Positions 1 through 64,000 of a stretch of 64,000 nt of DNA are shown piece after piece. The stretch lies in NCBI RefSeq assembly GCF_019968905.1, contig NZ_CP079946.1, forward strand, positions 9,087,356 to 9,151,355, written 5' to 3'. The stretch's first letter is position 1. Each line of letters begins with the position of its first letter. The position numbers and the translations under genes were made by a program. The notes under the pieces were generated by a model, which was not told the origin of the DNA, did no database searches, and was given only the letters and a program-made list of their open reading frames with translations. This DNA is from Corallococcus sp. EGB. GTDB taxonomy: Bacteria > Myxococcota > Myxococcia > Myxococcales > Myxococcaceae.

Positions 1-143
1 TCCGGCCGTTCGCCGTGGCGTACTCGGCGCTGCTGAGCGCGCTGTTGTGGCAGACGCGACGTCACGGAACGCCCACAGCGGTTATCTCCGACGAGTCCGT
101 GACGAAGCTCCCCCCCGGCTTCCTGATTGCTCGCGGACCGTGA
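1..143 (+). CDS. C-terminal end of a truncated unknown protein
   Basis: An open frame enters from the left edge (codons beginning at base 3) and stops with TGA at 141-143, giving about 46 residues. The first 18 codons end almost only in G or C, as real genes here do, and the other two forward frames do not show this, so a coding tail is likely. The visible part contains a hydrophobic stretch (AYSALLSALLW) followed by TRRHG, which may be the end of a membrane segment. Too little is present to name a family. An inverted repeat lies inside the last part of the frame. Confidence 0.4.
   Translation, partial: RPFAVAYSALLSALLWQTRRHGTPTAVISDESVTKLPPGFLIARGP
60..104. repeat. Perfect 9-bp inverted repeat (CGTCACGGA / TCCGTGACG)
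   Basis: CGTCACGGA at 60-68 is the exact reverse complement of TCCGTGACG at 96-104. The same GTCACGGA core recurs at 173-180. It may be a binding site or a hairpin; its function is not known. Confidence 0.4.
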
Positions 144-170
144 CCCGATCGAGACATGGCCGGGGGCAAA

Positions 171-199
171 GTGTCACGGAGCCTGAACCTTCGTGACAC
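171..199. repeat. Perfect 8-bp inverted repeat (GTGTCACG / CGTGACAC)
   Basis: GTGTCACG at 171-178 and CGTGACAC at 192-199 are exact reverse complements separated by 13 bases, so the arm centres are 21 bases apart, about two helical turns. It sits between the partial upstream gene and the 226-510 ORF. This geometry fits a dimeric regulator site or a weak hairpin terminator; no T-run follows. Confidence 0.35.
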
Positions 200-225
200 A
201 CGGTGTCGCTATATGCGACCCCGTC

Positions 226-510
226 ATGTTCGAAACGTTCGACAGCGCCTGCGGCCCGGCGGTCCAGGAGAAGGGTGACACGGTCTCCGTCCCGAACGCG
301 CCGAACCCCAAGAAGGACGCGGCGGGCAACGTGACGGATCCGGACGTGAGCACGTTCGTGGAGTTGGAGAAGGTGCTGGCCGCGAGCACGAACAACAAGC
401 TCATCCATCCGCAGCTGACGGCGGCGCTGGACCTGGAGAACCCGAACTTCACCCCGGCGGTGGGCTCCCCCCACTGGCTGGCCGGCTGGACCTCGTTCCC
501 GAAGAACTAG
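226..510 (+). pseudogene. Probable C-terminal remnant of a secreted repeat protein
   Basis: A 94-residue frame with strong G/C third-position bias from about base 226. Upstream, the same frame (open back to a GTG at 193) loses that bias, which suggests coding sequence was lost at its 5' side. There is no signal peptide and no clear ribosome binding site. The end of the protein (NPNFTPAVGSPHW...) resembles the C-terminal strand of right-handed beta-helix or surface proteins, which often end in a GSP motif. I read it as a 3' fragment of a larger surface protein. A genuine small gene starting at ATG 226 is the alternative. A strong terminator follows directly. Confidence 0.4.
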
Positions 511-524
511 CCCTTCGGTGAACC

Positions 525-572
525 AGACCGCGTGCCCCCGAACGCCGTACGGGGGCACGCGGTCTTCTTTTT
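525..572 (+). terminator. Rho-independent terminator with 16-bp perfect stem
   Basis: Bases 525-540 pair perfectly with 550-565 around a 9-base loop, and the stem runs into TCTTTTT on the plus strand. It ends the 226-510 frame. The minus-strand side has no T-run, so it is directional. Confidence 0.85.
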
Positions 573-579
573 CGTGGGC

Positions 580-1077
580 TTACGACTGCAGGCTCGCGGC
601 GGCCTCGTCCTGCACACCGTCCGCGCCGTTGCCGCCGTCCGTGAAGAGGTTGGCCACCGGGCGCAGCTTGGGGGGACGGCCGCGGCGGCGCGGGGCGTTC
701 TCATCGTTGCCCTGCGCCGCGCCCACCGGCTCCACCGGGGACTGGCCGCCCTTGCGCACCGGGCGCGGCAGGTGGATGGCCTCCAGCTTCGCGCCCAGGT
801 CCGCGTCGTCCTCCGCGAACACCTTCGCGTACGCCAGCGCGCGCTGCCCCTTCTGCAGGAGCGACTCCTGGCTCTCGTTCAGCGCCTGCCTCGCCGCGTC
901 CAACGCCGCCTGCGCCCGGGCCACCGCCTCCGCCCTCTCCCGCACGTGCGCCGCGGACTCGCCCAGCACCGCCGTGTCCACGTCCGGGAACTTCACGTCC
1001 GCCAGGTCCGTGGCGAACAGCTCGAGCAGCGCGCGCAGCGCGGGGGAGATGGAATCGTTCTCGGGGGTTTCGAACAT
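580..1077 (-). CDS. Hypothetical protein with C-terminal AT-hook-like motif
   Basis: 165 residues. The ATG at 1077 is preceded by GAGGAGG about 9 bases upstream. Residues about 10-100 are predicted helical, with a heptad-like Ala/Leu/Glu-rich stretch (about 45-85) suggesting a coiled coil. Residues 130-138 read RRRGRPPKL, a textbook AT-hook core (R-G-R-P) that binds the minor groove of AT-rich DNA. Myxobacteria use AT-hook proteins such as CarD, but this protein has no CarD-type domain. It could be a small nucleoid-associated or regulatory DNA-binding protein; that role is inferred only from the motif. It stands alone, convergent with the upstream remnant. Confidence 0.7.
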   Translation of the reverse strand: MFETPENDSISPALRALLELFATDLADVKFPDVDTAVLGESAAHVRERAEAVARAQAALDAARQALNESQESLLQKGQRALAYAKVFAEDDADLGAKLEAIHLPRPVRKGGQSPVEPVGAAQGNDENAPRRRGRPPKLRPVANLFTDGGNGADGVQDEAAASLQS

Positions 1078-1201
1078 GGGCAGGCCTCCTCACAAGGCGT
1101 TTGAACGACGCCTATCTGCCCAGATGTTCAGTGCCCTTTCAAGGGGGTCTTCTAACAGGCCGAAAAGTCGGCTTCGCCTGCATCGTCAAGGCCCGGGCTG
1201 A

Positions 1202-2386
1202 TCAATCCACCCGCACCAGGCCCACCTCTCGCACCCCCACCGACGGATCCACGTCCACCGCCAGGAAGTGCCGCCCCACCCCGTCGAAGCGCTCCGGGAT
1301 CGCCCCGCCCCCTCCGGAGATGAACGCCGGGATGCCCGCGTTCGAGAATGAATAGTAGCTGTGGATGTGGCCGTAGAGCGTCAGGTCCACCCCCGCCCGC
1401 GCCATCTTCCCCACCAGCCCCGCCGCCTCGTTGCGCACCGCGAAGCCTCCCCCCCGGACGCCAATCGGATCCAACGGCGGGATGTGCATCGCCACCACGT
1501 GCACCGCGTCGCGCGCCTCCTCCAGCCAGCCGTCCAGCGCCTCCTCCACCAGCGGATCCACCGTGCTGCTGCCGGAGTCCACCAGGCTGAAGTGCACGCC
1601 CCGGAAGACGAAGTGCTGGCTGCCCCGGCCCACCAGCCGCTGGTACTCGCGCGCGTCGTCCGTGAAGGTCTCGTGGTTGCCCAGCGTCGCGAACAGCGGG
1701 ATGCGCGAGTCCGCCTCCAGCCTCCGCTGGAACTCCTCCAGCTGCTCGCGCGTCCCGAACTCCGTCAGGTCCCCCGCGAAGAAGATGAAGCGCAGCGTGG
1801 GGTCCTGGTTCAGCCGCGCGTAGATGTCCCCCACCTTGGACAGCGCCTCCTGCACGTCCGCCAGCGCCGCGAACCGGAACGGCTCGCGCGTGCCCCAGTC
1901 CGGCGGCGCTACCGTCAGCCGCGCCGTCGTCCCCGGCCGCAGGGCCACGCGCCACACCTTCACCGTCGGGTGCGCGTCCGGCAGCGCCACCACCCCCAGC
2001 GGCGAGCCCGCTTCATCCACCGCGTCCAACGCCGCGTCCGGCATCGCGTTGTGCACCGTGAACAGCCAGTCCGTCCGCGCGTCCGCGCTCGCGGTGACGC
2101 GCGTGGTGAACACCGGCGCCTGACCCCACAACTCCAACGTCCCCGACGCCAGCGTCCGCACCGACGCGAGCCCGCCCTCCACCTCCACCGTGAGCGCGTC
2201 CGCCTCCGCCTGCCCCACGCGCGTGTCCCGCACCGCGCGGTCCTCGCCGGGGCGCATGCAGCCCGCCGTCAGCAGCGCCGCCGTCAGCCCCACCGCGCCC
2301 AGGACCCGGACGCCCGCGGCGGGGATTCCACCGCGGATCCGCGCCGCCGATCCCGCACCCACCGCACCCTCACGCGCCTCGCTCAC
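1202..2386 (-). CDS. Calcineurin-like metallophosphoesterase lipoprotein
   Basis: 394 residues with a GTG start. An N-terminal signal ends in a lipobox (LLTAGC, Cys43), so the protein is probably anchored in the envelope. The phosphoesterase domain occupies about 170-385 with the family's metal motifs: D177 (in ADVQ), GD 205-206, GNHE 236-239, H301 and GHIH 339-342. The first motif is normally D-x-H; here it reads D-V-Q, so one metal ligand is replaced by Gln. The substrate is unknown; phosphodiesters or phosphomonoesters are typical of the family. The start overlaps the stop of the upstream envelope-protein gene by GTGA (2383-2386), implying coupled translation. Confidence 0.85.
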   Translation of the reverse strand: MSEAREGAVGAGSAARIRGGIPAAGVRVLGAVGLTAALLTAGCMRPGEDRAVRDTRVGQAEADALTVEVEGGLASVRTLASGTLELWGQAPVFTTRVTASADARTDWLFTVHNAMPDAALDAVDEAGSPLGVVALPDAHPTVKVWRVALRPGTTARLTVAPPDWGTREPFRFAALADVQEALSKVGDIYARLNQDPTLRFIFFAGDLTEFGTREQLEEFQRRLEADSRIPLFATLGNHETFTDDAREYQRLVGRGSQHFVFRGVHFSLVDSGSSTVDPLVEEALDGWLEEARDAVHVVAMHIPPLDPIGVRGGGFAVRNEAAGLVGKMARAGVDLTLYGHIHSYYSFSNAGIPAFISGGGGAIPERFDGVGRHFLAVDVDPSVGVREVGLVRVD

Positions 2387-3756
2387 GTGTCACCTCCCAC
2401 CGCGTACACCAGCGCCAGCCGCCCCATCAGCGCGCCGCCCGCCTGCGCCTCCGCCGCCACGCCCCAGCGCTCCGTCAGCAGCACGCGCCCCCTCAAGCCA
2501 AACGACCCCACCATGCCGCCGCCACGGCCTCGCAGCCCGCCCACCAGCCCGTCCTTGCGATGGTCGTAATAGAGCACCGCATCGCCCCTCAGCGGCCCGC
2601 CCCGCCCCAGCCACACGCCGTAGCCGAACGTGTAGAGCAGCTGGCCGTACAGGTTGTCGTCGTCCACGCGCCCCGGATAGCTGTACGCCTGCGCGGACAG
2701 CCCCACGCCGCCCTCCACGAACGACCCCGCGAAGCGCGGCCCGAAGCGCGCCATCGCGTAGCGGCCCTTGAGCGCCACCTCCCCGCCGCCCAGCGTGAAG
2801 CCCTCCGTGGGGTAGCGGTGGTACGTCGCGAAGCCCTCCACATCCAACGACGTGCCGTCACCCAACCCCGGCGTCCGCTCCGGCGCGCCCCACAGCCGGT
2901 ACGCCGCGCCCGCGCGGATCAACGTGTTGCCCTCGTCCGGCGCCATCCGAGCGGATGCCTCCAGCCGCACCTTCGACAGTCGCGCCACCGCGCCCAGCGC
3001 GAAGAAGTTGCGGTACTCCGCCGTCGCGTCGTTCACGTACTGGTAGCCCAGGTCGAGCTCCAGCGGCGGCAGCGTGTCCGGCACGCGCCCCGGGTCGAAC
3101 GCCGGCGACGTCACCGCGTACAGGTTCGCCAGCATCGAAAGCGAGAACACCCCCGCCCCCGTCAGCGTCACCGCGTACAGCGGCCCGACGGTCTTGCGCG
3201 ACGCGCCCGTCAACGCCATGGGCACCAGCCCCGCGCCAATCAACCCCAGCCCGATGGCCTCCGCCGCGAACAGCTCCTTCGCCGTCGCCGCGTCCCCCGC
3301 CGTCCACGCCCCCAGCCCGTGCAGGAGCAGCCCCGGCACCACCGCGACCACCACCGGCAGCGGCTTGAACGGCGGCCTCGGCGCGTCCTCCACCGGGCGC
3401 ACGCCGGGCTCCGACACCCGGCCGCCTTCCAACGCCTCCTGGGTCTCCCCCGGGGCCTCCGGCGCCACCACCGGGCCTGCTTGCGCCGCGGAGGCGGTGG
3501 GCACCGGCCGGGGCGACTCCTCCGTCAGCACCCGGGCCATCACCTCCGGCGGCACCACCGACGCGTCCGAGCCCCGGCGCGCCGGCGCCTCGCGGGGGAT
3601 GTCGCTGCCGCCCAGCTCGGGGCCGCTCGCCAGCAGTTCAAAAGCGGACCGCCAGCCCCCGCCGTCCTGCGCCCACGCGGCCCCCGAGGCCAGCACCCAC
3701 CCCAGCACCACCACGAAGGTGGCCCGCGTACTCCACACCGGGCGCCCATGCCCCAT
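2383..3756 (-). CDS. Secreted protein with predicted outer-membrane beta-barrel
   Basis: 457 residues from ATG 3756. This start is chosen because it opens a classical signal peptide (hydrophobic core FVVVLGWVLASGAAWA); the longer open frame upstream has no coding bias. A Pro/Ala/Glu-rich low-complexity stretch (about 50-130) is followed by two hydrophobic segments around 140-200. The C-terminal half contains alternating aromatic/glycine strands (DLGYQYV, GQLLYTFGYGVW, GDAVLYYDH) typical of an outer-membrane barrel. No named family is recognised. Its stop overlaps the GTG of the metallophosphoesterase gene, so the two probably form one envelope operon. Confidence 0.65.
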   Translation of the reverse strand: MGHGRPVWSTRATFVVVLGWVLASGAAWAQDGGGWRSAFELLASGPELGGSDIPREAPARRGSDASVVPPEVMARVLTEESPRPVPTASAAQAGPVVAPEAPGETQEALEGGRVSEPGVRPVEDAPRPPFKPLPVVVAVVPGLLLHGLGAWTAGDAATAKELFAAEAIGLGLIGAGLVPMALTGASRKTVGPLYAVTLTGAGVFSLSMLANLYAVTSPAFDPGRVPDTLPPLELDLGYQYVNDATAEYRNFFALGAVARLSKVRLEASARMAPDEGNTLIRAGAAYRLWGAPERTPGLGDGTSLDVEGFATYHRYPTEGFTLGGGEVALKGRYAMARFGPRFAGSFVEGGVGLSAQAYSYPGRVDDDNLYGQLLYTFGYGVWLGRGGPLRGDAVLYYDHRKDGLVGGLRGRGGGMVGSFGLRGRVLLTERWGVAAEAQAGGALMGRLALVYAVGGDT

Positions 3757-4049
3757 GGCCGTCGTCTCGCTTCCCGGGAGCGGCCTTCCACCACCCCCAC
3801 CCCGGACCGGAGCCCGGAACGGCGCAGGTGATAACCCCGCCCCCGGAATGCGCTGAACGAAGCGGCGTGAAGAAGTGTGAACCGGCGCAACAGTCCGCCT
3901 CACGCCCTCACCCCACCCACCCTGGACGTCGTGGCACGCCCGAGGGCGGTTCCGACCCACCAGGACGCGCACGGCCCCCCGGACAGCACCCGGAGCGAAA
4001 ACTTCGCATCCCAGGCGAGCGCGCCCGGGACTTTCAATGGAAGGAGAGT

Positions 4050-6872
4050 ATGCTGGGCCTCCCCAACCCCCGCCTCGCCTCCGCGCTCGTGGCAGAACCC
4101 AGTCCCCAGCAATTCGGCAAGTACGTCCTGGTCTCCAAGCTTGCCGCGGGAGGCATGGCGGTCACCTACCGCGCACGCCTGACGGGCGCGATGGGCGTGA
4201 CCAAGCCGTGCGTCATCAAGCAGATCCTCCCGCACTTCGTGGACGACCACGACTTCGTGGAGATGTTCATCAGCGAGGCGCGCCTGGTGGCGGGCCTGAC
4301 GCACGGGAACATCGCGCAGGTCTTCGACTTCGGTGAGGTGGACGGGCAGTACTTCATCGCCATGGAGCTGGTGCACGGCCAGCCCCTGTCCAAGGTGCTG
4401 CGCCGCGCCTCGCGCGCGGGCATCGGGTTCTTCCCCCAGCCGCTGGCGCTGCACATCATCAGCAAGCTGTGCGAGGGCCTGGACTACGCGCACCGCCACG
4501 TGGGCGAGGACGGCCGGATGCTGGGCCTGGTCCACCGTGACGTGTCCCCGGACAACGTCCTCATCTCCTACGAGGGCGAGGTCAAGGTCATCGACTTCGG
4601 CATCGCCAAGGCGACGAGCGCGGTGGAGGCCAAGACGTCGCCGGGCACGCTCAAGGGCAAGTACCCGTACTTCTCCCCGGAGCAGGCCCACGGCCGCCAG
4701 GACCTGGACGCGCGCACGGACGTGTACGCGGCGGGCGTCGTCCTCTATGAGATGCTCTGCGGCCGGCGCCCCTTCGAGGGCGAGTTCGTCACCGTGCTGC
4801 CCCGCATCCTGCAGGGCGACTGCCTGCCTCCGTCCGCCGTCAACCCGACCATTGGCGAGGACCTGGAGAGCATCATCGCGCACGCGATGGCGGTGGACCG
4901 CGACACGCGCTACCAGACGGCGAAGGACCTGAGCGAGTCCGCGGTGGAGCTGCTCTACCGGGACACGCCCCGCTTCACGCCGGCGATGCTCAGCCAGCTC
5001 ATGACGTACCTCTTCGCGGAGGAGCTGGCCGCCGAGGGCCGCAAGGTGGAGCTGGCGCCCGGCTTCAAGGAGCAGCTGGCCGCGTGGCAGTCGCCGGGCT
5101 CGGAGCCCTCGCAGGGCCGCGCGCGGCTGCCGTCGAGCAACGGCCGGTCTTCCAACCCCGGCAGCCCCGGCGTGGCCCGCCCGTCGAGCCCGGGCGTGGC
5201 GCGGCCCTCCAGCCCCGGGGTGCGCTCCACGGGCAGCACGCCCGCCCTGCGCCCCTCGACCGACGGCGCCCCGCGCCGCGCGACCACCGACGCCACCGCC
5301 GTGCGCCGCAACACCAGCACCGGCGCGCGCCGCGTGACGACGGGGGCCCCGCGCGAGACCACCGGCACCGGCCGCCGCCCCCTGCCGCCCGAGCTTCCGC
5401 CCGAGCCGGACACCGACTCCGGCACGGAGCCCACGGCGATGCCCCGGGCGCTGCCCACGCTGGCCGCGCCGCGTGACACACCGGTGGAGACGGCCATCGC
5501 GCCGGAGCCGCCGGCCCCTGAGGAGAAGCAGGCCCCCCGCGCCCGCACCACCGCGGACGACGCGCGCGACAAGCTGGCCGCCGAGGCCACCGAGCGCGAG
5601 CGCAAGCGCGTGAAGCAGGTGCGCCAGCTGAGCATCGTCGTGTTCGGCATCACCGCCGCGCTCGTCGTCCTCGGCCTGCTGCTGCACTTCCTGTCCCCGC
5701 CGGAAGTCCCCGAAGGCACCAACGAGCCCGTCGTCCTGTGGATCACCTCCCAGCCGGCGGGGGCCGCCATCGTCGTCAACGGCCGGCCGGTGGGGAACAC
5801 GCCCAGCCGCATCATCGGCGCGGAGCAACACACGCCCCACACCATCGTCGTCACCCGGCCGGGCTACCGCGCCTGGACGCGGCGCTTCACCCCCAACCAG
5901 CCGGAGGTCCACCTCAAGGCGGAGCTGGAGGTGGCGCCCGGCACCACCCAGATGGCGTCGGAGATTCCCACCTCCGCCACGCTCGACGCGGGCACCGCCG
6001 CCGTCGCCGCCGCGGCCGTCCCCGCCGAGGACGCGGGCACCTCCCTGGAGGCGGACGGCGGCCTGGCCTCCGCCGACGCGGGGAGCGTGACGGGCGAGGA
6101 CGCGCTGGCGAATGACCCGGACCGCGAGATGCGGCGCGTGGACTACCCCACCCGCCTGCTGGTGCTGCGCCCCATGTACAACGCGCTCCCGCTGCCGGAG
6201 TACCCGACGGCCACCATCGACGTGTCGCCCTCGGTGGCATACTCCGTGTGGACGGAAGGCAGCGCTGCGTTCGCGAGCGGCGACGGCACCACGTCCGGCA
6301 CGCTCGTCTACTACGCGGAGGGAGACCTGCCGGCGGACAACGCCGTGGGCTTCGTCAGCAGCGCGCCGCGCAGCATCAAGGGCGCGAAGAAGCTCCACTT
6401 CTTCGCCCTGGATGACACCGGCCCCGAGGACAACCGCGGCTCCATCCGCGTGCACCTGCGGCAGTCCGCGTACGTCCCGCCCCGCTCGGTGCTGTTCGAG
6501 GCGGACAAGAACGCCGTGCAGGTGAAGCCCCAGCACCAGATGCTGCTGCGCGGCCTCAACCCCCAGTCCACCTATGCGTTCACCGTGCGCGACGACTTCG
6601 CGGAGGTGCACGCCGGCGCCAACGGCCGCGTGCACACGGTGCTGTGCGTGGAGAAGGGCCCCCGGGCCGAGTCCGTGCGCAGCACGCACCGCCTCTTCGA
6701 GACGGGCAAGCGCTACCAGGTGTCCGGCGTGGAGGAGCTGCGCTGCGTCTTCCCCGACCTGCGGCTGGGGGACAACCAGGGTGCGCTCGACTTCGACATC
6801 GTCGACGTGACGAACATGTCCCGCAAGGAGCGCGCGGAAGCGCTGCGCGGCGCCCGGAGCGCCGAGCGGTAG
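4050..6872 (+). CDS. Membrane Ser/Thr protein kinase with PEGA domain
   Basis: 940 residues. The ATG at 4050 follows AAGGAGAG; the frame is open further upstream but without coding character. The Hanks-type kinase domain spans about 24-300: a glycine-rich loop (LAAGGMA 31-37), catalytic Lys57, Glu76, HRD 162-164 (HRDVSPDN) and DFG 182-184, so it should be active. A low-complexity linker (about 345-500) contains tandem PGVARPSS repeats and many Thr/Arg residues. One transmembrane helix (about 527-548) is followed by a PEGA domain (about 562-625), usually linked to the cell surface, and an unassigned C-terminal region. The topology is a cytoplasmic kinase with an external sensor. It stands alone and divergent from the barrel-protein operon. 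Confidence 0.92.
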   Translation: MLGLPNPRLASALVAEPSPQQFGKYVLVSKLAAGGMAVTYRARLTGAMGVTKPCVIKQILPHFVDDHDFVEMFISEARLVAGLTHGNIAQVFDFGEVDGQYFIAMELVHGQPLSKVLRRASRAGIGFFPQPLALHIISKLCEGLDYAHRHVGEDGRMLGLVHRDVSPDNVLISYEGEVKVIDFGIAKATSAVEAKTSPGTLKGKYPYFSPEQAHGRQDLDARTDVYAAGVVLYEMLCGRRPFEGEFVTVLPRILQGDCLPPSAVNPTIGEDLESIIAHAMAVDRDTRYQTAKDLSESAVELLYRDTPRFTPAMLSQLMTYLFAEELAAEGRKVELAPGFKEQLAAWQSPGSEPSQGRARLPSSNGRSSNPGSPGVARPSSPGVARPSSPGVRSTGSTPALRPSTDGAPRRATTDATAVRRNTSTGARRVTTGAPRETTGTGRRPLPPELPPEPDTDSGTEPTAMPRALPTLAAPRDTPVETAIAPEPPAPEEKQAPRARTTADDARDKLAAEATERERKRVKQVRQLSIVVFGITAALVVLGLLLHFLSPPEVPEGTNEPVVLWITSQPAGAAIVVNGRPVGNTPSRIIGAEQHTPHTIVVTRPGYRAWTRRFTPNQPEVHLKAELEVAPGTTQMASEIPTSATLDAGTAAVAAAAVPAEDAGTSLEADGGLASADAGSVTGEDALANDPDREMRRVDYPTRLLVLRPMYNALPLPEYPTATIDVSPSVAYSVWTEGSAAFASGDGTTSGTLVYYAEGDLPADNAVGFVSSAPRSIKGAKKLHFFALDDTGPEDNRGSIRVHLRQSAYVPPRSVLFEADKNAVQVKPQHQMLLRGLNPQSTYAFTVRDDFAEVHAGANGRVHTVLCVEKGPRAESVRSTHRLFETGKRYQVSGVEELRCVFPDLRLGDNQGALDFDIVDVTNMSRKERAEALRGARSAER

Positions 6873-6877
6873 CGGCC

Positions 6878-6910
6878 GGACGTCCGGGCCCCCGCCCGGC
6901 GAGGACGTCC
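6878..6910 (+). terminator. Possible terminator hairpin after the kinase gene
   Basis: GGACGTCC occurs at 6878-6885 and 6903-6910 and can pair with itself across a GGGC/GCCC inner stem. No clear T-run follows, so this is a moderate candidate only. Confidence 0.35.
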
Positions 6911-7021
6911 AGCAGGCGAGCACCCCCTTGACGCCCGGGCCCACCCTGACGCGCTGCTCCCGCGCGCGGGGCCAGTGCCTACCCTCACGGACATCCACTT
7001 CTTCTCCACGGGAGTCCGTCC

Positions 7022-7579
7022 ATGATGCCCGTCCTGTCTTCGACTGGTCTGGTGCTGCACAACCTGGGGCTCGCCGTGGGCTTCGGCGGTTCGCTCTTCG
7101 GCAAGGTGGCCCTCAACCCCGCGGTGAAGGTGATTGGCTCCGAGGCCGAGCGCGGCCAGGTGGTGAACGCCGCCTGGAATGGCTTCAACATCATCAACGC
7201 CGCGTCCGTGGGCCTGGCGGCCATCACCTGGCTGGTGGGCCGCTCGCGGCTGACGGGCCGGGAGATTGACCGCACCACGCGCAGGCTGGTCATCGCGAAG
7301 GACGTGCTGCTGGGCGCCAGCGTGGCGCTGGGCGCGGCCAACATCTTCGGCGGGGCCTTCCTCGCGAAGCAGGCCCCCGAGGGCGCCGTCCCGTCGGAGA
7401 CGGGCCTGACGCCCACCGCGGGCACGCCGGAGAGGGCCGCGAAGACGATGCGGGCGCTGGACGCGGGCGGCATCGCGAACCTCGCCACCATGGCGGGCGT
7501 CATCGGCATCACCGCCATCCTGAACATGCGCGCGGGGACGTCCTCGCGCTGGTCACTGGTCGCCAGGTTCCTTCCGTAA
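7022..7579 (+). CDS. Hypothetical integral membrane protein
   Basis: 185 residues, starting at ATG 7022 (a second ATG follows at 7025). Hydropathy suggests three to four membrane helices: about 8-26, 55-72, 95-115 and 148-168. Glycine-rich stretches (LAVGFGGSLFGK, ASVALGAANIFGGAF) are typical of packed helices. No cofactor or catalytic motif is apparent and I do not recognise the family. It is monocistronic, convergent with gyrB, and separated from it by a strong gyrB terminator. Confidence 0.65.
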   Translation: MMPVLSSTGLVLHNLGLAVGFGGSLFGKVALNPAVKVIGSEAERGQVVNAAWNGFNIINAASVGLAAITWLVGRSRLTGREIDRTTRRLVIAKDVLLGASVALGAANIFGGAFLAKQAPEGAVPSETGLTPTAGTPERAAKTMRALDAGGIANLATMAGVIGITAILNMRAGTSSRWSLVARFLP

Positions 7580-7654
7580 GGGCTCATGGGGGCCGCCCCG
7601 CGTCTCCTCCGCGGCCCGGCTCGAAAAGGATGGGAAGGGCACGTGGGCGCGGAG

Positions 7655-7703
7655 CCGGAAAAACGGCACCGGGCCCACGGGTCTTTCTCCCGGGGCCCGG
7701 CGT
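7655..7703 (-). terminator. Intrinsic terminator of gyrB
   Basis: Read on the minus strand, GGGCCCGG arms (7693-7700 and 7669-7676) form a GC-rich stem followed by a run of five T (7658-7662). It lies about 30 bases past the gyrB stop. Confidence 0.7.
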
Positions 7704-7732
7704 GTGACTTCAGGCGCCGCTTGCGCCGAGGC

Positions 7733-10767
<3,035 letters not shown>

Positions 10768-10877
10768 GGTGGCGGGTCGAAAGGAGTGAAACCTAACCCC
10801 CTGGCGCACGGTGCGCGCGACCTTTCCTCCACGGCTGTTCTTTGCCCGTCGCCCCCGTGCATAGGCTCCCGGCCCGC

Positions 10878-11630
10878 ATGACGGACGCCGAACTCACCCA
10901 GCGACTGCACACCAACCTCATCGCCTTCAAGACACTGCAGGCCGAGCGCGGCCCGCTGCTCCACCTGCGGCTCCCGGGCGTGGACGCCTTCGCCCTGCCC
11001 GCCTACCAGGACGCCCACTTCCAGCAGGTCCTCTTCACGGACGCGGACGCGCTGGCCCGGGCGCTGCCCGCCGTCACGGACTTCTACCGGGGGCATGGGC
11101 TGCCGCGCTGGCGCGTCACCCTGGCGCCGGGGCAGGGGGACGCGACGCGGGTGCTGGGCGCCGCGGGCTACCGCCCGGACTTCACCGTGGTGGCCATGGG
11201 GTCCTGGCTGAAGGAGCTGCCGGACGCGGCGCCCGGGGTGCCGGTGGAGCCCGTGGAGGACCTCAACGACCTGGTGGAGATCAACGTCCAGACCTACGGC
11301 CCGGAGTGGCGGGACATCCTCTCCGTCTGGCAGCAGCCGCCCCGCCTGACGGTGAACACCGTGGTGGCGCGCGAGCACGGCCGGGCGCTGTCCTGCGGCC
11401 TCACGGTGGACGTGGCGGACACGGCGGGCGTGTACCTGGTGGCCACCCTTCCGGAGGCGCGGGGGCTGGGGCTCGCGTCCGCGGTGATGCGGGGCATCAT
11501 CGCCGAGGCGCGCAAGCGCGGGTGCACCGCGATGGTGCTCCAGTCCACCCCGGCGGGCATCCGCGTGTACCGGCACCTGGGCTTCCGAGACATCGGTCTC
11601 TGGGAGCACTGGGTGCCCCAGGGCTCCTGA
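10878..11630 (+). CDS. GNAT family N-acetyltransferase
   Basis: 250 residues from ATG 10878. The C-terminal half (about 115-245) is a GNAT domain. The acetyl-CoA pyrophosphate-binding motif A reads LPEARGLGLASAVM (an R/Q-x-x-G-x-G/A variant), and the last strand-helix reads STPAGIRVYRHLGFRDIG, the usual substrate-side end of the fold. The N-terminal half resembles the divergent first domain of two-domain GNATs. The acceptor substrate cannot be told. It is monocistronic; its stop is only 16 bases from the stop of the convergent HTH-EIIA gene. Confidence 0.8.
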   Translation: MTDAELTQRLHTNLIAFKTLQAERGPLLHLRLPGVDAFALPAYQDAHFQQVLFTDADALARALPAVTDFYRGHGLPRWRVTLAPGQGDATRVLGAAGYRPDFTVVAMGSWLKELPDAAPGVPVEPVEDLNDLVEINVQTYGPEWRDILSVWQQPPRLTVNTVVAREHGRALSCGLTVDVADTAGVYLVATLPEARGLGLASAVMRGIIAEARKRGCTAMVLQSTPAGIRVYRHLGFRDIGLWEHWVPQGS

Positions 11631-11646
11631 AGCGGCCCCGCCCCCC

Positions 11647-12465
11647 TCAGCGCAGCGCCTCCAGCTCCTCCAGCGTCTCCAGCACCCGCTGGGGTTCCTC
11701 CAGGCCGTGGAGCCGGTCCGCCAGCCCGCGCCCCGCAAGGCGCGCCACGTGCGCCAGCCGCATCAGCCGCGCGCGGCCCACGTGGCCGTCCACCAGCGCC
11801 ACCACCAGCCGCAGGGGCAGGCCGTCCGGGGCGTCCACCTTCAGGGGCCGGGCCAGCGTCACCAGCGCCGCCACCGGGGCCGCTCCGGCCACGAACGCGT
11901 GCGGCACCGCCACGCCGTTGCCCACCTGGGACGGGACCTCGTCCTCCCGCTTGCGCAGGCCCTCCGCGAGCGCCGCCGCGTCCACTCCGGGCAGCGCCGC
12001 CGCCAGCCGCCCGGCCGCCACGTCCAGCGCGTCCTCGTAGTCTCCGCAGGAGAGCTGCACCACCACCCGCTCCGTGCTCAGGAGCGGCCCCAGCGGGGGC
12101 ACGGGCTCATCGCCGCGCACCTCGCGCAGGGGGAACTCCGCGTCCAGGAAGGCCCGCACGCGCGCCAGCTGGGCGCCGGTGAGCTTGCGCCGCGCGATGT
12201 CCAGCATCAGCGTCCCCGCCGCGGGCACGTCCTCCAGGTAGCCCGCGACGTACGGGCTCACCCGGTTGGCCACGTCCATGAGCAGCCCCGGGGGCACGTC
12301 CAGCTCCCGGGCGATGGCCGTCAGCCGCTCCTGCGTGGGCGGCGCGTCCACGCCGTTCTCCACGCGGCTCAAGTAGGCGCTCGACACGCCGATGCGCCGG
12401 GCCAGGTCGCGCAGGGACAGCCCCGCGTCCACCCGCAACAGGCGCAGTGTGGCTCCCAGGTGCAT
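11647..12465 (-). CDS. XRE-type HTH protein fused to a PTS EIIA domain
   Basis: 272 residues from ATG 12465, where the HTH homology begins. Residues about 4-60 form a Cro/CI helix-turn-helix (SLRDLARRIGVSSAYLSRVENG). Residues about 125-270 resemble a PTS EIIA domain of the nitrogen/fructose class; His189 in GVAVPHAFV matches the phosphorylated histidine. The start lies 5 bases after the antiporter stop, so the two are one operon. EIIA-Ntr proteins are known to regulate K+ transport in proteobacteria, and a DNA-binding version beside a CPA2 antiporter suggests local control of that transporter. That link is inference. Confidence 0.8.
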   Translation of the reverse strand: MHLGATLRLLRVDAGLSLRDLARRIGVSSAYLSRVENGVDAPPTQERLTAIARELDVPPGLLMDVANRVSPYVAGYLEDVPAAGTLMLDIARRKLTGAQLARVRAFLDAEFPLREVRGDEPVPPLGPLLSTERVVVQLSCGDYEDALDVAAGRLAAALPGVDAAALAEGLRKREDEVPSQVGNGVAVPHAFVAGAAPVAALVTLARPLKVDAPDGLPLRLVVALVDGHVGRARLMRLAHVARLAGRGLADRLHGLEEPQRVLETLEELEALR

Positions 12466-12470
12466 GGCGG

Positions 12471-14642
12471 TCAGCTCCGCGCGCCGAGCGGCTGCGTCGG
12501 CGTCGGGTCCGGCGTCGCCCCCTGCGCCCGGGCCTCCTCCGGGGTCCGGGCCGGCAGCGTCGCCGTCTCCGGATGACACACGAGCAGCAGCGAGGCGGGC
12601 GCGTCGCGAACGATGCGCTCGCGCTGCACGCCGAACAGCCGGTCTTCCAGGCCCCATTCGGCCCCCAGGCCCACCACGACGAGGTCGTAACCCGCCTTCG
12701 CTTCCGCCAGCGCCGCGTCCTCCGGCGACGCGTGGCGCACCACCTTGAGCTTCACGGAGGCGCCCTCCTCCGCGGGGAACAGCTCCTCCACCTGCGCGCG
12801 GCCCGCGCCCGAGCCCTCGGGAGAGGTCACGTGCAGCACCGTCACCTCCGCACCGGCCTGCTTCACCAGCCGTCGCGCCAGGCCCAGCGCCGCCCGGTCA
12901 TGCCGGCTGCCCACGAAGGGCACCAGCACCCGGCGCACCTGTGACAGGCCGCGGTCCACCAGCACCGCCACCGTGCCGCCCGCCTCCTGCATCACCTCAC
13001 GCACCGTGCCGCCCAGCACCGTCTGGCTGAAGAGCGGCTTGTGCCAGCCCAGCAGCACCAGGTCCGCGCGCTTGGCCTGGGCCGTGCGGCAGATGTCCCG
13101 CGCGGGCTCCGACGAAACGAACGACAGCGTGCGCACCGACAGCCCCAGCTTCTCCGCCCGGCCCACCAGGGGCGCCAGCGCGCCGCCCGACGCGGCCACG
13201 GGGTCCAGGGCCTCCTCCCCGCGGGCCTTGAGCGAGCGCTCCGGCGACAAGAGGTGCAGCGCGTAGAGGTTCGCCTCGTTGCGCTCGCCCGACAGCGCGC
13301 GCGACAGCACCGCCATGCCCGGGCCGGCCTGCCCGTGCGACACGCACAGGAGCACCGTGTACGCGGAGGCCGGCAGCACCGGCTCGGGCGCCTGCACCAG
13401 CTTCTCGCGCGCCAGCTCCTCCGGCGAATACAGCAGGCGCAACAGCGGCGTGGTCATGAAGGTCGTGACCAGCGCCATGATGACCATCATCGTGAAGAGC
13501 GTGGGCGAGATGACGCCCAGGTCCAGGCCCAGGTTGAGCACGATGAGCTCCATCAGGCCGCGCGTGTTCATCAGGACGCCCACGGCCCCCGCCTCCCGCC
13601 ACCGCAGGCCGGTGAGGCGCGCGGCCACCGCGCTGCCGCCGAACTTGCCCAGGCACGCCAGGACGATGATGGCGCCGCACGTGAGCCACGCCTCCGGCGT
13701 GGCCAGCAGGCCCAGCTGCGTGCGCAGGCCGCTGAAGGCGAAGAACACGGGCAACAGCAGCACGACGGCCACGTCCTCCAGCTTCTCCGCCAGCGCCGCC
13801 GCCAGCCCTCCCTCCTTGGGAATCACCGCGCCGAACATGAAGGCGCCGAAGAGCGAGTGGATGCCGATGTATTCGGTGGTCCACGCGGAGCCGAGCAGCA
13901 TCATCATCGTGATGGCCACCACGTTCTGGGTGAGCCCCTCGCGGTTGGCCACGCGCGCGCCCAGCCGGGCGAGGAACGGCCTCACCAGCACCAGCATGAA
14001 GCCGATGTAGAGCAGCGCGAACACCGTGGTGAGCGCCGCGTGCGCCAGGTCCGACGCGCGCACCAGAGACACCACGAACGCCAGGATGCACCACGCCGTC
14101 ACGTCGTCCACCGCCGCGCACGCGATGGCGATGGCGCCCAGCTTCGACTGCATGAGCCCGCGCTCGGTGAGGATGCGCGCCAGCACCGGGAAGGCCGTGA
14201 TGCTCATGGACACGCCCATGAACAGCACGAACGAGGAGAACGGCACGTCCGGGCTGGACAGCGACTTGTACAGCCACAGCGCGCCCGCCGCCGCGCCCAG
14301 GGCGAACGGGGTGATGATGCTGGAGTGGCTGATGGCCACCGACGCGTGGCCCCGCCCCTTGAGCAGCTTGGGGTCCAGCTCCAGGCCAATCAGGAACATG
14401 AAGAGCACCAGGCCGACCTCGGCCAGCATCTTCAGGAACGGCATGGACTCCGGCGGGAACAGCCAGCGCATGGCGTCCGGCGCCAGCCAGCCCAGCAGCG
14501 ACGGGCCCAGCGCGATGCCCGCCACCACCTCCGCGATGACCAGGGGCTGCCCCAGCCAGCGCGCCCCCCGGCCGATCAACCGGGACACCGCGATGATGAC
14601 GATGAGCTGGACCAGGAGCTGGGCGAGCATGTGGGGATTCAT
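12471..14642 (-). CDS. CPA2 cation/proton antiporter with Usp domains
   Basis: 723 residues. Residues about 1-410 are a Na+(K+)/H+ exchanger domain with about 12 helices; LIAEVVAGIALGPSLLG is the typical CPA2 N-terminal signature, and AAVDDVTAWCILA carries the membrane-embedded Asp pair (DD) of electrogenic antiporters. Residues about 430-560 and 570-695 resemble two universal-stress-protein (UspA) modules (VRRVLVPFVGSRHDRAAL and DLVVVGLGAEWG). This KefB/CHX-like layout with a soluble sensory tail may let nucleotides or stress gate transport. It is the first gene of an operon with the HTH-EIIA protein. Confidence 0.88.
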   Translation of the reverse strand: MNPHMLAQLLVQLIVIIAVSRLIGRGARWLGQPLVIAEVVAGIALGPSLLGWLAPDAMRWLFPPESMPFLKMLAEVGLVLFMFLIGLELDPKLLKGRGHASVAISHSSIITPFALGAAAGALWLYKSLSSPDVPFSSFVLFMGVSMSITAFPVLARILTERGLMQSKLGAIAIACAAVDDVTAWCILAFVVSLVRASDLAHAALTTVFALLYIGFMLVLVRPFLARLGARVANREGLTQNVVAITMMMLLGSAWTTEYIGIHSLFGAFMFGAVIPKEGGLAAALAEKLEDVAVVLLLPVFFAFSGLRTQLGLLATPEAWLTCGAIIVLACLGKFGGSAVAARLTGLRWREAGAVGVLMNTRGLMELIVLNLGLDLGVISPTLFTMMVIMALVTTFMTTPLLRLLYSPEELAREKLVQAPEPVLPASAYTVLLCVSHGQAGPGMAVLSRALSGERNEANLYALHLLSPERSLKARGEEALDPVAASGGALAPLVGRAEKLGLSVRTLSFVSSEPARDICRTAQAKRADLVLLGWHKPLFSQTVLGGTVREVMQEAGGTVAVLVDRGLSQVRRVLVPFVGSRHDRAALGLARRLVKQAGAEVTVLHVTSPEGSGAGRAQVEELFPAEEGASVKLKVVRHASPEDAALAEAKAGYDLVVVGLGAEWGLEDRLFGVQRERIVRDAPASLLLVCHPETATLPARTPEEARAQGATPDPTPTQPLGARS

Positions 14643-14751
14643 CGGACAGGCCTCGCGGGAAAAGTGTTAAGGATGCACTTACCAGGGCCTCTCGCGCAGC
14701 GTCAACACGGGCGAGCCGGTCCGCCCGCGGAGAGGACAGACACCGGGAGTC

Positions 14752-15129
14752 TCAGACGACTTCGGGGGCCTTGTTGGCCCCCACGGCCTTGAGGAGCGTC
14801 TCCACGTCCACCGGCTTGCGCAGGTAGCCGCAGGCGCCCATCTCCTCCGCCACCTGGCGCGCGTTGGCGGACGCGGAGAAGACGAGCACGGGGATGTCGC
14901 GCCACGCCTGCACCTGGCGCATCTGGCGGCCGAAGGTGGCGCCGTCCATCACCGGCATCATCATGTCCAGCAGCACCAGGCACGGGGGCACCGGCTCCCG
15001 GCGGAGCACCTCCAGCGCCTGCAGGCCGTTGCCCGCCCCCAGCACGGTGTAGCCCGCGTCGCGCAGGACCTCCTCCAGCGCCTCCCGCAGGTCCGTGTCG
15101 TCATCCACCACCAACAGCGGCCGGCTCAC
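14752..15129 (-). CDS. Single-domain response regulator
   Basis: 125 residues starting at GTG 15129; the start overlaps the upstream kinase stop by GTGA. It consists only of a receiver domain: acidic pocket DDD 9-11, phospho-acceptor Asp55 (LVLLDMMMP), Ser/Thr switch (VFSAS) and Lys105 in RKP. With no output domain, it probably acts by protein contact or as a phosphorelay intermediate. Translational coupling to the hybrid kinase makes that kinase its likely partner. Confidence 0.88.
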   Translation of the reverse strand: MSRPLLVVDDDTDLREALEEVLRDAGYTVLGAGNGLQALEVLRREPVPPCLVLLDMMMPVMDGATFGRQMRQVQAWRDIPVLVFSASANARQVAEEMGACGYLRKPVDVETLLKAVGANKAPEVV

Positions 15130-16754
15130 TCGCGCGCCTCCTTCTCCAATGGCAGCTCCAGCGTGAAGCGCGCACCCTCGCCCGCGACGGGCTCCGCCCA
15201 GGCCCGGCCGCCGTGCGCCTCCGCGGCGCGGCGGGCCAGGTACAGCCCCAGGCCCAGGCCTCCATAAGAATGCGAGCTGACGGCGCGGCCGAAGCGCTCG
15301 AAGATGCGCTCCACCTGGTCCACGGGCACGCCAATGCCCCGGTCGCGCACCTGGATGCGCGCGAAGCCCCCTTCCCGCCCCACGTCCACCTCCACCGGCC
15401 GCCCCGGACCGAACTTGAGCGCGTTGGATATCAACGCCGCCACGGCCTGGTCCACCCGAAGCCGGTCCCACGTCCCCCAGAGCCCGTGGCGCGGGGACTG
15501 GCGCAGTTCGCATCCGGCCGCGCGAGCCTCCGCCTGGTAGCGCTCCAGCACCTCCGCGACCAGCTCCTCCAGGTCGAAGTGCTCGGGCATCAGCGACAGC
15601 TCGCCGCTGGACAGCTGGGACACGTCCAGGAGGCCCTCCACCAGCGTGCCCAGCCGGCGCACCTGGCGCACGCTGCGCTCCAGCCGCGTCACCACGTCCG
15701 GCTCCAGGTGGTGCGCCTCCGAGCGCTGCAACAGCGTGCCCAGCTGCAGCCGCAGCGTGGTGAGGGGCGTGCGCAGCTCATGCGCGGCCACGGTGAGGAA
15801 CTCGTCGCGCAGGCGGACCGCCTCACGGGCCTCCTGGAAGAGCCGGGTGTTCTCCAGCACCAGCCCCGTCCGGCGCGCCAGCTCCTGCGCCAGCGCCAGG
15901 TCCACCGGCGCGAGCGCGCGCTCCCCCAGCGTGCCCATGGACAGCACGCCCAGCCGCGTTTCGTTGCCCGGCAGGGGCACGTTCACCACCGAGCGCAGCC
16001 CCAGGCCTTCAATGGCGCGCTGGTGCGCCGGGTCCTTCGTGATGGGCACCGGGCGCCGGCGCACGTCCGGCATGAACTCCGGCTGGCCGGTGCGCAGCAC
16101 GTGCGAGGGGCCCGCGGCGGCCTGGGGGTCCAGGGGGAAGCGCTGGTCCAGCTTCCAGGCATGGGCGCGCCGCTCCGCGTCCGGGTGCGCCAGCGCCACC
16201 AGCCGCAGGCCGCCCTGGTCCGGGTCCTGGAGGAAGAACGCGCACCAGTCCGCCACCCGGGGCACCATCAACTGCACCAGCTGATCCAGCCGCGCCGCCT
16301 GCTCCAGGGACGCGGTGAGCAGCTCGCTGGCCTTGGCGAGGATGTCCCGGTCCAGCTCCGCCCGCGCGCGCTCGCGCCGCACGCGCGTCTCCTCCAGCTC
16401 ACGCGCCACCGCCGGCCCCAGCCGGGCCATCCGGTCCTTGGAGAAGCAGTCGCGCGCGCCCGCCTTCATCAGCGTGACGGCCTGCTCCTCGCTCAGCTGG
16501 CTGGACAGGACGATGAGGGGCACGTCCCGCCCCTGCGCATGCAGGAGCGCCAGCACGTCCAGGGCGTTGAAGCGCGGCAGCCGGTCGTCGCACAGCACCA
16601 GGTCCCATGGCTCCGCGGCCAGCGCGTCCCGCAGCGCCTCCAGCGTCTCCACGCGCCGGGCCGTGGGCAGGTAGCCCGCCTGCTCCAGCTCCGCCGTCAC
16701 CAGCGCCGCGTCATTGATGCTGTCCTCCACCAGCAACAGCCGGAAGGGCGTCAT
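15126..16754 (-). CDS. Hybrid sensor histidine kinase, REC-GAF-HisKA-HATPase
   Basis: 542 residues from ATG 16754. An N-terminal receiver domain (MTPFRLLLVEDSINDAA; phospho-Asp in LVLCDDRLP, about residue 56) is followed by a GAF-like sensor region (about 150-310), a HisKA dimerisation domain with the H-box FLTVAAHELRTPLTTLRL, and a HATPase domain with N (ALISNALKFG), G1 (VRDRGIGVP) and G2 (GGLGLGLYLARR) boxes. It has no membrane segment, so it is cytoplasmic. An N-terminal REC means this kinase is itself a phosphorelay target. The 3' end overlaps the single-domain regulator gene. Confidence 0.9.
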   Translation of the reverse strand: MTPFRLLLVEDSINDAALVTAELEQAGYLPTARRVETLEALRDALAAEPWDLVLCDDRLPRFNALDVLALLHAQGRDVPLIVLSSQLSEEQAVTLMKAGARDCFSKDRMARLGPAVARELEETRVRRERARAELDRDILAKASELLTASLEQAARLDQLVQLMVPRVADWCAFFLQDPDQGGLRLVALAHPDAERRAHAWKLDQRFPLDPQAAAGPSHVLRTGQPEFMPDVRRRPVPITKDPAHQRAIEGLGLRSVVNVPLPGNETRLGVLSMGTLGERALAPVDLALAQELARRTGLVLENTRLFQEAREAVRLRDEFLTVAAHELRTPLTTLRLQLGTLLQRSEAHHLEPDVVTRLERSVRQVRRLGTLVEGLLDVSQLSSGELSLMPEHFDLEELVAEVLERYQAEARAAGCELRQSPRHGLWGTWDRLRVDQAVAALISNALKFGPGRPVEVDVGREGGFARIQVRDRGIGVPVDQVERIFERFGRAVSSHSYGGLGLGLYLARRAAEAHGGRAWAEPVAGEGARFTLELPLEKEARE

Positions 16755-16979
16755 GCCCGGGCCCCGCCCATCAGCCCCGGGGCCGGACAACGCCCCTGCG
16801 GCCGGGAGCCTCGTGCTGCATCCATTCGCGTTGCTCCTCCCGTGGGGTGTGGGCCTCTTCATCCATGCTAGTGGCCCTCCCTGTCACGCCAGCGGGAGAA
16901 ATGGCGGACGTTCAACACCGAGCGGTGGCTGGTGAACGTCCCGCGCCGGGACCCCGCACTTGCGCGGGGTGTCCTCGGA

Positions 16980-17612
16980 TTACCAGGAGACGTCGTACTC
17001 GGTGTCCAGCAGGGACAGCTGCCGCCCGTGGACCTGGACGTCCTGGGCGCCCACGGCCTCCAGGGCGGCCTGGAGCACGCCCTCGTGGTACGGCGTGGGC
17101 ATGAAGTCCCGGCGCATCACGAAGCGGGCGCTGTGGTCGCCCGTCCAGAGCACGCTGCGCTCGCCGTAGCTGACCGCGGCGCGGTAGCCCTCGGCCATGT
17201 GCTGGAGCATCCGCCACGGGTTGCGGCCGGCGGCCTGCATCAGCTCCCGGCCGAACATGGAGGACAGGAAGTCCACCGTGGCCTGCGTCCCGATGTACCG
17301 CAGCGCCTGCGCCCAGTCGCCCAGTTGGGGGCGCAGGAGCCACGTCGCCTCGGCGACCATCGGCAGGAAGTGCGTCACCGGGTACAGGTCCGCGGCGCTC
17401 AGGTCCTTCAGCCCGGACGCCGCCAGGCAGGTGGCCCCGGCCTCCTCGCCCTGGAGGAAGCCCACCACCTTCACCACGCCCAGGAAGAACATCCCCCGCG
17501 CCCCGTCCTCCGGGGTCGCGGCCAGGCACCGCTCCGTCAGGTGCCACGCCGCGCTCTGCTCCGCCCTGCCCGCCGCCGCCTTCGACGAACCTTCCACCGG
17601 TCCGCGATCCAT
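16980..17612 (-). CDS. DUF2378 (TIGR02265) family protein
   Basis: 210 residues. The ATG at 17612 is chosen over an upstream in-frame ATG at 17642 and the ORF start at 17753 because GCAGGAGAGG sits 8 bases before it. The pattern LYPVTHFLPMVAEATWLLRPQLGDWAQALRYIG...FLSSMFGREL matches the Myxococcales-restricted TIGR02265/DUF2378 family: about 190 residues, many paralogues per genome, distantly like V4R/HNOB folds. The function of the family is not established; links to signalling are proposed. A second member is at 44514-45149. The AT-richer 17740-17830 region upstream may hold its promoter. Confidence 0.85.
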   Translation of the reverse strand: MDRGPVEGSSKAAAGRAEQSAAWHLTERCLAATPEDGARGMFFLGVVKVVGFLQGEEAGATCLAASGLKDLSAADLYPVTHFLPMVAEATWLLRPQLGDWAQALRYIGTQATVDFLSSMFGRELMQAAGRNPWRMLQHMAEGYRAAVSYGERSVLWTGDHSARFVMRRDFMPTPYHEGVLQAALEAVGAQDVQVHGRQLSLLDTEYDVSW

Positions 17613-17823
17613 ACCGACCTCTCCTGCTTCGAGCGCTGGCATCAGGCCCCCCCCCATTGCCCGGGTCCCCTTCACCAGCGCAGCCCTTTCCCCCTCACAG
17701 GTGCCGGGGCCCACGCCCCGCTCACACCGTGCAGCGCAATCACACAATTCCACAAAAACGACAAGAAATCCAAGGAAGCCAGGAAGTACCTGCCATTATC
17801 CCGGAGTTTACCCCAATCTAATA

Positions 17824-17875
17824 GGGGCGCGGATGGCCGTTCTTGAACACTGAGAAAGGCTGAGGTCCGCGCCCC
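17824..17875 (-). terminator. Long hairpin after the aminotransferase gene
   Basis: GGGGCGCGGA (17824-17833) pairs with TCCGCGCCCC (17866-17875), with an inner GCC-TTCT/AGAA-GGC stem. It lies just past the minus-strand stop at 17886. The downstream tail is only weakly T-rich. Confidence 0.5.
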
Positions 17876-17885
17876 ACACAGCGTC

Positions 17886-19049
17886 CTACCCGGAGAGGAC
17901 GGCCTGGGCGGCGGAGACGGCCGTTCCGGAGGCGGCGGCGCGGTGGCCGGCGGCGCTGAGGGCGCGTTCGATGGCGCCCACGGTGACGAGCACGTCTCCG
18001 GCGCTGACGCGGTTCATGTGCCCCACGCGGAAGTAGCGCGCCTTGATTTCGGGGTGGAGGCCGCCGGCGATGGCGACCCCTTGCGCCTTCACGCGGCCCA
18101 CGAGCGACGCGTCCACGCCGTCCGGGTAGTACACGGCGCTCAGGGTGTTGGCGGCCACGGCCTCCGACGCGGGGACGAGCCGCAGACCCAGCGCGCTCCA
18201 GGCGGCACGGAAGGCGCGGGCCATGCGGCGGTGGCGCTCGAAGCGGGGCTCCATGCCCTCCGCCAGGATCTGCCCCAGGCTCACGTCCAGCGCGCACACC
18301 AGGGGCGTGGGCGGGGTGGCGAAGTAGGCGGGCTTGCCGGCCTCGTAGGCCTCCATCACCGGCAGCCACTCCGCCCAGTCCGCGTACACGCTGGCCACCG
18401 GCGCCTTGCGCGCCCTCCACGCGGCGAGCGCGCGGGGGCTCACGGTGAGCAGCGCCAGGCCCGGCGGCACCCCCACCGCCTTCTGGCTGGCGGTGAGGTA
18501 CACGTCCGCGCCCCACGCGTCCTGGTGGAAGGCCTCGCCGGCGGTGGCGCACACGCCGTCCACCACGGCCAGGACGCCGTGCTGGCGCGCGGCCTTCACC
18601 AGCGGCTCCACGGGCGCGAGCACCGCGGTGGAGGTGTCCACGTGGGTGACGGTCATCAGCTTGAAGCCGCCGCGCTGGAGCTCCGCCTCCACCTGGGCCA
18701 CGTCCGGGGTGCTGCCCACGGCGCCCGCGCGCACGTGCGTCACCTTCGCGCCGTGGCGCTCCAGGATGTGGGCCATGCGGTCGCTGAAGTAGCCGGTGTT
18801 CACCACCAGCGCGCGGTCGCCGGGCTCCACGATGTTCGCCACGGCGAGCTCCATGGCCAGCGTGCCGCTGCCGGAGACGACGAAGGGCTGCGAGCCGGGC
18901 GCGAGCGACACCTCGCGCAGGCGCTTCAGGGCCCGGCCGAAGGTGGCGATGAAGCCTGCGTCCAGGTGTCCGGGGACCGGCCCGGACATCGCCTGCAACA
19001 CCTCCGCGTCCACGTCCACCGGCCCGGGAATCATCAACAGGTCTCTCAC
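17886..19049 (-). CDS. Class V PLP aminotransferase (alanine-glyoxylate type)
   Basis: 387 residues. The N-terminus LLMIPGPVDVDAEVLQAM is characteristic of alanine:glyoxylate / serine:pyruvate aminotransferases. Other PLP-site elements are SGSGTLAME (59-67, phosphate binding), Asp164 in AVVDGVCA and the Schiff-base Lys190 in TASQKAVGVPPG. It transfers the amino group of serine or alanine to glyoxylate or pyruvate, or acts as a phosphonate or purine-pathway relative; the exact substrate cannot be read from sequence. The final about 25 residues are Ala-rich. It is monocistronic, with a long hairpin downstream. Confidence 0.92.
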   Translation of the reverse strand: MRDLLMIPGPVDVDAEVLQAMSGPVPGHLDAGFIATFGRALKRLREVSLAPGSQPFVVSGSGTLAMELAVANIVEPGDRALVVNTGYFSDRMAHILERHGAKVTHVRAGAVGSTPDVAQVEAELQRGGFKLMTVTHVDTSTAVLAPVEPLVKAARQHGVLAVVDGVCATAGEAFHQDAWGADVYLTASQKAVGVPPGLALLTVSPRALAAWRARKAPVASVYADWAEWLPVMEAYEAGKPAYFATPPTPLVCALDVSLGQILAEGMEPRFERHRRMARAFRAAWSALGLRLVPASEAVAANTLSAVYYPDGVDASLVGRVKAQGVAIAGGLHPEIKARYFRVGHMNRVSAGDVLVTVGAIERALSAAGHRAAASGTAVSAAQAVLSG

Positions 19050-19149
19050 GGCGCCACGCCTCCTGAGGCCCCCCTTTCCCGATGAGACGGCGGAGGGCGG
19101 CCCCCCACTGTGGCCAGCGCGCGCCCGGCTTGTCCACGCTGGAAAATGA

Positions 19150-19187
19150 AGACGCCGGAGTCCCGTGCACTGGGGACTCCGGCGTCT
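19150..19187 (-). terminator. Intrinsic terminator of first M43 protease gene
   Basis: A 15-bp perfect stem (19150-19164 with 173-187 of the same kilobase) around GTGCACTG, followed on the minus strand by TTCATTTTCC. Its GCCGGAGTCCC core is shared with the terminator of the second protease gene, showing that the duplication includes the 3' flank. Confidence 0.85.
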
Positions 19188-19211
19188 GGAACTTCATAGG
19201 CCGAACGTTGA

Positions 19212-20117
19212 CTAGCGGTACGTCGCCGTCACGCTGTCCGCGCGGGCCACCTGGCCGGCGGTGAACGAGTTCATGCAGCTGTCGTCCGTGTAGTCCATGA
19301 AGTTGTAGATGGGGTCCGCGCCGCCACCGGCGCAGGTGTCGCGGCCCGCGGGGCAGCCGTACGCGGGCGAGGCCTCCGGCGGCGTGTCGCTGACGGAGTC
19401 ACCCGGGCTGGCGCAGCCGCCCTGGAACGTGTGGTACAGGCCCACCCAGTGGCCGACCTCGTGCGTGCCCGTGTCGCCCAGGTTGTAGGGGGACGCCGTG
19501 CCGCCGGGGACGCTGCTGTAGAGGATGACCACGCCGTCCATCTTCGGCGCGCTGCTGTAGCTGGAGGGGAAGGTCGCCCAGCCCAGCAGGCCACCGCCGA
19601 TGTTCGCGGTGTAGAGGTTGAGCGACTCCTTGCCACCCTTGCGCAGGGTGTTCTTCATGCTCGTCTCGGCCGGGCTGTTCGGCGTGACGGTGTACCAGGT
19701 GCTGTTCGTGGTGCGGTCCGTGCCGGCCAGCGTGAACTTGAACGGGGTGTTGGCGTACGCCGCGTTCAGCACGTTCATCTGCGCGGTGATCTGCGAGTCC
19801 GGGATGTCGCCGTTGGCGAGGCCCGCGCCCTTGTTGATGACGTGGAAGTACACCGGCACGTTCACCGAGCCCACCGCGCGCTTCGCCTGCACGCGGCCCG
19901 CGATCGCCGCTTCAACCTCCGCCTTCTCCTGGGCGGACAGCTCCACGGTGGCGCAGCCGCGGTGCGGAATGGCCTGCGCGTTGGTGGTCTCCTCCGCGGG
20001 AGCCGCGGGAGTCTGCTCCTCGGAAGTCGGGGCGCTGCTGCTACAGCCCGCCAGGGACATCAGGGTGCCAACAACCACCGCGATACGGCCACCGCGCTGC
20101 GCGACGTGACGGAACAT
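19212..20117 (-). CDS. M43-type zinc metalloprotease lipoprotein, copy 1
   Basis: 301 residues. A signal with lipobox SLAGC (Cys25) precedes a Ser/Thr/Pro/Glu linker and a metzincin protease domain (about 85-300). The zinc site is [11 protein letters not shown] (His219, Glu220, His223, His229) and the Met-turn is YNFMDYTDD (Met274). These, with the disulfide-rich stretch between them, match the M43 (pappalysin/cytophagalysin) family. It is likely an envelope-anchored or released protease for predation or nutrient breakdown. It is a tandem paralogue of the gene at 20344-21246, about 85% identical by eye, differing mainly at 141-165 and by one residue in the linker. Confidence 0.93.
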
Positions 20118-20150
20118 GTTTCCCGACTCCTAGGAAAGTGGGTCATCCAG

Positions 20151-20179
20151 AAATACACGGATGAAACCGCCAAAGTCAA
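20151..20179 (-). promoter_or_regulatory. Sigma70-like promoter of M43 copy 1
   Basis: On the minus strand TTGACT (20179-20174), a 17-base spacer and GTATTT (20156-20151) lie upstream of a TAGGAGT ribosome binding site and the ATG. The spacer end GTTTCATCCGT is identical in the second copy. Confidence 0.6.
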
Positions 20180-20276
20180 CGGGCCATGAAAAGCTGAATT
20201 CTCATCGAACTCTCATCAGGCGAACCGCGCGTCCCCTGTCGCGACCTGTCCTGTCTGTGTTTCATCCCGAAGCAGG

Positions 20277-20318
20277 AAGGCGCCGGAGTCCCCCTGCGAG
20301 CGGGGACTCCGGCGCCTT
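20277..20318 (-). terminator. Strong hairpin terminator of second M43 protease gene
   Basis: A perfect 17-bp stem (20277-20293 with 20302-20318) with an 8-base loop, 26 bases past the minus-strand stop. The tail beyond it is TCCTGCTTCG, only moderately T-rich. It is homologous to the terminator at 19150-19187. Confidence 0.75.
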
Positions 20319-20343
20319 GGACTTCAGGAAGCGAGGCCGGGGA

Positions 20344-21246
20344 CTAGCGGTACTGCGCCGTCAGGCTGTCCGCGCGGGCCACCTGGCCCGGCGTGAACTC
20401 GTTCATGCAGCTGTCGTCGGTGTAGTCCATGAAGTTGTAGATGGGGTCCACGCCGCCGCCGGCGCAGGTGTCACGACCCACCGGGCAGCCATAGGCGGGC
20501 GAGGCCTCCGGCGGCGTGTCGCTGACGGAGTCACCCGGGCTGGCGCAGCCGCCCTGGAACGTGTGGTACAGGCCCAGCCAGTGGCCGACCTCGTGCGTGG
20601 CCGTGTCGCCCTCGTTGTAGGGGGCCGCGGAGCCGCCGGGGACGCTGCTGTAGAGCATGACCACGCCGTCCATGGAGGGCTGGCTCTTGTAGCTGGAGGG
20701 GAACGTCGCCCAGCCGAGCAGACCGCCGGACAGGTTCGCCGAGTAGAGGTTCAGCGCGTTGGCGCCGCCCTTGCGCAGCGCGGACTTCATCTTCTTCTCC
20801 GCCGCCGTGCCCTGGCCCAGGTTGAACCAGGTGCTGTTCGTGGTGCGGTCCGTACCGGCCAGCGTGAAGTAGAACGGCGTGTTGGCGTACGCCGCGTTCA
20901 GCACGTTCATCTGCGCGGTGATCTGCGAGTCCGGGATGTCGCCGTTGGCGAGGCCCGCGCCCTTGTTGATGACGTGGAAGTACACCGGCACGTTCACCGA
21001 ACCCACCGCGCGCTTCTCCTGCACGCGGTTGGCCAGCGCCGCTTCAATCTCCGCCTTCTCCTGCGCGGACGGCTCGATGGTCGCACAGCCGCGGTGGGGA
21101 ATGGCCTGCGCGGTGGTCTCCTCCGCGGGAGCCGCCGGAGTCTGCTCCTCGGAAGTCGGGGCGCTGCTGCTGCAGCCCGCCAGGGACATCAGGGTGCCAA
21201 AGACAACGGCGAGACGACCACCACGCTGCGCGACGTGACGAAGCAT
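20344..21246 (-). CDS. M43-type zinc metalloprotease lipoprotein, copy 2
   Basis: 300 residues and nearly colinear with the neighbouring copy: lipobox SLAGC, zinc motif [11 protein letters not shown] and Met-turn YNFMDYTDD. The duplication spans the coding sequence and both flanks, since the promoter spacer, the TAGGAGT ribosome binding site and the terminator core are also conserved. Differences cluster in a short surface segment ([20 protein letters not shown] against [20 protein letters not shown]), which may alter substrate preference. Each copy has its own promoter and terminator and so is transcribed separately. The predicted role is extracellular or envelope proteolysis. Confidence 0.93.
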
Positions 21247-21281
21247 CGTTTCCCAACTCCTAGAGAAATGGGGCGGAAAAT

Positions 21282-21310
21282 TGATACACGGATGAAACAG
21301 AGAAAGTCAA
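21282..21310 (-). promoter_or_regulatory. Sigma70-like promoter of M43 copy 2
   Basis: On the minus strand TTGACT (21310-21305), a 17-base spacer ending GTTTCATCCGT, then GTATCA (21287-21282). It is the counterpart of the element at 20151-20179. The stretch just upstream is unusually AT-rich for this window. Confidence 0.6.
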
Positions 21311-21399
21311 ATCACGCGACAATTTTGAACTTGGCGTAAACCACCAAAGACAAGCCAAGCGTCACAGGCCGGGATGCGGCCTGGCGGTGTTTCAGCCCG

Positions 21400-21441
21400 T
21401 GAAATGAAAAATGCCGGAGCCCCTGGACGGGGACCCCGGCA
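21400..21441 (-). terminator. Terminator of the Mla-type operon
   Basis: A hairpin between 21412-21423 and 21429-21441 (one mismatch or bulge, TGCCGG/CCGGCA ends), followed on the minus strand by TTTTTCATTTC. It lies about 55 bases after the MlaD-like stop. Confidence 0.75.
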
Positions 21442-21495
21442 CGGGAAAAACGGCCACAGCCCGGCGTACTTTTTTTCCCGGACCTCCCGGAAGGC

Positions 21496-22698
21496 TCAGG
21501 GAGCGGAGGGGGTGGGCGCGCCGTCGGGCTTCGCGGGGGTGCCCCCGTCGTCGGGCGTGAGCGGGGTGGGCGCCGTCTGGGGGGCGCCCACCCGGTCCAG
21601 GTTCTCGCGGTTGCTCACGGAGAAGCGCACCAGGGCGCGGAGGATGCGGTTGCGCTTCACGTTGCCCAGCACCTCGCGCAGGTCGTCGTAGACGGTGGGG
21701 TCGTTGACGAGCGCGCCCAGGGTGCCGTCCCCCCGGGCCACGGTGGCGGTGATCTGCTTGATGTCCGCGGCGGCGCTGCCCAGGTCCGCGAACATGCCCT
21801 TCGCGTCGCCGTAGATGAGCTGGTGCACGGCGCCGTTGGGGCTCTTCTTCGCGTCCTCCAGCAGGCCCGCGAGCTGGCCGGCCGCCTCGCCCAGCTCGCG
21901 CATGGCCACCGCGCCGTCCTGGCCGTAGATGAGCGCGTGCGCGGTACCGTCCCCCCGGCGCACCTCGCCCAGGATGGCCTCCACGTGGCCCAGGGCTCCG
22001 TCCATGCGCTTCGCGGCGCCGGACGCGTTGGCCAGCAGCGTGTTCACCTCCTGGCCCATGCGCGGGTCGTAGATGAGGGCGTGCAGGGCGCCGTTGCCCT
22101 TCTCCACCTCTTCGATGATTTTGCGCAGCGAGGCGACGCTCCGGGCCAGGTCCTTGGACAGGTCCGGGTTCGTGTAGGTCTTCACGGCGTCCTTGAGGGA
22201 CTCGCTGATTTCGACGGAGTTCTCCATCACCCGGCTGGCGCTGGTCATCAGCTTGGACAGGTCCCCGCCGCTGGCGGACTTCACGACGCCGCCGGGCTCC
22301 ACGGGCGGCTGGTCCGCGCTGCCCAGGGAGATGTCCACGGCCTTGTCGCCCAGCACGCCCATGCTGGTGAGGCGGGCCACGGAGTCCGCGCGCACGCGGT
22401 TGGCGTAGGCGCTGGCCACCTGGAACTCCACCTCCAGGCGGCTGTCCTTCAGGTCCTGGGAGAAGGACACGCTGTTCACGCGGCCCACCTTCAGGCCGCC
22501 AATCCACACGGGGGACTGGTCGCTCAGGCCGTCCACGCTCTGGAAGTAGGCGCGGAAGATGACCTGGCGTTGGAAGAGGTTGGACTCGCGGCCGATGAAG
22601 AAGACGACGACGCCGGCCACCGCCAGGCCGACGGCGACGAAGAGGCCCGCCCGCACGGCCAGGCGTTTCTCCTTCGAGGTCGAGGTGAAGAGACTCAT
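21496..22698 (-). CDS. MCE/MlaD family lipid-transport protein
   Basis: 400 residues. One N-terminal membrane helix (about 15-36) anchors an MCE domain (about 38-120: VIFRAYFQSVDGLSDQSPVWIGGLKVGRV, then RLTSMGVLGDKAVDISLG). A long helical region (about 140-345) follows, with repeated LRxxxxEVExGxG-ALHALIYD-type units: NGALHALIYD, DGTAHALIYG, NGAVHQLIYG, DGTLGALVND. A Pro/Thr-rich tail ends the protein. MCE proteins form hexameric rings that shuttle phospholipids between membranes; the repeats may build a periplasmic tube as in YebT/PqiB-like proteins. It is the last gene of a four-gene operon, overlapping the ATPase stop by ATGA. Confidence 0.9.
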   Translation of the reverse strand: MSLFTSTSKEKRLAVRAGLFVAVGLAVAGVVVFFIGRESNLFQRQVIFRAYFQSVDGLSDQSPVWIGGLKVGRVNSVSFSQDLKDSRLEVEFQVASAYANRVRADSVARLTSMGVLGDKAVDISLGSADQPPVEPGGVVKSASGGDLSKLMTSASRVMENSVEISESLKDAVKTYTNPDLSKDLARSVASLRKIIEEVEKGNGALHALIYDPRMGQEVNTLLANASGAAKRMDGALGHVEAILGEVRRGDGTAHALIYGQDGAVAMRELGEAAGQLAGLLEDAKKSPNGAVHQLIYGDAKGMFADLGSAAADIKQITATVARGDGTLGALVNDPTVYDDLREVLGNVKRNRILRALVRFSVSNRENLDRVGAPQTAPTPLTPDDGGTPAKPDGAPTPSAP

Positions 22699-23522
22699 GG
22701 TGTTCCTCGGGGGTTCAGCTCCAGGCGGCGCGCGTCGATGAAGGCGCGCACCTCCGGCACCTGGGAGCGGCGCATCTCCTCCGGGGTGCCCACCTGGACA
22801 ATCTTGCGGTTGGCCAGCATGGCCATCCGGTCCGCCAGCACGAAGGCGCTCACCATGTCGTGCGTGACGACGATGGAGGTCGCGCCCAGGCGCTGCTTCA
22901 TGGACTCAATCAGCTCATTGATGGTCTGCGTGGTGACGGGGTCCAGGCCCGTCGTGGGCTCGTCCCAGAGGATGACCTCCGGGTCCGTGGCGATGGCGCG
23001 CGCCAGCCCCACGCGCTTGCGCATGCCGCCGGACAGGTCCGACGGCATCAGCTTCTCCGTGTTGGGCAGGTCCACCAGCTCCAGCTTCTCCGCCACGCGC
23101 TTCTGGACCTCCGCGCGGGACATGGTGGGGAAGTGTTCGCGCAGGGGGTACGCCACGTTCTCCGCCACGCTGAGCGAGTCGAACAGCGCCGCGCCCTGGA
23201 ACACCATGGCCACGTGCTTGCGGACCTCCAGGAACTGCGCCTCGGAGAACTTCGCCAGGTCGTAGCCCTCGAACAGGATGCTGCCGCCGTCCGGGTGCAT
23301 GAGCCCGATGAGGCACTTGAGCAGCACGCTCTTGCCCACGCCGGAGCCGCCCAGCACCACCAGCGTCTCGCCCGCGCGCACGTCCAGGTCCACGCCGTCG
23401 TAGATGCGCTTGGGGCCGAACTGCTTGATGAGCCCGTCGAAGCGGATGAGCTCCTCGCCCGGCGTGGGCTTGCGGAACGTGAACGGGACGGCGGGGTCTC
23501 TGTGGAGGTGGGCCTTGCGCAT
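22695..23522 (-). CDS. MlaF-like ABC transporter ATPase
   Basis: 275 residues. The nucleotide-binding domain is complete: Walker A GGSGVGKS (58-65), Q-loop VFQGAALFDSLSV, signature LSGGMRKRVGLARA, Walker B VILWDEPTTGLDP and H-loop VVTHD. The LSGGMRKR form and the FDSLSVAENVAYPLRE segment are typical of MlaF/MKL ATPases. It energises phospholipid movement by the MlaE permease and the MCE ring. Its stop overlaps the MCE start, and its ATG lies 13 bases after the permease stop. Confidence 0.93.
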   Translation of the reverse strand: MRKAHLHRDPAVPFTFRKPTPGEELIRFDGLIKQFGPKRIYDGVDLDVRAGETLVVLGGSGVGKSVLLKCLIGLMHPDGGSILFEGYDLAKFSEAQFLEVRKHVAMVFQGAALFDSLSVAENVAYPLREHFPTMSRAEVQKRVAEKLELVDLPNTEKLMPSDLSGGMRKRVGLARAIATDPEVILWDEPTTGLDPVTTQTINELIESMKQRLGATSIVVTHDMVSAFVLADRMAMLANRKIVQVGTPEEMRRSQVPEVRAFIDARRLELNPRGTP

Positions 23523-23535
23523 GGTGCGGGCGGCT

Positions 23536-24330
23536 TCAGAAGTAGAGCGTGATTTTCGTGATGAAGAAGTCCGCCAGGCACACGGTGACGGAGGTGATGG
23601 CCACCGTCTGCGTGGTGGCGCGGCCCACGCCCTCCGTGCCGCCCTCCACCGCCAGCCCCTTGAAGCAGCCGACGATGCCGATGATGAGCCCGAACACCGC
23701 GCCCTTGATGACGCCGGAGACGAAGTCGCCCATCAGCACTGCGTCCAGCGCGCCCTGGGAGAACTGATCCAGCGGGATGCCGTATTGGGACTTCACCACC
23801 AGCGCGCCCGCCACCAGGCCCACCACGTCCGAGAACACGGTGAGCACCGGCAGCACGATGAGGCACGCGAACACGCGCGGCACCACCAGCTTGCGCAAGG
23901 GGTCCGCGCCCAGCGCGCGGATGGCGTCCACCTGCTCCGTCACGGTCATGGAGCCCAGCTCCGCGGCGATGCCGGACCCGATGCGCGCGCCCACGGTGAG
24001 GGCGGTGAGCACGGGGGCCAGCTCGCGGAACAGCGTGAGGATGACCACGCGGCCCACGGTGTACTGCACGCCGAAGCGGGCGAGGAAGTAGCCGAACTGC
24101 AGGGAGATGACGAGCCCCGCGAACGTCGCGGTGAGCAGCGCGATGGGCAGCGAGCGCACGCCCAGTGATTCGGTGTGGAAGATGAGGCCGGCCCAGTCAT
24201 AGGGCGGGCGCACGGCGCGGCTGAACACCTGGCCGGTCATCACGGACAGGGCGCCCAGGGACTCCATGCGCTCGCGCAGGCGCTCCTTGAGGCTGGGGCC
24301 GCCGGCGAAGAGCTTCGCCTCGGGCATCAT
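23536..24330 (-). CDS. MlaE-like ABC transporter permease
   Basis: 264 residues with about five membrane helices after an N-terminal amphipathic segment. The family signature is clear: FRELAPVLTALTVGARIGSGIAAELGSMTVTEQVDAIRALGADP (about 101-144), the cytoplasmic coupling region shared by MlaE/TTG2B permeases. It moves phospholipids at the inner membrane together with MlaF and an MCE protein. The start overlaps the lipoprotein stop (ATGA at 24327-24330). No MlaB or MlaC homologue is present in this operon. Confidence 0.93.
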   Translation of the reverse strand: MMPEAKLFAGGPSLKERLRERMESLGALSVMTGQVFSRAVRPPYDWAGLIFHTESLGVRSLPIALLTATFAGLVISLQFGYFLARFGVQYTVGRVVILTLFRELAPVLTALTVGARIGSGIAAELGSMTVTEQVDAIRALGADPLRKLVVPRVFACLIVLPVLTVFSDVVGLVAGALVVKSQYGIPLDQFSQGALDAVLMGDFVSGVIKGAVFGLIIGIVGCFKGLAVEGGTEGVGRATTQTVAITSVTVCLADFFITKITLYF

Positions 24331-24833
24331 CGCCGGCGCTCCCCGTGGAAGCCTTGGAAGACGCTCTCGAAGTCCGCCATGCGCGCGTCGGCGGTGCCCA
24401 CGGGGGCGACGTAGCTGAAGTCGAAGACGCAGTTGTCCTTCTTCAGCACCACCAGCTCCAGCGACACGGGCACGCCGTCGAGCTTCGCGATGTAGCGGCT
24501 GCGCAGGGCCTCGCGGCCGTCCAGGGGGAAGGTGCGCTGGCCCAGGTCCTGACGTTCGGTGAAGCCCATGAGCAGGTGCTTCGTGAGGACCTGGAGGGAC
24601 GGGTCGTCGTAGTCCCGGCAGGTGGAGTTGACCGCGATGACGCGGCCGGTTTCGCCGCGCTCCACGAAGGCGAGGTCGTTGTCGGAGAAGCCGCGGCGCT
24701 CCCAGACCTCATTGGAGAGCGGGCCGACGCTGTACTTCACGTCGGGCTTCTGGAGCACCGAGTCCTTGAACGTCGGGCGGTGGCACCCCGCGAGGAGGGC
24801 GGACAGCACGAGCGTCAGCAGCAAGCGCGGCAT
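24327..24833 (-). CDS. Lipoprotein of the Mla-type operon
   Basis: 168 residues. A short signal ends in lipobox SALLAGC (Cys17). The mature part contains KYSVGPLSNEVWERRGFSDNDLAFVERGETGRVIAVNSTCRDYDDPSL and a later KDNCVFDFSYVAP, so it is a compact domain with two conserved cysteines. The family is not named here, but as the first gene of a translationally coupled MlaEFD-like operon it probably has an envelope role in lipid transfer. It is divergent from a small membrane protein gene, 262 bases away, with no recognisable promoter motif between them. Confidence 0.75.
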   Translation of the reverse strand: MPRLLLTLVLSALLAGCHRPTFKDSVLQKPDVKYSVGPLSNEVWERRGFSDNDLAFVERGETGRVIAVNSTCRDYDDPSLQVLTKHLLMGFTERQDLGQRTFPLDGREALRSRYIAKLDGVPVSLELVVLKKDNCVFDFSYVAPVGTADARMADFESVFQGFHGERRR

Positions 24834-25095
24834 GGCACCATTTCAAGCGTCCCGGGGGCCCGGTGGGACGGTGGGACCTCGTCATGGTGCACGCCCGGCG
24901 GCTCCGCAAGAACTTCGTCGGAGCCAACGGGAGCGAACGTCGACTTCCGGGCCCTGGGCCGCGTATTCCGGAGGGGGTCCGGGGGCCGCTCTCCCGCCGT
25001 GTCCCCGGTCGGACTGGGGAAGGTGGGGTGCATGCGGGCATGAGCAGGGCGCATGTTCAGCCGGGAGCCGGGGGACTCTCACCGAGGAGGATGAG

Positions 25096-25482
25096 ATGGA
25101 CGGCGGACTGGCGATATTCGGATTCGGATTGTTCCTGCTGTCGATTGCCAACCTGTACGCGCGCACGGCGTACTGGCTGGCGTGGCCGCTGCTGGCGCTC
25201 TCCATGCTGACCATGGGAATGGCCTGGAGCGAGTCGAAGCGCCTGCGGGATTTGTCGCTGGGGCTGTCGGCGGTGCTGGGGGTGTTGTTCATCATCGCGC
25301 TGGCCACGGGCACGGCGTGGTGGCTGACGCTGGCGGTGTTCCTGTTCGCGGTGGCGTTCGGGCTGCTCTGGGCGGAGTTCCGCTTCGAGTACTTCGGGCA
25401 CGTGACGCGGCAGGAGCTGCCCCATCACCCGGGCCGCAGGCCGGTGCACTGGCCCTGGCACCACCGGCGGCGGGTGCACTGA
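25096..25482 (+). CDS. Small four-helix membrane protein
   Basis: 128 residues. The ATG at 25096 follows GAGGAGG with 5-base spacing, which rules out the much longer open frame extending upstream. Four hydrophobic helices (about 4-20, 28-45, 54-72, 75-92) are followed by a His/Arg/Pro-rich cytoplasmic tail (HHPGRRPVHWPWHHRRRVH) that might bind a metal or anionic lipid. There is no known domain. Its TGA is immediately adjacent to the recF stop, with zero intergenic bases between the convergent genes. Confidence 0.7.
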   Translation: MDGGLAIFGFGLFLLSIANLYARTAYWLAWPLLALSMLTMGMAWSESKRLRDLSLGLSAVLGVLFIIALATGTAWWLTLAVFLFAVAFGLLWAEFRFEYFGHVTRQELPHHPGRRPVHWPWHHRRRVH

Positions 25483-26613
25483 CTAGGGGGCGGGCGGTGC
25501 CTCGGTGGCCACCTGTCCCGCGTGGACGGTGAGCCAGAGGGTGTCACTGGCGGCGGCGGCCCGGACGAGCCCCGCGTCGGTGGTGGTGAGGAAGACCTGC
25601 GCGCCGCTCCGGGCGAGGTAGCCCATGAGGTAGGCATTGCGCTCGGGGTCCAGTTCGCTGGAGACGTCATCCAGGAGCAGCAGGGGGAGGAAGCCCATGG
25701 CGGCCTCCAGGTTTTCAATCTCCGCGATCTTCCAGCCCAGCACCAGGGCGCGCTGCTGTCCCTGGCTCGCGTAGGCGCGCGCGCTGCGGCCGCCCAGCGT
25801 GACGGAGACGTCATCCACGTGCGGGCCCACGGAGGTGAAGCCGCGGTCCAGGTCGCGGCGCAGGCGCGCGGACAGGGCCTCGCGCAGGGCGGAGGCGAGC
25901 GCGGCCTCGTCGGCGTGGGCGAAGTCCGCGCCGAGGTGCGCGGGGTGGTAGCCGTAGACGGCGGGGTCGGCGGTGCGGCCGATGGACGCGAAGGTGGCCT
26001 GGGCGCGGGGCGCGAGCTCGGCCATCAGCGCGCGTCGGCGGGCGTAGAGGCGCGCCCCCGAGCGGGCGAGGGTCTCGTCGTACGCGTCGAGGTACGCGGC
26101 GTCGACGGTGGCGCCTTCACGCAGCAGGCGGTTGCGGTTCTTGAGGGCGCGGGCGTACTCGCGGCTCTCCTTGAGGAAGGCGGGGAAGCGGTTGAAGACG
26201 GCGCGGTCGAGGAAGGCGCGGCGGGCGTCGGGGCCGCCCTTGATGACCTCCAGGTCATCCGGGGTGAAGGCGACGACGGAGACGCCGCCGAAGTAGTCCT
26301 CGAGGCTGGCGGCCTTCTTGCCGTCCACGAGGGCCTGGCGGGTGCCGCCGCCGACCTCGACGGAGATTTCGCGCTCGGCGCCCTTGAGGAGGAAGCGGCC
26401 GGTGACACGGGCGGCCTGGGAGCCCCAGCGGACGAGTTCGGAGAGGCGGCCGGCGCGCAGCGGCTTGAGGGTGGCGAGGAAGTAGAGCGCCTCCAGGAGG
26501 TTGGTCTTCCCCTGCCCATTCTGGCCCACGGCGATGGTCGCGTGGGTGCTGGGCGCGAGCTGCACCGCCGGGAGGTTGCGGAAGTCCTGGACCTGGAGCG
26601 AGAGGAGGCGCAC
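25483..26613 (-). CDS. recF: DNA replication and repair protein RecF
   Basis: 376 residues with a GTG start. An SMC-like ATPase that loads RecA at single-strand gaps with RecO and RecR. Walker A is GQNGQGKT (30-37; Gln replaces the usual Glu), the RecF signature region reads FTPDDLEVIKGGPDARRAFLD, the ABC-type signature reads YASQGQQRALVLG and Walker B reads LPLLLLDDVSSELD. The order dnaN then recF then gyrB on one strand echoes the ancestral replication cluster but is spread over 25 kb here; the genes flanking recF are unrelated to replication. Confidence 0.97.
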   Translation of the reverse strand: MRLLSLQVQDFRNLPAVQLAPSTHATIAVGQNGQGKTNLLEALYFLATLKPLRAGRLSELVRWGSQAARVTGRFLLKGAEREISVEVGGGTRQALVDGKKAASLEDYFGGVSVVAFTPDDLEVIKGGPDARRAFLDRAVFNRFPAFLKESREYARALKNRNRLLREGATVDAAYLDAYDETLARSGARLYARRRALMAELAPRAQATFASIGRTADPAVYGYHPAHLGADFAHADEAALASALREALSARLRRDLDRGFTSVGPHVDDVSVTLGGRSARAYASQGQQRALVLGWKIAEIENLEAAMGFLPLLLLDDVSSELDPERNAYLMGYLARSGAQVFLTTTDAGLVRAAAASDTLWLTVHAGQVATEAPPAP

Positions 26614-26711
26614 AGCGTCACCGAGAAGGGGCCGTCCTTCGTACTACAGATGCGGCGGCCGGCGGTGCGCGGGATTCAGCGGGTGATGCCTGGCTGGTGG
26701 GCGCGGGAGCG

Positions 26712-27623
26712 CTACGGACAGAGCCGTCGCCGCCAGCGGTCCAGGTAGCTCCCGATCCCGGTGTCGTTCTCTCCTGGCTCGTACATGAAGGGTTTCAACA
26801 GGCAGGCCAGGGCGCGGTACTGGGGTGGAACGGCTGATGTCTCGATGTCGATGGCCTCGGGCCATTCGCTCAGGGTCAGCAGCAGGCGTTCGTGGTCCAT
26901 GGGGAGGAAGGAGACCTCCGGAAACGGGAGTGCCTGCCGCAGCGCTTCAATGCCACCGAGCCGGTCCAACAGCGGTGGGCCCAGGAAGGTAAGCCAGTGG
27001 GCGCCCAGGGCGTGGGTCCCGATGACGTAACCGAGGCTGGCGACAGCGGGCAGGTCCACCCCTAGATAGCGCGCGGAGTATTCTTCCAGGACCTTCCAGT
27101 CCCCTGCGGTCCAGGAGCCCGATCGAGAGGCAAGGGCGAAGCTCGCGTAGCCGAAATGGAAGGGCAGCTCCCGAGCCAGCTCCACCACCAGGGCACGCAT
27201 CCGCTGGGGGCCCTGTTCCAGGAGGAACTCGGTCGGAAATGTGAAGGACATCGCTGTGGCGGACGCATCGCGGATCGGGGGCTCGATCCGCCAGCTGTGG
27301 TACTCGAACTGGTACCCTCCGGTTCCTCCAGGCAGGTCGGACAAGTCGACGTGCCAGGCCAGGCGGGAGGGTCGCTCCACCATCCGCTTGCGAATGACTT
27401 CCCATCCGTCCGCATCCAGCTCAAGGACATCCCCATCGTCCGCGCCGTACCAGTTCAGCGACTGCGGCGGGATGGCTCGAACGTAGGCCTGCAAGGCGCG
27501 CCAACACGCCTGGGTCACGATCCTGTGGTCGTGGGGGATGAAGAACGCGACCACGACACCGTCGCGGGCCGCGACCGCGCCATCCCTGTAATGAAGACGA
27601 AGGGTCGGGAAGTTCGCGCTCAT
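26712..27623 (-). CDS. DUF3396 (TsiV-type) immunity protein
   Basis: 303 residues from ATG 27623. Family hallmarks are an N-terminal LRLHYRDG...FFIPHDH strand-loop, QSLNWYGADDGD, a FTFPTEFLLEQGPQRMRALVVELARELPF block, the GYASFAL stretch and a C-terminal PPQYRALACLLKPFMY. DUF3396 proteins are predicted or known immunity proteins for VRR-NUC type effector nucleases. Its start overlaps the nuclease gene stop by ATGA, giving tight toxin-then-antitoxin order. It should bind and block the adjacent lipoprotein nuclease; that pairing is inferred from family and position. Confidence 0.88.
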   Translation of the reverse strand: MSANFPTLRLHYRDGAVAARDGVVVAFFIPHDHRIVTQACWRALQAYVRAIPPQSLNWYGADDGDVLELDADGWEVIRKRMVERPSRLAWHVDLSDLPGGTGGYQFEYHSWRIEPPIRDASATAMSFTFPTEFLLEQGPQRMRALVVELARELPFHFGYASFALASRSGSWTAGDWKVLEEYSARYLGVDLPAVASLGYVIGTHALGAHWLTFLGPPLLDRLGGIEALRQALPFPEVSFLPMDHERLLLTLSEWPEAIDIETSAVPPQYRALACLLKPFMYEPGENDTGIGSYLDRWRRRLCP

Positions 27624-28417
27624 GGCTGGCCCACAACTCCCTTGCGAGGAGAAACGAGCCGGGCTCTCCCACCAAGCGCCTCCTCGTAGACCTTCTCCTG
27701 CGTTTTTCCATCGTAGGGACTGCCCTCCCCATAGACGGTCCACTGCGGTTCGTTGCTTTCAGGGCAGGGGAACTTGAAGTCGAGGATGAGCGCGGCCTTG
27801 TTCAGACTCCGGTCCGCATGGAGGACAAGGTCCGGCTTGATCGTGCCTCGGAGCTCATCGGTGCAGCCCTCGGCGAGCATCCGCGTCTCCTTCTCCCGGC
27901 TGAGGGGCTCCACGAACCGGGCATTCGGATAGTAGCGATAGCGCTGCTCGATGCTGTAGGGCGCGGCCCATAGCTCCTTGAGCACCTCCTCCGCGCACTG
28001 AAGAGCCAGGACGTGCTTCTGCTTTCCGAGCTGCATGGCCCGGGTGATGGGGTTGCCGCAGCGGTCGCGCCCCACCACCTCGCGGCACTCCTGCCGCGTC
28101 GGAGGACGGCCCTGGAAGAAATGCGCATTGCCCTGACGCTCGGCCTCGACGGCACATTCCACGAGTCGCTCCTCCAGCTCATCCGCGCTGTGGTCCCGCT
28201 GCATCAAGCCGAGGATGACCGGGGCGGCCTGGACCAGGACAGAGGCCGTGGTGGAAGAAACACCCTGCTCGGCGACAAGGGCCGCATGACGCAGCCTCGC
28301 GGCGGTCTCCGTGTCGACGAAGCGCAAGTCACCGTGCGCGGAGCGCCGCGTGCTCCCGCCAGCACAGGCCGTGAGCAGCGCGATGGCCGCGCACAGTTTC
28401 GCCATCACCTGCGTCAC
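27620..28417 (-). CDS. Predicted PD-(D/E)xK nuclease toxin, lipoprotein
   Basis: 265 residues from GTG 28417, which forms a GTGA overlap with the upstream M50 gene; ATG 28405 is the alternative. An N-terminal lipoprotein signal ends in LLTAC (Cys18). A helical middle part contains five cysteines. The C-terminal part has a nuclease-like site: Asp196 in IKPDLVLH, then Asp213-Phe-Lys215 in LILDFKFP, the D...(D/E)xK pattern of VRR-NUC/restriction-type folds. A nearby SPYDGKTQEKVYEEAL may add active-site residues. With the DUF3396 gene overlapping downstream it looks like a contact-dependent or secreted DNase toxin carried as a surface lipoprotein. Confidence 0.78.
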   Translation of the reverse strand: MTQVMAKLCAAIALLTACAGGSTRRSAHGDLRFVDTETAARLRHAALVAEQGVSSTTASVLVQAAPVILGLMQRDHSADELEERLVECAVEAERQGNAHFFQGRPPTRQECREVVGRDRCGNPITRAMQLGKQKHVLALQCAEEVLKELWAAPYSIEQRYRYYPNARFVEPLSREKETRMLAEGCTDELRGTIKPDLVLHADRSLNKAALILDFKFPCPESNEPQWTVYGEGSPYDGKTQEKVYEEALGGRARLVSPRKGVVGQP

Positions 28418-29484
28418 AGCGCCGCCGTCGCTCCCGTCCAGTGCTGCGCGGCCCAGCCCAGCGCGCCCAGGCCCACGACCAGCGCGCTGTATTCCACCAG
28501 CGTGCGCACATCGCCCTTCTCCGACGCGGGCGTGAGCAGGGCCCGGAACATCGCCACGCCCCCGATGAGCAGGAGCAGGTTCTCTCCCGTGGCGAACCAC
28601 GTCGCGCCCAGCACGGCCACCGCCATCCACCGCTGCGGACGCGCCAGCGCCCGGAACCCTCTTGAACCGTCCAACTGCCACAGCGGCACCAGGTTGAACA
28701 GGTTCAGCCAGGCCGCAGCGTGCGCGATGGCGCCCAGGGCCTTCCACCCCGTCAGCACCGCCGCCACCAGCGCCGCCACCGCCGCCACGCTGCCCCAGAT
28801 GGGCCCCGCCAATCCCACGCGCGCGTCCTCGCGCTCATCCACCGGCACCTGCTTCAGGCGCACGAACGCGCCCAGGCCCGGGATGAACATGGGCGCGTCC
28901 GCCTTCATCCCCAGACGCCGCAGCGACGCCACGTGACCCATCTCGTGTACGTAGATGCAGGCCACCAGCCCCAGCGCGAAGCTCCAACCCCACATCGTCC
29001 AATACACGCTCGCCGCGAACATCATGGAGAACAGCGTGCTCGCGTTCGTGAGCCCGAGCAGCAGCAGCTTCCCCTTGCCCAACACCAGCGCCAGCACGAA
29101 CTTGAACTTCCACAGCATCAGCCCCACCGCGCCCATGCTGGCCAGCGCCTTCGGCATCCCCGAACGCTTGCGCTCCGCCTCCGCCAGCGGCACCGCCAAT
29201 CCCTGCGCATCCGCCTGCTGACTCAGCGCCGTCACCCTCGCCGTCACCTGCGCGTGCTGCGACGTGCCCGGCGGCAACAACTCCAAGGCCTCACGCCACA
29301 GCGCCAGCGCCTCCACCGGCGCGCCCCGCGCCGACGCCGCCTGCGCATCCGCCGCCAACTGCGTCAGCCGCTTCGCGTGCACCAGCCGCTGGCACGACGG
29401 ACACGTGAGCCGCCGGGGCGACAGCTCCGAACCACACCCCTCACACCGCTGCGTGAGGAGCGACGCCGCGAGCGACTCAGCCAA
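28414..29484 (-). CDS. M50 site-2-protease-like peptidase with zinc ribbon
   Basis: 356 residues. The start is TTG 29484 (GGAG about 9 bases upstream), overlapping the upstream gene by 8 bases. An N-terminal zinc ribbon (Cys14, Cys17, Cys28, Cys31) is followed by a helical linker and a membrane domain with the intramembrane zinc motif HEMGH (180-184) and the second motif NLVPLWQLDG (264-273) whose Asp completes the site. Such proteases cut transmembrane substrates, often anti-sigma factors. Here the gene lies in an operon between a zinc-ribbon membrane protein and a toxin/immunity pair. Confidence 0.88.
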   Translation of the reverse strand: MAESLAASLLTQRCEGCGSELSPRRLTCPSCQRLVHAKRLTQLAADAQAASARGAPVEALALWREALELLPPGTSQHAQVTARVTALSQQADAQGLAVPLAEAERKRSGMPKALASMGAVGLMLWKFKFVLALVLGKGKLLLLGLTNASTLFSMMFAASVYWTMWGWSFALGLVACIYVHEMGHVASLRRLGMKADAPMFIPGLGAFVRLKQVPVDEREDARVGLAGPIWGSVAAVAALVAAVLTGWKALGAIAHAAAWLNLFNLVPLWQLDGSRGFRALARPQRWMAVAVLGATWFATGENLLLLIGGVAMFRALLTPASEKGDVRTLVEYSALVVGLGALGWAAQHWTGATAAL

Positions 29485-30211
29485 CGGCCTGCTCCTGCCC
29501 CGCCGGCGCGGCCTCGCCCTCGGCCGGCGCCTCCTGGAGCTTGTACGGCCCGCCGATGTTCAGCTCCGTCCGCTTCGTGCGGCGCCACGCCTCGAACAGC
29601 GCGAAGCCGTAGATGAGCCCGGACATGGGACTGTCGAGCGCCACGAACACCGGCGCCGCCGGAGTCACCACCACGGTCCCCACCAGCGCGGCGAACTTCT
29701 GGACCCCCTCATCCACCGGCTCCGCGTCCGCCGGCTCCTCCGCCTGGGAGGACGGCGCCGACACCGCCTTGTACACATCCGGTGCCAGCGACGCGGCCAC
29801 CGACAGGTACGTCAGCACCACCGCCAGCGACTGGTAACCCCTGCCGCCGCGGCCCTCCGAGCCCTTGAACACCGCCGTCCCCACCATCCACCCCACCAGG
29901 ATGGCGACGAGGCCGATGTTGTAGCCCGACAGGCTCACCACCCAATAGACGAGCGCCCCCGCGATGGCCGCGCCAAAGCCAAACACCGACGCCTTCAGGA
30001 AGCGCTTCACCTTCGAGCCGCCCGTCATCGCCGCTTCCACGTTCTCGCGGCAGTCGGGGCACAGCAGGCGCGCGTTCAAGTCGTAATACACACTCTTGAT
30101 GGCGCGCTGGCAGAGGGAGCACTTCGGCGCCGGGGGCGCTTCGGTGAACTCGGCGCGGTCGAACTGGAGCGGCGCCGCGTCATCGGACGGCGGAGGAACA
30201 GGCTGGGTCAT
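29477..30211 (-). CDS. Zinc-ribbon membrane protein
   Basis: 244 residues. A Pro-rich N-terminus precedes a four-cysteine zinc ribbon (CSLC at about 31-34, CPDC at about 51-54), then about four membrane helices (about 70-90, 97-115, 125-145, 170-195) and a Pro/Ala/Glu-rich tail. It shares the zinc-ribbon-plus-membrane layout with the following M50 protease and overlaps it by 8 bases, so the two may work together. No catalytic motif is visible. It is the first gene of the four-gene operon that ends with the nuclease toxin and immunity genes. Confidence 0.75.
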   Translation of the reverse strand: MTQPVPPPSDDAAPLQFDRAEFTEAPPAPKCSLCQRAIKSVYYDLNARLLCPDCRENVEAAMTGGSKVKRFLKASVFGFGAAIAGALVYWVVSLSGYNIGLVAILVGWMVGTAVFKGSEGRGGRGYQSLAVVLTYLSVAASLAPDVYKAVSAPSSQAEEPADAEPVDEGVQKFAALVGTVVVTPAAPVFVALDSPMSGLIYGFALFEAWRRTKRTELNIGGPYKLQEAPAEGEAAPAGQEQAVG

Positions 30212-30293
30212 GGGCGGGGATTCCGACAGGGAAAGGAATCAGCCCGTCCAACCTAACAGAAGCCTGCCACCGGCCCCAAACCGGTGTCTGTCT

Positions 30294-31550
30294 TCAGCCG
30301 CCCTGCCGCAGCGCCGCGTGACGCGCCGCCTGCACCAGCGCCACCAGGTCCCCGTTCCGGGCCACGTCGCCCCCCGCGGGCTTCGCGTGCTCCGGCGAGA
30401 ACAGCCGCGCGGGCGTGCGCGCCTGGCCCCGCAGCATCACGAAGAGGCGCAGCGCGTCCCGCAGGGCCTCCGCCTCCGGCCCCTCCTCCGCGCGCGCCCG
30501 GAGCGCGGCCTGCTCCAGCCGCGACCACGCGACCTCTTCATTCCACGCACCCCGCGGCCGCTCGCGAGACAGCGCCGCCAGCGCCGCCGCCGTCTCCACC
30601 AACCCCGCGCGCCCCTCCGTGAAGACGCTCCGCGCGGACAGCCGCAGCGCCGGGTCCTCCGACAGCGCGGCCCGCCAGGACAGGAGCGCGGGCAGCTCCA
30701 CCTCGCGCGGCACCACCGGCGACAGCTCCGCCTCCAGCACCGCGCGCACCCGCACCCGCGCCACGTCGTGCCAGAAGGCCGCGTGCAACAGCAGCTCCGG
30801 CCCGCTGCGCGCCACCCGCGTCGGCGCCCGGCGCATGCGCCGCTGGAGGAAGTCCTTCACCCGCCCCCGGCTGTCGTAGCGCTCCAGCCGCTCCCACAGC
30901 GACACCAGCGCGGCGGCCCCCAGGGGCAGCGCCCGGGCCAGTTCCCGCGCCTCCTCGTCCGTGAAGGCCGGCGCCCCTTCCGTCACGGGGCGCTTGAACA
31001 CGCGCTCGAACACCTCGCCCGCGGCGCACGCGGCGCGCAGCTCCGGCAGGTTGCGCGGCAACAGCTCCACCGCCTGGGCCCAGACGCGGCCCCCCAGGAG
31101 CGGCGCCGCGTCCAGCACCTCCGTCTCCAGGCGCAGCAGCCGCTCGCCCAGCGTCGTGGGCCCTTCGCCCTCCGCGCCGTCGGACGCGCTGGCGGCCAGC
31201 CGCCGCTCCGCCGCGCGCTCCACGGCCTCGCGCAGGCGCTCCACCTCGTGCATCAGCCGGACGGGCGCGGCGTCGCGGGGCCAGCCCTCCGCCTCCACGC
31301 GGCGCCGCAGCGCGGCCAGCGTCGCGTCCACCTCCGGCTGGGCGATGGCCACCTCGCGCAAGAGCTCGAAGTGGTTGCGGATCCGGTCCTTCCAGAAGAA
31401 GGACTCCAGCACCCCCTTGAGCGCGCGGTAGCGCAGGCGCGTGGCCTCCAGGAGGTCCGCTCGGTCCTCCAGCCGCGCTCTCAGGTCATCTGGACGGGTG
31501 GCCACGCCCCCATCATAGGAAGCCCCCGCGCCGGGCGCAGGCTCCCCCAT
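30294..31550 (-). CDS. Hypothetical alpha-helical cytoplasmic protein
   Basis: 418 residues, ATG 31550; a GTG at 31505 beginning ATRPDDLRARL is an alternative, and neither has a good ribosome binding site. Apart from the first about 20 residues the protein is almost wholly helical and rich in Arg, Ala, Leu and Glu, with coiled-coil potential at about 20-130. There is no signal, membrane helix or cofactor motif. Codon bias is strongly that of real genes here. Located directly downstream of dnaN on the same strand, it may be co-transcribed, but nothing links it to replication. Confidence 0.55.
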   Translation of the reverse strand: MGEPAPGAGASYDGGVATRPDDLRARLEDRADLLEATRLRYRALKGVLESFFWKDRIRNHFELLREVAIAQPEVDATLAALRRRVEAEGWPRDAAPVRLMHEVERLREAVERAAERRLAASASDGAEGEGPTTLGERLLRLETEVLDAAPLLGGRVWAQAVELLPRNLPELRAACAAGEVFERVFKRPVTEGAPAFTDEEARELARALPLGAAALVSLWERLERYDSRGRVKDFLQRRMRRAPTRVARSGPELLLHAAFWHDVARVRVRAVLEAELSPVVPREVELPALLSWRAALSEDPALRLSARSVFTEGRAGLVETAAALAALSRERPRGAWNEEVAWSRLEQAALRARAEEGPEAEALRDALRLFVMLRGQARTPARLFSPEHAKPAGGDVARNGDLVALVQAARHAALRQGG

Positions 31551-31618
31551 GGCGCGGAGCGTCGGACGTGGAACGGTGGCGTCCCCTCCGGCGTGGGAAG
31601 GTGGACGCCCGGGCCGGC

Positions 31619-32725
31619 TCAGACGCGCATGGGCATGACCACGGCGGTGAAGCTGCGGTCGCCGGGGCCGTGCAGGACGCCCGGGCTGTGCTCGTCGCCC
31701 AGCTCGAAGCTGACCTCGTCCGTCTCCGTCACGCCCAGCACGTCCATCAGGTAGCGGGCGTTGAAGCCGATGGTGATGTCGTTGCCCTTGTAGTCCACGT
31801 CCAGCGCGTCGCGCGCTTCACCCAGGTCCGGGTTGCTGGCCGTGATGAGCAGCTTGCCCTTCTCCAGCCCGATGCGGATGGCGTTGCTCTTGTCCGCGGA
31901 CAGCAGCGCGATGCGCTTGAGGCCTTCCAGCAGCCGCACCTTCGGCACGAGGACGACCTTCTCGCCCTCCTTGGGGATGACGCGCTGGTACTCCGGGAAC
32001 TGCCCGTCGATGAGGCGCATCACCATGGTGAGGCCCGGCTTCTTGAACAGCGCCGAGTTCTCCGCGAACCCCAGGTGGCACTCCGCGTCCGGGGCCTCGT
32101 CCAGGAGGCGCTTGAGCTCCATCAGGCCCTTGCGCGGGATGATGACGCCGCTCTTGAGCTTGAAGTCGCCGGACATCTCGCGCTCGATGAGCGACAGCCG
32201 GTGGCCGTCCGTGGCCACCATGCGGACCTTGCCGCTGGACTGCGGCTCGAAGAAGACGCCGTTGAGGATGTAGCGCGTCTCGTCGCTGGAGATGGCGAAC
32301 TGGGTCTTCTTGATCATCTCCAGCAGCACGTTGCCGGAGATCTGCACCAGCGGAGCGTTCTCCTCCTTGGGCAGCTTCGGGTACTCCTCGGCGGCCATGC
32401 CGACGATCTTGAAGTGCGCGGAGCCGGAGGAGATGTCGACGTAGTTGTTCGCCAGCTTCTTGAGCGTGACCTCCGCGTCCGGGAGGTTCTGCACGATGTC
32501 GAAGACGTACTTCGCGCTCAGCGTGACGGCGCCCGGCTTGGACACGTCCGCCTGGTGCTCGGACACGATGCCGATGTCCAGGTCGAAGGCCGTGACCGTG
32601 ACGCTGCCCTTGTTCGCCGTGAGCAGCACGTTGGCGAGGATGGGCATCGTCGTCTTGCGCTCCACGATGCCCTGGGCGCGGTAGAGGGCCTTCTTCAGCT
32701 CGTCGGCGGCGATGCGGAATTCCAT
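31619..32725 (-). CDS. dnaN: DNA polymerase III beta sliding clamp
   Basis: 368 residues, normal for the bacterial beta clamp, with three repeated domains of about 120 residues. The N-terminus MEFRIAADELKKALYRAQGIVERKTTMPILANVLL is diagnostic. SDETRYILNGVFFE and VATDGHRLSLIE (about 148-180) form the start of domain 2, and the C-terminus ends VMPMRV in place of the usual MPMR(L/V) motif that contributes to the client-binding cleft. It encircles DNA and tethers polymerase and repair proteins. It sits about 5 kb upstream of recF on the same strand, with dnaA not in the window. Confidence 0.98.
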   Translation of the reverse strand: MEFRIAADELKKALYRAQGIVERKTTMPILANVLLTANKGSVTVTAFDLDIGIVSEHQADVSKPGAVTLSAKYVFDIVQNLPDAEVTLKKLANNYVDISSGSAHFKIVGMAAEEYPKLPKEENAPLVQISGNVLLEMIKKTQFAISSDETRYILNGVFFEPQSSGKVRMVATDGHRLSLIEREMSGDFKLKSGVIIPRKGLMELKRLLDEAPDAECHLGFAENSALFKKPGLTMVMRLIDGQFPEYQRVIPKEGEKVVLVPKVRLLEGLKRIALLSADKSNAIRIGLEKGKLLITASNPDLGEARDALDVDYKGNDITIGFNARYLMDVLGVTETDEVSFELGDEHSPGVLHGPGDRSFTAVVMPMRV

Positions 32726-32987
32726 CGTGGGCGTCCTTACAGGTCACGGCCCCGGAGGCCGATCTCTTGGGGCGCGGGTGTACAACGAACGGTCAACCCC
32801 TTCCACCCTCTTGGCGGCGCTTTATGGCCCCACTCCGCCTGCTTCCGGACTGTCCGGGAGCCCATGTAGGACATGGAGGAAAATCGCCCCTGTCGCCCTG
32901 GCAGGCGGGCGCGCGGCCGGGCAGAGTGGACCCGGCCGTGCCCCTCCCGCGTTGAAGGAGGGCCCCCGTCCTCCTTCCGGAGTCGCC

Positions 32988-33494
32988 ATGAACGCCCGCT
33001 CGCTGATCCTGTCCGCCGTGCTCGTGCTCGGCCCGGTGGCGTGCAGCACGCCGTCCTCCCCCACCACGCAGCCGTCCGGCGGCGATGTGCCCGGCGCGGC
33101 GGCCCCCGCCGACCTGAAGCGGACCGAGGTGGAAGCGCCCGCGGACGCCGCCAACGAGCCCGGCACGGCCGCCCCCACCCCCTCACCCGGAGACGCCACC
33201 ATGACCACCAGCACCGTCTACATCATCAAGGACAACGGCAAGCGCTGCTTCGCGCCGCCCTGCGACCACTACGACCTGTTCAGCGCGGACGCGCCGGACA
33301 AGAAGCTCCAGACCCTCCATGAAATCGACCTGAGCGCCATCACCGGCGGGGACTCCGAGAAGACGGGCGAGCTGCTCCAGCGCGCCGCCAAGGGGGGCCC
33401 CGGCCTCAAGGTGGAGGGCTCGCTGGACAAGCGGCTCAAGGCCGGCCCCGCGGGCGACGCCGTCGTCCTGCGCGCCACCCGCGTCGTCGGCTGA
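32988..33494 (+). CDS. Lipoprotein, DUF6748-like
   Basis: 168 residues from ATG 32988; the open frame extends further upstream but the signal peptide starts here. The lipobox reads VLGPVAC (Cys19), followed by a low-complexity Ala/Pro/Thr linker to about residue 70. The C-terminal domain contains TVYIIKDNGKRCFAPPCDHYDLFS, with two cysteines that may pair, followed by an EIDLSAI...LLQRAAKGG stretch. This resembles small myxobacterial lipoproteins grouped as DUF6748; the match is from memory of the pattern and is moderate. It is divergent from dnaN (262-base gap) and convergent with the caspase gene. Confidence 0.7.
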   Translation: MNARSLILSAVLVLGPVACSTPSSPTTQPSGGDVPGAAAPADLKRTEVEAPADAANEPGTAAPTPSPGDATMTTSTVYIIKDNGKRCFAPPCDHYDLFSADAPDKKLQTLHEIDLSAITGGDSEKTGELLQRAAKGGPGLKVEGSLDKRLKAGPAGDAVVLRATRVVG

Positions 33495-33507
33495 GGTGCG
33501 CTCCCCT

Positions 33508-33534
33508 CCGGGACCGCGTCCCGCGCGGTCCCGG
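33508..33534. terminator. Hairpin between convergent genes
   Basis: CCGGGACCGCG (33508-33518) and CGCGGTCCCGG (33524-33534) form an 11-bp perfect stem with a 5-base loop between two convergent stops. No T-run on either side, so termination is inferred from position. Confidence 0.45.
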
Positions 33535-33541
33535 CCGAAGC

Positions 33542-35806
33542 TCAGAGCCGCACGCCCATCTGGAAGCCGGGCCAGCGCTGCATGCGCGTGTCCGTGCCGA
33601 TGTTGCGCGAGCTCACCGGCAGCGTGGAAAGCTTCGCGAACTCCGGCTCCCCCCAGGTGAAGGCCACGTTGTAGGTGGGGCCAGCGAACACGGCCAGCCT
33701 CGGCATCACCTGGAAGCCCAGCATGGCGCGCGCCTGCGTCAGCAGGGTGTTGGACGCGCCGGAGAACGGGTGCTTCGTGGAGAGCACCTGGCTGCCCGCG
33801 ACGTCCGCGTCCACCCAGAAGCGCGAGCCCAGCGGGATGTGCCCGCCCACGCCCAGGCCCAGGCTGAAGCGCTGGAAGCGGTCGTCCGGTCCGATGCCCG
33901 CGAGCAGCGTCGTGTAGAGGTACCTGCCGCCGAACTTCAGCGCCAGGTTGGTGAGCTGCACGTCGCTGCCGAACACCTCCAGGTGCAGCTGGCCCTGCTT
34001 CTCGTAGGAGACCAGCCCCAGCGGCACGCCGCTCACCGCGTCGGAGACGTTCACCAGGCCCAGCTGCATGCCGTGCACCGTGTCCGCGACGTTGATGATC
34101 CCCAGCTGCATGCCGGTCACGTCGCCGCCTACGTTGATCAACCCCAGCTGCATGCCGGTGAGGGACGGCGCGCGGTTGAGCAGCACCGACCCCTGGAGGC
34201 CCCGCGCCGCCGTCGTCACGGAGTTGACGCCCAGCGCGAACTGGATGCCCTTCATCGTGCCGTTCGCGTGATTGACACCCAGTGACAGCTGCACCCCGGT
34301 GGCGTTCGAGGTGGTGACGTTGGCGCCCAGCGCCGCCTGCACGCCGCCCAGCGCGCCGCGCGCGATGTTCGCGCCCACGGCCAGCTGCCCCACGCCGTCC
34401 ACGTCTCCGTTGGCCACGTTGAGCCCCAGCGCCGCCTGGGCGCCGGTGACCGACCCGCCCGCCACGTTGGTGACGAGCGACAGCTGCGCGCCGCTCACGT
34501 CGCCGCCGGACGTGTTGAAGCCCAGCGCCATGGCCAGGCCGGACACCTCCGCGTCGTACACGTTGCCCGCGAAGCCCAGCGCCAGCCCGCCGCCCAGCGC
34601 CGCGCCGCCGTTGACCACGCCCAGCGCGAAGCGGTTCTCCACCTGCGCGCGGCCCGCCCTCAGCGTGTTGGTGCTCATCGCCGGGACGAGGCTCAGGTTC
34701 ACCGGCAGCTGCACGCGGCCCTGCGGGGCCACGGCCACGCCGCCGCCACCGCCGCGCATCACGGTGGGCTCGTGGCCCACGCCCAGGAAGTCGCCGGGAG
34801 CCAGCGGCGTGCGCAGGCCCTCCTTCAGCGTGAAGGCGGCCTCGGACACGCCGCCGTCCCACTCGCGCCGGGCGCGGTAGGCGCCGGGGGCCAGGCCCAG
34901 CTCGGTGGCGCGGCCGGGCTGCTTCTGCACCTCCACCACCAGCGTGCCCACCGCGTCGCGCACGTACAGGCGGCCCTCCAGCGGCTCGGTGAGGACCAGG
35001 CCCGCGGTGGTGGCGCGCAGGTCGGTCATCACCAGGTCGCCGGTGCCGGCCAGCTCGATGTCGTAGTTGGGGTGCTGCGCGCCGCCCTGCGTGCGCTCGG
35101 TGCGCGCGAGCGTTTCGTGGAACGCGAACTGGTAGGCCTCCGTGAGGGTGACGCGGCCGTCGTGGGTGACGTCCGCGGCCCCGCGCAGGCCGGACAGCAG
35201 GTGGTGCGTGAAGAACGAGCCGCCCAGCCGGTCCGACTCCTGCGACGCCTCGTCCGCGCTGGACGAGGTGAGGATGGCGTGGCCCTTCACCTGGATGCCG
35301 GAGTCCACCAGGAACGCGGGCCGCGCGACGCCGCCCTTCTTGCGCGCGAACGCGCCGGACGCGCACGAGTCCAGCACCGCGATGCGCACGTCCGCGGGCA
35401 GCCCCTCCAGCGAGCGGCGCAGCTCGCCGTAGTCCAGGCGCTGGCCCTTGAGCAGCAGCCCCTCGTCGTCCGAGTGGCCGGAGTAGTACAGCAGCACCTC
35501 CACGCGGCGGGCCCCGGAAGCGCGGATGCCCTCCGCCATGCGGCGCACCTTGTCGAAGCCGGCGAGCACGCCCGCGCGGTCCACGTCCGTGAGCAGCACG
35601 CGGTCCTGGGGCAGCACGCCGCCCAGCTCCGACAACACCGTGGAGAAGGCCTTCGCGTCGGTCTCCGCGTAGCGCAGCCGCACGCGCTCCGGGCCGCCGT
35701 CATTGACGCCCACGAGCAGCGCCAGCCGGCGCACGTCGGCGGACTCGGCGGCGGAGGCGGGGGTGGCCGCGGCCAGCGTGAACAGGAGGATGACGAGCGC
35801 TCTCAT
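33542..35806 (-). CDS. Caspase-like peptidase fused to surface repeats
   Basis: 754 residues. A signal peptide (about 1-20) precedes a C14 caspase-like domain (about 25-250): the dyad is His111 in YYSGHSDDEG and Cys148 in VLDSCASGA. An EF-hand-like loop (DVTHDGRVTLTE, 212-223) follows. From about 390 to 605 there are about a dozen degenerate repeats of about 19 residues (GMQLGLINVGGDVT, GMQLGIINVADTVH and similar) like LA_2272-type surface repeats, then a beta-rich C-terminus that may form a barrel. An exported caspase joined to outer-membrane repeats is unusual. It is the last gene of an operon with an ECF sigma and anti-sigma factor, overlapping the latter by ATGA. Confidence 0.88.
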   Translation of the reverse strand: MRALVILLFTLAAATPASAAESADVRRLALLVGVNDGGPERVRLRYAETDAKAFSTVLSELGGVLPQDRVLLTDVDRAGVLAGFDKVRRMAEGIRASGARRVEVLLYYSGHSDDEGLLLKGQRLDYGELRRSLEGLPADVRIAVLDSCASGAFARKKGGVARPAFLVDSGIQVKGHAILTSSSADEASQESDRLGGSFFTHHLLSGLRGAADVTHDGRVTLTEAYQFAFHETLARTERTQGGAQHPNYDIELAGTGDLVMTDLRATTAGLVLTEPLEGRLYVRDAVGTLVVEVQKQPGRATELGLAPGAYRARREWDGGVSEAAFTLKEGLRTPLAPGDFLGVGHEPTVMRGGGGGVAVAPQGRVQLPVNLSLVPAMSTNTLRAGRAQVENRFALGVVNGGAALGGGLALGFAGNVYDAEVSGLAMALGFNTSGGDVSGAQLSLVTNVAGGSVTGAQAALGLNVANGDVDGVGQLAVGANIARGALGGVQAALGANVTTSNATGVQLSLGVNHANGTMKGIQFALGVNSVTTAARGLQGSVLLNRAPSLTGMQLGLINVGGDVTGMQLGIINVADTVHGMQLGLVNVSDAVSGVPLGLVSYEKQGQLHLEVFGSDVQLTNLALKFGGRYLYTTLLAGIGPDDRFQRFSLGLGVGGHIPLGSRFWVDADVAGSQVLSTKHPFSGASNTLLTQARAMLGFQVMPRLAVFAGPTYNVAFTWGEPEFAKLSTLPVSSRNIGTDTRMQRWPGFQMGVRL

Positions 35807-36627
35807 GGGGAGGGCTTCTCCAACAGGAAGGACGTCTGGTCCAGGCCCGCGGGCAGGGTCAGCGGCGCGGTGCGCGCCTCGGGGGATGCGGCCAGGACGC
35901 GCGCGGCGGCCATCACGCCCTCCAGTTCGAAGGGGGCGTCCGCGGTGACGAGGAAGAAGCGCTCGAAGCCGGGGGCGTCGTCCAGCTCGTAGGCGCGGGG
36001 CAGGACGTGCGCGCCACTGCGCTCCAGGGGCGCGGAGGTGTCCCCCTGGGAGGGCAGGTGCGGGGTGACGGTGCCCCGGCCGTCCACGGAGAGGATGACG
36101 CCGTGGGCGTGGCCGGCGGCGGTGTACGACAGCTGCACCACGTCACCGGCCTGGGCCCGGGCGCCGTCGGTGAGGCGCTCGGTGCGGGTGGCGACCTGGC
36201 GGTGGACGTCGAGCCGGGGCTGCAGCCCCTTGCTGCGCGTGGGCTCCAGGACGCCGGGGGAGGACGTCGCGGCCCACGGGTCGTGCGCCTCCTGCTGCTG
36301 GGACGCCCCCGGCCGGACGAGGACGACGAAGGCGGCGGCGGCGAGCACCGGCACCAGAGCGGGCAGGAAGCGCCAGGAAGGGCGCGATGCGGGGGCCTCG
36401 GCGGGGGGTGTGGCGCGGGCGAAGCGGGCCTTCACCTCGCGGGCGACGCGGTCCGGGGGCAGCGCCTCCAGGGTGGCGCGCGAGTCGGCCTCCAGGGCGG
36501 CGAGGCGGGCGGGGCCGTCGGGTTCGCGGGACAGGCGGTCGCGGGCGGCGGCGAGTTCGTCCGGGGGCAGCTCCCCCAGGGCGATGCGCTCCAGCAGCCA
36601 GTCCGGGGTGCGGTGGGGGGACGTCAT
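35803..36627 (-). CDS. Anti-sigma factor with DUF4384-like periplasmic domain
   Basis: 274 residues from ATG 36627, which overlaps the sigma factor stop by ATGA. The N-terminal cytoplasmic part (about 1-80) is helical; no HxxxCxxC zinc motif is present, so it is not a ZAS-type anti-sigma domain. One membrane helix (about 86-104) follows. The periplasmic part (about 135-260) contains AGDVVQLSYTAAGHAHGVILSVDGRGTVTPHLP, a pattern similar to DUF4384 domains. Its position between sigma factor and caspase gene, with single-pass topology, supports a role as the membrane anti-sigma sensor. Confidence 0.78.
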   Translation of the reverse strand: MTSPHRTPDWLLERIALGELPPDELAAARDRLSREPDGPARLAALEADSRATLEALPPDRVAREVKARFARATPPAEAPASRPSWRFLPALVPVLAAAAFVVLVRPGASQQQEAHDPWAATSSPGVLEPTRSKGLQPRLDVHRQVATRTERLTDGARAQAGDVVQLSYTAAGHAHGVILSVDGRGTVTPHLPSQGDTSAPLERSGAHVLPRAYELDDAPGFERFFLVTADAPFELEGVMAAARVLAASPEARTAPLTLPAGLDQTSFLLEKPSP

Positions 36628-37103
36628 GCGGCCTCCAGCTCCTGCAGGACAGCGGACAGGGCCCGGAGGCGCTTGCGCACTCCGGACACGGACAGGCCCA
36701 CCTCGCGGGCGGTCTCCTCCAGCGTCATGCCGTCCACCAGGTGGAGCACGGCGATGTCGCGGCTGGACGCGGGGACGCGGCCGAAGAGCCGGTCCAGCAG
36801 GCCCCGGGCGGCGGTGCGCGCCTCGGTGTCTCCGGACGCGGCGATTCTCAGCACCAGCTCGTCGTCGCGGTCCTCGGGGCGCCGCTTGGCGCCGCGCAGG
36901 CGGTTGAGGCACACGCGGGTGGCAATCTGATGCAGCAGGCTGGAGGGTCCGGCGTCCTTCAGGGCGGACTGGTAGCGCAAGAGCTGAACGAACACGTCAT
37001 GCATGGCGTCCACGGCCTGTTCCTCGTCGCGCAGCAGGAAGCGGCAGCGCCGGAGCACCTGGGGGCCATAGCGTCGGTAATAGGCCTCCACATCGACGGA
37101 CAC
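36624..37103 (-). CDS. ECF sigma factor
   Basis: 159 residues. The GTG at 37103 is chosen because GGGAGG lies 8 bases before it; the longer frame upstream has no coding support. Region 2 is seen at about 5-70 (AVDAMHDVFVQLLRY) and region 4 at about 105-155 (PASSRDIAVLHLVDGMTLEETAREVGLSVSGVRKRLR, a helix-turn-helix for the -35 element). Regions 1 and 3 are absent, as expected for ECF factors. It is translationally coupled to the anti-sigma gene and probably directs this operon and others. The group is not one I can name. Confidence 0.88.
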   Translation of the reverse strand: MSVDVEAYYRRYGPQVLRRCRFLLRDEEQAVDAMHDVFVQLLRYQSALKDAGPSSLLHQIATRVCLNRLRGAKRRPEDRDDELVLRIAASGDTEARTAARGLLDRLFGRVPASSRDIAVLHLVDGMTLEETAREVGLSVSGVRKRLRALSAVLQELEAA

Positions 37104-37292
37104 CGCTCGCGCCTCCCGGTTGGACAGGGGAACACCGGCGCCCCGCGAATCTGTCACCGGCGTTTTGACGAAAGCGGCGTCCCTACCCCGTTTCCCCCAC
37201 CCAGGCCACCCACGGCCGGGAAAGGAAGGCCTGCACGTCCGCTCGCCGGATCCATCCTGGGCGAGCGGAGCACACCCGCCCACCCCAAGCCC

Positions 37293-37808
37293 TCACGGTC
37301 CCGCATCCCCCCCGTCTGCCGGAAGCACTCCCTGGCTCGGGGGCACGAGGACGGTCTGCACCCCGCCGTCCGGCAGCATCACGCCCCGCAGGTCGTCGTC
37401 CGCGTCCACACCGTCGACGACGCGCCGGAGGATGCGCCCGTCCGGACGAAGCGCGTACTTCGCGCCGGAGTCGAGCGACGGGAACCGCCGTCCACACGCT
37501 GCGGGATCCTCCTCCACGTAGACGAAGAGGATGCCGTCCTGCCGGAGGACCCGGTACGAGTAGGACTCCGGCCGGCTGTCGCACGACGTCGTCGCGCTCC
37601 CCAGCGGGAACAGGTCCTGCGAGACGATGGACAACGCGCGCAGGGTCTCGCCATCCAGCACGACCGGTTCACCGGCGTGGATGACGCCTGCATCGGAGGA
37701 CACCGGGAAGCGGACGGCCCGGTCCTCCAGGACCGGAGCGGAAAGAGGCTCGGGCCTCCGGGCACAGCCCATCAGTCCCAGCACCAACGCGGCCGCCCTC
37801 AGCGACAT
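37293..37808 (-). CDS. Hypothetical lipoprotein
   Basis: 171 residues from ATG 37808 (an in-frame ATG at 37823 is also possible). The signal ends in lipobox GLMGC. The mature protein has two cysteines (TTSCDS, PAACGRR) and beta-strand-rich segments such as SYSYRVLRQDGILFVYVEEDP. The end is acidic and glycine-rich. No family is recognised. It follows the JAMM-motif lipoprotein gene by 24 bases on the same strand and is probably in the same operon. Confidence 0.6.
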   Translation of the reverse strand: MSLRAAALVLGLMGCARRPEPLSAPVLEDRAVRFPVSSDAGVIHAGEPVVLDGETLRALSIVSQDLFPLGSATTSCDSRPESYSYRVLRQDGILFVYVEEDPAACGRRFPSLDSGAKYALRPDGRILRRVVDGVDADDDLRGVMLPDGGVQTVLVPPSQGVLPADGGDAGP

Positions 37809-37832
37809 GATCCGCTCCCGCATGCGGCCTTC

Positions 37833-38582
37833 CTACAGCGCATCCAGCCGGTAGGTGCGCTCATCGAGCCACTCGACGATGCCATGGGACTCCTGCCTCC
37901 AACGGCCGCCCGTGCGCGTCCACAGCATCATCTCCCGGGAGGCGGGAACATACTGGTAGAAGCCGTCGCACGTGGGCGCGTTCGCGTCCCTCGACCGGGA
38001 AAAGAACGCGATGATGGACAGGCGGATGCGCCCCTCCCGCGTCAAGACCTCCCAGTCGTGGACGGTGGCCATCGACTCGATGAAGCGCAGGTCCCGCGCG
38101 GAGAGGCGCGTCCCGAAGGGATGGTTGTGCAGCGCGAAGATCTGCTTGAGGGTGCCGGGCGCGTAGCGGGGATCGTCCACGAACGGAGGCAGTGAACAGC
38201 TCCGCATCCCGCGCACCGCGTCCCCCGGACGGGATGAGTCCGACAGCATGCTCATCTCGTATCGTCCTTCCGGCGTGGCGTAGAGCCAGGCGCAGTACTC
38301 CGTCGCCATGCGGACGGCCACCTCGGGCTGCGTCTCCTGGAGGGCCACCACGGACGCATTCGGCTTGGAGAGGATGAGCGGACAGGCTGCGGACAGCGCA
38401 TCCGCGGCCAGGTCGAAGGGCCCGAAGTTCTTCATGGGTCCTGGGATGTGCTCCTGCGACGCGCCAGGACTGGGGCGCCAGACCCCTTCCACCTCCCGTG
38501 GCCCCGAGCAGCCCGCCAGCAGGGCCAGCCCCACCGCGAAGCCCCAGGCAGACCAGCAATAGCTGCCATGCATGTAATCCAT
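37833..38582 (-). CDS. Lipoprotein with JAMM/RadC-like metal motif
   Basis: 249 residues from ATG 38582 (ATG 38573 is also possible; neither has a clear ribosome binding site). The signal ends in LLAGC (Cys25). Residues 150-165 read ALHNHPFGTRLSARDL: His152-x-His154-Pro, seven residues on Ser161, then Asp164, the H-x-H-P...S-x-x-D signature of JAB1/MPN/Mov34 (JAMM) and RadC proteins. The upstream acidic residue needed for catalysis is not certain (E96 and E106 are candidates). A lipid-anchored JAMM protein would be an envelope hydrolase of unknown target. No closer family is recognised. Confidence 0.65.
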   Translation of the reverse strand: MDYMHGSYCWSAWGFAVGLALLAGCSGPREVEGVWRPSPGASQEHIPGPMKNFGPFDLAADALSAACPLILSKPNASVVALQETQPEVAVRMATEYCAWLYATPEGRYEMSMLSDSSRPGDAVRGMRSCSLPPFVDDPRYAPGTLKQIFALHNHPFGTRLSARDLRFIESMATVHDWEVLTREGRIRLSIIAFFSRSRDANAPTCDGFYQYVPASREMMLWTRTGGRWRQESHGIVEWLDERTYRLDAL

Positions 38583-38666
38583 TAAATCATGCCGCAGACT
38601 GAGCGCACCGCCTGGAAGCCCGCTTGACCTGCAAGCAAAAAAGCAATTGGACGCCCCGCCGGACGG

Positions 38667-38682
38667 GTGAGTGTTCACTTAC
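38667..38682. promoter_or_regulatory. Near-perfect palindrome upstream of cobalamin gene
   Basis: GTGAGTG (38667-38673), TT, CACTTAC (38676-38682): one mismatch from a perfect palindrome, 74 bases before the GTG start of the cobalamin-binding gene and in the divergent intergenic region. A candidate operator; the binding protein is unknown. Confidence 0.35.
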
Positions 38683-38755
38683 GGATGCGGGCGGGCGGTC
38701 CAGGGTTTAACGGAAGCTGGAACGCCTCTACCCTGTCCCGTCCGCCACCGCTCCC

Positions 38756-39415
38756 GTGATCCAAACGACCCCTGCCATCGACTCGCTGCGGGCGCGGTAC
38801 CTGGCCGCGCAGCTCTCCGGAAACCGCCAGGAGGCCCTGCGCCTGCTCGTGGATGAGGGGCTCTTGTGCGGAGTGCCCCTCCAGGAGCTCCACCTGGACG
38901 TCATCCAGGCGGCCCAGTACGAAATCGGGCGGCTCTGGCAGGAGAACATCATCTCCGTGGCCCAGGAGCACCTGGCCACCGCCATCTCCCAGTACGTCCT
39001 GGCCCACCTGTACCGCCACCTGCCCCGCGACCCGTCCAACGGCAAGACCGTGATGATGGCGTGCGTGGAGGGCGAGCTGCACGAAGTGGGCGCGCGCATG
39101 GCCAGCGACTTCCTGGAGATGGCCGGCTTCGACGTGCGCTTCCTCGGCGCCAACATGCCCGCGGACCACCTGGCCCGCATGGTGCGTGAGTCCCCGCCGG
39201 ACCTCGTGGCCCTCTCCGTCTCCATGCCCTTCCACATGCCCCAGGTCCGCGAGGCCGTGCGCAAGGTGCGCGAGGTGGCTCCGTCCCTGCCCATCGCCGT
39301 GGGCGGACTCGCCTTCGACTGGGGCCCCGTGCTGGAAGAGGAACTGGCCGTGTCCTTCTTCGGCAAGAGCGTCCGCGAGCTGGTCGCCTCCGCCTGCCGC
39401 CTCCTGGGAGTCTGA
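38756..39415 (+). CDS. Stand-alone cobalamin-binding photosensor-like protein
   Basis: 219 residues, GTG start. A four-helix B12-binding cap (about 10-90) contains Trp61, nine residues, then Glu71-His72: the Wx9EH motif of AdoCbl photoreceptors of the CarH family. The Rossmann-like B12 domain (about 97-215) has GELHEVG (106-112); His109 is the expected lower axial ligand, with Glu107 in place of the usual Asp of DxHxxG. SVSMPF and AVGGLAF form the further B12-tail contacts. Unlike CarH there is no N-terminal MerR helix-turn-helix, so the output must be through protein partners. It heads an operon with two hybrid histidine kinases. Confidence 0.88.
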   Translation: MIQTTPAIDSLRARYLAAQLSGNRQEALRLLVDEGLLCGVPLQELHLDVIQAAQYEIGRLWQENIISVAQEHLATAISQYVLAHLYRHLPRDPSNGKTVMMACVEGELHEVGARMASDFLEMAGFDVRFLGANMPADHLARMVRESPPDLVALSVSMPFHMPQVREAVRKVREVAPSLPIAVGGLAFDWGPVLEEELAVSFFGKSVRELVASACRLLGV

Positions 39416-39419
39416 CGTC

Positions 39420-40127
39420 ATGCCGCCGCACGTGAGCCACCAGGTGGAGGCGCGGACCCCGTCCATCGCTTCCGCTTCAGTCCAAGCTTTGTATGAGGAC
39501 CCGTTCTGGGCCGCGCGCTACGGCATCCAGCGCGCGCGGCGCTTCGGAGACGAGGACGCCGTCTTCCACGTGCGCTACCTCGTCCAGGCCCTGGACGCGT
39601 CCCGCCCCGCCATCCTGGAGGACTACGCGCGCTGGCTGCGCACCCTGCTCGTCACCCGCGGGATGTGCTCGCTCCATCTGGATCAGCACTTCGAGGGGCT
39701 CTCCCGCGCCCTCCAGGCAGAGGGCTTCGGCCCGGACTCGCTGCCGCACACCTACGTCCATGCCGCCCGCCAGGCCCTGCGCTACCGGGAAGGCCCTGCC
39801 CACGCGCTGGAAGCGGATGCCCCCGGGCTCATCAGCGCGGTCGTCCGGCGGCTGGAGGCCCCACTTCCTTCGGGAAGTCGCCCCCGGCTGGAACAAGAGG
39901 TGCGGCTCCAGTTGTCCTATCTCGCGGATGCACTCGCACTGGACCGCGCGGACCTGTGGGACGCCCACCTCCAATGGTACGCGGGCTTCTGGCCCCAGCG
40001 GGGGCTCTCCCCCCTGACCCTTCCCCACCTCCTGGACGCGCTGAAGGCGGCCCTGGAGGACGGACATCCCCATGCGCGGTCGTTGCTCGCGCGGGCACCC
40101 GTTTCATGGGAGGAGACGCACTCATGA
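39420..40127 (+). CDS. Unknown helical protein with internal duplication
   Basis: 235 residues, ATG 39420, four bases after the cobalamin-protein stop. It is all-helical and built from two similar halves: HVRYLVQALDASRPAILEDYARWLRTLLV...LDQHFEGLSRAL (about 45-105) and QLSYLADALALDRADLWDAHLQWYAGFWP...LPHLLDALKAAL (about 160-220). The conserved pattern YL-x2-AL-x4-(R/D)-A-x3-(E/D)-x-(Y/H) suggests a repeated helical hairpin. No heme, flavin or catalytic motif stands out. Its position between a B12 sensor and a kinase, overlapping the latter's start, suggests an adaptor or second sensor. The function is not known. Confidence 0.75.
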   Translation: MPPHVSHQVEARTPSIASASVQALYEDPFWAARYGIQRARRFGDEDAVFHVRYLVQALDASRPAILEDYARWLRTLLVTRGMCSLHLDQHFEGLSRALQAEGFGPDSLPHTYVHAARQALRYREGPAHALEADAPGLISAVVRRLEAPLPSGSRPRLEQEVRLQLSYLADALALDRADLWDAHLQWYAGFWPQRGLSPLTLPHLLDALKAALEDGHPHARSLLARAPVSWEETHS

Positions 40128-42175
40128 TGAAAGAGGATGACCGCGCCTCCGGGATCTTCGAATCCCTCAGCCGCGAGCTTGCGTTGGCCTGCGATGCGCA
40201 AGGCACGGTCGTCTGGCGCGACGAGCGCGCGGCGCGCATCCTGGGCATCAAGCCCGGACAGGCGCTGAAGGACCTGGCCAGCCACGGCAGCGAGAGCAAG
40301 GTGGACAAGCTGCTCGCGCAGGCCCGCGACGAAGCCGTGGACGGCTGGGAGCTCATCCTCCAGAGCCACCAGAAGCCCGCGACGTTCGCCTTCCGCGCCC
40401 GCCCGCACGAGGGCGGTGTCGCGCTGGTGGGCAGCCTGGTGCCGGAGGACTACGGCGCCGCGCTCACCCAGGTGAGCACCACGCTGGGCGAGCTGTCCGC
40501 GCTCCACCGCGAGACGGAGCGCCAGCAGCACGAGCTCAAGCGCCGCGCGGAGGAGCTGGCCCGCCTGAACCGCGAGCTGGAGGAGTCCAACCGCGGCGTG
40601 CGCAGCCTGCACGCCGCCCTGGACGAGAAGGCGGAGAGCCTCCAGCGCGCGTCCGAAATCAAGAGCCGCGTGGTGGCCAACGTGAGCCACGAGTTCCGCA
40701 CGCCGCTGCACTCCATCCTCGGGCTGTCGAAGGTGCTGCTCAATCCGCTCAACGGCAGCCTCGCGCCGGAGCAGGAGAAGCAGGTCCAGTTCATCCGCGG
40801 CTCCGCGGAGGCGCTCTTCGAGCTGGTCAATGACTTGCTGGACCTGTCCAAGGTGGAGTCCGGCAAGACGACGCTGCGCCACAGCCGCTTCGTCGCGTCC
40901 GACCTCATCAGCGCGCTGCGCGGCATGACGCGGCCCCTGCTGCCGCCGGACTCGACGGTGGCGCTCAACTTCGAGGAGCCGCGGGAGCCCCTGGAGCTGG
41001 AGACGGACGAGGCCAAGCTCAGCCAGGTGGTGCGCAACCTCATCTCCAACGCGCTCAAGTTCACCGAGTCCGGCTCCGTCACGGTGACCGCGGCCCCGGG
41101 CCCGCGCGACACGGTGGTGTTCACCGTGAAGGACACGGGCATCGGCATCGCGCCGGAGAACCACGAGCGCGTCTTCGAGGAGTTCATCCAGGTGGACAGC
41201 CACCTGCAGCGGCGCGTGAAGGGCACCGGCCTGGGCCTTCCGCTCGCGCGCAAGCTGACGGAGCTGCTCGGCGGCACGCTCACCGTGCAGAGCCGGCTGG
41301 GGGAAGGCGCCACCTTCACCATCACCCTGCCGCGCATCCACCCGGAGGTGTCGGAGATGACGGGGCTCACCCAGCGCAGCGCGACGCTGGACCCCGCGCG
41401 CGCGCCGGTGCTGGTGCTGGAGGACGACCGCCAGACGCTCTTCCTCTACGAGAAGTACCTGGCGCGCTCCGGCTTCCAGGTGCTGCCCGTGCGCAGCGTG
41501 GACGAAGCGCGCAAGGTGATGCAGCGCGTGCGCCCCGCGGCCATGGTGCTGGACGTGATGCTGGAGGGCGAGACGTCCTGGAGCTTCCTCGCGGAGATGA
41601 AGAACGGCGAGCAGACGCGCGACATCCCCGTCCTCGTCGTCACCGTGACGGACCGCGAGCAGAAGGCGCGCGCCCTGGGCGCGGACGAGTTCTGGCTCAA
41701 GCCCGTGGACGAGACGCGCCTGCAGAAGAAGCTGTCCGCCATGGCGCGCACCGGGCCGATGGAGCGGCTGCTCATCATCGACGACGACGACGTGCACCGC
41801 TACCTGCTCAAGCAGCTCTTGAAGGACACCCAGTTCCAGCTGCTGGAGGCCGCCAACGGCCGCGAGGGCGTCCGCATCGCCCGCGAGCACGCCCCGCACC
41901 TCATCTTCCTGGACTTCGTGCTGCCGGACATCACCGCCTTCGACGTGCTGGATGAGCTGAAGGCGGATCCACGCACGCGCGACATCCCCATCATCCTGCA
42001 CACCTCCCACCAGCTGCAGGAGTCGGAGCGCCAGCGGCTGGCGCGCGAGACCTCCGCCATCCTGGCCAAGCACACGCTCAGCCGGGAGGTGGCCATCACC
42101 CGCATCCGTGACGCCCTGTCCAAGGCGGGCCTCGGCGGAAACCGGGAGCTGCGGGAGGTGAACCCCCGTGGCTGA
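40124..42175 (+). CDS. Hybrid histidine kinase, PAS-HK-REC-REC
   Basis: 683 residues. The ATG at 40124 has GGGAGGAG upstream and overlaps the previous stop by ATGA. An N-terminal PAS-like domain (about 10-105) is followed by a coiled coil (about 115-180), HisKA with His189 (NVSHEFRTPLHSIL), and HATPase with N (NLISNALKFT), G1 (KDTGIGIA) and G2 (GTGLGLPLA) boxes. Two receiver domains follow: Asp477 (MVLDVML) and Asp597 (FLDFVLP). It has no membrane segment. Signal input probably comes from the cobalamin protein or the helical protein of the same operon. The final REC could phosphorylate a downstream histidine phosphotransferase elsewhere. Confidence 0.92.
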   Translation: MMKEDDRASGIFESLSRELALACDAQGTVVWRDERAARILGIKPGQALKDLASHGSESKVDKLLAQARDEAVDGWELILQSHQKPATFAFRARPHEGGVALVGSLVPEDYGAALTQVSTTLGELSALHRETERQQHELKRRAEELARLNRELEESNRGVRSLHAALDEKAESLQRASEIKSRVVANVSHEFRTPLHSILGLSKVLLNPLNGSLAPEQEKQVQFIRGSAEALFELVNDLLDLSKVESGKTTLRHSRFVASDLISALRGMTRPLLPPDSTVALNFEEPREPLELETDEAKLSQVVRNLISNALKFTESGSVTVTAAPGPRDTVVFTVKDTGIGIAPENHERVFEEFIQVDSHLQRRVKGTGLGLPLARKLTELLGGTLTVQSRLGEGATFTITLPRIHPEVSEMTGLTQRSATLDPARAPVLVLEDDRQTLFLYEKYLARSGFQVLPVRSVDEARKVMQRVRPAAMVLDVMLEGETSWSFLAEMKNGEQTRDIPVLVVTVTDREQKARALGADEFWLKPVDETRLQKKLSAMARTGPMERLLIIDDDDVHRYLLKQLLKDTQFQLLEAANGREGVRIAREHAPHLIFLDFVLPDITAFDVLDELKADPRTRDIPIILHTSHQLQESERQRLARETSAILAKHTLSREVAITRIRDALSKAGLGGNRELREVNPRG

Positions 42176-43700
42176 GGAACCCCGCCTGGCGACGGTCCTC
42201 AACGTCAACGACGACGAGGCCAACCGCTACCTGGTCAACCGCATCCTGGAGATGTCCGGCTACCGCGTGCTGGAGGCGGCCACCGGCATGGCCGCGCTCC
42301 TCATGGCGGAGGAGCACCGCCCGGACGTCATCGTCCTGGACGTGAAGCTGCCGGACATCAGCGGCTACGAGGTCTGCGCGCGCCTCAGGGCCAACGCGGC
42401 CACGGCCGCCATCGCGGTGATGCACACGTCCGCGACGTTCGTCACGCCGGACAAGAAGGTGCAGGGCCTGGAGGGCGGCGCGGACGCATACCTCACCCAG
42501 CCCTACGAGCCGTCGGAGCTCATCGCCACGGTGCGCTCGCTCTTGCGCCTGCGTCACGCGGAGCAGCAGGCCCGGCTGCGCACGGACCAGCTCATTGAAA
42601 TGGACCGGCGCAAGGACGAGTTCCTGGCCATGCTGGGCCACGAGCTGCGAAACCCGCTCGCCGCCATCATGACGGCCATTGGCATCCTGGAGCGCAAGGC
42701 GCCCACGGACACCAAGGAAGCGCGGATGCACGGCATCATCCAGCGCCAGACGCACCACCTGGCGCGGCTGGTGGATGACCTGCTGGACGTCAGCCGCATC
42801 ACCCGGGGCAAGGTGGAGCTGCGCAAGGAGACGCTGAACCTGACGGCCATCTTCCAGCAGGTGCTCTCCATCCTGCGCCCCCGCGTGGAGGCGCGCGGCC
42901 TGACGCTGGAGGCCCACCTGCCCCGCACGCCGCTGTGGCTGGAGGGCGACGCCACCCGCCTGGAGCAGGTCTTCACCAACCTGGTGGACAACGCGGCCAA
43001 GTACACGGACCAGGGCTGCGTCACCGTGGAGCTGTTCCAGGAGGGCGTGGACGGCAGCGCGCAGGCGGTGCTGCGGGTGAAGGACACCGGCATCGGCATC
43101 CCGCCGGAGAAGCTGCCCGCCATGTTCGAGCTGTTCGCCCAGGCGGACACGTCCCTGGAGCGCTCGCGCGGGGGCCTGGGCATTGGCCTCACCCTGGTGC
43201 GCACGCTGGTGCGGATGCACGGCGGCACCGTGGACGCCACCAGCGGCGGCCCGGGCCAGGGCAGCGAGTTCATGGTGCGGCTGCCGCTGCTCCCGGAGGC
43301 CCGCGTCTGCCCGCCGGTCGGGGCCCACCTCCTGGACGCGCGGCGCGCGCGGCGCATCCTCCTGGTGGAGGACAACTCGGACGCGCGTCAGTCCATGCGC
43401 GACCTCCTGGAGCTGTGGGGTCACCAGGTGGCGGTGGCCCAGGACGGCGTGCAGGGCGTGGCGCTGGCCCTGGAGCACGCGCCGGACCTGGCGCTGGTGG
43501 ACATTGGCCTGCCGGGGTTGGACGGCTACCAGGTGGCTCGCGCCCTCCGCGCTCGGGTGGGGCAGGGCCTGCGGCTGGTGGCGCTCAGCGGCTACGGCGA
43601 CCCGGAGGCCTACCAGCAGGCCCTGAGGGCCGGGTTCGACGTGCACCTCACCAAGCCGGTGCGGCCCGCCGACCTGGATCGCGTCCTGTCGAACCTGTGA
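42168..43700 (+). CDS. Hybrid histidine kinase, REC-HK-REC
   Basis: 510 residues, GTG start overlapping the previous gene by 8 bases. The N-terminal receiver has Asp58 (VIVLDVKLP), but its usual Lys-Pro is Gln-Pro (YLTQPYEP), as seen in some kinases with regulatory receivers. HisKA carries His158 (LGHELRNPLAAI), HATPase has VDNAAKYT, KDTGIGIP and GGLGIGLTL, and a C-terminal receiver (ILLVEDNSD; LALVDIGLP; TKPV) ends the protein. It is cytoplasmic and lacks its own sensor domain, so it may accept phosphate from the preceding kinase through its first receiver. It is the last gene of the B12-sensor operon. Confidence 0.92.
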   Translation: MAEEPRLATVLNVNDDEANRYLVNRILEMSGYRVLEAATGMAALLMAEEHRPDVIVLDVKLPDISGYEVCARLRANAATAAIAVMHTSATFVTPDKKVQGLEGGADAYLTQPYEPSELIATVRSLLRLRHAEQQARLRTDQLIEMDRRKDEFLAMLGHELRNPLAAIMTAIGILERKAPTDTKEARMHGIIQRQTHHLARLVDDLLDVSRITRGKVELRKETLNLTAIFQQVLSILRPRVEARGLTLEAHLPRTPLWLEGDATRLEQVFTNLVDNAAKYTDQGCVTVELFQEGVDGSAQAVLRVKDTGIGIPPEKLPAMFELFAQADTSLERSRGGLGIGLTLVRTLVRMHGGTVDATSGGPGQGSEFMVRLPLLPEARVCPPVGAHLLDARRARRILLVEDNSDARQSMRDLLELWGHQVAVAQDGVQGVALALEHAPDLALVDIGLPGLDGYQVARALRARVGQGLRLVALSGYGDPEAYQQALRAGFDVHLTKPVRPADLDRVLSNL

Positions 43701-43752
43701 AGGCGGTTCGCGCGCGGTCCCGGGCTTTCGGAGGCGGGGGTGGAGCGGGGGG

Positions 43753-44118
43753 CTACCGCCGCGTCAGGGCGTTGGCCACCAGGCCCAGCAGCTTCACCTG
43801 GGCGGGGTCCAGCTGGCGCACGCTGCGCAGCAGCCGGCGGACTTCCGGGCGCTCCGGCGTGGGCGGCGGCGCCTCGCTCGTGCGCGACGGCGGCGCGCCC
43901 TGCGCGGACAGCCCCAGCAGCTCGTCCGCGGAGACGTGCAGCTCGTGGCACAGCTTCAGCAGGGTCTGGACGCTGGGGAGCATACCGCCGCGCTCCAGGC
44001 GGCCGTACACTTCCGTCGCCACGTCGATCCGCTCGGCCACGTCGGCCTGCGTCAGCTCCATGCGGCCCCGGGCGACCCGAGCCGATGCGCCGATGGTGGT
44101 TGCGAGTTTCTTGTCCAT
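43753..44118 (-). CDS. XRE family transcriptional regulator
   Basis: 121 residues from ATG 44118 (MDKKLATTIG); an in-frame ATG at 44157 lacks a ribosome binding site. A Cro/CI helix-turn-helix covers about 8-65 (MELTQADVAERIDVATEVYGRLERGGMLPSVQTLLKLCHEL). The C-terminal part is a Pro-rich linker and a short helix (LRSVRQLDPAQVKLLGLVANAL). It could act on the divergent small ORF and DUF2378 gene or its own promoter. It is convergent with the end of the kinase operon. Confidence 0.82.
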   Translation of the reverse strand: MDKKLATTIGASARVARGRMELTQADVAERIDVATEVYGRLERGGMLPSVQTLLKLCHELHVSADELLGLSAQGAPPSRTSEAPPPTPERPEVRRLLRSVRQLDPAQVKLLGLVANALTRR

Positions 44119-44355
44119 GCCTTTGCTTGCCGACCCGAAACGTTTGGCCGACGGCATAGGACGTATAGAGGCAGACAGACAGAACTTGCCGGGTCAGCCT
44201 CCCATTGTTCACCCATAGGGTCGCTGCGCGGGAGGTGGACTTTCGGAGTCCGGGTAACCCCGACACCCACGGCTCTTTTGAGACGGAGCGCCCTCTGGAA
44301 ACGGCCTCCGCGAGGTGCATCCCCACGCGTTTCCGGGCTTGTCCGGAGGTGACCC

Positions 44356-44514
44356 ATGACGTTGGAGCCGCCGTTTCCTACGGTGTTCGAGCGTCCTGCC
44401 GCCGCTGCCACCCTTCAGGGTTGGCTCATGTTTTCAGTGCCGCCCGGTTACGCCGCGTCCGGCGGCGGCGGCTCCGTGGAAGCGCGGCCGAAACATCTCT
44501 TCACACAGACGTGA
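44356..44514 (+). CDS. Small ORF (52 aa), possible leader peptide
   Basis: The ATG at 44356 follows GGAGGTGA (44345-44352), one of the best ribosome binding sites in the window. The frame encodes 52 residues beginning MTLEPPFPTVFERP, with no cysteine pair or signal peptide and a Gly/Ser patch near the end. Its TGA (44512-44514) overlaps the next ATG as TGATG, so translation could be coupled to the DUF2378 gene. Third-position GC bias is moderate. The product has no recognisable family. It could be a regulatory leader or a small protein acting with the DUF2378 protein, or a chance frame. Confidence 0.45.
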   Translation: MTLEPPFPTVFERPAAAATLQGWLMFSVPPGYAASGGGGSVEARPKHLFTQT

Positions 44515-45149
44515 TGCGTGAAAATGAGGCCGGGCGTTATCGCCGGGGGATGGACGCGATGACCCTCCCCCGGGAAGCGCCGGCGCCGCTCGTGTTGGGG
44601 CAGGCGGTGGAAGCGATGCTCGCCTGCGTGGATGCCCGGACCCCGGGCCTGCGCGGAACGCTGAGGTTCCTGGGCTTGTCGGACGAAGCGCGGGGAAGGC
44701 CCGCGTATCCGGCGCGGCTGTGGCCGCGCCTCATTGAAAGCATGGCGCGCCTGCTCAACCCGGGGCTGGGGGAGGCGCGAGCGCTCTACCTGCTGGGCGA
44801 GCGCTACGGCGCGAGCGTGAAGGCGTCCCGCCTGGGCGCGTCGCTGCATGACTTCGCGCGCGTGGTGGGGGCGGAGCGGATGCTCCAGCGCATGGCCCAC
44901 AACGTCCGGTGGGGGCACACCTTCCTGGACGCCACCGTGGTGCCGCGTCCAGGGGGCGAAGCGTGGGAGCTGGTCATCCGCCCGCGCGCCGAGTTCGTGG
45001 GCCAGGCGTGGCTGACCGCGGAGCCGCCCCGCTTCGCCCAGGGGCTGCTCACCTTCGCGTTCCAGGACGCGGGCGCGGTGCACGCCCGGGTGGACGTGCT
45101 GGAGCACGACCCGGTGAACGCCGCCACCCGCTTCCTGGTGACGCTGTAG
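44514..45149 (+). CDS. DUF2378-family-like protein
   Basis: 211 residues from ATG 44514, chosen for its TGATG overlap with the preceding small ORF; ATG 44550 (199 aa) is the alternative. The layout YPARLWPRLIESMARLLNPGLGEARALYLLGERYGASV...FARVVGAERMLQRMAHNVRWGHTF matches the Myxococcales-restricted DUF2378 (TIGR02265) pattern: an N-terminal helical part, a middle RMLQRM...NVRWG motif and a beta-rich end with FVGQAWLTA. The biochemical role of the family is unknown. It is a distant paralogue of the protein at 16980-17612. The 237 bases upstream of the small ORF hold no other gene. Confidence 0.72.
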   Translation: MRENEAGRYRRGMDAMTLPREAPAPLVLGQAVEAMLACVDARTPGLRGTLRFLGLSDEARGRPAYPARLWPRLIESMARLLNPGLGEARALYLLGERYGASVKASRLGASLHDFARVVGAERMLQRMAHNVRWGHTFLDATVVPRPGGEAWELVIRPRAEFVGQAWLTAEPPRFAQGLLTFAFQDAGAVHARVDVLEHDPVNAATRFLVTL

Positions 45150-45152
45150 TCC

Positions 45153-46609
45153 CTAGCGAGACGCCAGGGTGTTGAGCTCCACCGTGCCCAGGGCGCGCGC
45201 CAGCTCCGCGCGGGAGGTGGCCAGGTCATACGTCGCCTGCACCTGCTGGGCGGCGGCGTTGGTGAAGGCCACCTGCGCGTCGCTCACCTCGATGATGTTG
45301 CCCACGCCCGCGCGGTAGCGCCCTTCCGCCAGCCGCAGCCGCTCGCGGGCGTTCATCTGGGCCTCGTCCGCGGCGGTGAGCGCCTCGCGCGTGGCCACCA
45401 CGTTGAGCCGGGCCTGCTCCACCTGGAGCCGCACCTGCTGCCGGAGCGAGTCCTTCTGCGCCTGGAGGTCGCGCAGGTTGGCGTTGGCCTCGCGCGTCTG
45501 CGCGTTGACGAGCCCGCCCTGGAACAGCGACCAGCTCAGCTGGATGCCGCCCTGCGCGCTCAGCGTGGCGCCGTTGAACGGGTTCTCCCCCACGTCGGAC
45601 AGGTTGCCCGTGGCGCTCAAGCTGGGCAGGTGGCCGGCCTTCGTCACCTTCACCTGTGACTCCTGCGCGGCGATCTGCCGCTCGCGCGCGGCGACGTCGG
45701 GCCGGGACTCCAGCGCGCGCTTCACCAGCGCGTCCAGCACCTCGTCCTCGCCCGGGATGGCCGCCACCGTCACGTCCTGCACGGTGAAGTCCGTGGCCGT
45801 CTCCACGCCCATGGTCTGGTTGAGCTGCGCCTTCGCGGTGGCGTAGGCGTTCTGCGCGCGGATGAGCGCCACCTGCGCGTTGGCCTTCGCGGTGCGCTGC
45901 TGGAGCAGGTCGATCTCCGGCCGCGTGCCCACCTGCACGGACGCGCTCACCTGGTTGAGCCGGGCCTCCTCGCTCTGGAGCGTCTCGCGCGCCACGCCCA
46001 GCAGGGCCTTCTGCGTGAGGACGTTGAAGTACGCCGTGCGCACGTTTCGCAGCGCGTCCTGGATCACCTGCTGCTGCGAGCTCTCCTGCGCGCCCGCGGA
46101 CTCCTTCGACGCGCTGTAGCGGCCCTTCGTCTTGCCGAAGTCGTAGATGAGCTGGTTGGCGGTGACGCTGCCGCTGAAGCGCCGCGTGGAGTTGGACACC
46201 ACGCCGGTGTCGCTGCCCGGCACGTTCTGGATGACGGCCCGGTTGCTGGTGCCGAACGTGTAGCCCGCGTTGGCGCTCACCTGCGGCAGGAAGCTGGAGA
46301 AGGACTGATCCACCCGGGCGTACGCCGCGTCGGTGCTCGCCTGCGCCGAGCGCAGCGCCGGCTGGTTCTGCCGCGCCAGCGCCTCCGCGTCCGCCAGGGT
46401 GATGACGCGCCCCTCGGGGGCCTCGGACATCGACAGGGACTGCTGCACGGCCGGGGGCGTCGCGGGCGTCGCCGGGCTCCGCGGCGTCGAGGCCGGAGCC
46501 CGGGTGTCCGCCGGAGCCTGGGCGGCCGGGGCCTGGGGCTGCGAGGCCGCCTGGGCCCCCGCGACCACGGGCAGGACACACAACGAAAGCGTCAACGGAA
46601 GCGACCGCA

Positions 46610-46613
<4 letters not shown>
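45153..46613 (-). CDS. TolC family outer-membrane efflux protein
   Basis: 486 residues starting at GTG 46613 (or the in-frame ATG at 46610). The signal peptide (SLPLTLSLCVLPVVAGAQA) is followed by a Pro/Ala-rich linker. Two OEP repeats (about 70-270 and 280-480) contain the long Ala/Gln/Arg-rich helices of TolC and short barrel strands (SANAGYTFGTSNR). TolC trimers form an outer-membrane duct and periplasmic tunnel for export. It overlaps the upstream permease gene and completes the MacAB-TolC operon regulated by the two-component genes at its 5' end. Confidence 0.92.
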
Positions 46614-47838
<1,225 letters not shown>

Positions 47839-47842
<4 letters not shown>

Positions 47843-48585
47843 GCCCCCACCTCCTCGGCGGGAACCACCGCCGGGTGCGGCGTCTGGCGTCTGTCATTCA
47901 CGATGCGCCCGTCCTTCACCACCACCACGCGCTGGGTGTACTCGGCCACGTCCGGCTCGTGCGTCACCAGCACCAGCGTGAGGCCCTCCTTCTGCAGCTG
48001 CTGGAACAGCGCCATCACCTCCACCGTGGTGCGCGAGTCCAGGTTGCCCGTGGGCTCGTCCGCGAGGATGACGCGGGGCCGGCCCACCAGCGCCCGGGCG
48101 ATGGCCACGCGCTGCTGCTGGCCACCGGAGAGCTGCTTCGGGTGGTGGTCCAGGCGGGCCCCCAGCCCCACGCGCTCCAGCGCCTCCTTCGCGCGGACGC
48201 GGCGCTCCTTCGCGGGCACGCCCGCGTAGAGCATGGGCAGCTCCACGTTCTCCAGCGCGGTGGTGCGCGCCAGCAGGTTGAAGCTCTGGAAGACGAAGCC
48301 CAGGGTGCGGTTGCGCACGCGCGCCAGGCCGTCGCGGTCCAGGCGGGCCACCTCGCGGCCGTTGAGCAGGTACTCACCGGAGGTGGGCCGGTCCAGGCAG
48401 CCCAGGATGTTCATCAGCGTGGACTTGCCTGAACCGGAGGAGCCCATGATGGAGACGAACTCTCCGGGCTCCACCGTGAAGTCCACGCCGCGCAGGGCCC
48501 GCACCTCCACGTCGCCGGACTTGTACACCTTCACCACGTTCTTGAGCTGTATGACGGGGGGTGCCCGCTTCGTGTCCGCGTCCAT
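47839..48585 (-). CDS. MacB-type ABC transporter ATPase
   Basis: 248 residues. Walker A is GSSGSGKS (48-55), the Q-loop is FVFQSFNLLARTTALENVELP, the signature is LSGGQQQRVAIARAL, Walker B is VILADEPTGNLD, and the H-loop is VLVTHEPDV. The LxRTTALENVELPMLYAG segment is typical of LolD/MacB ATPases. The stop overlaps the permease start by ATGA (47839-47842). It drives mechanotransmission in the MacAB-TolC-like exporter and lies 53 bases after the adaptor gene. Confidence 0.94.
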
Positions 48586-48638
48586 CTCGCTGCCTCTGTC
48601 CCTTCCCCTGCCCTCGATGAGAGTGATTGGACTGGTGC

Positions 48639-49985
48639 CTAGAACGGGCCGCGGCGCATGCCGCCGCCCATGCCCCGGCCGCCGCCGCCCGGTCCACCGA
48701 CGGGGCTTCCGCCCGAAGGACCGCCAGAGGACGTCGGGCCCGCCGGCGAGTTCGCCGCGGTGATGACGCGGTCGCCGGCCTTCAATTCACCCTCCACCAC
48801 CTCCGTGTACGTGCCGTCCGTCATGCCGGTGCGCACGTTCACGGCCACGGGCTGGGGCTTCTGCTCTGGCTGGCGGCGCAGCACGTAGACGGTGCGCATG
48901 CCGGCGGGGGCCTGCGGGGCAGGCGCCTGCGCGGGCGCGTTCGCCGACGGCACGGGGCGGTAGCGCAAGGCCGTGTTGGGCACGGACAGGGCCTGGTCCT
49001 TCTGCTGCGTGACGATGGTCACGTTGGCCGTCATGCCCGGCTTGAGCTTCATGTCCGGGTTCGGCACGTCGATGACGGCCAGGTAGGTCACCACGTTCTG
49101 CACGGTGATGGCCTCATTGCGGATCTGCCGGATGGTGCCCTCGAAGGTCTCCCCCGGGAACGCGTCCACGGTGAAGGTGGCCTTCATGCCGGGCTGCAGC
49201 TTGCCCACGTCCGCTTCCGCGATGCTGGTGTTGACCTGCATCTTGCGCAGGTCCTCCGCGATGGTGAAGAGCACGGGGGCCTGGAGGGACGCGGCCACCG
49301 TCTGGCCCACGTCCACGCTGCGCGAGATGACGATGCCGTCCGTGGGCGACACGATGGTCGTGTACTTGAGGTTCACCTCCGCCTCGTTGAGCGCGGCCTG
49401 CGCCTGGGCCACCGCGCCCTCCGCGGCCGTCACCTCCGCCTGGCCGTTGGCGGCGGCGGACTCGGCGGTCTCCAGCTCGGACTGGGAGATGAACTGCTGG
49501 GCGCGCAGCTCGCGCGAGCGCACGGCCTGCTTCTTCGCCACGTCCGCGTTGACGCGCGCCTTCTGGAGGTTCGCGCGCGAGGCCGTCATGTTCGCCTTCG
49601 CCCGGTCCAGCGCGGCCTGCACCAGCTGCGGGTCGATTCGGGCGATGACCTGCCCCTTCTTCACCTGCGAGTTGTAGTCGACCATCAGCTCCTGGATGCG
49701 ACCGGAGACCTGGCTGCCGACCTGCACCGTCACCAGCGCCGCCACGGTGCCGGTGGCGGTCACCTTGGCCGTGAGCTTCCGGGCCTCGGCGGGGGTGGTC
49801 TCGTAGGTGACGGCGTCCGCCCGGCTTCCGGCGCGCACGCGCCAGAACACGACAGCGCCCACCACCACCAAGATTCCCAGGATCCAGGCCCAGCGCGGCA
49901 TGCCCCGCTTGCGGCCTTCGTCCTCTTCCGTCTCCACCGGCGCCAGGGCCGGCGCTTCCCGCGGCATCTCGCTCAAGGCCTTCAT
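48639..49985 (-). CDS. MacA-like periplasmic adaptor protein
   Basis: 448 residues from ATG 49985. The open frame extends to 50159 but coding starts here. One membrane helix (about 32-50) is followed by the adaptor core: a barrel-sandwich strand (TATGTVAALVTVQVGSQVSGRI), a long coiled coil (about 110-200, Ala/Glu/Arg-rich), lipoyl and beta-barrel domains (YTTIVSPTDGIVISRSVDVGQTV; FTVDAFPGETFEGTIRQI), and a membrane-proximal domain. A Gly/Pro/Arg-rich tail (GGPGGGGRGMGGGMRRGPF) is atypical. It bridges the MacB-type transporter and TolC and is the first export gene after the sensor kinase (45-base gap). Confidence 0.92.
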   Translation of the reverse strand: MKALSEMPREAPALAPVETEEDEGRKRGMPRWAWILGILVVVGAVVFWRVRAGSRADAVTYETTPAEARKLTAKVTATGTVAALVTVQVGSQVSGRIQELMVDYNSQVKKGQVIARIDPQLVQAALDRAKANMTASRANLQKARVNADVAKKQAVRSRELRAQQFISQSELETAESAAANGQAEVTAAEGAVAQAQAALNEAEVNLKYTTIVSPTDGIVISRSVDVGQTVAASLQAPVLFTIAEDLRKMQVNTSIAEADVGKLQPGMKATFTVDAFPGETFEGTIRQIRNEAITVQNVVTYLAVIDVPNPDMKLKPGMTANVTIVTQQKDQALSVPNTALRYRPVPSANAPAQAPAPQAPAGMRTVYVLRRQPEQKPQPVAVNVRTGMTDGTYTEVVEGELKAGDRVITAANSPAGPTSSGGPSGGSPVGGPGGGGRGMGGGMRRGPF

Positions 49986-50031
49986 GCCCCTATGTCTACG
50001 TTTTGAAATGTTGCGGCGAATCTCGTCTCTA

Positions 50032-51480
50032 TTACGAAAGATGACCCACAGCGAGGCGACCGTCCGGTGTGTCCGTGGCCCCCACTCCAGGGAGCACGAC
50101 GCGCGCGGTGGTGCCCTGGCCGGGCTGACTCTCCAGCGTGAGCTGGCCGTGGTGCGCATCCAGGATGCGGCGCACGAGCGCCAGCCCCAGCCCCACTCCG
50201 CCCGTGGTGCGAGCGCGGCTGCGGTCGGTGCGGAAGAACGGCGTGCCCACGCGCGCCAGGTCCTGCGCCTCGATGCCGATGCCCTGGTCCCGCACCTCCA
50301 CCTGGAGGCCGCCGCCCACGGGCCGGGCGTGCAGCGTCACGGTGGTGCCGGGCTCGGAGTACTTCCCCGCGTTGTCGAGCAGGTTGTCCAACACGCGCCG
50401 CAGCAGGACCGGATCCGCCTCCAGGGCGGGCAGCGCGCCGTCCACCTGGACCTCCAGCCGGTGCTTCGGCCGGGCGGTGCGGAAGCGGGCGACGGCCTTG
50501 TCCACCAGCGCGTTCGCGTCCACGCGCTCCAGGCGCAAGGGGGGCACGCCGCCGCTCGGGCCCTCCGTCACCAGCTCCAGGCGGGACGCGGTGAGCACGT
50601 CCGAGACCAGGCGCTCCAGCTCGGACAGGTCCTCGGTGATGTCGGGCAACAGCTCGCGCGCCGTCTGCGCGTCGCCCTCGGCGGCCAGGTCCAGCGCCAC
50701 GCGGATCCGGGACAGCGGCGTGCGCAGCTCATGCGACACGTTCGCGAGCAGCTCCTTCTGCGAGCGCAGGAGCTGGGTGATGCGGACGGCCATCTCGTCA
50801 AAGGCCTCGGACACCAGGCCCAGCTCGTCCGTGCGGCGCAGGCCCGCGCGCACGTCCAACCGGCCGGCGCCGAACGCGCGAGCCGCGCTGGCCAGCTTCT
50901 CCAGCGGGCCCGCGAGCGTGCGCGCGAAGGCGACGGAGGTGATGGCGGTACACGCCAGCACGAGCCCCACGACGATGGCGGTCTGCCGGTCGCCGTCTGG
51001 CGGCGGAGGCGGCGGGGGCAGGGATACGGCGGCGTAGACCTGGATGGGGCCCGGGTAGGGGCTCACCACCAGCATGCGGCCCGGGCCGCCACCGGCCCCG
51101 GGGAACGGTCCATGCGGGCCGCTGCGGGTGACGCGTGAATTGACGGCGGCGAGGTCCTCCGCGCTGAGCGCGGGCGCGGGGTCCGGCCGCGTGTTGCCGA
51201 GCAGCGTCCCGTCCGCGGCGCGCAGGGTGACTCGCATGCCCATGCGCTGCTGGGCGCGGTCGAGCGACGCCTGGAGCGCGTCGGGCTCATCGCGCAGGGC
51301 GGACCACTCTTCGACGAAGTAGGACAGCTCGTCATCGAAGCGGTTGCGCCAGGACTCGTTGCGCAGGAGGTCGCGCGCGAGCATGAGGGACACGACCACG
51401 AGCAGGATTTGGATGACCCCCACCAGGTAGATGCGGGGGAGCAGGCCCATGGGGAGTCGGAAGAAGCGGCGGCCCTTCAC
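50032..51480 (-). CDS. Membrane sensor histidine kinase, HAMP type
   Basis: 482 residues, GTG start. Two membrane helices (about 15-37 and 176-196) enclose a periplasmic sensor of about 135 residues ending in a Pro-rich LPPPPPPPDG stretch. A HAMP linker (about 197-240) is followed by HisKA with His250 (LLANVSHELRTPLSRI) and HATPase with N (NLLDNAGKYS), G1 (RDQGIGIE) and G2 (GGVGLGLALVRR) boxes. It belongs to the EnvZ/CpxA-like class. The start overlaps the response regulator stop by GTGA. It probably senses envelope stress or the export substrate and controls the downstream exporter genes. Confidence 0.93.
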   Translation of the reverse strand: MKGRRFFRLPMGLLPRIYLVGVIQILLVVVSLMLARDLLRNESWRNRFDDELSYFVEEWSALRDEPDALQASLDRAQQRMGMRVTLRAADGTLLGNTRPDPAPALSAEDLAAVNSRVTRSGPHGPFPGAGGGPGRMLVVSPYPGPIQVYAAVSLPPPPPPPDGDRQTAIVVGLVLACTAITSVAFARTLAGPLEKLASAARAFGAGRLDVRAGLRRTDELGLVSEAFDEMAVRITQLLRSQKELLANVSHELRTPLSRIRVALDLAAEGDAQTARELLPDITEDLSELERLVSDVLTASRLELVTEGPSGGVPPLRLERVDANALVDKAVARFRTARPKHRLEVQVDGALPALEADPVLLRRVLDNLLDNAGKYSEPGTTVTLHARPVGGGLQVEVRDQGIGIEAQDLARVGTPFFRTDRSRARTTGGVGLGLALVRRILDAHHGQLTLESQPGQGTTARVVLPGVGATDTPDGRLAVGHLS

Positions 51481-52214
51481 GGGTCGGCCTCGGCCTCGGT
51501 GGCCAGCATGTAGCCGGCACCGCGGACCGTCTTGAGCAGGCGCGGGTTGCGGGGGTCCAGCTCCAGCTTCTGGCGGAGGCGGAAGATGTGCACGTCCACG
51601 GAGCGGTCGAACACCTCGTCCGCGCTGCCCTTCACCAGGTCGAGCAGCTGCTCGCGGCTGAGGACGCGCCCGGCGCGCTCGGCCAGGACGCGCAGCAGGC
51701 TGAACTCGTAGGTGGTGAGGGACAGCGGCTTGCCGTCCAGGGAAGCGCTGAGGCTGCGGGGGTCCAGCACGAGGCGGCCCGCGTGCACGGGGTGGCTGGT
51801 GGGGCCCACCTTGCCGCGCGCGCGGCGCACCTGGGCGCGGATGCGGGCCAGCAGCTCACGGGACGAGTAGGGCTTGGGCAGGTAGTCATCCGCGCCGGAC
51901 TCCAGGCCGAGGACGCGGTCGGCCTCCTCGCCGCGCGCGGTGAGCATGATGATGGGGACGTCGGTGCGGGTGCGCAGCTCGCGGCAGACCTCCAGGCCGT
52001 CGCGGCCGGGGAGCATGAGGTCCAGGAGGATGACGTCGAAGGCGTGGCGGGACGTCTGGAGGAGCGCGTCGGTGCCGGAGGCGGAGACCGTGACGATGAT
52101 GCCGTGCTCCTGGAGGTAGCGGGCGGTGAGCCGCGCCAGGCGTTCATCGTCCTCGACGAGGAGCACCTGGATGGTGGCGTCCTCGGAGGTCGTGGGGCGT
52201 GGGGTCGTCTCCAT
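51477..52214 (-). CDS. OmpR family response regulator
   Basis: 245 residues from ATG 52214. The receiver domain (about 17-130) has the acidic pocket EDD 21-23, Asp65 (ILLDLMLPG), a Thr/Ala switch (MLTARG) and Lys in LPKPY. The winged-helix domain (about 140-240) reads LSLTTYEFSLLRVLAERAGRVLSREQLLDLVKG ... DRSVDVHIFRLRQKLELDPRNPRLLKTVRGAGYML, the OmpR/PhoB recognition fold. As first gene of a six-gene operon (regulator, kinase, adaptor, ATPase, permease, TolC) it is expected to regulate its own operon. The 216 bases upstream (52215-52430) contain its promoter region but no motif I can assign. Confidence 0.94.
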   Translation of the reverse strand: METTPRPTTSEDATIQVLLVEDDERLARLTARYLQEHGIIVTVSASGTDALLQTSRHAFDVILLDLMLPGRDGLEVCRELRTRTDVPIIMLTARGEEADRVLGLESGADDYLPKPYSSRELLARIRAQVRRARGKVGPTSHPVHAGRLVLDPRSLSASLDGKPLSLTTYEFSLLRVLAERAGRVLSREQLLDLVKGSADEVFDRSVDVHIFRLRQKLELDPRNPRLLKTVRGAGYMLATEAEADP

Positions 52215-52430
52215 GGGGTCGGTCTCCGCGTGGGGTGCGGACCGGAGGCGAACGAGGCCCGGGCTTCTCTCCGTTAAGTCCGGCCCTCGCGGTCCGCCTC
52301 CGGGCCGCGACCTGCAACCTCTCACCCCTACATTTCCAGGGGGCTACAGGCCCATGACGAAATATTACGGACGAAGGCCCGGAGGCACATCCCAGGGGTA
52401 TCCAGGGGGACGGCCGCAACAGGCCGAAAT

Positions 52431-53921
52431 TCAACCCTCGCCGTATGACCGGGCGAGCGCCCGCCGGTCCACCTTGCCCGCCGGGGTGCGAGGCAGCGCG
52501 TCCAGGAGCCGCAGCGTGCGAGGCCGTTTGTAACGGGCCAGCCGGTCCGCGCAGAAGGCCGTCAGCGCCTCCAGGGTGGGCGAGGCGCCGGGCCGGGGGA
52601 CGACGAGGGCGCGAGGCGTTTCACCCCACTTGGGGTCGGGGACGCCGATGACGGCGACCTCTGCGACGTCGGGGTGGCCGGCGAGGACGCTCTCCACTTC
52701 GGAGGGGTGGATGTTCTCGCCGCCGGAGATGATCAGGTCCTTGGCGCGGCCTTCGATGCGGAAGAAGCCCCGGTCATCGCGGGAGGCCAGGTCGCCGGTG
52801 TGCAGCCAGCCCTCCACGAAGGTGCGGGCGGTCTCCTCGGGGCGGCGCCAGTAGCCGGCGCACAGGTGGGGCCCACGCAGGAGCAGCTCGCCCACGTCAC
52901 CGGGGCGCTGTTCGCCGGCGATGCGCGCTTCGACGTGGAAGAGGGGCACGCCGACGAAGCCCGCGTGCGAGCGCATGACGGAGTCGGGGAGGAAGAAGTT
53001 GTTGGGGCCGCCCTCGGTGAGGCCGTAGCCGGTGCGGAAGGGGATGCCGCGGGCGAAGAAGCGCTCGAAGACGGGAGCGGGACAGGGGGCGCCGCCGCTG
53101 ATGAGCAGCTTGAGGCGGGAGAAGTCCACGTCATCGAAGCGGGGATGCCGCTGCATCTCGATGAACATGGTGGGCACGCCGAACACGAGGTTGACGGAGC
53201 CCGAGTGGATGAGGCCGAAGGTCTGCTCCACGTCGAAGGCGCGGCACACGACGGAAGCGCCGCCCGCGTACACCAGCGGCAGCGTGAAGACGTTGAGGCC
53301 GCCGGTGTGGAACAGGGGCGCGTTGAGCAGCGCCACGTCGTCCTGGGAGAGGCCCCAGCTGACGACGGTGTTCACGGCATTGGCGGTGAGCGAGCCATGC
53401 GTGAGCACGGCGGACTTCGGAAGGCCGGTGCTCCCGCCGGTGGAGCAAAGCACCCAGGGGGCATCCGCCTCCAATTCGACGGAGGGCAGGTCTCCGGACA
53501 GGGTCTCCCGGGAGCAGAAGAGCGGATCCGCGAGGGGAATCCACCGGGTCGTCAGCCGGGGACGCAGCGCATCGACCTGGGAACGGAAGTCCGGTCCGAA
53601 GCAGACGACGGATGGGGCGACGTCGGAGAGCAGGCCATGCAGTTCTTCGACGCCCAGGCGCCAGTTGAGCGGCTGGAGCACGGCGCCCAGCTTGGCGCAG
53701 GCGAACACGAGGTCCAGCGTCTCCACGCCATTGAAGGCCAGCACGGAGACGCGGTCTCCCACGCCCACGCCCAGGCCGCGAAGCAGCAGCGCGGTCCGAT
53801 GGGCGGAGTCATTCCACTCCGCCCACGAGACACGCCGCCCACCCCGGAGCGAATCAACGAGCGCCGTGCGCTCCGGGGCGAGCAAAGCCCGCCGGGCCAG
53901 CCAGTCGTGGACGATGGGCAT
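52431..53921 (-). CDS. Acyl-CoA ligase (AMP-dependent synthetase)
   Basis: 496 residues from ATG 53921. ANL-superfamily motifs: A3 (P-loop-like) WVLCSTGGSTGLPKSAVLTH, A5 RTGYGLTEGGPN, A7 GWLHTGDLA, A8 RIEGRAKDLIISGGENIHPSEVE and the C-terminal catalytic Lys in TPAGKVDRR. It activates a carboxylic acid as acyl-AMP and transfers it to CoA. The paired phrases NWRL and PLFHTGGLNVF are typical of medium/long-chain fatty acid or aromatic acid ligases. It is monocistronic. A second ligase with similar architecture is at 59177-60733. Confidence 0.9.
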   Translation of the reverse strand: MPIVHDWLARRALLAPERTALVDSLRGGRRVSWAEWNDSAHRTALLLRGLGVGVGDRVSVLAFNGVETLDLVFACAKLGAVLQPLNWRLGVEELHGLLSDVAPSVVCFGPDFRSQVDALRPRLTTRWIPLADPLFCSRETLSGDLPSVELEADAPWVLCSTGGSTGLPKSAVLTHGSLTANAVNTVVSWGLSQDDVALLNAPLFHTGGLNVFTLPLVYAGGASVVCRAFDVEQTFGLIHSGSVNLVFGVPTMFIEMQRHPRFDDVDFSRLKLLISGGAPCPAPVFERFFARGIPFRTGYGLTEGGPNNFFLPDSVMRSHAGFVGVPLFHVEARIAGEQRPGDVGELLLRGPHLCAGYWRRPEETARTFVEGWLHTGDLASRDDRGFFRIEGRAKDLIISGGENIHPSEVESVLAGHPDVAEVAVIGVPDPKWGETPRALVVPRPGASPTLEALTAFCADRLARYKRPRTLRLLDALPRTPAGKVDRRALARSYGEG

Positions 53922-53967
53922 GCGGTTCCAGGCTAGACCACGATGCGCTTCCTGCATCGGACTCTAG

Positions 53968-54006
53968 CTACTCAATCTGGCTGCTCAATCTGGCTACTCG
54001 GTCTGG
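53968..54006. repeat. Three tandem 13-bp repeats
   Basis: CTACTCAATCTGG, CTGCTCAATCTGG and CTACTCGGTCTGG follow one another without gaps at 53968-53980, 53981-53993 and 53994-54006. They lie in the divergent region between the ligase and the ATPase-TOPRIM genes. They could be regulator sites or a trace of insertion. Confidence 0.6.
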
Positions 54007-54075
54007 TATCAGATCTACTCCTGCCCGGGGCGAGCGGCACGATGAAGCGGCCGCCGCCCTGTTGGAGAACGTCCG

Positions 54076-55308
54076 ATGCCTTCCGCTGAGAGTCCCGGGC
54101 CGTCCCACAATCCCCATGGGCCTCGACCTCCCCTGCTTTCGCGCGTGACCTTGCGGAATTTCCGCAGCATCGAGGTCTGCGACGTCGCCTTGGGGCCGCT
54201 GACGTTCCTCGTGGGCCCCAATGGCTCCGGCAAGAGCAACTTCCTGGATGCGTTGCGGCTCATCACGGATGCCTTGCGGACATCATTGGACCAAGCGCTC
54301 CGGACTCGGGGCGGGGCCGCCCTCATCGTGCGCCGTGGATTGAGTGGATCGAGCCAATTCGAGATTCGACTCGACTTCGTGCTGTCCGATGGCACTGCCG
54401 GTCACTACTCCGTCTGCATCGCCATCCCCGAAATCGGGGACCATGTGGTTCAAGAGGAGGAATGCGTCGTCGGGCGAGCGAGGTACCACGTTCGGGAAGG
54501 ACGGATTCTCATTCCTCCTGGCCCCGTCTCCCCCCCCGCCGCGGATGACCGCCTCTACCTGGTCAATGCGTCAGGGCTGCCTGCGTTCCGTCCCATCTTC
54601 GACGCGCTTTCGAACATGGGCTTCTACAACCTCAACCCCGATCAGCTTCGAACAGCACAGCCTGCCGACAAGGGAGACTTCCTGCTCCGAGATGGTTCCA
54701 ATCTCCCAAGTGTCCTGGAACGACTGGAGAAGCGAGACGGCGATGGCAAGAAGCGCGTGGAGGAATATCTGGGAGCCATCGTGCCCGGCCTTTCCAGCGT
54801 TGGTCACAAGCGCCTTGAGCACCTGGAAACCTTGCAGTTCCGGCAGCGCATCATGGAGGGGCGAGAAGTCTACGAGCCTTTTCCAGCCATCAGCATGTCC
54901 GACGGCACCCTTCGCGCCCTGGGCATCCTCGTCGCGCTGTTCCAAACGCGGGCCGAGCCGCGGATCCAACTCGTGGGCATCGAGGAACCCGAGGTCGCAC
55001 TTCATCCGGCAGCTTCAGGTGTCCTGCGTGATGCACTCCGAGAGGCGGCCCAGTACGCTCAGGTCATCGTCACCAGTCACAGCCCGGAGTTGCTCGATGC
55101 CCCGAGCATCGATAGTGACGAGATTCTCTCAGTAGTAGCGGAGCAGGGTCACAGCCTCATCGCACCAGTCGACAAGGAGACCCGCTCCGCACTGAAGGAG
55201 CGGCTCTACACAGTAGGAGAGTTGCTGAAGGCCAACCAGCTGTCTCCCGATCGGCAGGCGATTCCCCAAGCGGATCAACTCCAGCTCTGGGAGCTCGGCA
55301 CCGAATGA
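54076..55308 (+). CDS. OLD/RecF-like AAA ATPase of a two-gene module
   Basis: 410 residues. SMC/RecF-type AAA (AAA_21) ATPase: Walker A GPNGSGKS (47-54), a signature-like SDGTLR (275-280), Walker B LVGIEEPE (299-306) and the H-loop TSHSPELLD (333-341). The region between is an inserted helical domain. It lacks a TOPRIM domain of its own, which is supplied by the next gene; the stop overlaps that gene's start by ATGA. ATPases of this group paired with TOPRIM proteins occur in PARIS and OLD-family defence systems. GC at third positions is lower than in neighbours, a sign of acquisition. Its trigger is unknown. Confidence 0.85.
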   Translation: MPSAESPGPSHNPHGPRPPLLSRVTLRNFRSIEVCDVALGPLTFLVGPNGSGKSNFLDALRLITDALRTSLDQALRTRGGAALIVRRGLSGSSQFEIRLDFVLSDGTAGHYSVCIAIPEIGDHVVQEEECVVGRARYHVREGRILIPPGPVSPPAADDRLYLVNASGLPAFRPIFDALSNMGFYNLNPDQLRTAQPADKGDFLLRDGSNLPSVLERLEKRDGDGKKRVEEYLGAIVPGLSSVGHKRLEHLETLQFRQRIMEGREVYEPFPAISMSDGTLRALGILVALFQTRAEPRIQLVGIEEPEVALHPAASGVLRDALREAAQYAQVIVTSHSPELLDAPSIDSDEILSVVAEQGHSLIAPVDKETRSALKERLYTVGELLKANQLSPDRQAIPQADQLQLWELGTE

Positions 55309-55898
55309 AGCTGGGGCTCATCGTCGAAGGACACGGTGAAGTCATCGCCGCGCCCATCCTCGTCAGGCGACTGACGCAGTGGTTGGCTCCCACGGTCCAT
55401 CCAGAGGTCCTGCTTCCCCATCGCATTCCACGAGGCCAGCTGGTCAAGGAAGACGAGCTGCGCCGAGCCATCGAGCTGACGGCCCGGAAGGTGGGCGATG
55501 CAGGCCGCATCCTCGTCCTGCTGGACGCAGACAAGGACCTGCCCTGCGTGCTCGGGCCCAGGCTCCTGAGCTGGGCACGGGCACGACGCTCCCATCGGAC
55601 CATCTCCGTGGTCGTCGCGCAGTGTGAATACGAAGCGTGGTTCCTCGCGGCGGCCGAGTCCTTGAGCGGCCAGCGCGGCCTTCCTTCCGTGCTGCGGGCT
55701 CCATCCGAACCGGAGAGCATCCGCGACGCGAAGGGCTGGCTCGGAAACCACATGCCCAGCGGCTACAGCGAGACCATCGATCAACCCGCCCTGACCAGCG
55801 TCTTCGACCTCGAAGCCGCCCGCCGCGCGGACTCCTTCGACAAGCTCGTCCGGGACATGGGCACGCTGCTGGGCGTCTCCGTCCCACCGCGCCCCTGA
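55305..55898 (+). CDS. DUF4276 protein with TOPRIM-like nuclease core
   Basis: 197 residues, ATG overlapping the ATPase stop. TOPRIM-type acidic positions are all present: Glu8 in LIVEGHGE, Asp74-x-Asp76 in VLLDADKDLP, and Glu108/Glu110 in AQCEYEAWFLAA. These could bind Mg2+ for nicking or cleavage of nucleic acid. DUF4276 proteins are usually found next to AAA ATPases of the OLD/RecF type, and the pair is a probable phage-defence effector and sensor. No toxicity or target can be read from the sequence. A hairpin separates it from the convergent lipase gene. Confidence 0.85.
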   Translation: MKLGLIVEGHGEVIAAPILVRRLTQWLAPTVHPEVLLPHRIPRGQLVKEDELRRAIELTARKVGDAGRILVLLDADKDLPCVLGPRLLSWARARRSHRTISVVVAQCEYEAWFLAAAESLSGQRGLPSVLRAPSEPESIRDAKGWLGNHMPSGYSETIDQPALTSVFDLEAARRADSFDKLVRDMGTLLGVSVPPRP

Positions 55899-55906
55899 CC
55901 CGCGAA

Positions 55907-55935
55907 GCACGGGCGCGCCCCAAACGCGCCCGTGC
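55907..55935. terminator. Hairpin between convergent DUF4276 and lipase genes
   Basis: GCACGGGCGCG (55907-55917) pairs perfectly with CGCGCCCGTGC (55925-55935) around CCCCAAA. It probably ends transcription from both sides; there is no T-run. Confidence 0.55.
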
Positions 55936-55949
55936 CTCACGTCACGTCA

Positions 55950-57938
55950 TCAATCCCGCGAAACGAAGTGCGCGGAGATCTTGTTCCACACCGCCGGGGT
56001 GATGCCCATGCTCAGGTGGTCATAGGCCATGCCCTCCTGCTTCGCGTCGGCGGTCTTCTTCGCGGCCGTCCAGCCCTGGGTCAGCTGGGTCATCGCCGCG
56101 ATGCTCTCCTCGAAGAGCACGCCGTCGCTGCGCAGCGCGGACGTGGTGGACGTCATGCCGTCCGTCTCGAACGGCTGCGACCCACCCGCCGTGCCGTACA
56201 ACACGTAGAGCGACGGCAGGCGCGAATCCAGGCCGTGCTCCGCCAGGCGCGTGATGAACTTGCCGCCCATCTCCATCGCCGTGGCCATGCCCAGGCCGTC
56301 CATGATGCGGTACTTGCCGTACATCAGCGAGTCGTACGCCTCACGGTTCTGGTTCGTGTTGTACGCGTGGTACGCGAAGCACGGCGAACCCACCGGGTCG
56401 AACGCCGTCGTGCGGCACACGCGGTGGTCGCTGGACGCCATGTAGCCCGCCGCGATGAACGGGTTCAGCGGGTTGTAGATGAGCTTCGTGTCCAGCCAGG
56501 GGAAGTAGCGGTTCTCGTCCGGATCGATGTTGCTCCACGAGGAGGAGCTGCGGTCCGGAATCGGGTACGAGCCACGCAGGTCATACGCCGCCTGCAGCTG
56601 GCCCGGGTACGCCGTCACGTACTTGCCGCTGTCGTTCACGGCGCCGAAGAGGCTCATGTTGTAGTCGTCGAACTTGAACGACGACGCGGACAGCCCCTGG
56701 TTCGTGTTCAGCGTCTGCAGCGTGCTCGAGGACACCGGCGTGCCCGTGCTGGACAGGCCCGTGATGTTCGACAGGTAGATGCGGCGGAAGTAGTCCGGCC
56801 ACGTACCGCCAGAACCCTTGCACACGCTCTCCGCGTAGGGATTCTTGAACCAGGGCGTGTCATAGCCAAACGTCACGCACTGGAACGCGGAGAAGTACGT
56901 CCACGGCATCGGGCCACGGCCCACCGGCGCGTTGTCGGCCGTGCTCGCGATGGTCAGCGTGTGGATGGGGTGGCGGAAGTTCAGGTCGATGCCCTTGTGC
57001 GGCCCGGACAGCGGCACGTACACGCGCACCGAGTCGTCATACGCCGGCACCTGCGATGCCTGCTCCTTCGCCAGACGCTCGAAGAAGCGCGTCGTGCTGA
57101 AGCCGCCCCACGTGGCCGCGTTCTCCAGCCAGGGGTCCACCGCCAGCACGCCCTTGCTCCACGCCACCACGTCCACCCGCGCCACGCCCGGGTGCAGCGC
57201 CTTGATGCGCTGCACGGCGTTGGCCACGTGGATGGCGTGGTTGAAGTTGTCGCCGTGGAACGAGCCGAACGTCAGCGCGTACACGCAGCGGCCCTTCGAC
57301 TCCAGGTCCTGCACCATGCCCGTCAGCTGCGCCGCGCCGCCGTAGGTGCCTCCCGAACCGTTGTTGCCGTTGGGGAACAGCCACACGTTCGCGTCCTGGA
57401 TGGCGCCGTGCACCAGCAGCGTGGGCGTCAGGTTCACGTTACAGGTGCGCGCCGCGGTGGCCCGCCCCTTGTGCAAGAGGACGAAGCGCGCCTCCGGCTT
57501 GGTGGGACCGGGCGTGGGACAGGTGGCCCCGGCCGTCGTGGCACAGCTGTTCCCGTAGTAGAGGTTGAACCCGTTCACCAGCTGCTGGTTCAGCGAACCG
57601 AAGTACGTCCTCAGCGGGTAGTCGCTGGACTGGTACGTGTCCTGGTCCCGCAGCTTCAGCGTGCGCGGGTTGTAGTACTCCGTGCGGAAGCGCTGACGGC
57701 CCTCCAGCAGCTCGATCTGCCCCCAGGACCACGAGGGGGGCGTGTACGTGCCCACCACGCGGTAGTTGCCGGTGAAGTTGGTGGGGATGGCGTCGAAGTA
57801 CGGCGCCAGGTCCGCGTCCAGCGGAGCCTCGGCCGTCCCGAGGGCCTCCTGCGCCTGAGGTGCTTCCGCGGGGTTCTCAGCCCCGCAACCTGCCATCAGC
57901 AATGCGGCCGTGAGCGACAAACTCCAGGTGCTTCGCAT
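55950..57938 (-). CDS. Lipase-like alpha/beta hydrolase lipoprotein
   Basis: 662 residues from ATG 57938 (GGAGG 5 bases upstream). Lipobox LLMAGC (Cys18). The alpha/beta hydrolase core starts around 150: the oxyanion strand LLVHGAIQD (174-182) and nucleophile elbow VAWSKGV with Ser261. A large inserted lid or accessory region (about 330-560) contains Tyr/Asn/Ser-rich segments and several Cys. The end holds HLSMGI, a possible catalytic His site. It is likely an extracellular or outer-membrane esterase/lipase for predation or lipid scavenging. Its substrate is unknown. Codon use is typical of the genome. Confidence 0.78.
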   Translation of the reverse strand: MRSTWSLSLTAALLMAGCGAENPAEAPQAQEALGTAEAPLDADLAPYFDAIPTNFTGNYRVVGTYTPPSWSWGQIELLEGRQRFRTEYYNPRTLKLRDQDTYQSSDYPLRTYFGSLNQQLVNGFNLYYGNSCATTAGATCPTPGPTKPEARFVLLHKGRATAARTCNVNLTPTLLVHGAIQDANVWLFPNGNNGSGGTYGGAAQLTGMVQDLESKGRCVYALTFGSFHGDNFNHAIHVANAVQRIKALHPGVARVDVVAWSKGVLAVDPWLENAATWGGFSTTRFFERLAKEQASQVPAYDDSVRVYVPLSGPHKGIDLNFRHPIHTLTIASTADNAPVGRGPMPWTYFSAFQCVTFGYDTPWFKNPYAESVCKGSGGTWPDYFRRIYLSNITGLSSTGTPVSSSTLQTLNTNQGLSASSFKFDDYNMSLFGAVNDSGKYVTAYPGQLQAAYDLRGSYPIPDRSSSSWSNIDPDENRYFPWLDTKLIYNPLNPFIAAGYMASSDHRVCRTTAFDPVGSPCFAYHAYNTNQNREAYDSLMYGKYRIMDGLGMATAMEMGGKFITRLAEHGLDSRLPSLYVLYGTAGGSQPFETDGMTSTTSALRSDGVLFEESIAAMTQLTQGWTAAKKTADAKQEGMAYDHLSMGITPAVWNKISAHFVSRD

Positions 57939-58069
57939 GCGGACCTCCGGGTGGTGAAGGGTGCGGCGACAGCGGACTGCGACAGGGGAAGAGGACGCAC
58001 GGGACACACGAAGGGCCCCAGGGGCTCCCCGGAAAGGCCCTCGCGTGACTCACCGCGCGTCAGGAACGG

Positions 58070-59125
58070 CTAGCGGGCGTGCTCGCGCAGGAACGGGACG
58101 AGCAGGTCGTGGAACTCCTGCGTCTTCTCCAGGTGCGGGCTGTGGCCCGTGTCCGGGAGGACGACCTCGCGGTAGCGGCCGCCGTTGGCCTTGTAGCGCT
58201 CCATGACCTTGCGCATCTGCGACACCATGGGCTGCGGCGGATAGACCTCGTCCCCGGGCCAGCCCGGGACCACGCCCAGCTTGCCCAGGAAGCCGAAGTC
58301 GAAGAGCGACGTGTCGGAGACGATGGCGTCCTCCGCGCCGCGGATCCACAGCACGTCCGGCCCGTTCGCCAGCGTCGCGAAGGAGGCGGTGTTGTAGAAG
58401 GCGGGCGCCATGGCGTTGTTCATGCCCGTGGTGCCCGGCGCCACGCCCGGCCAGTTCGGCGACTTCGTGAAGTTGCCCGGGTACAGCTCGTCGGACACGT
58501 GCGTATCCAGCACGGAGTCCAGGAGCATCTCCTCGTCCGGGTGACGGAACGGCGGCTTCACGTAGCAGCCGTTCATCACGTTGCGCGGCGACGTCTGCGA
58601 CTCCGTGGAGCGGTCCTTCGTCTTCAGCCGCTGCACGAAGTCCGGGTTGGCCGTGCCGCCGCCGGAGCCCGCGAAGTCCGCCCAGCACGGCGTTCCGTCC
58701 GCGTCCTTCGTGCCGCCGAAGCCGTAGGGCGACAGCGGCGCCTCCACCACCAGGCCGGCCACCCGCTCCGGATGGTCGATGGACAGCTGCATCACCATGC
58801 CCGCGCCCGCCGAGTGCGCCACGAACACCGCGCGCTTCAGGGACAGCGCGTCCATCAGCGCCGCCAGGTCGTCGCTGAAGTCGCGCATGCCGCGCGTGGC
58901 GTTGATGGTCTTCTCCTCGGTGTGGCCATAGCCGCGCATGTCCGGCGCGATGCCCCGGAAGCCCTGGGGCAGCGTCTTCATCAGCGACTCGAAGAACGCG
59001 GACGAGGAACAGTTGCCGTGCACGAAGATGACCGGAAAGCCGTCCTCGCCCACGAGCCGCGCGCGCACCCGGAGCCGCTGCGTGGGGATGTCGCGGATCT
59101 CGACCTTCCTGGATGAATCAGCCAT
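58070..59125 (-). CDS. Alpha/beta hydrolase (epoxide hydrolase/esterase-like)
   Basis: 351 residues. The hydrolase fold has HGN oxyanion motif (FVHGNCSSS, about 35-42), RGYGHTEE, nucleophile Ser105 in VAHSAGAG, acid Asp in RGAEDAIVS and His in LPDTGHSPHLE near the end: a Ser-Asp-His triad. An inserted cap with many Asp/Pro/Gly residues (about 133-235) sets substrate choice. It is last in the operon TetR, KASIII-like, acyl-CoA ligase, hydrolase (gaps of 9, 42 and 51 bases). It may hydrolyse an ester or thioester made by the upstream enzymes. Confidence 0.85.
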   Translation of the reverse strand: MADSSRKVEIRDIPTQRLRVRARLVGEDGFPVIFVHGNCSSSAFFESLMKTLPQGFRGIAPDMRGYGHTEEKTINATRGMRDFSDDLAALMDALSLKRAVFVAHSAGAGMVMQLSIDHPERVAGLVVEAPLSPYGFGGTKDADGTPCWADFAGSGGGTANPDFVQRLKTKDRSTESQTSPRNVMNGCYVKPPFRHPDEEMLLDSVLDTHVSDELYPGNFTKSPNWPGVAPGTTGMNNAMAPAFYNTASFATLANGPDVLWIRGAEDAIVSDTSLFDFGFLGKLGVVPGWPGDEVYPPQPMVSQMRKVMERYKANGGRYREVVLPDTGHSPHLEKTQEFHDLLVPFLREHAR

Positions 59126-59176
59126 GTGCGCGCTCCTCTTGGTGTTGCTTGAACTTGAAAGAAGGAAACCCGTGGG

Positions 59177-60733
59177 TCACGAAGCGGCCCGAGCGTCCGC
59201 GGCGCTGGCCGCCTCGCGCAGCTCGCGCTTGAGAATCTTCCCGGCGGCGGACACCGGCAGGGACCTCACCAGCTCCACCCGCTTGGGGACCTTGAAGCGC
59301 GCCACCCGGCCCTTGAGGTGCTCGAGCAGCGCGTCCGCCGAGGCCTCGGCCCCCGGCTTGAGCACCACGTAGGCCCGGCCGCACTCGCCCCACTTCGCGT
59401 CCGGCACGCCCACCACCGCGCACTGCTGCACGGCGGGGTGCTCGTAGAGGACGGTCTCCAGCTCCAGCGGGTACACGTTCTCTCCGCCGGAGATGAACAT
59501 GTCCTTCTTGCGGCCCGCGATGGTGAAGAAGCCATCCGCGTCCACGCGCGCCAGGTCCCCGGTGTGGAACCAGCCGTCCGCGCTGATGGCCTCCTTCGTG
59601 GCGGCGTCGTCCTCGAAGTAGCCGGAGCACATGGAGGGGCCCTTCAGCACCAGCTCCCCCACCTCGCCCACCGGCACCGCATTGCCGGCGTCGTCCACCA
59701 GCTTCGCGTCGATGAAGTAGTTGGGCCGGCCAATGGAGCCCGCCTTGGACACCGCGAACTCCGGCCCCATGCTGAAGATGCCCGGGCCGAACTCCGTCAT
59801 GCCGAAGCCCTGCTTGAAGGGCACCGGGTGCACCGCCTGCCACGCCTGCAAGAGCGGCACCGGCAGGGGCGCGCCGCCGCTGGTGACGAAGCGCACGGAG
59901 GAGAAGTCCGTCCCCTTCCAGCGCGGCGAATCCATCAGCTGCTGGTACTGCGTGGGCACCGCGAAGAAGAGCGTCACCTTCTCCTTCGCCACCAGGCCCA
60001 GCATCTCGTCCGGATCCCACCGGCGCATCAGCACCACGGTGCCGCCCACGGTGAGCAGGGGCAGCGTGTAGACGAGCAGCCCGCCCGTGTGGAACAGCGG
60101 CGTGTGCGTCACCGTCACGTCGCCCTGACGGATTTCGTGCACCAGCGTGTTGAGCGTGTTCCACGCCACCATGCGGTACGAAATCCTGGCGCCCTTGGAA
60201 CGGCCGGTGGTGCCGCCGGTGAAGAGCAGGCAGAGGATGTCCTCCTCGCTCACCGCCGCGTTCGTGACAGGGGCCGGGGGCGCGTACGCCACGGCCTTCT
60301 CGTACGGAGCCGCGCCCGGCAGGCCCTGCGCCTCCAGCGACACCAGCCGCAGGCCGTCCCCCACGTGCTCGCGAACCTGGGCCACCGCGTCCTTGAAGTC
60401 GTCCCCGAACAGGAGCACGCGCGGGTGGATGGCGCGCACGCCCTCCGTCAGCTCCGCCGCGTGCAGCCGCCAGTTGTAGGGCACGAAGATGGCGCCCAGC
60501 TTCCCGCACGCGAACAGCGTGTCCAGGTACTCCACGCCGTTGTGCGCGACGATGGCCACGCGGTCGCCACGCTGCACGCCGGCCACGTCCCGCAGCCAGC
60601 CCGCGAGCGCGTTGGCGCGCGCGTTCATCTGCCGGTACGTGAAGCGGCCCGCGTCCCTGCGGGCCACGTCCACCACGGCCACCGCGTCCGGCCAGTAGAG
60701 GGCACCCCGCCCCATCCAGTCTCCGATGAACAT
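59177..60733 (-). CDS. Acyl-CoA ligase of the TetR/KASIII operon
   Basis: 518 residues. ANL motifs: A3 CLLFTGGTTGRSKGA (about 167-181), A5 GFGMTEFGPG, A7 GWFHTGDLA, A8 IAGRKKDMFISGGENVYPLELE and catalytic Lys in SAAGKILKREL. The N-terminus YWPDAVAVVDVARRD is typical of acyl-CoA synthetases. It probably loads a fatty or branched acid onto CoA for the neighbouring KASIII-like enzyme. It is related to the ligase at 52431-53921 but about 30% different in size of loops. The C-terminus is Ala-rich. Confidence 0.9.
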   Translation of the reverse strand: MFIGDWMGRGALYWPDAVAVVDVARRDAGRFTYRQMNARANALAGWLRDVAGVQRGDRVAIVAHNGVEYLDTLFACGKLGAIFVPYNWRLHAAELTEGVRAIHPRVLLFGDDFKDAVAQVREHVGDGLRLVSLEAQGLPGAAPYEKAVAYAPPAPVTNAAVSEEDILCLLFTGGTTGRSKGARISYRMVAWNTLNTLVHEIRQGDVTVTHTPLFHTGGLLVYTLPLLTVGGTVVLMRRWDPDEMLGLVAKEKVTLFFAVPTQYQQLMDSPRWKGTDFSSVRFVTSGGAPLPVPLLQAWQAVHPVPFKQGFGMTEFGPGIFSMGPEFAVSKAGSIGRPNYFIDAKLVDDAGNAVPVGEVGELVLKGPSMCSGYFEDDAATKEAISADGWFHTGDLARVDADGFFTIAGRKKDMFISGGENVYPLELETVLYEHPAVQQCAVVGVPDAKWGECGRAYVVLKPGAEASADALLEHLKGRVARFKVPKRVELVRSLPVSAAGKILKRELREAASAADARAAS

Positions 60734-60775
60734 GCGAAGAACTCCTGTCTGAATGAGGCGGGGTGTTGGGGGGAA

Positions 60776-61771
60776 CTAAGCCGTCCAGCGGTAGAGGGCG
60801 GACGCCATGGCCAGGCCACCGCCGCTGGCGCAGAACGCCACGAGGTCGCCCTTCTTCACCTTGCCCTGCAGGACCGCGTCGTCGAGCGTCATGGGGATGC
60901 AGGCGGAGCCCGTGTAGCCCCACTTGTCCATCGTGTAGTGCGCCTTCTCCATGGGCTGGTTCAGCGCCTTCATGGTGGCTTCGATGGTGCGCAGGTTGAG
61001 CTGCGTGAAGACGAACAGCTTCACGTCATCCAGCGTCTGGTCCGCGCGCTTGAGCAGCGTGTCCAGCAGCATGGGCCAGCGCTCGGTGTTGAACGTGGAG
61101 GGGAACTTGCGCACGAACTGCACCGCGGGCTTGCCGTCCGTCAGCGCCAGCGTCTCCGCCGTGGCGGGACGGTGGGTGCCGCCGGTGTAGATGCCCAGCG
61201 CGTCGTGGTACTCGCCGTTGGCGAGCAGCTTCGCGCCCAGGAAGCCCGGCTTGTCGGACGCGCCCAGCACCACCGCGCCCGCGCCGTCCGCGAACAGCGT
61301 GCAGGTCTTCTTGTCCTTCCAGTTCACGAACCGCGTCATCCCGTAGGCGCCCACCACCAGGATGCGCTGGTAGCTGTCGTCCGCGGCAATCGTCTTGGAC
61401 GCCACGTCCAGCGCCGTCACCCAGCCCGCGCACGCGGCGTTGATGTCGTAGGTGCCCGCGTTCACCGCGCCCAGCTTGGCCTGCACCACGGACGACGTGC
61501 CCGGGGAGAGGTAGTCCGGCGTGTCACTGGCCACGAGCACCAGGTCCAGCTCCCTGGGGTCCACCTTCGCGCGGGCCAGCGCCTCCTTCGCGGCGGCCAC
61601 GGCCAGGTCGCTGGTGGCCTGGTCGTCCGCCATCACGTGGCGCTGCTTGATGCCCACGTTCTGCTGGAGCCACTCGTCCACCTTCTCGCCGAGGATCTTC
61701 TCCACGTCGGCGTTGGTGAGGAGCTTCTCGGGGACGTAGCGGCCGGTGGACAGGATGTTCGCGTAACGCAT
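60776..61771 (-). CDS. KASIII/FabH-like thiolase-fold acyltransferase
   Basis: 331 residues, the usual FabH length. The fold and nucleophile Cys114 (DINAACAGW) are conserved, with family blocks LVVASDTPDYLSPGTSS, LFADGAGAVVL and CASGGGLAMASALYRW. The FabH active-site His (in HQAN) is Thr256 (FTQLNLRTI) and the Asn (in GNTS) is Tyr286 (WGYTGSA). Without them, decarboxylative Claisen condensation as in FabH is unlikely; acyl transfer or a different condensation is more probable. It is second in an operon under a TetR regulator, with an acyl-CoA ligase and a hydrolase downstream. Confidence 0.9.
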   Translation of the reverse strand: MRYANILSTGRYVPEKLLTNADVEKILGEKVDEWLQQNVGIKQRHVMADDQATSDLAVAAAKEALARAKVDPRELDLVLVASDTPDYLSPGTSSVVQAKLGAVNAGTYDINAACAGWVTALDVASKTIAADDSYQRILVVGAYGMTRFVNWKDKKTCTLFADGAGAVVLGASDKPGFLGAKLLANGEYHDALGIYTGGTHRPATAETLALTDGKPAVQFVRKFPSTFNTERWPMLLDTLLKRADQTLDDVKLFVFTQLNLRTIEATMKALNQPMEKAHYTMDKWGYTGSACIPMTLDDAVLQGKVKKGDLVAFCASGGGLAMASALYRWTA

Positions 61772-61780
61772 GACGGTGTT

Positions 61781-62506
<726 letters not shown>

Positions 62507-62854
62507 CTTTCAGGACGGGTAACACCCGGCCGACCGCCCTGTCAAAAGCGGACGGATGGCTCCCTGCGTCAAAGACAGACACGGACGCGAGGCGTCAAAC
62601 ACTTCGCGTGACGCGCTCGGACCGGGAGCGCGGAGAGTGTCCACCGCCCCTGGCCTTCCCCTCGGAAGAAATGCCTCGGGGCCTTGCCACCACCACCTTC
62701 TGCTCGACGGCGCGGGGGACCCGGGAGGTCAGGTGGACAACCCTCCGCCCGCTCCAACCCTTTTGGATGCAAACGGACTTGCACTTCCAACCAAGTGCAT
62801 ATAACTTCACCGTCGACCGCCAAGACTGCTTATAAAAATAAGGTTTCCCACCCC
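62507..62854. other. 348-base divergent regulatory region
   Basis: No gene was found here. It separates the TetR operon from the Lrp gene. The first part carries the CGGGT-AAC-ACCCG palindrome (62516-62528). The right 90 bases are AT-rich for this genome, with an inverted repeat at 62780-62799 and a TATAAAAATA stretch at 62831-62840, probably the Lrp promoter. Confidence 0.6.
62780..62799. promoter_or_regulatory. Inverted repeat, candidate Lrp autoregulatory site
   Basis: TGCACTT (62780-62786) and AAGTGCA (62793-62799) are exact reverse complements with a 6-base spacer, 55 bases upstream of the Lrp ATG. TTGCAC and TATAAC overlap it at 15-base spacing, so binding could block a promoter. It is a candidate only. 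Confidence 0.4.
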
Positions 62855-63325
62855 ATGGACGCCCTGGATTATCGCATCGTCGACATGCTTCAGCGCGATG
62901 GCCGAGCCACGCAGCTGGAGCTGTCACGTGGGGTGAAGTTGTCCCAGCCGGCGGTGGCGGAGCGCATCCGCAAGCTGGAGGAGAAGGGCATCATCACCGG
63001 CTACACGGCGCGCGTGGACGCGACGCAGCTGGGCAAGGACATCACCGCCTTCATCGGGGTGAGCATCGAGCACCCCAAGCACTTCGAGGGCTTCGCGCGC
63101 AAGGTGGCGGAGCTGCCGGACGTGCTGGAGGCCCACCGGGTCGCGGGGCAGGACTCGTACGTCTTGAAGGTGAAGACCGCGAACACGCGGACCTTGGACT
63201 CGCTGTTGGTGGAGACGCTGCGCACCATTCCAGGTGTCACCCGCACGAGCACCACCATCGTCCTGTCGACATTGAAGGAGGACACGCACGTGCGTGTCCC
63301 GGATGAGCTGTTGAACGGAGAATGA
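62855..63325 (+). CDS. Lrp/AsnC family transcriptional regulator
   Basis: 156 residues from ATG 62855; an upstream in-frame extension has no coding bias. An N-terminal AsnC helix-turn-helix (about 2-50: MDALDYRIVDMLQRDGRATQLELSRGVKLSQPAVAERIRKLEEKGII) is joined to a RAM (AsnC ligand) domain (about 65-145: TAFIGVSIEHPKHFEGFARKVAELPDVLEAHRVAGQDSYVLKVKT). Such proteins form octamers and sense amino acids. It starts 2 bases before the aminotransferase ATG (stop at 63325, next ATG at 63328), so it should regulate amino-acid metabolism encoded downstream. Confidence 0.93.
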   Translation: MDALDYRIVDMLQRDGRATQLELSRGVKLSQPAVAERIRKLEEKGIITGYTARVDATQLGKDITAFIGVSIEHPKHFEGFARKVAELPDVLEAHRVAGQDSYVLKVKTANTRTLDSLLVETLRTIPGVTRTSTTIVLSTLKEDTHVRVPDELLNGE

Positions 63326-63327
63326 AC

Positions 63328-64000
63328 ATGAGCGCGGACGCGATGAGTGCCCCCCTGCCCCCTCCTACGGCCTACCGGCTGTCCAAGCGCATGTCCCGGA
63401 TGAAGACGTCCGCGGTGCGCGAAATCCTCAAGATCGCCGAGCGCCCGGACATCCTCTCCTTCGCTGGCGGCCTGCCCGCCCCGGAGCTCTTCCCGAAGGA
63501 CGCCATCGCCAAGGCGTTCGCGGAGACCTTCGCCAGTGACGCGGACGGGCGCTCCGCGCTCCAGTACAGCACCACGGAGGGCTTCGCCCCCTTGCGCGAG
63601 TGGATCGCCGGGCACCTGACCCGCAAGGGCCAGCGCGTCCACGCGGACCAGGTGCTCATCACCAGCGGCTCGCAGCAGGGCCTGGACCTGGTGGGCAAGG
63701 TGGTGCTCGACCCCGGCGACCTCGTCGTGGTGGAGGACCCCAGCTACCTGGCGGCGCTGCAGACCTTCGGCGGCTACGAGGTGGAGTTCGCCACCGTGCG
63801 CAGCGACGACGCGGGCATGGACACGGATGACCTGGCGGAGCTCTTGAAGAAGCGCCAGCCGAAGCTGCTCTACGTCATCCCCAACTTCCAGAACCCCAAG
63901 GGCACCACCCTGTCGCTGGAGCGCCGCAAGGCGCTGGTGCGCCTGGCCCAGCAGCACAACTTCCTCATCCTGGAGGACGACCCGTACGGCGAGCTGCGCT
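63328..64000 (+). CDS. PLP-dependent aminotransferase, partial (right edge)
   Basis: About 224 residues are visible; the gene runs off the window. The fold type I aminotransferase N-terminal domain is clear: LSFAGGLPAPELFP, QYSTTEGFAPLREWIAGHL, PLP phosphate-binding SGSQQGLDL and VIPNFQNPKGTTLSLERRKALVRLAQ with DDPYGELR. FAGGLPAPELFP and the Ser-Gly-Ser-Gln-Gln block match the LysN/2-aminoadipate and MocR-related group. The Schiff-base lysine lies beyond the edge. It is co-transcribed with the Lrp-type regulator. Confidence 0.92.
   Translation, partial: MSADAMSAPLPPPTAYRLSKRMSRMKTSAVREILKIAERPDILSFAGGLPAPELFPKDAIAKAFAETFASDADGRSALQYSTTEGFAPLREWIAGHLTRKGQRVHADQVLITSGSQQGLDLVGKVVLDPGDLVVVEDPSYLAALQTFGGYEVEFATVRSDDAGMDTDDLAELLKKRQPKLLYVIPNFQNPKGTTLSLERRKALVRLAQQHNFLILEDDPYGELR

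Follow-up and report, generated by a model that had tools for sequence, protein, structure and literature searches.

Four adjacent genes lie at positions 38756-43700 of the window, by which is meant the whole stretch of 64,000 nucleotides that was analysed. The host is a Corallococcus, a predatory bacterium of soil, with a genome of 9.43 Mb. The genes form a tight operon and encode, in this order, a B12-binding protein (P0001), a helical protein (P0002), a PAS-HK-REC-REC protein (P0003) and a REC-HK-REC protein (P0004). A gap of 4 bases separates P0001 from P0002, P0002 and P0003 overlap by 4 nt, and P0003 and P0004 overlap by 8 nt. This layout of four genes with a 4-base gap and small overlaps had been proposed in a first-pass annotation, and its coordinates were confirmed in the window. 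The features are listed below.

38756..39415, forward strand: P0001, stand-alone cobalamin-binding protein of 219 aa with a GTG start; B12-binding_2 and B12-binding domains (Pfam); photocobilin-like
38936..38971, forward strand: P0001 codons W61 to E71-H72, putative adenosyl pocket signature (row conservation)
39080..39082, forward strand: P0001 codon H109, predicted lower axial Co ligand; counterpart of SasPcob H108, present in 47/47 covering rows
39420..40127, forward strand: P0002, predicted tandem bilin-type globin of 235 aa (model, fold match, profile, half-versus-half HHalign)
39420..39788, forward strand: P0002 predicted globin domain 1 (aa 1-123), with D46, H50, W72 and RGMC (8j2w globin fold match)
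39555..39557, forward strand: P0002 codon D46, aligned to the biliverdin-contacting Asp270 of SasPcob
39633..39635, forward strand: P0002 codon W72, aligned to SasPcob Trp296 (bilin D ring)
39657..39668, forward strand: P0002 RGMC motif (R80-C83), a motif reported for BBAG-2 globins
39789..40124, forward strand: P0002 predicted globin domain 2 (aa 124-235), with acidic position 160 and W186; the profile of this half matches photocobilin
40124..42175, forward strand: P0003, hybrid kinase of 683 aa, PAS - long helix - HisKA - HATPase - REC - REC (Pfam and fold)
40172..40444, forward strand: P0003 PAS domain (aa 17-107; predicted fold and structure matches)
40451..40645, forward strand: P0003 signalling helix (aa 110-174; AlphaFold2 model), proposed as a docking site
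42168..43700, forward strand: P0004, hybrid kinase of 510 aa, REC - HisKA - HATPase - REC (domain searches)

Pfam detects two cobalamin domains in P0001, B12-binding_2 and B12-binding, and nothing else. No DNA-binding domain was found by Pfam, so the MerR-type domain of CarH is lacking, as had been claimed. Residues W61, E71-H72 and H109 also lie where they had been placed; SasPcob has W61, E71-H72 and H108. SasPcob residues were mapped with a shift of 6 from chain index to published numbering, a value consistent at once with His108, Trp296 and the matched chain range. P0001 thus has the W-x9/10-EH motif and the histidine axial ligand of a photocobilin cobalamin domain. The light signature given by SignatureFinder for cobalamin domains consists of GxxW, EH, GxxH and GxxxP (PMC11796333), and P0001 carries all four elements (G58..W61, E71-H72, G106..H109 and G131...P135). 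The alignment of P0001 has 48 rows, which take in distant homologues and one MerR-type gene of the host itself twice. One row (L060) is a fragment without the signature sites and was left out of the counts; W61, H109, G131 and P135 occur in 47/47 rows, E71 and H72 in 46/47, and G106 in 42/47.

P0001 had also been described as an AdoCbl photoreceptor of the CarH type. The motifs behind this description are present, but photocobilins are closer to P0001 than CarH is. In a sequence search of the PDB, the nearest solved relatives are the photocobilins 8j2x/8j2w (E 2e-29) and 8j2y (2e-25), whereas the MerR-type CtMerR matches at 3e-23 and no chain named CarH does better than 4e-8. Moreover, Trp61 is followed by Gln62; SasPcob also has Gln at this site, and TtCarH has His132. 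Because of this replacement, the light state of P0001 is expected to be SasPcob-like rather than CarH-like. The host genome also encodes separate MerR-B12 proteins with a MerR-type DNA-binding domain (L002, L004). A tree of cobalamin domains for the placement of P0001 was dropped; its deep forks were unresolved, long branches met, and two rows taken as the host's own CarH were one gene.

Alternately, P0001 could be the corrinoid protein of a methyltransferase system, with the kinases adjacent by chance. Weak NCBIfam and PDB matches to corrinoid proteins and MetH are what this explanation would predict, but the NCBIfam scores are far under the cut-off, no methyltransferase is found among the four genes, and the GxxW...EH signature is conserved, which makes it extremely improbable.

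P0002 had been called an unknown helical duplicated protein. It is helical and duplicated, but "unknown" can be replaced by a prediction, since P0002 appears to be a double bilin-type globin. Its AlphaFold2 model (24 sequences; pLDDT 94, pTM 0.89) is all helical, and the N-terminal half matches the C-terminal half in HHalign with probability 94 and E 1.5e-7. As a single sequence, P0002 has no match of note in Pfam, NCBIfam or the PDB. Foldseek gave nothing at E ≤ 0.001, with a photocobilin ranked first at 0.066. The assignment as a globin draws on profile, fold and motif, and was decided by the VIA-align list and the profile search. In VIA-align, the globin of 8j2w comes first (Z 16.4, rmsd 2.1 over 116 residues, model aa 1-123), followed by phycobiliproteins, the highest at Z 14.9, and by smURFP (14.2 and 14.0). 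A high Z is possible for any helical fold, but bilin globins make up nearly all of the best 50 rows for P0002. The family profile of P0002, searched against the PDB, finds 8j2x first (E 1.5e-4), 8j2w next (1.6e-4) and 8j2y sixth (0.64), and its photocobilin match runs through the second half of the protein (aa 128-225). Given this and the homology between the two halves, both are read as photoglobin-like. By fold and by profile, P0002 has a phycobilin-type globin domain, as photocobilins do.

The two domains differ in how closely they resemble known globin-like stretches. Single-sequence HHalign of domain 2 against six such stretches gave probabilities of 90 (L101), 85 (SasPcob), 79 (L107), 20 (L106), 1 (L099) and 0.3 (L102), and domain 1 reached 37 with L101, 14 with SasPcob and less than 4 with the remaining four. 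When the six stretches were aligned jointly, the values were 93 for domain 2 and 52 for domain 1; two B12-domain sequences served as controls, and both stayed below 0.3. The weak sequence likeness thus falls on domain 1 (probability 14 to the SasPcob globin), yet it is domain 1 that the structural match covers.

In SasPcob, Asp270 and Trp296 are reported to contact biliverdin (PMC10979010). Their aligned counterparts in P0002 are D46 and W72 for domain 1, and E160 and W186 for domain 2. The P0002 alignment has 40 rows, Thermomicrobiales MAGs included, of which 39 cover the pocket sites. D46 and H50 occur in all 39, an acidic residue (Glu or Asp) fills position 160 in 39/39, W72 is Trp in 35/39 and Ser in 4, and C83 is Cys in 30/39. 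The last residue closes the RGMC motif (R80-C83) of BBAG-2 globins. Cys83 is replaced by Ser or Ala at L042, L044, L047, L062 and L065, all with the four genes intact, and at L043 (G006) P0002 lacks aa 61-111 while the rest of the operon is intact. A bilin is therefore apparently not always needed.

Such loci, where the operon is kept although the RGMC Cys or much of domain 1 is gone, would suit a photoreceptor that uses B12 only. AdoCbl on P0001 would sense the light and drive P0003 and P0004, and P0002 would serve as a structural adaptor, its bilin site either optional or vestigial. The same may hold for AbDPcob, for which a biliverdin occupancy of ~20% is reported (PMC10979010). L100 and L114 provide a parallel, with B12 domains that have no globin in their ORF and overlap a histidine kinase gene; the PAS match of the kinase is below cut-off in L100, and L114 has none. 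The conservation of D46, H50 and W72 as far as Thermomicrobiales MAGs argues against this reading, as does the heme oxygenase or bilin reductase that distant lineages have next to the globin or the pair. A receptor using B12 only is rather unlikely.

HisKA, HATPase and receiver domains were found by Pfam in both P0003 and P0004, which are hence hybrid histidine kinases. The architectures proposed for them, PAS-HK-REC-REC and REC-HK-REC, hold. In P0004, domain searches place a receiver at either end. In P0003, the PAS domain is shown by fold and the remainder by Pfam, which found no PAS at E ≤ 1. The AlphaFold2 model of aa 1-175 (pLDDT 86.7) matches PAS structures with a best Foldseek E of 6e-6, and the N-terminus aligns with a PAS structure at Z 12.8 and rmsd 1.9 over 95 residues. 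Among its top Foldseek matches are N-Q-PAS1 structures of PpsR. The cobalamin-type SCHIC domain of AppA is reported to bind PpsR at the helix that follows its N-terminal PAS (PMC9144470), and by analogy the P0003 helix may be a docking site for the sensor. Pfam found no HPt or output domain in the four genes. It also reported neither GAF nor PHY for any of the four (E ≤ 1), so that the PAS-GAF-PHY core of bacteriophytochromes is lacking.

Conservation of the four genes as a set had been named as a check of the proposal, and it holds, with exceptions. In a first set of 27 loci, each with a full-length P0001 homologue of at least 51% identity, the order P0001-P0002-P0003-P0004 is found in 22. 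It occurs at 21/21 loci with at least 64% identity and at 1/6 loci with 51-53%, so the arrangement is not a matter of chance. The single four-gene locus of those six, L050, has a bilin reductase before P0003. With start codons chosen by script, P0003 and P0004 overlap by 8 nt in 21 of the 22 ordered loci, and P0002 and P0003 by 4 nt in 18. P0001 homologues also lie outside the operon, with no P0002 after them (L045, L046, L051 and L052 at 51-52% identity, and L049/L110 of G082 at 52%).

A second scan covered 37 loci, 24 of them of the Myxococcaceae type (L116-L139) and overlapping the first set. All four genes stand in order at 20 of these 24. The exceptions are L122, which runs off the contig end; L126, with P0004 in two frames; L131, the internal deletion of G067; and L127 (Myxococcus sp. 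CA023), where P0003 lacks the kinase core. In G076, P0003 is found only as aa 337-683. The sensor pair is thus kept beside a damaged kinase in three genomes of the Myxococcus group (L127, G076 and L126).

Of 96 genomes of the family, 94 give a P0001 hit at E ≤ 0.001, but the hits extend to further cobalamin proteins, among them MerR-B12 regulators and methionine synthase. P0002 is found in 59/96 genomes and 8/26 genera. In the phylum it is found in 60/195 genomes, the extra one being the broken L108 (G123), where P0003/P0004-like genes lie with a P0002 fragment on the opposite strand and no P0001. P0003 (E ≤ 1e-100) is present in 18 of the 24 P0002-bearing genomes examined, and in none of six without P0002.

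The operon can also be lost. Four genomes (G060, G069, G071 and G072) keep P0002 and have no close P0001, no P0003 (E ≤ 1e-100) and no P0004 (E ≤ 1e-60), with the sigma-type and XRE flanks still in place. In a fifth, G067, P0003 is gone entirely and P0001 and P0004 for the most part, and the residues of P0002 are unchanged. Together with the damaged kinases above, this shows that genomes can do without the operon, and that within the Myxococcus group it decayed on more than one occasion. A convergent XRE gene (43753-44157) was a candidate for the output of the operon; it was rejected, being present where the operon is lost and absent beside several operons.

Losses of this kind bear on whether the four genes are simply co-transcribed neighbours without a joint function. 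Other genes are syntenic here without an obvious link, the convergent XRE gene for example, and the pair persists next to a damaged kinase in three genomes, as neighbours might. However, P0001, P0003 and P0004 disappeared in four genomes and were mostly deleted in the fifth, with the XRE and sigma-type flanks left in place, and in Polyangia the four proteins are linked in a different arrangement. Coincidental neighbours are very unlikely.

In the four operon-less genomes, which form one clade and probably record one event, P0002 carries F49A, Y53H, W72S and C83S, changes in the predicted bilin pocket of domain 1. Compared with eight P0002 sequences from the same genus group, its domain 1 is 58% identical (80% among those eight) and its domain 2 is 75% identical (82% among those eight). 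Within the four genomes, domain 1 has a pN/pS of 0.42 and domain 2 one of 0.11. We read this as dependence of domain 1, but not of domain 2, on the partner genes. Since domain 2 is constrained without the other genes, part of P0002 would have another role. Decay is not immediate, given the unchanged P0002 of G067 and the intact RGMC of L126 and L127.

In distant relatives, enzymes of bilin metabolism are found beside the same genes. Seven Polyangia loci (six from Nannocystis, one from Kofleriaceae) have heme oxygenase, P0001 and P0002 in this order on one strand and P0003-P0004 divergent from them, at 49-53% identity. An eighth locus, L143, has heme oxygenase and P0002 only. Pfam confirms the heme oxygenase in 3/3 loci tested (L143, L147 and L151), two of which are among the seven. 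A bilin reductase is identified by Pfam in L148, L140 and L149, and the L148 operon, from a MAG, reads P0001-P0002-bilin reductase-P0003-P0004. The 112-aa ORF before P0001 in L148 was rejected as a heme oxygenase; it has no Pfam match, only split fragments, and is a remnant at most. In L144, the P0001 match is broken over two frames near its end.

Wiring varies further away. No P0003 orthologue was found within 3.7 to 12.6 kb at the Thermomicrobiales/Thermomicrobiaceae MAG loci L140, L142 and L149; P0001 is absent too at L140, and L142 has weak receiver-like matches only. In L099, one ORF combines a globin-like N-terminal stretch (weak alone) with a B12 domain, and a kinase with PAS matches over the Pfam cut-off lies downstream at -4.

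The host genome has two heme oxygenase matches, one of which adjoins its sole PHY match (a phytochrome) and the other does not. Heme oxygenase is found in 59/59 P0002-bearing genomes of the family and in 9/37 of the others (Fisher p 9e-17, a value overstated by the relatedness of the genomes). A PHY match is missing from 17 of the 59. In M. xanthus AM003 the four genes are all present (L130), and its genome (G078) matches heme oxygenase twice and lacks a PHY match; a 2025 review likewise states that M. xanthus has no bacteriophytochromes.

A heme oxygenase next to the pair, as at the Polyangia loci, could also serve a sensor that does not respond to light. The pair would then report AdoCbl supply, redox state or, via biliverdin, heme breakdown to the kinases. 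The two BBAG-2 globins that were assayed are reported to form biliverdin adducts in E. coli and to be photoinert alone (PMC10151467), which fits such a role. However, all four cobalamin motifs of light response are present and conserved in P0001, and its nearest solved homologues are light receptors. A sensor of this type is unlikely.

Several known systems resemble the operon in part. The photocobilins (SasPcob and AbDPcob; PMC10979010) rank first among the PDB matches of P0001 and lead both the profile and the structural matches of P0002. They are described as having the same cobalamin domain with W...EH and a histidine ligand, together with a five-helix phycobilin-type globin. In contrast to the single polypeptide of a photocobilin, P0001 and P0002 are separate, encoded by two genes with a 4-base gap. 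Because of this, the pair is said to work like a photocobilin and is not classed as one. The globin is also duplicated here, has the RGMC Cys in domain 1, and has hybrid histidine kinases as partners. The words "kinase" and "operon" do not occur in the main text of the photocobilin paper (PMC10979010, supplement not included), nor does "kinase" in that of PMC11796333.

Myxococcales globins are reported to adjoin B12-binding proteins in genomes with heme oxygenase (PMC10151467). P0002 shares with these BBAG-2 globins the RGMC motif, an adjacent B12-binding protein, a heme oxygenase in the genome and the Myxococcales host. Unlike BBAG-2 clusters, the window locus has no bilin reductase (Pfam finds no pre-2 bilin reductase among the four genes), and two kinases belong to the unit. 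The clusters are matched more closely by relatives with the reductase beside the globin (L148, L140 and L149). In the main text of PMC10151467, figures and supplement aside, "kinase" occurs once, in the references, and "tandem" is absent.

CarH/LitR photoreceptors share the cobalamin-domain signature with P0001, but P0001 has no MerR domain, has Gln62 at the position of TtCarH His132, and is more distant in sequence. The action of AerR and AppA-SCHIC on CrtJ/PpsR is alike in that a cobalamin-type domain works in trans on a protein with a PAS and a helix; the target there is a transcription factor rather than a hybrid kinase, and no bilin globin takes part. Bacteriophytochromes also place a histidine kinase under biliverdin-based control, but none of the four proteins has PHY or GAF.

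No report of this operon was found in the papers searched, though the photoglobin paper (Schneider 2022) could already mention kinases; the terms sought are absent from the text of PMC9304148. The association of B12-binding protein, globin and heme oxygenase has been published; a kinase output and a tandem globin were not found in the papers searched. With known parts and no report of the operon, the wiring is read as new.

The best reading of the locus is a conserved unit in which a protein resembling a B12 photosensor, but with no DNA-binding domain, would feed a phosphorelay. Because P0002 appears to be a double bilin-type globin, the sensor is probably two-pigment. More specifically, P0001 and P0002 may be a photocobilin split into two polypeptides that acts in trans on the hybrid kinases, a proposal that we hold with slight preference. 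Counted against it are the photoinert lone BBAG-2 globins, the Cys83 replacements, the L043 deletion and the damaged kinases, as well as the weak sequence likeness of domain 1, the lack of a Foldseek match at E ≤ 0.001 and the constraint on domain 2. The three genomes with a damaged kinase in particular lower our confidence in a split photocobilin.

The analysis itself shows the domains and folds, the kept gene order, the linkage to bilin enzymes in relatives and the joint loss of genes. For a split photocobilin, we infer pigment binding by P0001 and P0002, complex formation, a light response and a direction of kinase control. P0001 would bind AdoCbl, with His109 below and Trp61 and Glu71-His72 around the adenosyl group, and green light would photolyse the bound AdoCbl as in photocobilins. 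Heme oxygenase would supply the bilin, and domain 1 of P0002 would bind biliverdin. P0002 may pack on P0001 like the fused globin of a photocobilin, adding sensitivity to red light. The PAS and linker helix of P0003 would receive the light-driven change of this assembly in trans, and phosphate would move via the receivers of P0003 and P0004 to an output encoded outside the operon.

If true, this would be a cobalamin-bilin receptor working in trans on histidine kinases, and would show how the photocobilin module can be recombined. It would also provide an output for the association of B12-binding protein, globin and heme oxygenase that was reported in 2023. Since the four genes are present in M. 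xanthus AM003, the question can be tested directly in a standard laboratory organism. The chances are close to even, if a little short of it, that the operon encodes a two-subunit cobalamin and biliverdin photoreceptor controlling a multi-step phosphorelay. Such a receptor would be ancient in Myxococcota, and would give M. xanthus and its relatives a green/red input beyond CarH without a phytochrome.

The operon, which runs from the stand-alone B12-binding protein P0001 through the tandem globin P0002 to the hybrid kinases P0003 and P0004, lies between two genes that were named from their sequence.

36624-37283, minus strand: sigma-factor-like gene, upstream of the operon
43753-44157, minus strand: XRE-type regulator, convergent to the operon

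In Corallococcus and Myxococcus-group loci the XRE-type gene is conserved next to the operon; where the operon is lost, this gene stays in place. It was not found at L042-L044, L047, L048, L050, L064 or L065, nor at any of the three Polyangia loci tested.

Among Myxococcus-group genomes the operon kinases have been damaged repeatedly, and in each case P0001 and P0002 alongside look intact. Three such genes are the following.

L127 6720-7230: P0003 without its kinase core
L126 8743-10252: P0004 split over two frames
G076:C7:95691-96731: P0003 without its first 336 amino acids

A whole, Myxococcus-like copy of the operon is also present at L129, labelled Comamonas sp. KCTC 72670. The label is probably wrong.

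Related genes and partial systems occur elsewhere. In Corallococcus, a further P0004-like kinase (52% and 56% identical) is found at G000:C1:8997795-8998922, in the genome under study, where a TGA interrupts the frame, and at G018:C1:9588865-9590373, where the frame is open. At L108 (genome G123), P0003- and P0004-like genes occur without P0001, and P0002 is represented by a broken fragment on the opposite strand. At L113, roughly 3 kb separate a P0001 paralogue (52%) from a gene for a phytochrome, and the paralogue adjoins a divergent histidine kinase. L104 and L109 carry another stand-alone B12 domain, with a GxxW-EH signature and a histidine kinase gene alongside on the opposite strand. The genome under study also encodes heme oxygenase at two separate sites, the second being L111 and the first as follows.

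L112 4144-7192 (G000:C1, about 1.098-1.101 Mb): heme oxygenase adjoining a bacteriophytochrome

In four genomes (L056-L059), P0002 has lost all of its operon partners, and the sigma-factor-like gene is retained next to this remnant. The second globin domain (residues 122-229) is under strong constraint there, with a pN/pS of 0.11. Judged from this constraint, the domain must have another role.
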